The notes under the pieces are model-generated. The model searched no databases. It had not been told where the DNA came from and saw only the letters and a list, made by a program, of their open reading frames with translations. 34,578 bases of DNA, taken from positions 1 to 34,578 of IMG/VR virus record IMGVR_UViG_3300026484_000107. The stretch is one strand, 5' to 3'. A program made the position numbers and the translations under genes. Numbering within the stretch: position 1 is the stretch's first letter; each line of letters opens with the position of its first letter. This DNA comes from a virus. Below are positions 1 to 34,578 of the stretch, in pieces.

Positions 1-169
1 TTTTAATACTGGCATTAGATTTATTAGTATACCTATCTACTAAATACTCTATAGCATTAATTAAGTTAGTTTCTTTAAGAATATTTCTCCAAAGTTTAAC
101 TAATATAGAACCTTCTCTATTATTATCCAGTGGGTCAAATTTAATCTTTTGATTAGATATTTCTTTCAT
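1..169 (-). CDS. Unknown protein, N-terminal 56 residues only
   Basis: This minus-strand reading frame starts at ATG 167-169 and runs off the left edge of the window, so its C-terminus is not visible. The visible protein begins MKEISNQKIKFDPLDNNREG and is polar and probably helical. The start overlaps the stop of the upstream repeat-protein gene in an ATGA junction. The Shine-Dalgarno sequence AAAAGGAAA lies inside the last codons of that upstream gene, so the two are probably translationally coupled. I do not recognise the family. The frame and start are well supported by the ribosome binding site; the function is unknown. Confidence 0.75.
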   Translation of the reverse strand, partial: MKEISNQKIKFDPLDNNREGSILVKLWRNILKETNLINAIEYLVDRYTNKSNASIK

Positions 170-747
170 CTATTTTCCTTTTTGTAATTAGTTATTGCTT
201 CTCTGACATTTTCATCAGGATCATCTTTTAAATACTCATGGTATTTGTCGGAATATTCAGCCACAATTAGTCGTACATCTTCATCAGGATCATCTTTAAG
301 CTGTTCGTGGTATTTATCGGAATAGCCAGCCACGGCTACTCTAACATACCAATTATCATCATCTTTAAGTTGCTCGTGGTATTTATTAGAGTATTCTACT
401 ACTATCACTTTAATACACCAATCTATATCATCTTTAAGTATATGGTGGTACTTATCTGAATATTTAGCTACAGCTAGTCTGACATGCCAGTTTTTATGAG
501 ATGCTAATTTTTCATGTATTTCATCTGTTAACCACACCATGTCTTTAGCATCATCCAATTTAGTTATATAAGCATCTCTAGCTTCACCAGTATACTTTTC
601 AGATATAGCCTCCATAGCTTCATCATAAGTACCTTCCCAACAACCTATGGTGTATACACCATCTTTATATGTTATAACTCTTTTTTCATCACCACACTCT
701 ATAGCGAATCCGTCTATAAGTTGTCCTTTTGTTATTACATTGCGCAT
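166..747 (-). CDS. 23-residue-repeat (HEAT/LRV-like) protein, long copy
   Basis: The gene encodes 193 residues. Residues 1-80 form a non-repeated N-terminal domain. From residue 89 the protein is a clean tandem array with a period of exactly 23 residues: 89-111, 112-134, 135-157 and 158-180, then a partial unit at 181-190. The unit reads roughly VRxAVAxYSDKYHEQLKDD. A short helix pair per unit of this type is typical of HEAT or leucine-rich-variant solenoids, which usually bind proteins; that role is inference. A close paralogue lies at 24039-24482 and shares the N-terminal domain. The start ATG is preceded by AAAAAGGAAAATAG. The last codons (KKENR) double as the ribosome binding site of the next gene. 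The binding partner is unknown. Confidence 0.85.
   Translation of the reverse strand: MRNVITKGQLIDGFAIECGDEKRVITYKDGVYTIGCWEGTYDEAMEAISEKYTGEARDAYITKLDDAKDMVWLTDEIHEKLASHKNWHVRLAVAKYSDKYHHILKDDIDWCIKVIVVEYSNKYHEQLKDDDNWYVRVAVAGYSDKYHEQLKDDPDEDVRLIVAEYSDKYHEYLKDDPDENVREAITNYKKENR
167..188. repeat. 22-bp direct repeat, copy at 3' end of repeat-protein gene
   Basis: These 22 bases are identical to 745-766, so the two copies bracket the repeat-protein gene. Each copy contains a ribosome binding site and ends in a start codon (minus strand). This copy also encodes the C-terminal residues of the 166-747 protein. Confidence 0.8.
178..483 (-). repeat. 69-bp coding tandem repeat, about 4.4 units
   Basis: This is the DNA underlying the 23-residue protein repeats of the 166-747 gene. 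Units are diverged at the DNA level, but the 69-bp period is exact with no indels. The neighbouring units covering residues 135-157 and 158-180 are the most alike. Confidence 0.8.
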
Positions 748-766
748 CTATTTTCCTTTTTGTAAT
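745..766. repeat. 22-bp direct repeat, copy at 5' end of repeat-protein gene
   Basis: Exact second copy of the 167-188 sequence, here non-coding apart from the ATG. On the minus strand it holds the AAAAAGGAAAATAG leader and the start codon of the 166-747 gene. Confidence 0.8.
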
Positions 767-820
767 CACCAGTATTCTTACTGGTAATTAAATTTAACAA
801 TTATACATTGCTCTATTATT

Positions 821-830
821 ATAATATATG
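821..830 (-). promoter_or_regulatory. Candidate TATATTAY promoter element
   Basis: On the minus strand this reads CATATATTAT and is followed by AATAATAG, about 75 bases upstream of the 747 start codon. The same core occurs before three other minus-strand operon heads (26451-26460, 29988-29997, 33105-33114). It resembles the TATATTAC core of phiKZ early promoters. AT-rich DNA makes chance matches common, so this is a hypothesis. Confidence 0.35.
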
Positions 831-843
831 TTTATAATTTTGT

Positions 844-1317
844 TCAATTAGAAATTATTATATAATTATCATATATTGTATTTATTATATTTTCAATATC
901 TAAAATATATGGTTTTATTTTTAAACTATTGCTATATAAATAACCTTTACCTATACTGGATTTAGCAATCTCATATATTTCAATTACATCTAAAATTAAA
1001 TCTAACCATTTATTAAAAGTTAATTTTGGTTCTGTTAAGAAACTTTCATTATTACTAAAGAAGTACATTATGTATATTTGTTTTATATTTATAGGTGTTA
1101 TCTTTTTAAATCTAGGATATGTGTTTTCTAAATCACTATTTAGAATAAATTCTAAATCTTCTATATAATCTATTATGTTGTTATTAAAAGTTGTTATATA
1201 GAATACTTTATTATAGGGATCTATATCTATAGTTTTAAGATACTCTATTTTTTCTTTTAAAGTCTTCTTTTTATCTGGTTTAAATTTATTAACTAAATTT
1301 TTTATTATGTTTAGCAT
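844..1317 (-). CDS. Unknown protein, 157 aa
   Basis: The reading frame opens at a GTG at 1323, but the ATG at 1317 is preceded by AGGAG with a 5-base gap, so I place the start there. The product begins MLNIIKNLVNKFKPDKKKT, with a basic N-terminal amphipathic stretch followed by an acidic, Ile/Asn-rich helical body. There are no Cys motifs, signal peptide or clear membrane segment. It lies downstream of the RuvC-like gene, separated by the palindrome at 1363-1392, so it may be transcribed by read-through. I do not recognise the family. Confidence 0.75.
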   Translation of the reverse strand: MLNIIKNLVNKFKPDKKKTLKEKIEYLKTIDIDPYNKVFYITTFNNNIIDYIEDLEFILNSDLENTYPRFKKITPINIKQIYIMYFFSNNESFLTEPKLTFNKWLDLILDVIEIYEIAKSSIGKGYLYSNSLKIKPYILDIENIINTIYDNYIIISN

Positions 1318-1362
1318 AGGCACTCCTAATGTTCATTAAATGAATGAAAATTCAATTATTAT

Positions 1363-1392
1363 ACACTAACAGACTTATAAGTCTGTTAGTGT
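1363..1392 (-). terminator. Perfect 30-base palindrome after the RuvC-like gene
   Basis: The sequence is its own reverse complement (ACACTAACAGACTTA and its mirror), with the centre CTTATAAG. It touches the stop codon of the RuvC-like gene. On the minus strand it is followed by only a moderately U-rich stretch. It is either a weak terminator or an mRNA 3'-end stabiliser. It shares its centre with the palindromes at 3926-3957 and 20500-20533. Confidence 0.6.
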
Positions 1393-1943
1393 CATATAGT
1401 TAATAATAATAAATTATCTGTTCTTAATTGTACTATAGCTAAATACCCTATAGCTAAACTATCTATCTCGTGTTCTGTTAAATTTTTATTTTTAACAAAA
1501 GGTAATATTTCATTATTTTTTAATAAAGCAGCCAACATATCATCTTTATCAGCATTACCTTTACCAGTCATATATTTCTTAATTAATTTAGGTGCGTATT
1601 TAAATATGGAAATAAATCTATTATACCTCATAACAGTTAACTCTATAGTAGCAATATATTGCGATAAATATATAGCAGATTTAGGAAATCTATAATTAAC
1701 AAAAGTATCTTCTATAGCTAATATATGTGGTTGATAACACTCTATTAAAGATTGTATAGATTGCTCTAATCCTAATAATTTATTTTTTAATTTTTCATAA
1801 CCATTTTCTATATCAAAATAGCTTAAATCTATAAATGTAGTTTCTACATTAACTATGATCAAACTTGGTACAGTTATTGTGAAAATAGACACACCTGTAT
1901 TACCACCAGGATCAATAGCTAATATTTTAATAGTATCTTCCAA
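1392..1943 (-). CDS. RuvC-like Holliday junction resolvase
   Basis: The 183-residue protein has the RNase H-fold layout of RuvC. Asp11 lies in the first strand (LAIDPGGNTG), Glu78 in the second acidic motif (LAIEDTFVN), and a C-terminal EHEIDSLAIGY carries Asp161 with His158 close by. A Lys/Gly/Asp stretch at 126-135 (TGKGNADKDD) matches the region before the last catalytic helix. Enzymes of this type cut four-way junctions during recombination and before packaging. The start codon is TTG (1941-1943), placed 5 bases after AAGGA; no in-frame ATG nearby has a ribosome binding site. Resolving replicative junctions in this phage is inferred from the family and from the replication genes in the same window. 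Confidence 0.8.
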   Translation of the reverse strand: MEDTIKILAIDPGGNTGVSIFTITVPSLIIVNVETTFIDLSYFDIENGYEKLKNKLLGLEQSIQSLIECYQPHILAIEDTFVNYRFPKSAIYLSQYIATIELTVMRYNRFISIFKYAPKLIKKYMTGKGNADKDDMLAALLKNNEILPFVKNKNLTEHEIDSLAIGYLAIVQLRTDNLLLLTI

Positions 1944-1967
1944 AACATTCCTTTTAACTTATATACA

Positions 1968-2771
1968 TTACATCAATAATACTTCAGACCCACCGATCTC
2001 TATTGATCTAATAAATCTACCTTTGGTATCAATGTCCATTATTAAATCAATATCAGTATCTACAAAATAATTAACTTGCACACATTTAGCTTCTACTTTA
2101 CCATCAGATAAAGTTTTATCAATACCAGTACATACACCTATTTCAGTAATGTTATTATTACCATCATAAAGTATGTTCATAACATTATTAATGTCATTGA
2201 TATTATCCATATCTAATTCAAATTTTAATTTTATAGATTTTGCTAAATATTTAGTATTTTCATAATCTAAATAATTAGTATTAGCAGCAGGTTTTGGATA
2301 TAATATATCTCTTCTATTAGTATCAAAATAACCTAGCTTACCAACATTATCAACTATATTAACTTCAAAAATACCAGCTTTCATATCAATCTCTGGTATA
2401 ACTTTTAAATAATAACAAAAGTATTCTATGTTATTGTGTATCTCTCTTATTCTAAATCTATATTTAAGTTGTTCATCAGGAGTTAAATCATTATCTACTG
2501 TTCTCATTACAAATGGTATTTGTTCGAACAATGATGCATCTTTAGCAGTATGCGTAGAATGCTTTAATCTACTATCACCAGCTTTAGCACCACCACCAAC
2601 ACCTATACATAAATATTTAATAGTAGGATATACACCATCTGTATACTCAGTACTTAAAAAAGAAAATTTTTCATTTAAAGTTGTATTAGGTAATACTTCA
2701 TAAGGAGCACCTAACATCATATGTGATTGTAAATCTAACGCATAAATAGTTCTCTGTGAGTTTATAATCAT
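1968..2771 (-). CDS. Unknown protein, 267 aa, possibly virion-associated
   Basis: Two in-frame ATGs exist, at 2777 and 2771. AAGGA abuts the first with no spacing, while the second has a 6-base gap, so 2771 is preferred (MIINSQRTIY). The protein is a mixed alpha/beta sequence with a Gly-rich turn (GVGGGAKAGDSRL) near residue 60 and many alternating hydrophobic strands, including a C-terminal strand-rich part ending SEVLLM. This composition suits a virion component, but I do not recognise the family and there is no catalytic motif. It lies 24 bases upstream of the RuvC-like gene and is probably co-transcribed with it. Confidence 0.75.
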   Translation of the reverse strand: MIINSQRTIYALDLQSHMMLGAPYEVLPNTTLNEKFSFLSTEYTDGVYPTIKYLCIGVGGGAKAGDSRLKHSTHTAKDASLFEQIPFVMRTVDNDLTPDEQLKYRFRIREIHNNIEYFCYYLKVIPEIDMKAGIFEVNIVDNVGKLGYFDTNRRDILYPKPAANTNYLDYENTKYLAKSIKLKFELDMDNINDINNVMNILYDGNNNITEIGVCTGIDKTLSDGKVEAKCVQVNYFVDTDIDLIMDIDTKGRFIRSIEIGGSEVLLM

Positions 2772-2777
2772 AATCAT

Positions 2778-2844
2778 TCCTTAATATTAATCAAACAATA
2801 TCTAGAGATATAATATTGATTGAAATTAAAATATAGGGATTATT
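2778..2844. promoter_or_regulatory. Divergent intergenic region, candidate two-way promoter
   Basis: These 67 bases separate the minus-strand 1968-2771 gene from the plus-strand 2845-3933 gene. They contain an imperfect inverted repeat, CAATATCT ... ATAATATTG, with TATAAT on the plus strand in its right half. Both genes must start transcription here or from inside the other gene. The inverted repeat is visible; promoter activity is inferred. Confidence 0.35.
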
Positions 2845-3933
2845 ATGTTTGAAGATATTCTAAGTGTCGAAGATATAGAAAATGCTACTAAAGAAATGGA
2901 ACAATATAGTGTGCTACCTAATGTATTAGCAACATATAGTAATGTTAATTTATCTACAGAAATGAGAGATTCATTACTAACAGATACTATGGAAATTTTA
3001 GGTGTAACTGAAACATATGACTATTCTGAAGAATCTATAGGAAGTATTATCAAAACTATGATAGATACTTTTAAACAAATATTATCTACAATATGGACTA
3101 AGATAATTCAATTAGTTAAAGCTATAATTAATTACTTTAAAAAAGATAATGAAATAGATGAAATGTTAAATGGTTTAGATGAAAAATTTGATAAGAAATT
3201 TCTGTCTAAAGAAGATGATAATAGAGTAATAACAACTTTACCATTAGCTAACTTTTTAATTGTTAAAGATATAGATAAATTAGCACATCAGAAATACTTA
3301 TATATAAAAATGACTGAAGTGAGAAAAGATATATTAACATCTGTAATAAACTATATAACATATATTAATAATGAATTAAAAAGAAAAAATATTATAAATT
3401 TAAATTATAAATGTTATAAAGATTATTTCATGTCTTATGTTAGTGAACTTTACAATAATGATTCTGAATTATCTATAATTTTAAATAGATATAAAGATAA
3501 GTTAGATGATGAAGCTGATGGGTTTAAATATATATTTGGTTATAATCAAAATAAATCTTATGTTATTAAACCTTTAGACCCTATATCTATGTTAGCTTTA
3601 GTTAGTTATAATAAATCTGTAGTAACTATAGATAGTAACTTTAATAAAGATATTATACACAAACATTTAACTGTACTATCTGATAAGAAGGGTTATATAG
3701 TTAAAGAAGAACATGATATTATCACCATATTTAAATTATTAAAAATCACTAAAGAAAAATTAAATAAAAAGATAGACCAGTTAGAAAATGAACATAATAT
3801 ATTAGTAGTACAAAAATATATTAAAGAATTAACTACAACTATACCATTGATGGTTAGAAGTATGTTAACAACTAATTCATATATGTATAACGACTACAAA
3901 AATAATATTAAAAAAATATATAAATCCATATAG
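2845..3933 (+). CDS. Unknown helical protein with a central amphipathic helix
   Basis: The gene encodes 362 residues starting MFEDILSVEDIE; the upstream TAGGGA is a weak ribosome binding site. Residues about 65-100 are Ile/Leu/Lys/Trp-rich (IGSIIKTMIDTFKQILSTIW and onward) and look like a long amphipathic or membrane-touching helix. The rest is acidic and helical with many Tyr and Asn. There are no enzyme motifs. Proteins of this build occur in jumbo phages as internal head or ejected proteins, but I cannot assign one. It is a lone plus-strand gene between two minus-strand units and ends at a palindrome shared with the convergent thyX unit. Confidence 0.75.
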   Translation: MFEDILSVEDIENATKEMEQYSVLPNVLATYSNVNLSTEMRDSLLTDTMEILGVTETYDYSEESIGSIIKTMIDTFKQILSTIWTKIIQLVKAIINYFKKDNEIDEMLNGLDEKFDKKFLSKEDDNRVITTLPLANFLIVKDIDKLAHQKYLYIKMTEVRKDILTSVINYITYINNELKRKNIINLNYKCYKDYFMSYVSELYNNDSELSIILNRYKDKLDDEADGFKYIFGYNQNKSYVIKPLDPISMLALVSYNKSVVTIDSNFNKDIIHKHLTVLSDKKGYIVKEEHDIITIFKLLKITKEKLNKKIDQLENEHNILVVQKYIKELTTTIPLMVRSMLTTNSYMYNDYKNNIKKIYKSI

Positions 3934-3957
3934 ACTACTTATAAGTAGTCTATATGG
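3926..3957. terminator. Perfect 32-base palindrome between convergent genes
   Basis: A self-complementary hairpin (CCATATAGACTACTTA and its mirror), with the centre CTTATAAG, lies between the plus-strand stop at 3931-3933 and the minus-strand stop at 3958. On the minus strand it is followed by a U-rich tract (TATATTTTTTTAATATT), as expected of an intrinsic terminator for the thyX unit. The plus-strand side lacks a U run. Confidence 0.75.
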
Positions 3958-4536
3958 TTAGTCATGCTGCATGCAATCTATATATAGTTTTTTATGATCT
4001 TCTGGTAAATTTTCATAAACCATTTTAGCTAATTCTCTTATCTCTTCTAAAGCAGCTTTAGATGTTCTAAGATTTAAGAAATTTCTTAAACTACTATAAC
4101 CTATAGTAAAAGTTAATTCAGTATAATAACATTCTGGTAAGTTATATTTAGCTACATCATTAGAAATACCATTAATTATAGATGTTCTTAATAACTCTAG
4201 TTCTATAACACTATTAGTATCTACTAATTTATTACCAGTAAACTTAATATATTTACTAGCTCTATTTTTATTAAACTTATTAATATATAAACCAGTTCTT
4301 TCTATAATATCAGTAGACTCTAAAACACATCCATTAAAAGATAAAAAAGTATCTTCTTTTTTTAATTCTTTTAAAGTATATCTACTACTCTTAACACTAA
4401 AGTTAGTATCATATCTATGTCTAGCTAATTCTTGTAACAATGCTCTTGTTACACCTTTAAAATAGAAGTTATAACTTAAATGTTCTTTAAAATACTCTAT
4501 ATCTACATCACTGTAATTTAATAATTTAACATTCAT
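3958..4536 (-). CDS. thyX: Flavin-dependent thymidylate synthase, C-terminal half
   Basis: ThyX makes dTMP from dUMP using methylene-tetrahydrofolate and FAD. This 192-residue piece carries the core motif: Arg39-His40-Arg41, then FSVKSSRYTLKEL with Ser50 and Arg52. It is followed by NDVAKYNLPECYYTEL (126-141), a C-terminal RNFLNLRTSKAALEEIR (151-167) and a terminal LPEDHK. From about residue 18 this reads closely like the second two-thirds of Helicobacter and Campylobacter ThyX, from memory. The ATG at 4536 is chosen because AGGAG sits 6 bases upstream, inside the end of the N-terminal-half gene. The open frame extends up to 4587 without a better site. The two halves overlap by 11 bases. A working enzyme would need both polypeptides to assemble; that is inference. 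Confidence 0.85.
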   Translation of the reverse strand: MNVKLLNYSDVDIEYFKEHLSYNFYFKGVTRALLQELARHRYDTNFSVKSSRYTLKELKKEDTFLSFNGCVLESTDIIERTGLYINKFNKNRASKYIKFTGNKLVDTNSVIELELLRTSIINGISNDVAKYNLPECYYTELTFTIGYSSLRNFLNLRTSKAALEEIRELAKMVYENLPEDHKKLYIDCMQHD

Positions 4537-4966
4537 CATTATCTCCTGTAAACAAAAATCTATATTCATCAGGAATAATAGATTCAATAAGTAAATCTTT
4601 ACTTAATAAATTATTGTCATAAGCAGACATTAATACTCTTAAGTTAGTAGATACTACATAAGTTTCATCATCTTTGACTTCTATTTTACTAAAAGGATCA
4701 TTTATAAAAAAACTAATACATTCAGTAACATCAGTATTCTCTAAATATCTTTTATCTTCTTCATCATTATGATTTACTTTAAAGAGATAAATTACTCTTA
4801 AATGCTCTATAGTACTCTGATGTTTAAATTTTCTACTTACTCTATAGATTCTTTCATGATCACATTCTTCTTTTTGTTTATCCCAACATGTACCTATTGC
4901 GATATCACCTATCTCTATAGGTGTGGTATAAACCACATCTACCTGAGTTTTATCAAAATTACTCAT
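4526..4966 (-). CDS. thyX: Flavin-dependent thymidylate synthase, N-terminal half
   Basis: The 146-residue protein starts after AGGAGAAAGTA. It contains the N-terminal ThyX signature: TCW at 26-28, RIYRVSRKFKHQSTIEHL at about 39-56 with the conserved Ser/Thr and Glu54-His55, then a short hydrophobic strand. This matches the first third of Campylobacterota ThyX. The RHR core is absent from this protein and lies in the next gene. After residue 65 about 80 residues (including VVSTNLRVLMSAYD) have no counterpart in the short Campylobacter enzyme as I remember it. The stop codon lies 11 bases past the start of the C-terminal-half gene, which suggests coupled translation. No nearby slippery sequence was seen. 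It could be a relic, but both halves keep intact motifs. Confidence 0.8.
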   Translation of the reverse strand: MSNFDKTQVDVVYTTPIEIGDIAIGTCWDKQKEECDHERIYRVSRKFKHQSTIEHLRVIYLFKVNHNDEEDKRYLENTDVTECISFFINDPFSKIEVKDDETYVVSTNLRVLMSAYDNNLLSKDLLIESIIPDEYRFLFTGDNDEC

Positions 4967-5226
4967 TACTTTCTCCTATTTCTTTTTTTAGAAGCTTTTG
5001 CTAATTTAGCTTTCTTTTTATCTTTAGGTTTTTTACCTTTAGACTGTTTCTTACTAGGATTGAGTGACTTAGCTTCCACAGCTTTTTTCAATATAGCTTC
5101 TACTTCTGCGTCAGCTTGTTCTATAGTCACATCATTATCAGTACCGGGGGTTACTTTTAATTCTGATTCTCCTGGATTTTTCTCTTTAACACTGATATCA
5201 AAATCAGTTAATTTCTTTTCAGACAT
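4966..5226 (-). CDS. Small protein with acidic head and Lys/Arg-rich tail
   Basis: The 86-residue protein is acidic to residue about 55 (VTIEQADAEVEAIL). It is then almost entirely basic to the end (KKQSKGKKPKDKKKAKLAK, ending KRNRRK). Such tails usually bind nucleic acid or acidic proteins. The start follows AAAGGAATGAA, and the stop overlaps the thyX N-half start as TAATG, so the two are likely coupled. I do not recognise the family; a DNA- or RNA-binding accessory role is inferred only from composition. Confidence 0.7.
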   Translation of the reverse strand: MSEKKLTDFDISVKEKNPGESELKVTPGTDNDVTIEQADAEVEAILKKAVEAKSLNPSKKQSKGKKPKDKKKAKLAKASKKRNRRK

Positions 5227-5235
5227 TTCATTCCT

Positions 5236-5457
5236 TTAAAATAATTTATATTTACCAAGTATGTCGCTCAATTGGTAATTTCTTAATCGCTCTAAACTAT
5301 TAACACAATCTTCTATATTATAGTAATCCATAATAGTGAAAGTATTGTTTTTAATAGTTCTAGGTTGTATATTTTTAATTTCACTAGATGTCAAAACACA
5401 AATAGGGAATTTGTGCTTCTCTTTTTTAATTTTAGAATTCAATCTCGCATTGTCCAC
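5236..5457 (-). CDS. Small unknown protein, 73 aa
   Basis: This frame opens at GTG 5455-5457, with AAGGA 7 bases upstream, and overlaps the 3' end of the ribonucleotide reductase gene by 26 bases. A TTG at 5442 is a possible alternative start. The protein (MDNARLNSKIKKEKHKFPIC at the N-terminus) is basic at first, then polar and helical. There is no recognisable motif. Its place between the reductase and the thyX genes suggests an accessory protein of nucleotide metabolism, but nothing in the sequence proves this. Confidence 0.65.
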   Translation of the reverse strand: MDNARLNSKIKKEKHKFPICVLTSSEIKNIQPRTIKNNTFTIMDYYNIEDCVNSLERLRNYQLSDILGKYKLF

Positions 5458-7612
5458 CTGAACATCCTTGTGATCCTAATGTATCAATATCAACATATTC
5501 TTTTTTACCTAATTCAGTAACCCAATTTATATCATGTGCGTTATTTGTAATTTTCCACCACTTATGTAAATTATATACATCTTTTAAACAATCAGAACAA
5601 TCTTTATTAGATTTAAAATTACTAGCAAATTTATTAAATCGTCTAACAAAATCTCTTTTTAATAAATCTTTACTACTATCAGTTAGCTCTAGTCCTTCAC
5701 CCAATGCAGTATTTATAGCTGTCCATAAATCATTATTATATGCATTTAATCCAGCTTCAATAAGTGCTGAAGTGAATAATGAAATTTCACCATATTTTTC
5801 AACAATTTCTTCATGAGTTAATACTTCTGTAAATGGTGCTTGTGGGTATGCCTTATCACCAGCTGCTGACAATAAAGAAACCCCACATAAACTATATCTA
5901 TTATCATAAATATATTTAGTTACTTCATCCCAATCATCAACAGTAATAGTATTAGATACATTATGTTTAAGAAATGGTTTTACACATAGTTCTTTATTAG
6001 TACCATATTCTATCCAATTCTCTTGAGCATTTTTAACATATTCTAATTGTTTTACACCTAATAAATCAGATTTATAAATACTGCCTTCTTTAGGTTCAAT
6101 AGGGAATCCTATTACATAATCGGTTTGTGACCATACTGAATCTTCAACCATATGTGGATTAGTTTTTTCAAACAGATTACCGACTTCAGCTGTCTTATTC
6201 ATTTGTACATGTCTAATATACCTTTTAGAATGTTCTCCGTGTATACCTGACGCACAACCTAATAATACACTAGCATTACCACTAGGTTTAACAACAGTAG
6301 TTCTAGCAGCTTGATTAATGCCTATAAGTTCAGCAACTTTTTTATTCCACTTTTTAACTATTTCAGCACCAGTTCGTTGTGTTTCTTTATCGAATAAAAT
6401 ATCTGGGTTATTCATCCACCCAGTAATACCAACACCAATAAGAGCTTCACGTTCAACAATGTTAATACTAGCTTTTTCTAAATAATCAAATTTAGTATAC
6501 CCAGCTTGTAAAGTACCTAATATAGCACCAGCTTTACATTGTTTATAAAAAATCTCTTTATCATTTGATTTACCACCGTTTATTTCTGTAAGGTTACACA
6601 TCTGCCATCCAGAATCACCATTTTCATCATAACCCTGCATACCTACTTCAACACAAGGATTAAATAACATATCTAAATCATCAGACCAAACAAAACCTGG
6701 TTCACCTGAATGTTGTACAGATTTCATAATTTCATTAAATTCTTCAAAATCAGTAGAATCTCTTAATAATACTGCGGAATTGTTACTTCTTCCTCTTTGT
6801 CCATTAGTGATAAACCAATCACCAGTTTTAGCTTTAATCATATCTATATCGTCATGACTAAATAAACAAATTGATGCTGCTCTTCTAACACCACCAGAAA
6901 TTACTGCATCAGCTATATGCATAATAATATCATACGCTACAATAGTTCTAACAGTATTAATACCATTATTTATTTCATTAGATAACAATTCTTCAATTTT
7001 ATATAAACATTTTCTTAATGGTTCTGGTCCAGGTGCTTTAAACCCACCACTTATCATAGCACCTTTTTTACGTATTTTACTTAAATCAAATACTATCGGT
7101 GATTTAGCCCATTCTGATTCAATATCGAAAAATGATTTCATCAATACATCAACAGCATTAGCCCATCCTTCAATACTATCTTCCACAATATATGACTTAG
7201 GTTCTTTATCTCTAATTGTTATTTTAGGTAATTTTTCTATATGTTGTTTTTGTACAGAAAAACCAACACCACAACCACATAACATTAACCAAAATGCTTC
7301 TGAAAAGAACTTAACTCTATCACAATAAGATGCTGTACAATTATACATTTTAGCATGTTTATTTAATAATTGATCACCACCAAATTGTAAAGCTCTTTGA
7401 GCACCTAATACTTCTTTATTTTTATAACTGTTAGAACTATATTCAATCAGTTCATTAAGCTCAGGTGTCATTATTTCAGAATAATAACTTCTATGCATAC
7501 TCATAACTCTATCTACTGCTTCTTCCCAAGTTTCATATCTATTTTTATCTTCTAAAAATCTTGCATAAGATTCATAAAATTTTGCTTCTGACATTAGTTT
7601 TGATGTTTTCAA
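5432..7612 (-). CDS. nrdJ: Adenosylcobalamin-dependent ribonucleotide reductase (class II)
   Basis: The enzyme reduces ribonucleotides to deoxyribonucleotides using a thiyl radical made with coenzyme B12. The protein has 726 residues, close to the monomeric RTPR type (about 730-740). Visible motifs are Cys92 near the N-terminus; NPCVE with Cys320 as probable thiyl Cys and Glu322; CNLTE with Cys339 as the partner Cys; SGGVRRAAS at 239-247; VVKPSGNASVLLGCASGIH; and a C-terminal GCSGGQC with Cys717/Cys722 as the re-reducing pair. The start is TTG (7610-7612), with AAGGA 6 bases upstream; the next ATG (7594) has no ribosome binding site. It lies in one unit with thyX, so dTTP and dNTP supply are encoded together. 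No separate small subunit is needed for this class. Confidence 0.93.
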   Translation of the reverse strand: MKTSKLMSEAKFYESYARFLEDKNRYETWEEAVDRVMSMHRSYYSEIMTPELNELIEYSSNSYKNKEVLGAQRALQFGGDQLLNKHAKMYNCTASYCDRVKFFSEAFWLMLCGCGVGFSVQKQHIEKLPKITIRDKEPKSYIVEDSIEGWANAVDVLMKSFFDIESEWAKSPIVFDLSKIRKKGAMISGGFKAPGPEPLRKCLYKIEELLSNEINNGINTVRTIVAYDIIMHIADAVISGGVRRAASICLFSHDDIDMIKAKTGDWFITNGQRGRSNNSAVLLRDSTDFEEFNEIMKSVQHSGEPGFVWSDDLDMLFNPCVEVGMQGYDENGDSGWQMCNLTEINGGKSNDKEIFYKQCKAGAILGTLQAGYTKFDYLEKASINIVEREALIGVGITGWMNNPDILFDKETQRTGAEIVKKWNKKVAELIGINQAARTTVVKPSGNASVLLGCASGIHGEHSKRYIRHVQMNKTAEVGNLFEKTNPHMVEDSVWSQTDYVIGFPIEPKEGSIYKSDLLGVKQLEYVKNAQENWIEYGTNKELCVKPFLKHNVSNTITVDDWDEVTKYIYDNRYSLCGVSLLSAAGDKAYPQAPFTEVLTHEEIVEKYGEISLFTSALIEAGLNAYNNDLWTAINTALGEGLELTDSSKDLLKRDFVRRFNKFASNFKSNKDCSDCLKDVYNLHKWWKITNNAHDINWVTELGKKEYVDIDTLGSQGCSGGQCEIEF

Positions 7613-7621
7613 ATGTTATCC

Positions 7622-7975
7622 TTATTTTTTAAATTTAAATTGTTTAGTATGTGGTATAGTACAATTAGTACAATCACATATTTTATTATTATTTATGACT
7701 ATATTATCTGCAAATTTAGAATTTATTTTACAGAAAGAATCATCTCCTACTATTACAAAATGTGGGCATGCACAATGAAAGCAATTAAGATATTCAATGT
7801 CATGACATTTTTTATTTAATTCATATAGCGGACAAAAAGAACTTTCTTTTAAAGACATATTATCATATTCAAAATACTCATATATTTTTTCTTCTGAATA
7901 ATTTAATTTTTTAAGTTTTTCAACTATTTTATTTCTTTTATTAAAAAAATCTTTTCTCCAATCAGCATACGTCAT
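7622..7975 (-). CDS. Cys-rich protein, probable metal- or Fe-S-binding
   Basis: The 117-residue protein has a helical, charged N-terminal third (MTYADWRKDFFNKRNKIVEK) and a Cys-rich remainder: CPLYELNKKC, LNCFHCACPHF, a lone Cys (SFCKIN), then ICDCTNCTIPH. About nine Cys with nearby His suit one or two metal or Fe-S sites. I recall cellular proteins in Campylobacterota with the same layout (CPLY, KCHD, CACPHF), but cannot check. Its ATG overlaps the RNase H stop (TAATG) and has AAAGGAAAA upstream. It sits between RNase H and the reductase, so a redox or cofactor role for the reductase is possible but unproven. Confidence 0.75.
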   Translation of the reverse strand: MTYADWRKDFFNKRNKIVEKLKKLNYSEEKIYEYFEYDNMSLKESSFCPLYELNKKCHDIEYLNCFHCACPHFVIVGDDSFCKINSKFADNIVINNNKICDCTNCTIPHTKQFKFKK

Positions 7976-9396
7976 TATTTTCCTTTAAAAAAATATGTAT
8001 TCGTATAAAAATTAGTATATATAGCTTTATCACCAGTTTTAACACTATCTATTAAAGACCAGTATTCTAAACTATTTTTACTTTTTAAGTTATATACAAA
8101 ATATACTTTAGTTTCATTTTTCTCTAATTTTTTAAACTGATTTCTAGTTAAAGTTTCATCACCTATTTTTATAGGTATATTTCCTATATCAGGTATATCT
8201 ACATTTATACATATATCATTTTGTGCTAAAATGGTATTAGGTTTACCTTTAGCATCTACACCATAAACTTTATCTGTGATATCTATATATTTAAATATAT
8301 TTTTATCCTCTTCGTAATCAGCTATTACATTATTCAATAACATAGTTTTATCTAATGCATTTTTAGCTAACCCAGGTGGGTATATTTCACTACAAACCAC
8401 ATCTTCTTCTAATATAGTTAGAAATTTTCTACCACGTAAATTAGGTATATAAATATCATTACCGAATAATTTCTCATATAGTAATGCTCTTTGTGAATAT
8501 AACGCTACCATGTTTATAGATGATATCAATGATAAACTATTTAAATAGTTATTATATGTAGTTATAATATTTTCAACTTTCTCTATAGGTTCACTAAGTT
8601 TAACTAACCCAAATGTAGCAGTATTACTTTTTCTACCAACTTCTTCATCTTTAGCATAGTTCAATACACAATAGAAATTTTCACTACCAACACCTCTCAT
8701 AAAGAATAATTGTTTATAGTTAATAAAAGGATGTTTCTCTTCTGTTAATTTCCAATACTTACCAGTAGTATGTTGTATATTAACTTTAGACTCTCTATAT
8801 TTATTACTATTATTTCTACCTAAAAATGCTAATCTATCAGCAGTATTATTACCTAGTGATGTACTATGTGCTAATACTTTAATTATGGATAATTTTATAC
8901 CTCTAGACTCTAATTCTTTAAGTTCTTTTTCTGCTTCTAAATATTTATTATGGTTAGCAGTAGACTGGTTATCCCATGTTCGTTGGTCATCTAGTTTAAC
9001 TTTCTGAAACACACCCATAGTATAAGTACTATCTGTTTTAACTAAAATAGTTTTAATGTTTAAATCTGATGATAATGTATCTCTTATAGCATATAATACA
9101 CCATCTATTTCACCAACATTATTAGTTCCGTCTAAAGCATTACTAATATACCCATCTATATAATATTCAGGTATAACTGTTTGTATATCTTTATCCATTT
9201 GACCATTTTCCACATAACCAATATTAGTTATATGGTATTTACTTGGTCTATCACCACTTTTACTACCTAATTTATTTTCATTATATACGTACCCATGTAA
9301 GCCAGTTCCGTAACCACCAGGGTTATTTGGACCAGCACTACCATCGCTATAATATATAGCATGAAATATCTCTTCGTTATTATTTTCTTCATTCAT
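7975..9396 (-). CDS. RNase H domain protein with long C-terminal extension
   Basis: Residues about 10-195 form an RNase HI domain. Asp18 lies in YSDGSAGPNNPGGYGTG, Glu96 in NNVGEIDGVLYAI, Asp122 in VKTDSTY, and His177 with Asp187 in AHSTSLGNNTADRLAF. These four acidic residues bind the two catalytic metals that cut RNA in RNA/DNA hybrids. Ordinary RNase HI has about 155 residues; here a further 280 follow with no motif I recognise. The open frame begins at a TTG, but the ATG at 9396 has GGAG 7 bases upstream and is chosen, giving 473 residues. Likely roles are removal of primers or recycling of host RNA; the extension may give substrate or partner specificity. Confidence 0.85.
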   Translation of the reverse strand: MNEENNNEEIFHAIYYSDGSAGPNNPGGYGTGLHGYVYNENKLGSKSGDRPSKYHITNIGYVENGQMDKDIQTVIPEYYIDGYISNALDGTNNVGEIDGVLYAIRDTLSSDLNIKTILVKTDSTYTMGVFQKVKLDDQRTWDNQSTANHNKYLEAEKELKELESRGIKLSIIKVLAHSTSLGNNTADRLAFLGRNNSNKYRESKVNIQHTTGKYWKLTEEKHPFINYKQLFFMRGVGSENFYCVLNYAKDEEVGRKSNTATFGLVKLSEPIEKVENIITTYNNYLNSLSLISSINMVALYSQRALLYEKLFGNDIYIPNLRGRKFLTILEEDVVCSEIYPPGLAKNALDKTMLLNNVIADYEEDKNIFKYIDITDKVYGVDAKGKPNTILAQNDICINVDIPDIGNIPIKIGDETLTRNQFKKLEKNETKVYFVYNLKSKNSLEYWSLIDSVKTGDKAIYTNFYTNTYFFKGK

Positions 9397-9436
9397 TTTA
9401 CATCTCCATTTCTGCAACCAATTGGGTCAAATTAAA

Positions 9437-9468
9437 AAATAGTACAGCCGAATTTGGCTATACTATTT
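9437..9468 (-). terminator. Intrinsic terminator after the 9463-10326 gene
   Basis: A 13-base stem (AAATAGTATAGCC with GGCTGTACTATTT on the minus strand, one mismatch) and a 6-base loop are followed by TTTAATTT. The stem overlaps the stop codon. This is the most classical terminator in the window. Confidence 0.75.
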
Positions 9469-10326
9469 AATTACTTTAACTATGTTAATTAACATACTAT
9501 CTGCTTGATTAACTAGATAAAAGATAGATACTGAAGTAGTAATTAATTCAGCTAAACTTTCAACAGTATATCCTAAATCGCTAATAATATTTTTAGAGAT
9601 AATAATATCTTCGTCTACTAGTAAATCATATAGATCATTAACTTTACTATTTAACTTATTGATCATCTTTTCTAGATCTTTAATATTCTTATATGTTAGT
9701 AAACTATTAGCTTCATTAAGATTTTCATTTATAATTTGTAAACTATTTAAATTAGGAAGTACTTCACTAATTTTAACTATATCCTTAGTTCCATTAGGAT
9801 CTATAAGTTCTGCAATAACTTTAGACATGTTATTTTCTATTTTTTCTATTTCAACATATGTTCTAATAGGTTTAACACTACGTCTGTATTCATCATCTGC
9901 TAATACTTTACTAACTAGTGTATCAACAGTATCAACATGTTTTAAAAGATCTTTATTTAATTCTAAAGTACTATCTTTTAATTTATCACTAAGTGTTAGT
10001 AGGTCAGTTTTAAGTCCTAATATACTACCTACATTTTTATTAGCAACATCAGCCATTTTAACATTATCTAAAATATATTTAATATCTTTTTTAAGTTTTA
10101 AAACAGTTTTAGCTTGTTCGCTAAGATCTCTTTTTTTAACAGATTTTAATCTATTTTCTGTAGTAGTGAATGATTTAATAACATCTGAAAATTTAGTAGT
10201 AAAATAATTACTAACATTATTAACAAATGAACCCATATCCTCAGTACATAACATGTCTGCTCTTGATCTTAAATCAGGTATTTCATTTTTAGCTTTATAC
10301 AGCTCGGCAGCTACATTAAATTGCAT
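9463..10326 (-). CDS. Unknown all-helical protein, 287 aa
   Basis: The start ATG is preceded by AGGAGATACCAG. The protein (MQFNVAAELYKAKNEIPDLR at the N-terminus) is almost entirely heptad-like helix with repeated Leu/Ile/Val spacing, few aromatics, one Cys and no glycine-rich loops. This suggests a coiled-coil bundle. There is no enzyme motif or signal peptide. It ends in a strong terminator. A structural or internal virion role would fit but is not shown. Confidence 0.75.
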   Translation of the reverse strand: MQFNVAAELYKAKNEIPDLRSRADMLCTEDMGSFVNNVSNYFTTKFSDVIKSFTTTENRLKSVKKRDLSEQAKTVLKLKKDIKYILDNVKMADVANKNVGSILGLKTDLLTLSDKLKDSTLELNKDLLKHVDTVDTLVSKVLADDEYRRSVKPIRTYVEIEKIENNMSKVIAELIDPNGTKDIVKISEVLPNLNSLQIINENLNEANSLLTYKNIKDLEKMINKLNSKVNDLYDLLVDEDIIISKNIISDLGYTVESLAELITTSVSIFYLVNQADSMLINIVKVIK

Positions 10327-10366
10327 CTGGTATCTCCTATATTATAGTTTAATTCAAACAATACCA

Positions 10367-10387
10367 TAGAGGAATTTTAATCCTCTA
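10367..10387 (-). terminator. Short hairpin at the end of the HNH/NUMOD gene
   Basis: Stem TAGAGGA/TCCTCTA with a 7-base loop, overlapping the stop codon of the endonuclease-like gene. On the minus strand only a weak U-rich stretch follows (TGGTATTGTTTG). Confidence 0.45.
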
Positions 10388-12086
10388 GATATTTAAAATA
10401 CTCACCCTTTCTAGTTGGTTCACCTGTTCTTAATGATCTAACTATTGGTTTCTCACTATATTCAGTATTTTCAATGGCTTCTGATATAGTATCATATATT
10501 TTTTCTTCACCATCTTTATTAATATACGATATTCTTTTACGTTTATATTTTTTGTACTCTTCTATTCTAGTATTTAATAAATCTATACTATAATCATCTT
10601 TATATATAAGTATATATCCATTTAAACCAGATTTAATTTTACCATTAGCAGCTGATCTAACTCTGTTTAATTCATTATCATTTAGATTATCTTTACCCAA
10701 AATATCTTTAGCTACTTCTATTATGGATGAATAATTTTTATATAATTTACCGTCATGTGTAAACGCTATAACAGCTTTATATTTTCTAAACACATTACCA
10801 TTTTTATTTTCGGTACCACTTTCTTTTATTCGTTCTAATATTCTTTTAAGATCATTTGCGTTATAATCTTTAGAATACATATATACTTTACCGTTTATAG
10901 GATTTAAATTACGTCGTAAGTATTCGCCTAAAGTACTTGGTTTTATACCTGAATATTCTGCTGCCTCTTTAATAGAACCACATCGTTTATAAACAGTGCC
11001 ATCTAAATTAAATATATCGACACCTTTATGTTCTTTTTTATTATTAGTATCCCATGTAACTAATCTAATATTCTCAAAACTATAACCTAGGTGATTGTAA
11101 ATTCTATCTATAGATGGTTTTAATTTAATATCGTAATTACTCTTAACCCACTCATCATACATTCTGTCATAACTAGGATGTCTATTTAACCACTCTTGTA
11201 ATTCTTCTTTAGTATATGTAGGCTTAGGATGTTTTCTTTGTATAGATTTAGATACTTGATTAGAATATATATGCCAACCTAATCTATCTTTTCTTTTAGC
11301 AATACTATTACGACATTCTAAACAATCAGTACTATAACCATCTAATGTTTTTGAATTCTTACTGAATTTATTTTTAGGTAACATTCTTTTACATACGATA
11401 CATTTTTTAGTATCTGCATTCATAGCTTCTTCTTTCATTTTATCTACAGTTGTAAATGTTATGTTGTCTAAAGTATAACCCTTAGATTTATCTATTAATT
11501 TAAGTCTTGGTGTTTTAGATAATGTTTTTCTATCCCATTCTTTATGTAGCTTCATGAAGTCACTATCTTCTTTAAGGAATCTGTCCCAGAACTCCTCTCT
11601 GGTGAATTTAAGATCAGTACCTTTCTTACTATGATATCTATATATAGATGATAGAACTAAGTTAGGTTCTTTTAATTTATATTGTACACATTTTTTACAA
11701 TAGTCATGATGACCATCAGCGTGCCCTCTAGCGTTAGAACCAACTTTACCGAAGTCTGATAAGGGTAGCTCTAGTTTACATCTTGTACATACCTTAGTTT
11801 TAACCTGAGCGCTATGTAGGTTCTTAGTGGATATTTGTATATCATCAATAGTAACTTTATTACTACCGATAGATTCTTTAGTGAAAGGTATTACTATTGG
11901 GAAATCTTTTTGATCTTTGGTTTCAGTATATCTATTTAATATAGATATGAATTGTCCGTCGATACTTAACTTTTGATAAAATTGTTCTAAAGAGAAATTA
12001 ACTATTAAGTTTTCTTTAGCCGCAATTATCTTAATTACTCTATATAGGTTACCTATTATCTTAGGTACATTGTTCTGTGTTAACAT
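10377..12086 (-). CDS. Free-standing HNH/NUMOD homing-endonuclease-like protein
   Basis: The 569-residue protein has two copies of one module. Copy A: Zn knuckle Cys100/103/130/133, then FTREEFWDRF (161-170) and LKLIDKSKGYTLDNITFTT (195-213). Copy B: Zn knuckle Cys229/232/255/258, then YTKEELQEWL (291-300) and KPSIDRIYNHLGYSFENIRL (323-342), the usual form of phage HNH-like nucleases. NUMOD1-like DNA-binding modules follow at about 356-395 (FNLDGTVYK...SIKEAAEYSG), 435-497 and 513-569. Such genes encode selfish endonucleases that spread by cutting alleles lacking them. No interrupted gene is visible, so it would be a free-standing element next to the RecA-fold gene. Copy A has lost the RIDN-like residues and may only bind DNA. 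Start: AAAGGACTGTAAC before ATG. Confidence 0.8.
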   Translation of the reverse strand: MLTQNNVPKIIGNLYRVIKIIAAKENLIVNFSLEQFYQKLSIDGQFISILNRYTETKDQKDFPIVIPFTKESIGSNKVTIDDIQISTKNLHSAQVKTKVCTRCKLELPLSDFGKVGSNARGHADGHHDYCKKCVQYKLKEPNLVLSSIYRYHSKKGTDLKFTREEFWDRFLKEDSDFMKLHKEWDRKTLSKTPRLKLIDKSKGYTLDNITFTTVDKMKEEAMNADTKKCIVCKRMLPKNKFSKNSKTLDGYSTDCLECRNSIAKRKDRLGWHIYSNQVSKSIQRKHPKPTYTKEELQEWLNRHPSYDRMYDEWVKSNYDIKLKPSIDRIYNHLGYSFENIRLVTWDTNNKKEHKGVDIFNLDGTVYKRCGSIKEAAEYSGIKPSTLGEYLRRNLNPINGKVYMYSKDYNANDLKRILERIKESGTENKNGNVFRKYKAVIAFTHDGKLYKNYSSIIEVAKDILGKDNLNDNELNRVRSAANGKIKSGLNGYILIYKDDYSIDLLNTRIEEYKKYKRKRISYINKDGEEKIYDTISEAIENTEYSEKPIVRSLRTGEPTRKGEYFKYLED

Positions 12087-12144
12087 GTTACAGTCCTTTA
12101 AATTATTTTTTTATACCACGATTTTAGTTGAAGTTATAAAAATG

Positions 12145-12168
12145 TAGTACTCAATATAATATGTACTA
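12145..12168 (+). promoter_or_regulatory. Inverted repeat TAGTAC-N12-GTACTA around a TATAAT
   Basis: This lies in the 147-base divergent region between the HNH/NUMOD gene and the RecA-fold gene. A TATAAT (12155-12160) sits between the two half-sites. The layout suits an operator over a -10 box for the plus-strand operon, but the start codon is about 66 bases further on and no factor is known. Confidence 0.35.
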
Positions 12169-12233
12169 AAGAAAATTATAATAATCAAATTAAATATATA
12201 AGATTATTATACTTAAATATACAAAGGAATAAT

Positions 12234-13670
12234 ATGTTAAAATTCAATTTAGCCAAAAAGACAATGCCTAAAATAGGTATAAATATCGGTAGTTTATTCG
12301 ATATACCAACTGGTACTTTTATAATCGGTGCCAAGGGTGAAACCATACTAAATGGGGGGCTTTCCAGCTTAACGTCATTAACAGGAACAGGAAATAGCTT
12401 CAAATCGACTATTATACATTATATGATGTTATCGGCTGCAAATAAGATTAAGTATAGCACAGAGACTGCTATGACTACATACGATACTGAGGTAAATATT
12501 TCGTTAGATAGATTAACTAATTTAGCTACTAGATTTGAAAATTTCGATGATGGTGTAATTATGGGTGAGAACCCTATTTGGAGTATTACTGATAAAAGTT
12601 TAGCTACTGCTGATGAGTGGGTTAATGAATTAAATAAATACGCTGATGCTAAAGCTAAAGATAAGAACTCTATGATTACATATACAGCTTTTAAAGATCC
12701 TTATAGTAACCAGCCATTAAAAACATTAGTACCTACATTTGTAGAGATAGATTCATTAAGTGAATTTGAAGCTAGTAGTACTGTTGATCTTATGGATAAA
12801 GATCTTGATGATAGCAAGACTAATACAGCATTTATGAAACAAGGGTTATTTAAAACTAAATTTATTAGTACATTACCAAGATTAAGTAACAGTGCTAATA
12901 TTAACATCTTAACTACTGCACATATTGGTGAGAAGATAGATATGAGTAGTGGTCCTGCTATGTATAACCAACCTACTAAGAAACTACAATATCTTAAACA
13001 AGGTGATAGTATTAAAGGTGTTAGTAACAAGTTTTTCTTTTTGATTAATAATGGTTGGTACGCACATACTGCTAGAGTATTAAAAAATCAAACTACTAGA
13101 TTACCAGAATATCCTAAAAGTAAAACTGATAATAGTGAAACTGAATTAAATGCTGTAAGGTTAACAGCTTTAAGAAGTAAAAGTGGTGCTAGTGGTTATA
13201 CATTAGAATTAGTTATTTCTCAAAATGAGGGAGTGTTACCTAGCTTAACAGAATTTCATTATATTAAAACTAATGGTAGATATGGTATAGATGGTAGTAT
13301 GACTAATTATCATTTAGATTTATTACCAGATTTGAATCTTAGTAGAACTACTATTAGAAGAAAAATAGATGAAAATGAAAAATTAAGAAGAGCATTGAAT
13401 ATAACTAGTGAGATGTTACAGATAGCTACATTCCACCCACAGTATATTAACAATGGTTTATTATGTACTCCTAAAGAGCTTTATGATGATTTAAAAGCTA
13501 TGGGTTATGACTGGGATATTCTATTAGATAGTAGAGGTTTTTGGGTTCCTGATCAGTATGCTAAAGATGTTAAACCATTTTTATCGACAGTGGATCTATT
13601 GAAAATGAGAAGAGGTGATTATATACCTTATTGGTACGATAAAAGTAAATTAAAATTGGAGAAAAAATAA
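12234..13670 (+). CDS. RecA-fold ATPase (UvsX/RecA-like or DnaB-like)
   Basis: The 478-residue protein has a RecA-type core. It has a P-loop GTGNSFKST (51-59) in which Phe stands where the usual Gly precedes Lys, TTYDTE (81-86) like the RecA strand ending in Asp-x-Glu, a Walker B-like VEIDS (170-174) and LTTAHIG near 225-231, similar to loop-2 regions. Large phages of the phiKZ group carry diverged RecA/UvsX-like proteins, and a recombinase is my first choice. A second helicase-like ATPase is possible. The ATG follows AAAGGAATA. It heads a plus-strand operon, and its stop overlaps the next start (TAATG). The C-terminal 150 residues, including FHPQYINNGLLCTPKELYDD, are not recognised. Confidence 0.7.
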   Translation: MLKFNLAKKTMPKIGINIGSLFDIPTGTFIIGAKGETILNGGLSSLTSLTGTGNSFKSTIIHYMMLSAANKIKYSTETAMTTYDTEVNISLDRLTNLATRFENFDDGVIMGENPIWSITDKSLATADEWVNELNKYADAKAKDKNSMITYTAFKDPYSNQPLKTLVPTFVEIDSLSEFEASSTVDLMDKDLDDSKTNTAFMKQGLFKTKFISTLPRLSNSANINILTTAHIGEKIDMSSGPAMYNQPTKKLQYLKQGDSIKGVSNKFFFLINNGWYAHTARVLKNQTTRLPEYPKSKTDNSETELNAVRLTALRSKSGASGYTLELVISQNEGVLPSLTEFHYIKTNGRYGIDGSMTNYHLDLLPDLNLSRTTIRRKIDENEKLRRALNITSEMLQIATFHPQYINNGLLCTPKELYDDLKAMGYDWDILLDSRGFWVPDQYAKDVKPFLSTVDLLKMRRGDYIPYWYDKSKLKLEKK

Positions 13671-14083
13671 TGAGTAAAAAGAAAAAAGTTCATAAGAAAA
13701 AAGATGATGGTAAACTACATATTAACCCTATGGATCTTTTTAATAGACCAAGAGAGGTAGGTGATTTAGATTTAGTTACATTAGTTAGGATTAATATTGA
13801 TAGTATTGCTGGTAATGAAGAACATGGTAAAGCATTTTTAAATATTCCAGATATAAAATTTTGTATGAAAGCTAACCCAGTAGCACAACGTATGATCATT
13901 AACAGAGTGTTAGTGAATAAGTTACTTATTTTTAGAAGTGAAAATGAGAAATCTATAAATGGTGTATTGCCCTTTATAGCTAATGATGGTTATCTAGAAG
14001 ATTGGGTAACCTTATTAAAAGAAATAGTTTTACCATTTTGTATAGAAAATTCAGTTTTTATTGAAAAATCTAATAAGGAATAG
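13670..14083 (+). CDS. Unknown protein with Lys-rich N-terminus, 137 aa
   Basis: The protein starts MSKKKKVHKKKDDGK, so its first 15 residues are strongly basic; a helical body follows (PVAQRMIINRVLVNKLLIFR). GGAG lies 8 bases before the ATG, inside the 3' end of the RecA-fold gene, with a TAATG overlap, so the two are translationally coupled. The basic tail could bind DNA, and coupling suggests an accessory factor for the RecA-fold ATPase. Neither is proven, and I do not recognise the family. Confidence 0.75.
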   Translation: MSKKKKVHKKKDDGKLHINPMDLFNRPREVGDLDLVTLVRINIDSIAGNEEHGKAFLNIPDIKFCMKANPVAQRMIINRVLVNKLLIFRSENEKSINGVLPFIANDGYLEDWVTLLKEIVLPFCIENSVFIEKSNKE

Positions 14084-14085
14084 TT

Positions 14086-14847
14086 ATGGAAGATAATAGA
14101 TTAGAAAGATTAGTAGAACTTGGTAAAGATAAAAATGATAAAACTTATACAGGTAACCAATTATTAATTACTATAAGTGATACATTACCTATTGTTATTT
14201 TAGATGATGCTTTAGTAGATAATAATAAAGTATTAGAAACTAATTATAATGGTAATAGTGATGGTGAAGAGGATGATAATAAAAATTATTTAATAGATAG
14301 AGCTTATGAAGATAAAAATAGTAAAGAAAGATTTATCTATGTAACAAGAGTTAATTCTGGTGTTAGTAATAACTTTGTAAGATTATATTATGATAGAAAA
14401 TATAATGATATTATAGTGATTCCTAATTTAGAATATATTAACCAAAATGCTAAGGGTAAACTATATAGCATACAAGCTTCTAGAATAGGTGGTGGTGCTC
14501 ATAATAAAAATGAAGTAGCTAGTGATCTTGTTCTTAGTAGAGATAGTGTCTTTAAATTACCAGAAACTAAAGAAAATGTGGATAATAAACATTACTTCAT
14601 GAGACTACATGGTATCAGTACTAGTTCATTAAGTAACTTCTATATTAGTGTAGATGGTGACCATAGGGTTAGAGATAAAAAACTAGCACCTACTGGCATG
14701 TTATCATTAGGTAGTATGAGTGATCTTTTTGTTAATGAAGAAGTATTGCCGTCATTTACAGTTTACCAAATAACAGCTGATAGATATGTTAGTAAATATT
14801 TAGGTAATGTTATTCCAGATAATATCTATATCCCATTAACATTTTAA
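14086..14847 (+). CDS. Unknown protein, 253 aa
   Basis: The gene starts 2 bases after the previous stop, with AAGGA upstream. The protein has an acidic loop at about 55-68 (GNSDGEEDDNKN), then a strand-rich body (RFIYVTRVNSGVSNNFVRLY, IIVIPNLEYI) and a Gly/His segment RIGGGAHNKN near 135. It contains no recognised catalytic motif. It is the third gene of the RecA-fold operon and precedes a strong terminator. A role in recombination or head assembly is equally open. Confidence 0.75.
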   Translation: MEDNRLERLVELGKDKNDKTYTGNQLLITISDTLPIVILDDALVDNNKVLETNYNGNSDGEEDDNKNYLIDRAYEDKNSKERFIYVTRVNSGVSNNFVRLYYDRKYNDIIVIPNLEYINQNAKGKLYSIQASRIGGGAHNKNEVASDLVLSRDSVFKLPETKENVDNKHYFMRLHGISTSSLSNFYISVDGDHRVRDKKLAPTGMLSLGSMSDLFVNEEVLPSFTVYQITADRYVSKYLGNVIPDNIYIPLTF

Positions 14848-14884
14848 TATAGTAGCTAGGGAATATCCTAGTTGCTATATTTTT
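14847..14884 (+). terminator. Intrinsic terminator of the RecA-fold operon
   Basis: A 14-base-pair stem (ATATAGTAGCTAGG with CCTAGTTGCTATAT, two G-U pairs), a 6-base loop GAATAT and TTTT follow directly on the TAA at 14845-14847. Confidence 0.75.
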
Positions 14885-14908
14885 AAATTCTATCATTAAG
14901 GTGAACAA

Positions 14909-15568
14909 ATGAAAAATAGAAATAAAGCTGAAAAATTTATTTTAGAATATATATTAAAAATAGCTGGTGAAGAAAATCATAAACTTTATAAAGATAGATT
15001 TAAATCTATGAATAATAAAGAATTTGATAATTTTATGTTAGATCTTGAAAAAGGTAAAATTAAATTATCTATAATAGCTCCTAATAATAGTAATGTTAAA
15101 TTAGATGCTGAGAAGAATATGAAGATAGCTAAATCTTTAGGTTATGATTTTTTCCAACATATTAAAATAAATAATATGGGTACTGAATATATTACACCTA
15201 ACAAATATATGGTGCTTAATATACCAGTTAGAAGAGCTGCTCAGTTATTAACTAAGAAAATATCTATACCTACTGATGATAAAGCTATAGACTTAACAAC
15301 AGGACAAGTTACTGGTAGAAGTAAAGCTAGTAAAATAACTATGCCTGAGCTACAGTTATTGACGAGTATGGGTTTAAAGGATTCTGTTGTAGAATTAATG
15401 AAGATAAGAGGTGGTGACTTAGGTGCTAAAAATGCTATGACTAAACTATTACTTAAACAAGGTTCTGTTAGTCAAAAAGTATTAAATAACTATGCTACTG
15501 GTGTAGTTAGTACTAAAACTATGAAAGCTTATTTTAGAAGTATGATGATCAACCCTACAGGGATTTAA
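14909..15568 (+). CDS. Small phage protein resembling the RNA polymerase beta C-terminal end
   Basis: The 219-residue protein starts after AAGGTGAACAA. Residues about 109-180 read IPVRRAAQLLTKKISIP, TGQVTGRSKASKITM, PELQLLTSMGLKDSVVELM, then KIRGGD. The last two pieces line up without gaps with the RpoB C-terminal region from memory (MEVWALEAYGAAYTLQEML then TVKSDD): identical E, L, G, E and D, with many conservative matches. In RpoB this part packs on beta-prime at the clamp and switch region. No other polymerase piece lies in this window. The protein could be a detached polymerase fragment of a multi-subunit phage polymerase, or a mimic acting on host polymerase. The resemblance is moderate and unchecked. 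Confidence 0.6.
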   Translation: MKNRNKAEKFILEYILKIAGEENHKLYKDRFKSMNNKEFDNFMLDLEKGKIKLSIIAPNNSNVKLDAEKNMKIAKSLGYDFFQHIKINNMGTEYITPNKYMVLNIPVRRAAQLLTKKISIPTDDKAIDLTTGQVTGRSKASKITMPELQLLTSMGLKDSVVELMKIRGGDLGAKNAMTKLLLKQGSVSQKVLNNYATGVVSTKTMKAYFRSMMINPTGI

Positions 15569-15571
15569 AGA

Positions 15572-15605
15572 ATATACATAGTAGCTAATATGCTACTATG
15601 TATAT
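15572..15605. terminator. Two-way hairpin between convergent genes
   Basis: A perfect 14-base-pair stem (ATATACATAGTAGC with GCTACTATGTATAT) and a TAATAT loop lie between the plus-strand stop at 15568 and the minus-strand stop at 15605. No long U run is present on either side. Confidence 0.6.
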
Positions 15606-17920
15606 CATATTTCTATTTCACCTATAAGGTTAGGTTCAGTTGTAGAACCTGTTGGTTCATCACTAGTGTTATCTGTAGTATAAGCCACTACTGGATCTAT
15701 AACATATTCACTTAATGTATTTATAACATCATGATCTTTAGTTTTACCTTTAGTATCAGAATCTTCAAATGTGTTAGCGTTAGCATTGATATTCGGTATA
15801 TAATATGGGATACAATCATTATAAACTTCTAAGTAAACTCTAGGAGTAGTTACTTCTCCTATGATTTCATTATGCTGGACATAACTATATGCTAAGCCAT
15901 CCATTTTTGTTTCACATAAAGTAATGTTGTTATCATTATCTATATAGAAACCATCTAATCTATCAGTAAAGTTATTAGCTAATGTTGCTATATGTGTCTT
16001 ATTAAGCTCTAGAGGTACCATAGAGGCATTTTCTACTCTTATGACACCCTTTGATACATGATTAACTCCAACAGCCGTATACTTCGAATATAGGCTCTTA
16101 GCATCATCAGAAGAATAAATCATCTGCGTAGTATAAGATGTTAGTTTATTAAATATAGAAATAAAGTTATTATTAAAATCTATAAACTGTTTATATATAT
16201 CAATATCTATTTCTGTAAATACTGTCAATAACTCAGTTATGGTTCTAACTGGGTCATAGAGTTCTATAAACTCTATCACTAGACCATTCTCTAATAATAA
16301 ATCATCTATACGAGTACCCTCTGGTCCTAACTCTATAACTCCTCTATCTAATATTCTATTAGCAACTGCTTTTATATCTGTACTTAAAGATAATGTTTCT
16401 ATATTACTATCAATAACTCTAACTAATTGAAATAGTCCTAATGTTTCTAATATAAAACTTCTATATTTCTTTTCATTAGATATATAATCTATAACTGGTA
16501 ATTTATCTAATATAACATCTACTATTTCACCTAGATCATCTTTAGTAAATAAGTTATCTATTAATCTATCTTTATCATAACTATTATGCACAACATTATT
16601 ATAATAATATTTATCTATTACTGGGTTATCTTCAGTACTATAGAGTAATGATATCATTTTTAATAAATATAGAAATCCTTGTTTAGGAGATAATGTATAG
16701 CTAGCTTTAGTATTTGGATCTGTGAAATATTTGATTAAGTTATACTTATTAGTAGTAGCCTTATAAATCCAGTTGTCCATAACTGTTTCTAAGAAATTTA
16801 AACCATAAACATCTAATAGTTTAATAGAGTTAATATCTAGTGTTTTAGTATCCTCTAAAAGGATATTTTTATTAGCTATTTTATTTTTAAATACATCTAT
16901 ATAAAAATCATCATCACCGTATTGATTACTATCAACAGTATCTGCTGTTAGTTGTGACATTATTAATGACTCAGTAGACCTAGATGTGTTTTCATCTAGT
17001 ATATAGCTGTCATTAAGCGGTATAGACACTATTTCAGGTTCAGATGGTACAAAAATAGATTCTTTTAAATTAGGATTAGTTTTTAAATAAGATTCTTTAA
17101 ATCCTAAAACTAGTTTACCAGCACCTACGTTATTAGCTTGAAATATTTTATCTAGAATTATCTCTAGTGTATTTTCTTTACCTACATGTTTTTTAAGATA
17201 CTCTAAGTTATTATATAACCACCATAATGATTTTTTATTAAGTACTTGTACATTTTCCCATAAATTAAAATTAGATCTAAAATAGTGTTCTAAATGAAAC
17301 ATATTAGCTTCATTAGTAAATACTTTAGATAACCTAATATTCATAATTTTATTAGGTAATGTAGAGTATAATACACTTAATAATGAAGTTAAATATAACT
17401 CATCGGTTATATTGTATTCTCTTAGATACCATCTATCTAAAAATAATTTAATATAGTCATTGATAGCATTAATTAAATATAGTTCTTGATCTTCTATTAA
17501 AAATTTATTATATGCTAATATTGTGCCATCTTCAGCATTTATAGCATATTCTAAATCAACTGGATTTATACAACCATCTATATACCCTATATCATTTGGG
17601 TACTTTAATACTAAATCTAAATAACTAGAACCTTTCTCTAAAAGTAATTTTTTAGTATCAGTATATTCGTCTAAAAGTTCTTTAGTTAATAATTCTAGAG
17701 TATTAGTTTCTAAAACTGTTACATAAACATCGTTATTTGTAAAATGTTTCATACCTGCTAGGTTTAAAAAATATTTCCACTGATGTTTATCTGAAGGTAT
17801 ATCTATACCATATTTAAGTTTTAAACTATTATTTATTTGTATCGGTATATCTGATATTTTAATAACTATAGATTTAGCTAATAAAATGTTATCTGATATA
17901 TACTTTTCTATAGTATACAT
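15605..17920 (-). CDS. Large unknown protein, 771 aa, possibly virion-associated
   Basis: The open frame extends to 17962, but the ATG at 17920 (MYTIEKYISDNILL) has AAAGGA upstream and is chosen. The protein is largely helical with many Tyr/Leu/Asn. It has Trp-rich spots (WKYFLNLAGMKHF near 43; KKSLWWLYNNLEYLKKH near 240) and a strand-rich C-terminal third ending in a Thr/Asp-rich tail (TTDNTSDEPTGSTTEP). There are no nucleotide-binding or hydrolase motifs. It is divergent from the portal gene with only 23 bases between start codons. Its size and position suit a head or tail component; that is inference from context only. Confidence 0.8.
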   Translation of the reverse strand: MYTIEKYISDNILLAKSIVIKISDIPIQINNSLKLKYGIDIPSDKHQWKYFLNLAGMKHFTNNDVYVTVLETNTLELLTKELLDEYTDTKKLLLEKGSSYLDLVLKYPNDIGYIDGCINPVDLEYAINAEDGTILAYNKFLIEDQELYLINAINDYIKLFLDRWYLREYNITDELYLTSLLSVLYSTLPNKIMNIRLSKVFTNEANMFHLEHYFRSNFNLWENVQVLNKKSLWWLYNNLEYLKKHVGKENTLEIILDKIFQANNVGAGKLVLGFKESYLKTNPNLKESIFVPSEPEIVSIPLNDSYILDENTSRSTESLIMSQLTADTVDSNQYGDDDFYIDVFKNKIANKNILLEDTKTLDINSIKLLDVYGLNFLETVMDNWIYKATTNKYNLIKYFTDPNTKASYTLSPKQGFLYLLKMISLLYSTEDNPVIDKYYYNNVVHNSYDKDRLIDNLFTKDDLGEIVDVILDKLPVIDYISNEKKYRSFILETLGLFQLVRVIDSNIETLSLSTDIKAVANRILDRGVIELGPEGTRIDDLLLENGLVIEFIELYDPVRTITELLTVFTEIDIDIYKQFIDFNNNFISIFNKLTSYTTQMIYSSDDAKSLYSKYTAVGVNHVSKGVIRVENASMVPLELNKTHIATLANNFTDRLDGFYIDNDNNITLCETKMDGLAYSYVQHNEIIGEVTTPRVYLEVYNDCIPYYIPNINANANTFEDSDTKGKTKDHDVINTLSEYVIDPVVAYTTDNTSDEPTGSTTEPNLIGEIEI

Positions 17921-17943
17921 AAATGAATCCTTTGGAGTTAAAA

Positions 17944-20490
17944 ATGAAAAGCAGTAAAGCAAAAATACCTAAATTAATTAATGATAATGATGAAAACAAA
18001 GCCATATTCAGTAAATTAACAAAAGCTAAAAATAGTACCACTAATATTGCTAATAGTCTCGGTGATCTAAAGCAAATTAATGCTAGCACTATCGAAAGAA
18101 TTAAAAATAATGAAGATATAACACAACTATTCCCAGATGTAGAATTATCTATACAAATTTTAACTTCTTCTATTTTAGCACCTAATGATATGTTAACACC
18201 TACTATTAAATATGTTAAACCAGAACTCAATATTGGTACTGAAGTAAATGATTTATTAAGTAGTGAAATTAGTACTTTTATTAATAAAGAATATGATTTA
18301 ATAGAAAAGCTTCCAGTTATGATTAGAGAAGCACTATTCACAAAAGGTAGTTATGTAGAAGCCATTATACCAGAAGCTAGTATAGATGAAATAATAAATA
18401 GTGATTTATATGTATCTAGTGAAAACATGACAGAATATCTAGATGGTATAAGTGATATAGGTTTATTAGGTGATATAGGTAATGAATCATTAGATCTATC
18501 TGAATTTGTGAGTGAAGATATCAATCCTAAAAAAATAGAAATTAGTATTGAAGATTTAAATGTAACTATAAGTGATGATTATAAAGTATTAATAACACCA
18601 TTAGCATATACTAAAGATATTGATAATAAAGTAAATAATAAACTAAGTTTAGAATCTATAAATATTTCTACAGAAGAGAATAATTTACTAGATGAATTAT
18701 TCAGAACACCTAGTTATCAAGATGAACCTTTTATAGCAGTTAAAACTGCTGATGAAACTATTAGAAAATCTATAGGTAAACCATTAGTTATGAAGCTACC
18801 TACAGAATCTGTTATCCCTGTACATAGTGTTAATGATGTAACAGAACATTTAGGTTATTTTATTTTATTAGATCAAAATGGTACTCCTGTAAAAACTAAT
18901 TTTAAACATATAGATGATGATATGATAGGTAATCTTATAGCTAAGAAAGATACTAAACTAAATATTATTAATAAAGCTAAAAAAGCATTACACGGTATAA
19001 CTAAAAAAGATCCTGTTGTTAAAGATATGAAAAATATCTATAATAGTATAATAGAAAATACTTTAAAGAAAAAATTAGCTACAGGTAGTTATAATGGTAT
19101 AGCCACTATTTCTGATGCTGAAGATGTTTACCAGACTATGTTCTTTAGAGGATTAGAAGGTAAAAAAACTAGATTACTTTATGTACCTAAACAAATGTTA
19201 GAATATTTTGCATTTGATTATAGAGATAATGGTACTGGTAAAAGTATGTTAGAAAAAGTATCTATGTTATTTAGTATTAGAAGTATATTGTTATTCACTA
19301 GATTAATGGCTAATATTAAAAACTCTGTAACTACTACAGAAATAACAGCTAAGTTAGATGATGATGATATGAACCCAGAAGTAACTATGGAACAAATCAT
19401 TTCTGAAACTATGAAAACTAGACAGACACAGTTACCTATCGGTGTTACTAAAATAGATGATCTAGTAGACTGGAGTCATAAAGTAGGATTTAAATATAAT
19501 TTTAAACATCCTAGATTACCAGATATAGATATTGATATTAACGATACTAATACTAGTAAAGTAGTTCCTGATGATGAATTAGACGATATGATTCAAGAAC
19601 ACATCATCATGAGTTTTGGTCTAACAACTGAATTAGTTAAAAGTGGGTATGATCCAGATTTTGCCACTACTGTAGTTGCTAAGAACATATTATTAGCTAA
19701 AAGAGTAATAATGCTACAAGGTAAGTTTACTAAACATTTAAGTAGTTATATCAGAAAGTTAATACTTAATGACCCTAGAATATATGATAAAGTTAAAGAT
19801 ATTTTTAAAAATAATCTTTCTAGTATTAAGAAAAGATTAAAGAATGTTGATGGTATTAAAAAAATAAAATCTGATGATATTTTTATAGACTATTTAACTA
19901 AAACATATATACATGATTTAAAAGTAGAATTACCTAAACCAGAAGTTACTGAAAGTAACAATATGAAAGATCTTTTTGATGAATACACTAGTTCATTAGA
20001 TGATTATCTAGATATCATATTAAGTAGTGATGCTTTACCAGATGAATTACTTGGAGACATGAGTGATAAAGTTGATAGTATTAAAACTATTATGAAAACT
20101 ATATTAACTAAAAAATGGATGACTGATAATGGTTATATGCCTGAGATTAGTCAGTTCTTAACAAGAGATGAAGATGGTAAACCAGTATTCAATCTGTTAG
20201 AAGAATATGCTGAGTATAGTAAAACATTAGCTGATGTGATTTTACCATTCCTTAAAAGTAATAGTAAATTTGTAGATAAGCTTGATGAAAAAATAGAAAA
20301 GATAGAAAATGATGAAGATGATGACGAAGATGATAGTGTTGATGATGACAGTACCGATAGTGGTGATGTTGCTGCTACCAGTGGTGATAGTGATACCGGT
20401 GATACTGATGAGGATGTTGGTGACACTGAAGAGGGTGTAGAAGCTCCTGAGGAAGAACCAAAAGAAGATGATGAAGATATAGAAATATAA
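17944..20490 (+). CDS. Portal protein (phage head-tail connector)
   Basis: The portal is the dodecameric ring through which DNA enters the head. The 848-residue protein has a segment near residues 405-460 typical of large-phage portals: RLLYVPKQMLEYFAFDYRD, GTGKSMLEKVSMLF, then RSILLFTRLMANIKNSV. This recalls the T4 gp20-type wing and stem; GTGKS here is part of the portal motif rather than a P-loop. A helical region with HIIMSFGLTTELVKSGYD follows near 555. The last 60 residues are almost all Asp/Glu/Ser/Thr. The open frame begins at ATG 17923, but that ATG has no ribosome binding site; ATG 17944 has TTTGGAG 5-6 bases upstream and is preferred. It is divergent from the 771-residue gene and convergent with the 470-residue gene. 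Confidence 0.75.
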   Translation: MKSSKAKIPKLINDNDENKAIFSKLTKAKNSTTNIANSLGDLKQINASTIERIKNNEDITQLFPDVELSIQILTSSILAPNDMLTPTIKYVKPELNIGTEVNDLLSSEISTFINKEYDLIEKLPVMIREALFTKGSYVEAIIPEASIDEIINSDLYVSSENMTEYLDGISDIGLLGDIGNESLDLSEFVSEDINPKKIEISIEDLNVTISDDYKVLITPLAYTKDIDNKVNNKLSLESINISTEENNLLDELFRTPSYQDEPFIAVKTADETIRKSIGKPLVMKLPTESVIPVHSVNDVTEHLGYFILLDQNGTPVKTNFKHIDDDMIGNLIAKKDTKLNIINKAKKALHGITKKDPVVKDMKNIYNSIIENTLKKKLATGSYNGIATISDAEDVYQTMFFRGLEGKKTRLLYVPKQMLEYFAFDYRDNGTGKSMLEKVSMLFSIRSILLFTRLMANIKNSVTTTEITAKLDDDDMNPEVTMEQIISETMKTRQTQLPIGVTKIDDLVDWSHKVGFKYNFKHPRLPDIDIDINDTNTSKVVPDDELDDMIQEHIIMSFGLTTELVKSGYDPDFATTVVAKNILLAKRVIMLQGKFTKHLSSYIRKLILNDPRIYDKVKDIFKNNLSSIKKRLKNVDGIKKIKSDDIFIDYLTKTYIHDLKVELPKPEVTESNNMKDLFDEYTSSLDDYLDIILSSDALPDELLGDMSDKVDSIKTIMKTILTKKWMTDNGYMPEISQFLTRDEDGKPVFNLLEEYAEYSKTLADVILPFLKSNSKFVDKLDEKIEKIENDEDDDEDDSVDDDSTDSGDVAATSGDSDTGDTDEDVGDTEEGVEAPEEEPKEDDEDIEI

Positions 20491-20499
20491 AAAAATAAA

Positions 20500-20533
20500 A
20501 TATACTAGGTAGCTTATAAGCTACCTAGTATAT
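20500..20533. terminator. Perfect 34-base palindrome between convergent genes
   Basis: The hairpin (ATATACTAGGTAGCTTA and its mirror) has the centre CTTATAAG, as at 1363-1392 and 3926-3957. On the minus strand it is followed by TTTTATTTTTTT, so it is a good intrinsic terminator for the 20544-21956 gene. The plus-strand side (after the portal) has only a short U-containing stretch. Confidence 0.75.
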
Positions 20534-20543
20534 GTGTTTAATA

Positions 20544-21956
20544 TTATACCACAGTTTTAGTTAATATTTCTATTAACTCTGGGTAGTCTAATGCAGAAAT
20601 AATGAGTTGTTCGTTCACAGGCACATTATATGGAAAAATACCTATACTTAAACTATTCACTGGATTGATTCTAACTAATTTACCAGAAGTAGTTAAAATA
20701 TATTCATCACCACTTTCTATATGTTCAAACTTAATGACCATAGGAAATTGAATACCAGGTACTTTGATATTTAATTCTATAGGTATTGCTAGTTTATATT
20801 CTTCAAATAGATCTTTTATTTTAGATTCATCTAAAGTTACTTTAGGAACCATAGTTATTTCAATCCCACTATCAGCAATAGATGTATTATTATATCCCGG
20901 ATTAATACCTACCGGTCGACCATATGGTGTATTAGGTTTATTATTATCAAATTCTGGATGCATACCCATTGGTCGACCATATGGTGTATTAAATGGACTA
21001 TTTGGATTATAACAACCACTATTAAAAAACGGTGTACCGATAGCTTGTGCTCTCCTTTGAAATGTTGTTGTGCGACCATATACATCTTCATTTGCACTAT
21101 TTATTTTTTGTTCTTCCATTTTATTTTCCTTTTCACTTGTTACTCTATTTATTTTAATTTCTAACTCATCATCCAAATCAGATAGTAAATAAACCATAGT
21201 CTTATCATTAGCTTTAGTTAATAACATAACCTCTGGTTCATTACGTCCATTAAAAATGATATCAAGATCAGGATCAAAACCGTTATTTATTATCTCTATC
21301 ATTTTATCGATATACTCTTCTTTACCCTTAGCAGTTCTTCTATCATTTTTCACTAATATTTCCTTTAACATATTTTTATTTAAAGAACTATAATTTTTAG
21401 CATTTACCAACATTTCATAATAGGTATTAACTAAAATTATTAGTTCAGTATAGCTAGGTCTATGTTCAGTAATTTCGCTATACCATGATGATAGATCATG
21501 AAATGTTTTAATTCCTGCATTTAAGAAATTATAAATACTTATGCGGTTAGAATTAATATTTTTAGCATCGAATACTGTTATGCCGGCAGGAATATCTGCT
21601 AAATCTTTAATAAAGTCATAAGTTAATACACCATCATCATAGGTATACTTTACATACGTGAGTGCAATAGGTTGTGTATGTGTCATATGGTTATATTCTA
21701 AATCTTTTAATATGTTACCACTATCTGTCTTTATAACAATATTTAGATCATTCATATCTCTAATGTAGATCTTTTTTATTAATTCAATACCAGAATCAAT
21801 AATAGCATTAGTTATTGGTATCTCCCCATTACCTTGGTCTTTAAGTTCATTATGTACTAAGCACATATTTAAAATATGTACCAACTTGTAATAACCTTTT
21901 TCATCTCTACTAAACTTTAAATCATTTTGTCTTAATACAAATTCACCTTGTAACAT
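20544..21956 (-). CDS. Unknown protein with a Pro/Gly/Arg-rich linker, 470 aa
   Basis: The open frame begins at a TTG (21974). The ATG at 21956 (MLQGEFVLRQ) has AAAAGGA 7 bases upstream and is chosen. Residues about 1-280 are a mixed alpha/beta domain. Residues about 285-365 form a low-complexity linker with RTTTFQRRAQAIGTPFF and two tandem copies of NTPYGRPxGxxP, 19 residues apart. A strand-rich C-terminal domain follows (IPIELNIKVPGIQFPMVIKF). Two folded parts joined by a flexible, arginine-containing linker suggest an adaptor. No catalytic motif is visible and I do not recognise the family. It lies downstream of the AAA+ ATPase gene. Confidence 0.75.
   Translation of the reverse strand: MLQGEFVLRQNDLKFSRDEKGYYKLVHILNMCLVHNELKDQGNGEIPITNAIIDSGIELIKKIYIRDMNDLNIVIKTDSGNILKDLEYNHMTHTQPIALTYVKYTYDDGVLTYDFIKDLADIPAGITVFDAKNINSNRISIYNFLNAGIKTFHDLSSWYSEITEHRPSYTELIILVNTYYEMLVNAKNYSSLNKNMLKEILVKNDRRTAKGKEEYIDKMIEIINNGFDPDLDIIFNGRNEPEVMLLTKANDKTMVYLLSDLDDELEIKINRVTSEKENKMEEQKINSANEDVYGRTTTFQRRAQAIGTPFFNSGCYNPNSPFNTPYGRPMGMHPEFDNNKPNTPYGRPVGINPGYNNTSIADSGIEITMVPKVTLDESKIKDLFEEYKLAIPIELNIKVPGIQFPMVIKFEHIESGDEYILTTSGKLVRINPVNSLSIGIFPYNVPVNEQLIISALDYPELIEILTKTVV
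20905..20988 (-). repeat. 57-bp tandem duplication in the linker of the 470-aa gene
   Basis: The stretch GGTCGACCATATGGTGTATT occurs twice, 57 bases apart, encoding the two NTPYGRP units. Near identity at the DNA level implies a recent duplication. Confidence 0.75.
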
Positions 21957-22004
21957 TTTATTTCCTTTTTTCAATTATTGTTATTCTTATCAATATCATT
22001 TTAA

Positions 22005-22036
22005 TATACTAGACAGATTATAATCTGTCTAGTATA
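22005..22036 (-). terminator. Perfect 32-base palindrome after the AAA+ gene
   Basis: A self-complementary hairpin (TATACTAGACAGATTA and its mirror), with the centre ATTATAAT, lies two bases past the AAA+ stop codon. It sits between two genes read in the same direction and has no U run behind it. It may be a processing or stability element rather than a terminator. Confidence 0.55.
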
Positions 22037-22038
22037 CA

Positions 22039-23064
22039 CTAATTGCTATCTACCAAATTTAGTTCAATGATTATATCTTTATCTTTACAATAGATAATAT
22101 CATTTTCTATTTTAATAACAGAATCATTGTTTATTCTAATATTTATAGTTGGACTAAAATTATTAGGATTAGGACTATTAGAATTTTCATCTTTATTAAT
22201 AATTTCTTTAAGATCCATATAAATATATTGACCGTTATCAAAATCATACTTAGTTAAAGTTCTATTTCTAGAACTAACATTATATTCCTTAATGATTTTA
22301 TTATCATTATCGACTTTATATGCCTTAGCTGGCACAACTTTGATTACACTACCTAATGTTTTAAGATTAAGTATTTTTATTAACTCTGATAATTTTTTAT
22401 CAGGTGTTATTTTATGTTCACTTACTAATGTTTGTAAATGATCAAAACTAAAAATAGTACTACGCTCATATATTTTCAATAAGTCGTTATAAAATTCTTC
22501 ACTAACATTTTTCTCAGTACAATATTCATCAATAACATCTCTTTCAACTCTATCGAATTCAATATGGTACCTGATTCTACCAGGTCTATCCCGTATAAAT
22601 CTAGATACAATATTTTTATCATTTTCTGTTAAGATGAACATCTTTTTACCACCAAGACTATTGGAAAACATAGTCAACATATTCTCCTGTACATATACAG
22701 GAAACATTTTACCGAATTCATCAAAGATAATTATTGCATTATCTAATTGTTCTATAAGTTCAGCTAGTTCTAAGTCACCATTAATATTAGATACAATAAC
22801 AACATACATGTTATCTTTAAGTGCTAAATTACCTATCATATTAGCTAATTCACTTTTACCACTACCAGGTATACCTGTTAATAATACACCTAGTGAACCT
22901 TCTTTAAGTTTAAAGGTATTGTAAAAATGTAATGCATAGTTGGCACTTTTACCATAAATATGTTTTGGTACGTCAAGATATGGTTTATCATTTAACACTA
23001 ATGTATATTGTTTATTTTCTAATTTAACTACTTTATAAACACCCACAGGCATATTCACAGACAT
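22039..23064 (-). CDS. AAA+ ATPase
   Basis: The 341-residue protein has a complete AAA+ core: Walker A GIPGSGKS (64-71), Walker B IIIFDE (111-116), a sensor-1-like FILTEND near 142-148 and an arginine-rich FIRDRPGRIRY (about 155-165) that suits the sensor/arginine-finger region. The N-terminal 60 residues and a C-terminal domain (about 250-341, strand-rich, ending NLVDSN) are not recognised. Such phage ATPases remodel replication, packaging or polymerase complexes; which one is unknown. The ATG follows AAGGATTAACT, 2 bases after the stop of the 119-residue gene, at the end of an operon of small genes. Confidence 0.85.
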   Translation of the reverse strand: MSVNMPVGVYKVVKLENKQYTLVLNDKPYLDVPKHIYGKSANYALHFYNTFKLKEGSLGVLLTGIPGSGKSELANMIGNLALKDNMYVVIVSNINGDLELAELIEQLDNAIIIFDEFGKMFPVYVQENMLTMFSNSLGGKKMFILTENDKNIVSRFIRDRPGRIRYHIEFDRVERDVIDEYCTEKNVSEEFYNDLLKIYERSTIFSFDHLQTLVSEHKITPDKKLSELIKILNLKTLGSVIKVVPAKAYKVDNDNKIIKEYNVSSRNRTLTKYDFDNGQYIYMDLKEIINKDENSNSPNPNNFSPTINIRINNDSVIKIENDIIYCKDKDIIIELNLVDSN

Positions 23065-23066
23065 AG

Positions 23067-23426
23067 TTAATCCTTAAAGAACTTTAACATAGTATCTGTT
23101 AAATTATTAGTTATGACGATAGCTAAATTATTCAATACATATTCTATTTCTGGGTTATTTATACTAACATAAACTTTTTCACCATTTATAAAAATATAAT
23201 CAATATCTGTTACATCAGCATCTGCAACTAATTTCATTTCTCCAGAAATACAAAGTATGTTTATTTTTATTTTAGTTAAATTAGGAAAATCTATTTCAAC
23301 CTTTAATGGTTCTAATAACTCGTTATCTTTACCACCAAGCATACTAGCTACAATACCTACATTATAGGATATAGCTTCTTTTTTTTCTAATAACAAGTTA
23401 TATATTTTATTTTTAACACTAGACAT
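23067..23426 (-). CDS. Unknown protein, 119 aa
   Basis: The protein starts MSSVKNKIYNLLLEKKEAIS. A helical N-terminus is followed by a series of beta strands (IKINILCISGEMKLVADADV, IDYIFINGEKVYVSI) and a final helix. This suits a small beta-sandwich or binding domain, but no family is recognised. The ribosome binding site AAAGGA is inside the 45-residue gene upstream, and the start overlaps that gene by 8 bases. It directly precedes the AAA+ gene, so it may be an adaptor of the ATPase (inference from position). Confidence 0.7.
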   Translation of the reverse strand: MSSVKNKIYNLLLEKKEAISYNVGIVASMLGGKDNELLEPLKVEIDFPNLTKIKINILCISGEMKLVADADVTDIDYIFINGEKVYVSINNPEIEYVLNNLAIVITNNLTDTMLKFFKD

Positions 23427-23556
23427 CTTTTTCCTTTAAAAAAGTTTTAGGAATATATACAGTACCTGTGAAATTAGCATCGTTAACAAATATAACAGAT
23501 TTTAAATTTTGATAATCTATTTTAATAGTATTTCCTAATATATTCAATACTAACAT
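23419..23556 (-). CDS. Very small protein, 45 aa
   Basis: This short frame reads MLVLNILGNTIKIDYQNLKS, then VIFVNDANFTGTVYIPK, ending KEKDV. It starts one base into the stop of the upstream gene (TGATG), with GAGG 7 bases before the ATG. It ends 8 bases inside the next gene and carries that gene's ribosome binding site. Both junctions show the coupling typical of this operon, and it exactly fills a gap between genes, so I regard it as real. It looks like a small strand-rich domain; its function is unknown. Confidence 0.65.
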   Translation of the reverse strand: MLVLNILGNTIKIDYQNLKSVIFVNDANFTGTVYIPKTFLKEKDV

Positions 23557-24038
23557 CACGCCACCTCTTCTAATTCCTCAGGACCCTTAGGTGCTTCTTC
23601 TCCAAAGTATTTATAAACTTGTTTAACTAAAATATTAGTATATTTAATGCTAGTCCAAGTTAAACTTATATCTTTGTACGCATCATGTAGATGTTTTCTA
23701 TCTAGATACATGATATTAAAAATAGCTACATCATCAAGATATCTAAAATGCAATAGGTTAAGTAGTGCTGAAGGATCTAAACCTAATTCAGTATTACCTT
23801 TAGCATGATATTCTTGTTTAGTAGCCTCTAACACATTTTGTGCATCATTTACAATTTCTAAATACCTAGTAGGATTTTCATTTCTAAATTCAGCTAATTT
23901 AGCTTTTAGGCGTCTTGTTATTTTCTTTCTAACTCTTTTACCTCTAGTTTCATTTTCATCTATACTAAAAAGTAATAAGAACATTACTGTTCCTAACAAA
24001 AGTTCTCTTTCAGTTACTATTCTATTTGTGTCAATCAT
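23556..24038 (-). CDS. Unknown helical protein, 160 aa
   Basis: ATG 24036-24038 directly follows the TAA of the repeat-protein gene, with AAAAAGGAAAAATAA upstream that lies inside the repeat gene's last codons. The protein has a hydrophobic stretch at 13-26 (LLLGTVMFLLLFSI), then a basic segment (RGKRVRKKITRRLKAKLAEF) and a helical body, ending EELEEVA. The hydrophobic stretch is too short and too close to charged residues to be a confident membrane anchor. The family is not recognised. Confidence 0.7.
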   Translation of the reverse strand: MIDTNRIVTERELLLGTVMFLLLFSIDENETRGKRVRKKITRRLKAKLAEFRNENPTRYLEIVNDAQNVLEATKQEYHAKGNTELGLDPSALLNLLHFRYLDDVAIFNIMYLDRKHLHDAYKDISLTWTSIKYTNILVKQVYKYFGEEAPKGPEELEEVA

Positions 24039-24482
24039 TTATTTTTCCTTTTTCTTATAGTTGGCTACAGCTAATCTAACTTCGTAATCATTATCGTCTT
24101 TAAGCTGTTCATGATATTTATCAGAATATCTAGCCACAGCTACCCTTACACACCAATAATCATCGTCCTTTAACTGTTCATGATATTTATCACTATATTC
24201 AGCTACTGCTACTCTAACATGCCAATCTTCATGCGTCACTAATTCTCCATGTAACACATCTGTTAACCAGCTCATATCTCTGGCATCATTCAACTTAGAT
24301 ATATACAGATCTCTAGCTTTACCAGTATACTTTTCAGATATAATCTTTACAGCTTCATCGTATGTACCTTCAAAACACCCTATTTCATATATACTATCTT
24401 TGATAGTTATAACTCTTTTCTTCTCACAGCAGTTTATAGCGAACCCATCTATAAATGGTCCTTTTGTAGTCACATTATTCAT
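24039..24482 (-). CDS. 23-residue-repeat (HEAT/LRV-like) protein, short copy
   Basis: This 147-residue protein is a paralogue of the 166-747 protein. The N-terminal 88 residues align without gaps (KG-IDGFAI, KRVIT, IGC-EGTYDEA, ISEKYTG-ARD, WLTD). The repeat array then has only units 89-111 and 112-134 and a partial 135-144. The 46-residue length difference is exactly two 23-residue units. AAAAAGGAAATAA precedes the ATG. It heads the small-gene operon that ends with the AAA+ ATPase. A protein-binding solenoid is inferred from the repeat type; the partner is unknown. Confidence 0.82.
   Translation of the reverse strand: MNNVTTKGPFIDGFAINCCEKKRVITIKDSIYEIGCFEGTYDEAVKIISEKYTGKARDLYISKLNDARDMSWLTDVLHGELVTHEDWHVRVAVAEYSDKYHEQLKDDDYWCVRVAVARYSDKYHEQLKDDNDYEVRLAVANYKKKEK
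24051..24218 (-). repeat. 69-bp coding tandem repeat, about 2.4 units
   Basis: This is the DNA of the 23-residue repeats in the short paralogue, in the same register as the array at 178-483. Confidence 0.75.
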
Positions 24483-24518
24483 TTATTTCCTTTTTGTTTG
24501 TATTGTACCGAAATATCC

Positions 24519-24535
24519 GGATCCCTATAGGGACC
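24519..24535 (-). terminator. Small hairpin after the Gln-rich gene
   Basis: TCCCTATAGGGA is a perfect 12-base palindrome, extended to GG/CC after one mismatch. It lies in the 91 bases between the Gln-rich gene and the short repeat gene, an unusually GC-rich spot here. The U-rich tail is weak (GGATATTTCGG). Confidence 0.45.
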
Positions 24536-24573
24536 AGAATAGTTCACCAATAACAATACCATACACTAGTGCG

Positions 24574-25986
24574 TTATTTTTTTCTTTCTATAGTGAAATT
24601 ACCTAAGATATTTTTTCTAATGATATATACACCTACTTCATCCATAAGAATGATATCATTAGCTGGTATACGTATATGTAAGTCTTCAATAATCTTATAA
24701 AATCCTTTATATGATTTTTCAGTTACGCAATAGATTTCTCCTTTAGGTATTTTACTTAGTTGTAATCCTAATTTTTCATTATTGATATAACCACAACCAT
24801 ATGGTTTATAGATTAAACCAATCTGTCTATGCATTTCAGCTTCTGCTAAATCCTTAACTTCTAAGAATTCTTTTATACTACGTTTTAATACTGCAAATGC
24901 ATCATTAAGCGCTGTTTGGTATAGTTCAGTTTTTGATTCACCTACTCTTTTAAGTAAGTATTCATTTAAAGATGGATAATCTTCTATAAATGATTCTATC
25001 TTAACAGGACATCCATTAGTCTTAAACAGTATATCATTCACAAACCCTGTAAAATATCTATCTAGTGTTTTGATATACTCTTTATCCATCTCTAGACCAA
25101 CCTCTTTAGATACAGCAATCAACTTAGGATGAATATCTTTAACATCTTCTACACCAGTAAACAAATCTACAAAGTGATCCTTTTTAATATTGCGTGTTAT
25201 TTTACAAAAACTACAATTAGCTAATCTAGTTAACAATATAGTTGGTGCAAGGTTAATATCAGTCATCATACCTGGTGTTATAATAGTAGGGTCTTCAATA
25301 GGATCATGTTTATGTGGTTTTACCATGAACAATTCTGCTGCTATCATGGTTTTATTAAAATCACCAGTAACAGGACAAGCTACTGTTCTAATGTCTTTAT
25401 CCATAGAACCATCTTCATTTTTTATAAAGCTATAATGAACATTAGAAATAACCTCACCACCATTACCAGTTACAATATACATATATTCATCACCAACTTT
25501 TTGCTCAATAACTTTATTATCTGGGTGTATAAATAATTTATACTCAGACCCTAAAGCTGGTTTAAGAACTTGTTCAGTTTGTTGTGGTTGCTGTTCTTGT
25601 AATTGTTCAGCTACTGGTGCTTGGTATTTTTTCTTATAAGTAGAACTATTATATCTAGCAGATGTAGCTCTACCAGCATCAGGTTGTGGTGAACACACGC
25701 CTTGCTGGAATGCACCAGTATTTTGGACACCCCCTAACATAGGTTGTTGTACTTGTTGCTGATACATTTGCTGCGGTTGTTGTTGGTATACTTGTTGCGG
25801 TTGTTGTTGGTACACTGGTTGTTGCATCTGTTGCATCTGTTGTTGTGCTAAACGTTGCTGATGTAGTGCTTGTTGTTCCTGTATAGACATCATTGGTTGT
25901 AGTGGTTGCTGGATAGCAGCCTGTTGTGGATAACTCATTTGTTGTTGATTTTGTTGTTGTGGGTACATTTGATTTTGATTATACAT
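24574..25986 (-). CDS. Protein with Gln-rich prion-like N-terminus
   Basis: Two ATGs (25989, 25986) follow AAAGGAAAA; the second has the usual spacing, giving 470 residues. Residues about 1-85 are nearly pure Gln with Tyr, Met and Pro (YQQQPQQ units), and a second Gln stretch lies at about 128-143. The remaining 320 residues are an ordinary folded domain that begins SEYKLFIHPDNKVIEQKVGD and contains LANCSFCKI and PYGCGYINNEKLG. Low-complexity Gln/Tyr segments of this type can self-associate or phase-separate, but this is only composition. No catalytic motif is seen and the folded part is not recognised. It starts a block upstream of the repeat-protein/AAA+ operon. Confidence 0.75.
   Translation of the reverse strand: MYNQNQMYPQQQNQQQMSYPQQAAIQQPLQPMMSIQEQQALHQQRLAQQQMQQMQQPVYQQQPQQVYQQQPQQMYQQQVQQPMLGGVQNTGAFQQGVCSPQPDAGRATSARYNSSTYKKKYQAPVAEQLQEQQPQQTEQVLKPALGSEYKLFIHPDNKVIEQKVGDEYMYIVTGNGGEVISNVHYSFIKNEDGSMDKDIRTVACPVTGDFNKTMIAAELFMVKPHKHDPIEDPTIITPGMMTDINLAPTILLTRLANCSFCKITRNIKKDHFVDLFTGVEDVKDIHPKLIAVSKEVGLEMDKEYIKTLDRYFTGFVNDILFKTNGCPVKIESFIEDYPSLNEYLLKRVGESKTELYQTALNDAFAVLKRSIKEFLEVKDLAEAEMHRQIGLIYKPYGCGYINNEKLGLQLSKIPKGEIYCVTEKSYKGFYKIIEDLHIRIPANDIILMDEVGVYIIRKNILGNFTIERKK
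25762..25815 (-). repeat. 24-bp tandem repeat coding for YQQQPQQV/M
   Basis: About two and a quarter copies of a CAA/CAG-rich 24-base unit lie inside the Gln-rich N-terminus. The units differ by a few bases, consistent with slippage growth. Confidence 0.65.
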
Positions 25987-26000
25987 CATTTTTCCTTTTT

Positions 26001-26414
26001 TTATAGTTTGTTTAAAATGTCTTTATTATATTTTATAATATAAATTACATTAAGAACAGCATTTTCTTTGTCATATTCACCATCCATGATCTGTAATAAG
26101 TTTTCATCCAAATTACTTTTTTTAATAATACCAGTATAGGTATTTTCTATCATGTTAGTTAGCTCGTGATATATACCTTCTGTATATAGATTATATAACA
26201 AACTAAAGATGAAGTTTAGAAATACTGTTTGTTCCTTTTCATTTTCACTATACACAATTTCCATTATTTTTTCTTTGCCTAATGTACTGTGCATCATACC
26301 TATGTTTATTTTCAAAACTTCATTTATTTTATTGTTAACAATATTTAATTCAGTTTCACCTAAACTATCTATTGCTGACTTAAACGCATTATATATATTA
26401 ACGTTAATGGACAT
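26001..26414 (-). CDS. Unknown helical protein, 137 aa
   Basis: ATG is preceded by AAGGAAATACC. The protein (MSINVNIYNAFKSAIDSLGE at the N-terminus) is a series of amphipathic helices with Ile/Leu/Asn/Glu and no Cys. There is no motif. It precedes the Gln-rich gene by 14 bases and is probably co-transcribed with it. A TATATTAC element lies about 37 bases upstream. Function is unknown. Confidence 0.7.
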   Translation of the reverse strand: MSINVNIYNAFKSAIDSLGETELNIVNNKINEVLKINIGMMHSTLGKEKIMEIVYSENEKEQTVFLNFIFSLLYNLYTEGIYHELTNMIENTYTGIIKKSNLDENLLQIMDGEYDKENAVLNVIYIIKYNKDILNKL

Positions 26415-26450
26415 GGTATTTCCTTATATGTTGATGTTACTTCTAATTTA

Positions 26451-26460
26451 GTAATATATG
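26451..26460 (-). promoter_or_regulatory. Candidate TATATTAY promoter element
   Basis: On the minus strand this is CATATATTAC followed by TAAATTAG, between the stop of the 66-residue gene (26474) and the 26414 start codon. It matches the elements at 821-830, 29988-29997 and 33105-33114. Confidence 0.4.
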
Positions 26461-26473
26461 ATTATATTTTAAT

Positions 26474-26674
26474 TCAATTAGAAATTAATTCTAAAATCCT
26501 ATCTAGATTTTTATCTTTTTTAAGTTCATCTAACATTATTTCTTTATTAGAAATTGTTAGATAAGCTGCGCAAATTCTAGAAATCATATATTCTTCAAAA
26601 GAAGTATAATCATAATTTTGAATGAAGTTATACATTTTTAGCCTAATATCATTTGGTATTGTTATATCAGGCAT
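26474..26674 (-). CDS. Small unknown protein, 66 aa
   Basis: The protein begins MPDITIPNDIRLKMYNFIQN and is helical and acidic. Its ATG lies inside the last codons of the upstream 569-residue gene (8-base overlap), with GAGGA 8 bases upstream, so translation is coupled. No family is recognised. It could be a regulator or subunit for the larger neighbour; only position suggests this. Confidence 0.65.
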   Translation of the reverse strand: MPDITIPNDIRLKMYNFIQNYDYTSFEEYMISRICAAYLTISNKEIMLDELKKDKNLDRILELISN

Positions 26675-28376
26675 CTATACTATCCTCGCTTTCATTAACT
26701 AAACTTTCAGGTACTTCATGTTGACCAGTTTTAGCTTTTAATAGGATATCTAATTTATCCAACTCTTTTTGTCGTTCTTTAGGTATAATTATTCTACCAG
26801 TATTTATATTAAAATCCATGAACATATTAGCTTTAAATCTAGGACTAATAGCACTTTTAGTTAAAAACAATACTGAACCAAAATAGATATCTTGTGCTTT
26901 TATAGATTTCATAGCCTCTGGTAAAGTATTCTGTTTAGAAATTTTTACACCATTACCCTTACTCTGGTCACTAAGTTTATTAGTGAACATATATTTAAGT
27001 TCTGAAGACGCTGAACTACTAGCTACCTCTAAGGCAATATTCATACCACCACTTAACACACTAAAGAATTTCTTAGCAGAAAAGTTATCTGAAAAATACT
27101 TATTGATCTCTAGATTACTAAGTTCTTTTTTACTACTTTTTCTATTGATATCGAATAGAGTCTTATTGATACCTATAATGATGTCATACATTAGATAATA
27201 TAGTATATCTAAGTATCTGTTATTTAAATCACTATTATACATTTTACTATTCATAAGCCACATATTATAATTACTTAAAATAATAGCTAATAAATCATAA
27301 AAGTCATCTACCTCCATACCAGATTCATTAAGTTTTCCTTTTATAAGCACATCTATATAACTTCTTAGTGTAATAAAATGATCGTTCATATCATCAAGTA
27401 CTTTGTTTATAGAATAACTATTTTTGAAAACTATTCTTCCTAGGATGATTCTCCAAAACATTTTTTCATCAGTTACATTATGTGTATCTAATAATGTTAT
27501 AATATCATAAACTGCTTCTGGGAATATATCGAAACAATACATAATACTAAATGTAAAGTTATCTACAAAATCTTTGTTAGAAGCATTTATAGAATCATAC
27601 GGGATAGCTATTTTAAGGTCGTGTGGAGTATAGTATGTGTCTTTAAGAACTCTAGGTCTAAGTTTAGTGCTTTCATAAACTCTATGTGTATCTCTGTATT
27701 TTTCTACATCATCTAATGTAAAAATAACATCTTTAATACCAGCATATTTTTCATACGACTCTCTTACTCCTTTCATACCTAAAATATATAAGTTAACAGG
27801 CGGAACAACTTGTCCTAAGTTATCTTCTATATTTCTACCAACAGTTTTATAAATATCACTATGTATGATCTGTCCAGGTGTTCTAATACCATCCACTATA
27901 AAATTTCTATCTACTCTTTCAAATATCAATTTAGCTCTTAGTAATCTAACAAATATATTTTTATAAGTAGGTGATATAACAGTATCTGATAATACAGAAA
28001 TAATATTATAAGGTGTGTTAGAGATCTGCATTATATTACCCTTAACAGCATAAGGTAAATATAAATGTTTATTAATAACAACACCGTTATATGTAAAACT
28101 ATATTCTACAGTATATAAACTAGATACTGATATATCATAGTTAACTCTATTATCCCTACCACCGTATACTTTGTTAAATTCTTCTTTAGGTGTTAATTTA
28201 CGCCAACCATTATAAGTTAACGGTATACCCTCAGACATAGCTGAAATGCCGGACATTATAATTTTATTTAAATACTCTGGTGCATATTTAAGTATAATAT
28301 CATTAACTCCATCCATTATTTTTTTATTAGTTTTAGGAGTATGTTGCTCCATAATATTAGCTAATAGTTGATTCAT
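26667..28376 (-). CDS. Unknown protein, 569 aa
   Basis: ATG follows AAAAAAAGGAAAATT. The first 90 residues are helical with GWRKLTPKEEFNKVYGGRDN. Residues about 80-260 are strand-rich (YLPYAVKGNIMQISNTPYNI, RLLRAKLIFERV, DLKIAIPYDSI). The middle is helical with many Tyr/Met/Asp, and the C-terminus has ASSSASSELK and a polar acidic tail. There are no nucleotide-binding or nuclease motifs. I have a vague impression of similar proteins in other jumbo phages but cannot name a function. It lies 24 bases after the coiled-coil gene and is coupled to the 66-residue gene. Confidence 0.78.
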   Translation of the reverse strand: MNQLLANIMEQHTPKTNKKIMDGVNDIILKYAPEYLNKIIMSGISAMSEGIPLTYNGWRKLTPKEEFNKVYGGRDNRVNYDISVSSLYTVEYSFTYNGVVINKHLYLPYAVKGNIMQISNTPYNIISVLSDTVISPTYKNIFVRLLRAKLIFERVDRNFIVDGIRTPGQIIHSDIYKTVGRNIEDNLGQVVPPVNLYILGMKGVRESYEKYAGIKDVIFTLDDVEKYRDTHRVYESTKLRPRVLKDTYYTPHDLKIAIPYDSINASNKDFVDNFTFSIMYCFDIFPEAVYDIITLLDTHNVTDEKMFWRIILGRIVFKNSYSINKVLDDMNDHFITLRSYIDVLIKGKLNESGMEVDDFYDLLAIILSNYNMWLMNSKMYNSDLNNRYLDILYYLMYDIIIGINKTLFDINRKSSKKELSNLEINKYFSDNFSAKKFFSVLSGGMNIALEVASSSASSELKYMFTNKLSDQSKGNGVKISKQNTLPEAMKSIKAQDIYFGSVLFLTKSAISPRFKANMFMDFNINTGRIIIPKERQKELDKLDILLKAKTGQHEVPESLVNESEDSIDA

Positions 28377-28400
28377 AATTTTCCTTTTTTTGTAATACTA

Positions 28401-29903
28401 CTAGAAGACATCCTTAGCTATAGTCATAGCGCCATTTATAACTTTAGTTCCGATATCAAGACCACCTTTTACTTTATCATTTTTATATTTTAACTTTTGC
28501 ATTTCTAAGTCATGCTCTTGTTTATTAATAGCTGCTTTTCTTTCACGTTTCTCACGTTTTAATTTTTCTTCTGCTAACATAGCCTCGTATTCATATTTAC
28601 TACTAATTACATCTTGTTCACGTTTAAACTTTTCTTCAGACATAATGCGCTCACGTTCAAATTTAGCTTCGGCTAATATTTGTTCTCGTTTAAACTTTTC
28701 TTTTTCACGTTCATATTTTAAAGTTAACTCTCTGCTCTCTTTCTCGTACTTAACTAAGTCTAACCTATAACCAGTTAATTTATAAATAACACTAATATAG
28801 TCAGCGACATTCTTTCTTTTAATCATAGCTGCTTCATATTCTAATTTAAGTTTTTCTAAAGATAATTTAGTTTTCTCATATTCTAATCTCTCTTTATCTA
28901 AAACCAACTTATCTTTTTCAGTATTAGCTTTGTTGATTTCATTCTCTAATTTACTTAACTCGCTCTCGAATTTCTTTTCCTCTATTTTTAATCTAATATC
29001 ACCATTATACTTGGCTTCGTCATATGTTTTATAAATACCTAACTCTGGTAATTTAGATAAGTCATTAATGTTTATACTTGTAGCAGTTTCTGAGAATTGT
29101 GATTTAACAGCTAATACACAACCATCTGGTGTTACACCATCTGCTGATGAAACTATTTTATGTACATCACCACCTATATTAATGAAATAACTTTTACTAA
29201 TATATCCTCTTTTAGTATTTTGTTCACTATGTTCTTTAGAGATGCTGTTATCAGTAATGTCGATACTGATAATATTGGCAGGCATATGTTTAATTCTTTC
29301 TTCATGTGATAATCTATCACCACTATTACTATAAGGGTGTTTAGGTAAATTATAATAATCATTACTAGTAATAATGATATCATAATCCTTTATATATAAA
29401 CTACCATTATCAACTATCTGTTTCTCAGAAACAAATGAACCATATCTAATAGTCACAGGCATTCTAAAACTATTAGATATTTTTAAGTTTCTAAACTCTT
29501 CTATATATTTATCAAGATCTTCTGTTTCAAATTTAATATCTGGATCATCTCTATATACTTTTAATACATCATAAAGCTCAACTCTACTGTGTATGTTAAG
29601 AGTAAATTTCTCTACGATCATAACACCTCTGTTACTGTTATCGTTATTCATTCTTCTAGTGAGACTACTTATCTCATTATATGTTCGGATAGCAGTAGCT
29701 ATATTATTACGATGGACTAATTTTAGACCAGTACCCATAGTGCTAAATGCACTAAGGGTATAGTCGTTACTTTTATACATTTCGTTGTCTCTACGAACAA
29801 TTTCCACATTTTTACCTTGCGGAATATGCGTAGCATATACTGCGTCTTCATTACATGATTCAGGAATCATGTACTGACGCACACATAAAGGTCTAGCGTG
29901 CAT
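28401..29903 (-). CDS. Protein with long charged coiled coil, 500 aa
   Basis: ATG follows AAGGAAAACTAA. Residues about 1-310 form a mixed domain (ARPLCVRQYMIPESC at the start; RGVMIVEKFTLNIHSRVELY; PANIISIDITDNS). Residues about 315-480 are a continuous coiled coil rich in Lys/Glu/Arg with near-repeats of EEKFKREQ and EAKFERER. The C-terminus is a short Gly/Ile/Ala segment (GGLDIGTKVINGAMTIAK). The design resembles scaffolding, tail or cytoskeletal-like coiled-coil proteins, but none can be named. A 5' hairpin lies just upstream of the ribosome binding site, and the gene follows a 414-base non-coding stretch, so it probably has its own promoter. Confidence 0.8.
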   Translation of the reverse strand: MHARPLCVRQYMIPESCNEDAVYATHIPQGKNVEIVRRDNEMYKSNDYTLSAFSTMGTGLKLVHRNNIATAIRTYNEISSLTRRMNNDNSNRGVMIVEKFTLNIHSRVELYDVLKVYRDDPDIKFETEDLDKYIEEFRNLKISNSFRMPVTIRYGSFVSEKQIVDNGSLYIKDYDIIITSNDYYNLPKHPYSNSGDRLSHEERIKHMPANIISIDITDNSISKEHSEQNTKRGYISKSYFINIGGDVHKIVSSADGVTPDGCVLAVKSQFSETATSININDLSKLPELGIYKTYDEAKYNGDIRLKIEEKKFESELSKLENEINKANTEKDKLVLDKERLEYEKTKLSLEKLKLEYEAAMIKRKNVADYISVIYKLTGYRLDLVKYEKESRELTLKYEREKEKFKREQILAEAKFERERIMSEEKFKREQDVISSKYEYEAMLAEEKLKREKRERKAAINKQEHDLEMQKLKYKNDKVKGGLDIGTKVINGAMTIAKDVF

Positions 29904-29918
29904 TTAGTTTTCCTTCTG

Positions 29919-29947
29919 GTATATGCAACTTGCAACAGAGCATATAC
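29919..29947 (-). promoter_or_regulatory. 5' leader hairpin before the coiled-coil gene
   Basis: On the minus strand a perfect 8-base-pair stem (GTATATGC/GCATATAC) with a 13-base loop lies a few bases before the AAGGA ribosome binding site. It may stabilise the mRNA 5' end or tune translation. Confidence 0.5.
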
Positions 29948-29987
29948 AATATTTAATAGTAGCAATCCGTCGATCACCCTATTTAAA

Positions 29988-29997
29988 TAATATATAG
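29988..29997 (-). promoter_or_regulatory. Candidate TATATTAY promoter element
   Basis: On the minus strand this is CTATATATTA followed by TTTAAATAG, about 85 bases upstream of the 29903 start codon. It is one of four similar elements at minus-strand operon heads. Confidence 0.35.
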
Positions 29998-30049
29998 TTA
30001 TAATTTATCCCAATCAGTTATAATTATACCCTGTGAGGAAACTAAATAC

Positions 30050-30078
30050 ATTATAAGGTATTTGTATAGAAAAACTAT
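30050..30078 (-). promoter_or_regulatory. Candidate host sigma70-type promoter
   Basis: The minus strand carries TATAAT (30055-30050) preceded, 15 bases earlier, by TTTTTC. A T-rich block in place of a -35 box is typical of Campylobacter-type promoters. It would transcribe the coiled-coil gene. Weak evidence in AT-rich DNA. Confidence 0.3.
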
Positions 30079-30284
30079 TTAAAGTCCTTCTACATACCTT
30101 AAAATGCCGTATACACACATATATGTGTTACGAATGTCTTAAAAAGGGATATTAGTTTTCGGTTATAACATTAGGTAGGTAGCCTATTACTTATCTGTTA
30201 TCTGTTATAACTCATATTATACTCTCAAGTTAAAAAATTATTCAAGTGTATTTTAGTATTATATTTAAAATACGGTCAAAAGTG

Positions 30285-30316
30285 CTATGCACCCTAGGGA
30301 ATCCTAGGATACATGG
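30285..30316 (-). terminator. Hairpin after the major capsid gene
   Basis: An inverted repeat of CCTAGG with a short loop (CCTAGG GAAT CCTAGG), with an imperfect outer stem, lies just past the capsid stop codon. A modest TTTT follows further on. It is probably a terminator or 3' stabiliser of the abundant capsid mRNA. Confidence 0.55.
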
Positions 30317-30317
30317 C

Positions 30318-32504
30318 TTAAACTTGTTTAAAGTCGATAGGAGTACTACCAAGAGTATCTTGTAAATTAGTCGCAACGATCGTAGTAAGAACTGGTAAGT
30401 TACATACATGAAGGTAACGATTCATAGAAGTTAACTCTCTACTAGTAGAACCATTAACAGTACGAACAACATCTGTAGTGATCGTTGGAGACCAGAAACA
30501 TTGACCGAAGTTAAGTGGGTTAGCTTTAGTATTTCTATTACTATCAAATACACCGAATGTAATGAAGATTTTATTACGTACAAGTTGGTTAGGTGTACTA
30601 ACAACAACTGCTTCATAATCTGTACCTAAATCTACAGCACCATCAGTACCAGTGATATAGTTAGCTGTAATTGGGTCTGTACCAATGATTACAGAAATTT
30701 TACCACCAACATTACCATTAAGAACTTGGTTAGCAACAGCATAGTTAGATTTAATAGCCATATTGATTACTTCATCTTTAATTCTGTTAACAAGAACAGC
30801 TTTAATATCAGCAAGTCTATCACTTGATTTGATAGAATCAATGTGTGAAGGCATATCAAGGATTACTTCATTATAGTATGCGTCTACGAAATATTGACCA
30901 ACACCCATAAGAGCTGCTGAACTAGCAACACCATTGTTAGTTACATTATTAAGCATATCAGCATAGTTAACTAGTGTTTTAACTGCATCAATTGAAGTTT
31001 TAATACCAGCATATGTGATTTGGCTAGTGAGTCTAGCTGCATCATTATCATCACCAGTAGCATTGTTAACTGGAGCAAGTACAGAAACACCTGATCTAAG
31101 TGGTACTGTATAGATTTGAGTATATCTATCAGTAGTAACAAGTTGACCACGAGTTCTAAGGTTAGATACAGTTCTGTAAGCTTCTACAGTATAACCTTCA
31201 AGTTTTACAGAATCAATAACAGCTTTAATAGTTGCATACTCAGAAGATGTACTAGGAAGTACGTTACCAGCTGAATCTTTAACTTCTACAAGTTCCATAG
31301 TTGAAGCGTAAACAGCGATGTCACCAGATTGAGTATTAGCATCACCATGAAGAACCATTCTAAGTCTGATAGTATAACCAGGATCTAGTTGATCAAGGAT
31401 ACCAGAAGCAGCACCAGTTACAGTAGTAGTAGAACCAGTTACAAGTTGAACATATTCAGTACTGAATGTTAGTCCAAGATCTTTATTATGGTCTTGTGTA
31501 GTATATGTAAAGTTACTATGTGGGAACATAGAAACAGGTGTTGCAAAATATTCTGTTACTGGATCAGTTGAATCATCACCATCGTTGTCACCAGTTAGTG
31601 AGAAGAATACTTTATCAAGAACTAAACGTCTATCAAGAGCATCAGTGTTATCCATAACACCTTTAGCAAGTTGTGCGTCAGTTTGTGAAATACCAAGAAG
31701 TCCGATAGTTTTACCAAACGCTAGTGGTGCAGTAGTAATTTCTTCAGTACCATTAGATTCTACGAATTCAACAATGTTTGGAAGAAGAACACCATTATTT
31801 TCAGGTCTTACAACTGGAATAACTTTATTTTTATCATGACCAAAAAGATCATTATCATAAACAGCTTTAACAATTGGAGTTTTGTTAAATTTATTTTTAT
31901 CAGGAGTACCATCTGTAGATCTAGTGATTTCATTATAGAGTGAAGTAAATTCACACTCAATAGATGCACCAGAGATAACTGGGTCAATTACGATAGTTGG
32001 GAAAAATGCTTCACCAAATTTATCTTGTGTAGCAGCCATGAAAGAACTAACAATTGAAAAATAGATTGCATTGTTAGTAGCTTGTCCATCATATGCTTCT
32101 GTAGAAAGAGTAGCTGCATCTAACATATCTTCAACACCAAGAACATCAGCACCAATAACATCAAATTGACCATTAGCAGTAACTTGTTTAGGGTTAACCA
32201 TACTATCACGTGCAGCAGCAGGATCTAGTGCTAATGCAGCAATTTGCTTAGCAGCTTTATATTGTGCTTGTGTAAAATCTAAACCAGCGAATTCTTCAGA
32301 AGAAAGAACCATGTTCAATGTACGATCAACTGTATCTGAAAGTTTTTCAGAAAGAACTGTTGCAGACTCTTTAGAAGCTGCATCCATGCTTTCACTAGAG
32401 ATTGCGTAAGTAGCAATTTCTCTTCTATTGTTAAGGTTTTCACCTTGAATGTTTGTTGCTAATGTACTTAGCATATCTTTAATTAACTGTTTTTTATCAG
32501 CCAT
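30318..32504 (-). CDS. Major capsid protein
   Basis: The 728-residue protein has a helical N-terminal region (1-110, MADKKQLIKDMLSTLATNIQ, Ala-rich), which could be a processed propeptide or N-arm. A long strand- and Asn/Thr/Gly-rich body follows, with FFPTIVIDPVISGASIECEF (about 166-185), NDLFGHDKNKVIPVVRPENN and GVFDSNRNTKANPLNFGQ near the C-terminus. Size and texture match large HK97-fold capsid proteins of jumbo phages. Base composition is visibly less AT-rich than its neighbours, and GAGGA before the ATG is a strong ribosome binding site, as expected of a very highly expressed gene. The assignment rests on these features rather than a database match; another abundant virion protein, such as a tail sheath, is the alternative. 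Confidence 0.7.
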   Translation of the reverse strand: MADKKQLIKDMLSTLATNIQGENLNNRREIATYAISSESMDAASKESATVLSEKLSDTVDRTLNMVLSSEEFAGLDFTQAQYKAAKQIAALALDPAAARDSMVNPKQVTANGQFDVIGADVLGVEDMLDAATLSTEAYDGQATNNAIYFSIVSSFMAATQDKFGEAFFPTIVIDPVISGASIECEFTSLYNEITRSTDGTPDKNKFNKTPIVKAVYDNDLFGHDKNKVIPVVRPENNGVLLPNIVEFVESNGTEEITTAPLAFGKTIGLLGISQTDAQLAKGVMDNTDALDRRLVLDKVFFSLTGDNDGDDSTDPVTEYFATPVSMFPHSNFTYTTQDHNKDLGLTFSTEYVQLVTGSTTTVTGAASGILDQLDPGYTIRLRMVLHGDANTQSGDIAVYASTMELVEVKDSAGNVLPSTSSEYATIKAVIDSVKLEGYTVEAYRTVSNLRTRGQLVTTDRYTQIYTVPLRSGVSVLAPVNNATGDDNDAARLTSQITYAGIKTSIDAVKTLVNYADMLNNVTNNGVASSAALMGVGQYFVDAYYNEVILDMPSHIDSIKSSDRLADIKAVLVNRIKDEVINMAIKSNYAVANQVLNGNVGGKISVIIGTDPITANYITGTDGAVDLGTDYEAVVVSTPNQLVRNKIFITFGVFDSNRNTKANPLNFGQCFWSPTITTDVVRTVNGSTSRELTSMNRYLHVCNLPVLTTIVATNLQDTLGSTPIDFKQV

Positions 32505-32524
32505 TATGTAATCCTCACTTTATT

Positions 32525-33085
32525 TTATTTTGTTGTTAACAACTTCTTGAACAACCCATGTGAATAGACTTGCTCATCATTAAATTTACTAAACATACTA
32601 TTTATGATATCCTTGATAAACTCAAGAGTACCTTCTTTACTATTTATTACCTCATTACTAAAACCATTGTGAAGTATTACAAAAAGTACATTATCAGCAT
32701 TCATGAATGCGTAACTCTTTTTTGTAGTATCACTCATAGAAGTAGTTTGTGTTAATAAATTAATAACATCAAGATATTCCTGTGGTTTATTATCAAACCA
32801 AAAATATTCATATAGGAAATGACCTATTCCATTACTTAAATCTTTATAAGTAATACCTAAGTTTTTAGAAAAGTTAATATTAAAGTTTATAAATGTAGAA
32901 AGATCATATTTAGATATCTTAGATTCTAAAATATCTTTTATTCTCTTCACCTCATCCTCTGTGTACATGTGTGATCTAATATTTAATGGATTAGCTAAAT
33001 TAGCTAAATCTTTTAAAACATCAAATGTAATAACATCATATATATAAGCTGGTATAAAAATAACAGCTGGTTTATTAGTACTCAT
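32525..33085 (-). CDS. Unknown protein upstream of the capsid gene, 186 aa
   Basis: The protein starts MSTNKPAVIFIPAYIYDVIT after AAAAGGAAAATC. It is mostly helical, with a hydrophobic N-terminal strand and a Phe/Tyr-rich middle (GHFLYEYFWFDNKPQEYLDV). There are no catalytic motifs. It lies 20 bases upstream of the capsid gene in the same transcription unit, where a head assembly or decoration role would be natural, but this is not shown by sequence. Confidence 0.72.
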   Translation of the reverse strand: MSTNKPAVIFIPAYIYDVITFDVLKDLANLANPLNIRSHMYTEDEVKRIKDILESKISKYDLSTFINFNINFSKNLGITYKDLSNGIGHFLYEYFWFDNKPQEYLDVINLLTQTTSMSDTTKKSYAFMNADNVLFVILHNGFSNEVINSKEGTLEFIKDIINSMFSKFNDEQVYSHGLFKKLLTTK

Positions 33086-33104
33086 GATTTTCCTTTTAGA
33101 TATT

Positions 33105-33114
33105 GTAATATATC
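33105..33114 (-). promoter_or_regulatory. Candidate TATATTAY promoter element before the capsid operon
   Basis: On the minus strand this is GATATATTAC followed by AATATCT, about 20 bases before the 33085 start codon. It has the same core as three other operon-head sites. The short leader means transcription would begin very close to the gene. Confidence 0.4.
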
Positions 33115-33187
33115 TTCAAAGTATTGAATATTATTTTTTAATATACATATATTCATTAGAAGAAGATATAATAATAAGGAATATGAT

Positions 33188-34578
33188 ATGAGTAAGAAAA
33201 TGGATATATTACTAAAAAGTATAACATTACTACATAGAGAAAGAGAACTAGATCTAAATGGACAAGATGATAGTAGTGATTTAGTAAAAACTGTATTGAG
33301 TTTATTCGGTACTAGTAATAGAGATAATTTAATGGGTGGTGAAAGCACTATATTAGAAGATTTAAAATATCTTATTAATGATATGATAAATAATCCTGAT
33401 AACTATGATAAGATTTCATTACTACAAAGTTTAGAGCTTATATTTAAAAATAACCCTGATATGATTAAAGTAGTTAATAATGCTATAGATAGAGATTTTA
33501 GTCAAGCTAGTTTAAAAAGAACTATTATTAGTCTAAGGAATACTTTAAATAACTTCTATAAAGAAGAAGAATTAAAGAATGCTATTAGTAAAGCTAGTTA
33601 CCAAATAACGACTGGTAGGTTAGATGGTGACAGTATTACTAACTATACACAAAAATTACTTACTACATTAGAGGCATTAACAACACAAACTAAAACTAAA
33701 GATCCTGGTATTGTGGATGAGATAGACATGAGTGATGAAGATAATGTTTCTGTTACTGTTGATAAAGTAAAAAATAATATAGATGGCGGTAGTAAATTAA
33801 TATCTGGTTGGAAAGAACTAAATGTTATGACACAAGGCGGTTTTCGTAGAGGTGAATTTTGGATCATTTATGCCTTACAGCATAAATACAAGTCAGGGTT
33901 TACTAGAAGTTTATTCATGCAGTTAGCTTTACATAATACACCAAAATTAACAGACCCTAATAAAAAACCGTTAATGGTATTTATCAGTTTTGAAGATGAT
34001 GCTGATATTATGTTTGATTTTATGTATAAATATTTATATTATAATGAATATGATAAATTACCAGATTTAGCAGAAGTAACTGGTGCAGATGTAGCTAAAT
34101 ATATTAAACAAAAATTAACAGCTACTGGATACCATATTAAAATATTACGTATCAATCCTAGTGATTGGACATATAAAAGTTTATTTAATAAAATATTAGA
34201 ATATGAAGCTAATGGTTATGAGATGCATAGTTTATTTATAGACTATCTTTATAAATTACCAACAACTGGATGTGTTACTGGTCCAGCTGGTGTAGATGTA
34301 AAAGATTTATTTAACAGAGTACGTAATCTTTGTTCTTCTAAAGGTATACTAGCAGTAACACCACACCAAATTTCAAGTGACGGTAAACAGTTAATACGTA
34401 ATGGTGTTCCTGATATTAACTTTGTTAAAGAAATAGCTGGTAAAGATTATTCCGAAGGTAGTAAAGGTGTTAGTCAAATCGCTGATGGTGAGCTCTACTT
34501 ACACATAGCCAGAATAAAAAGACAACCATATCTTACGGTACAAAGAGGTAAACACAGAACACCTGGTATTCTAGATGA
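33188..34578 (+). CDS. DnaB-like replicative helicase, 3' end missing
   Basis: The frame is open from ATG 33188 (AAGGA 7 bases upstream) to the window edge, giving 463 residues. Residues 1-200 are a helical N-terminal domain. From about 205 a RecA-type helicase core reads SGWKELNVMTQGGFRRGEFW, then a degenerate P-loop ALQHKYKS (229-236) with Tyr234 in place of the usual Gly before Lys235-Ser236. Next come VFISFEDD (catalytic-Glu strand of DnaB), LFIDY with Asp352 as Walker B, TPHQISSDG like the DnaB H3 region, and KGVSQIADGELYL like the DnaB segment before the arginine finger. DnaB-type rings unwind DNA at the replication fork. I recall phiKZ-like phages having the same odd P-loop in their DnaB homologues. 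The C-terminus is cut by the window. Confidence 0.85.
   Translation, partial: MSKKMDILLKSITLLHRERELDLNGQDDSSDLVKTVLSLFGTSNRDNLMGGESTILEDLKYLINDMINNPDNYDKISLLQSLELIFKNNPDMIKVVNNAIDRDFSQASLKRTIISLRNTLNNFYKEEELKNAISKASYQITTGRLDGDSITNYTQKLLTTLEALTTQTKTKDPGIVDEIDMSDEDNVSVTVDKVKNNIDGGSKLISGWKELNVMTQGGFRRGEFWIIYALQHKYKSGFTRSLFMQLALHNTPKLTDPNKKPLMVFISFEDDADIMFDFMYKYLYYNEYDKLPDLAEVTGADVAKYIKQKLTATGYHIKILRINPSDWTYKSLFNKILEYEANGYEMHSLFIDYLYKLPTTGCVTGPAGVDVKDLFNRVRNLCSSKGILAVTPHQISSDGKQLIRNGVPDINFVKEIAGKDYSEGSKGVSQIADGELYLHIARIKRQPYLTVQRGKHRTPGILD

Follow-up and report, generated by a model that had tools for sequence, protein, structure and literature searches.

Two overlapping genes share the ThyX motifs between them

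Ordinary ThyX is a homotetramer, and each of its active sites is built by three chains. A locus in the window, by which we mean the whole 34.6-kb IMG/VR fragment analyzed here (27.6% GC), raised the question of whether such an enzyme can be encoded as two different polypeptides. Relatives of the window's head protein occur in jumbo phages, including Burkholderia phage FLC9 and phages of Pseudomonas (phrog_3231). Two overlapping ORFs, hereafter up and dn, lie on the minus strand between 3958 and 4966 (Table 1). An ORF and motif check of that strand upheld the coordinates, motifs, and overlap given in a preliminary description of the locus. Two ATG codons are available at the start of dn, the second of which has the better AGGAG spacing; a TTG further upstream, at 4587, is a possible but unlikely alternative. 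Incidentally, the match to a ribonucleotide reductase relative in another contig (L010, 10001-13066) was ~900 bases longer than others, pointing to a probable intein or intron in that gene.

Table 1. Features of the thyX locus in the window
Feature	Position	Strand	Description
up gene	4526..4966	-	146 aa; ThyX-like subunit (predicted) with H-x-S FAD loop and STNLR, without RHR
dn gene	3958..4539	-	193 aa from first ATG; 192 aa from better placed second ATG at 4536; catalytic ThyX subunit (predicted)
Overlap of up end and dn start	4526..4536	-	11 bases from second dn ATG; 14 bases if first ATG (4539) is used
dn ribosome-binding site AGGAG	4543..4547	-	inside the end of up, 6 bases before second ATG; ACAGGAGATAATGATGAATGTTAA
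up ribosome-binding site AGGAG	4973..4977	-	6 bases before start; AGGAGAAAGTAATG
Tail module of up	4526..4798	-	aa 57-146: PFSKI, strand + STNLRVL, PDEYRFLF; homologous to the module inside long-form ThyX
Ribonucleotide reductase	5432..7612	-	same strand, upstream of up; phrog_367, 8.2e-94; nucleotide-metabolism context

The up product carries TCW (aa 26-28), KHQSTIEHL (aa 48-56), and STNLR (aa 106-110), and RHR is absent from it. The dn product carries ARHR (aa 39-42, RHR being aa 40-42), SVKSSRY (aa 48-54), and the C-terminal helices, and it retains most of the dUMP-side residues. It is devoid of the H-x-S loop and shows GYS (aa 147-149, in IGYS) where the NAR motif was expected. This bore out the earlier statement that up has the N-terminal ThyX motifs without RHR and dn the RHR/SSRY core with the C-terminal part. 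No single ORF at the locus carries all the ThyX motifs expected of a one-chain, homotetrameric enzyme. The Pfam Thy1 profile (PF02511) matched dn with an E value of 1.3e-25 (90.7 bits, for a cut-off of 24.8), from profile position 55 only, and up alone gave no Pfam match above cut-off. With a profile built from 74 phage ThyX, the match to up was confined to the N-terminus (4.5e-14), and that to dn began at the EH strand and ran to the end (2.3e-62). Both products possess strand 1 as well as the EH strand. The "half genes" of the preliminary description are therefore not complementary fragments of one chain, but the motifs that each has lost are indeed complementary.

In solved ThyX structures, one FAD is held by the RHR of chain A together with Ser50 and Arg165 (H. 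pylori numbering) of chain B, the H-x-S loop contacts FAD, and chain C places Val82 on the dUMP side (PMC6514825). By alignment, the equivalents of Ser50 and Arg165 are S51 (in KHQSTIEH) and R110 (in STNLR) of up; both are absent in dn. Because up of the window has the Ser50 loop and the NxR, and dn has RHR and SVKSSRY, up would take the role of chain B and dn those of chains A and C. Thus, the complementary active-site residues of the two products fit, as predicted roles, the chain roles known from ThyX structures. Taken together, the two genes show the Thy1 profile match, the RHR (in dn), and, by alignment, the Ser50/Arg165 FAD contacts (in up) of a ThyX.

The same gene pair in an otherwise unrelated contig

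Members of the dn family were searched for in IMG/VR, and tblastn with up was then run; this yielded the same gene pair in one further contig, L107 (IMGVR_UViG_3300026484_000244, 40 kb). Its up product (118 aa) aligned to that of the window over the full length, tail included (38%, E value 6.5e-18). Its dn product (168 aa, 43%) has an equally short start (MQVNLLHYTNLEPSEYTEHL versus MMNVKLLNYSDVDIEYFKEHL in the window), with the same ~45-residue stretch missing. An HNH endonuclease gene (phrog_374, 6.6e-43) sits between up and dn in L107, and there is none between the two genes of the window. The partition of residues is intermediate in L107, where NAR persists in dn and up shows SSNAR.

Direct protein comparison of the L107 contig with the window revealed no other shared protein beyond the pair. 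Nor did the L107 contig show a phiKZ-type head protein, in a search whose positive control was also silent. Since the rest of the contig shares no protein with the window, the pair appears to have stayed together, or moved together, between unrelated phages. Its presence in such an unrelated contig also makes decay or sequencing error unlikely. Approximately unbiased (AU) tests rejected neither the two dn as one clade (p = 0.85) nor the two up as one clade (p = 0.74), on poorly resolved trees, and this is compatible with a single origin of the pair. All other ThyX matches with a judgeable start were single chains. Searching phages and plasmids by tblastn gave no further up homologue, IMG/VR scans gave no pair beyond L107, and a GTDB scan gave none that was confirmed; these searches thus gave two examples of the gene pair.

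The tail of up resembles a module of long-form ThyX

The ~80 "extra" residues that the preliminary description had noticed in up are present, but they are not filler: profile tests point to a recognizable ThyX module, which reads PYS..TTNxRVL..PTEY inside the single-chain long-form ThyX of crAss-like phages. Unusually long ThyX (346 aa in Jenst; ~300 aa, the long form, in crAss-like phages) consist of an N-terminal ThyX part, an extra module, and then the RHR core. A profile of 30 crAss-type sequences matched up of the window continuously (aa 29-121, E value 6e-11) and up of L107 likewise (aa 34-109, 1e-8). With a module-only profile, the tail of the window protein scored 30.3 bits, against 18.8 for the best of 2000 shuffles, and that of L107 scored 16.5 bits, against a shuffle maximum of 10.3; none of the 2000 shuffles reached the module score. 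With a profile of the ordinary ThyX C-terminus, the window and L107 tails scored 8.8 and 14.5, the shuffle maxima being 7.3 and 7.9, respectively. Because all these scores exceed those of the shuffles, the module of up is taken to be homologous to the long-form module, and it is probably a copy of the ThyX NAR region itself. We relied on profile tests here, as MAFFT had misplaced the up tail against LPEAY.

TTNxR was found in the module of 26 of the 30 long forms examined, and most of them have no NAR at the C-terminal site, where TGx mostly stands instead. Judging from the motifs, the same loss of NAR would have taken place within one chain in the long forms and across two chains in the window, with STNLR in up and GYS in dn. 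A PDB sequence search with a crAss long form returned ThyX chains only, none with the module. The earlier hint of a duplication or insertion agrees with these data: up resembles a core-trimmed ThyX copy bearing the long-form module, and strand 1 and the EH strand are repeated. Long-form ThyX of crAss-like phages with a TTNxR module and a mostly lost C-terminal NAR, possibly built-in pseudodimers, were seen at L186 (541-1464), L191 (601-1500), and in L192-L271.

Structure predictions

In the AlphaFold run on up, all alignment rows except that of L107 up stopped before the tail. Residues 6-141 of the resulting model (pLDDT 76.6, pTM 0.61) aligned to residues 0-204 of an H. pylori ThyX chain (Z 10.7, rmsd 2.7, 122 residues). 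The top 47 entries of the structure comparison were all ThyX-family folds, and the best unrelated fold had a Z of 3.7. Foldseek gave weak matches only, ThyX first, and a viral-structure search led to unusually long ThyX. The prediction for up by itself is thus a complete, though trimmed, ThyX chain, tail included.

A different picture came from an artificial up-dn fusion submitted as one chain, in which AlphaFold fitted up, by its N-terminus, into dn to form a single composite subunit. Compared with a single H. pylori ThyX chain, this model spans 4-334 with 186 residues (Z 19.7), dn alone offering ~156 positions. Its pLDDT was 93-97 over much of dn and 39-52 in the up tail (pTM 0.57), and no row of the alignment joined the up and dn parts. 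The fusion model favors a composite subunit, but a single-chain network is biased towards the known single-chain fold, and the composite-subunit model leaves unexplained why both products have retained strand 1 and the EH strand.

Comparison with known ThyX and with split phage enzymes

The Campylobacterota-type single-chain ThyX, namely those of H. pylori (PDB 3AH5/3N3Y), Campylobacter phage CP220 and Fletchervirus, and two IMG/VR contigs (L106 and L109), resemble the pair in that the dn core is ~46-57% identical to theirs, the N-terminus of up is 59% identical to that of L109, and all motifs are recognizable. However, they hold all residues in one chain, form a homotetramer, and have no module after the EH strand. 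Such a module is found in the long-form ThyX of crAss-like phages (PhiCrAssBcn13 and crAss001, ~300 aa), which also share the loss of the C-terminal NAR with dn of the window, though not with dn of L107. In contrast to the pair, their module and core are in one chain, and the core belongs to another ThyX branch. The Campylobacterota type is a much closer match to dn than the long form is (2.3e-62 versus 4.2e-11, obtained with different search settings). The long ThyX (~350 aa) of Brevibacillus phage Jenst and Bacillus phage EZ-2018a have an N-terminal domain with a GHLS loop and no RHR, followed by a domain with RH and SQRY, an arrangement reminiscent of up and dn. Yet, these are single chains of weak sequence similarity, and the first domain of Jenst has no NxR.

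Essential enzymes of nucleotide or DNA metabolism in two polypeptides are also known from Aeh1 NrdA (mobE insertion) and from gp43A/B of phage 25. In the case of Aeh1 nrdA, the enzyme still works although its gene was split by insertion of an endonuclease gene (PMC2988022). The HNH endonuclease gene between up and dn of L107 recalls this case; the window has none there. Aeh1 NrdA and gp43A/B are cuts of one chain, whereas up and dn repeat strand 1 and the EH strand and so are not collinear.

A proposed two-subunit ThyX and the alternatives

We consider it very probable that the pair encodes a two-polypeptide ThyX, be it of separate or of composite subunits. An evolved enzyme of this kind, as opposed to a random frameshift, had been proposed in the preliminary description, and the proposal is supported by the pair in L107, the conserved tail of up, and the complementary active-site residues. 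As to its architecture, we lean towards up and dn being two different subunits of one hetero-oligomeric ThyX, for which we infer the complex, its stoichiometry, its activity, and the coupling of the genes. A thyX gene would have been duplicated and each copy then trimmed reciprocally. The dn subunit would play roles A and C, with RHR, SVKSSRY, and the dUMP site, and up would play role B, its H-x-S loop and the NxR of STNLR making the Ser50/Arg165-type contacts with FAD. The symmetry of the tetramer suggests an (up-dn)2 heterotetramer in which two active sites would be complete and the other two dead, and translational coupling via the 11-base overlap would keep the subunit levels comparable. 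Against this speak the NAR kept by dn of L107, which makes the residue partition complete in the window only, the AlphaFold fusion, which did not yield the predicted heterodimer, and the finding of only two examples of the gene pair.

An alternative is fragment complementation, wherein aa 1-56 of up fill the missing N-terminal part of dn to give a composite subunit in an up4 dn4 tetramer, the tail of up being an added piece that replaces the NAR contact. All four active sites would then be complete, there are precedents for phage enzymes that are split and reassemble (PMC2988022), and the fusion model aligned to one H. pylori chain across both parts even though no alignment row joined them. 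Yet, with strand 1 and the EH strand in both products of both phages, two segments would compete for one place; up by itself is predicted as a whole trimmed chain including its tail; and a monomer network run on a continuous chain is biased, as said above. We regard this arrangement as unlikely, albeit worth keeping in mind. More doubtful still is the reading that dn works as a ThyX on its own (or is a relic), up being a ThyX-derived protein with another job, for instance, a regulator. The absence of the catalytic RHR from up and the retention in dn of RHR, SxRY, and most dUMP-side residues, with NAR in addition in L107, would be in keeping with it. However, dn has no H-x-S loop, which contacts FAD (PMC6514825), and in the window no Arg165 equivalent either, while up keeps exactly the residues that dn lost, from a gene that overlaps dn in the window and neighbors it in L107.

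Decay or artifact, in the form of a long-form thyX broken by a frameshift or of two decaying copies, seems very improbable. Single-chain long forms do exist, so that a break could give two frames, and thyX is interrupted by an intron or inserts in other phages. In contrast, the unrelated L107 shows conservation of both the up tail and the dn start, each gene has its own AGGAG, and no frameshift could have created the separate strand-1 segment that dn possesses. We rejected simple frameshift or decay on account of the conserved second case, and a group I intron between up and dn because no Rfam match was found in the window and the genes overlap.

Coming back to the hetero-oligomeric ThyX, it may have arisen by duplication of thyX or else, within the Campylobacterota-type branch, from a long form that was split, with trimming as the next step. 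The chances seem to us evenly balanced that the enzyme is obligately heteromeric, with up as a FAD-holding pseudo-subunit, dn as the catalytic subunit, and half of the ancestral sites discarded, and that the long forms of crAss-like and other phages are fused pseudodimers, making asymmetric ThyX a widespread, undescribed class. In the open-access literature, of which our coverage was incomplete, we came across neither a heteromeric ThyX nor the long-form module. Three chains are needed to form the active site of ThyX, which is an antibacterial target. If the above holds true, chain roles would lie on separate proteins and each could be mutated separately, which is impossible in a homotetramer. 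The pair would also illustrate clearly how a homomer becomes a heteromer through reciprocal loss, and it would account for an extra module that has gone unnoticed in the ThyX of crAss-like phages, which are abundant in the gut.

Other interrupted or unusual phage thyX genes

Several other phage thyX genes are interrupted. The thyX of PhiCrAssBcn18 (L190, 601-1603) consists of two ORFs with a 14-base overlap, a helix-turn-helix-like insert breaking the module. PhiCrAssBcn14, 15, and 16 have two ThyX annotations each at the same place. The two-ORF thyX of crAss phages tikkala and frurule is not the same break as that between up and dn, being interrupted within RGVSH-EFVRHR: tikkala (L188, 1050-1429) has a group I intron (Rfam RF00028) just before EFVRHR, and frurule (L189) is arranged likewise, its small ORF being nearly identical. 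The gene upstream of the cr50_1 thyX was considered as another split case and rejected, as it encodes an unrelated protein. Long-form thyX is interrupted by ~0.8-1.1 kb at differing points in L239, L251, and L267. In L102, L111, L122, L144, and L155, the N-terminal loop of the phage ThyX bears CxxC...CxxC (zinc-ribbon-like) inserts.

Elsewhere on the minus strand of the window, a 569-aa protein (10377-12086; phrog_1035) has two endonuclease VII/HNH-type stretches and is a possible homing endonuclease. Two paralogous proteins (166-747 and 24039-24482, minus strand) have similar N-termini and ~24-residue repeats (YSDKYHEQLKDD).
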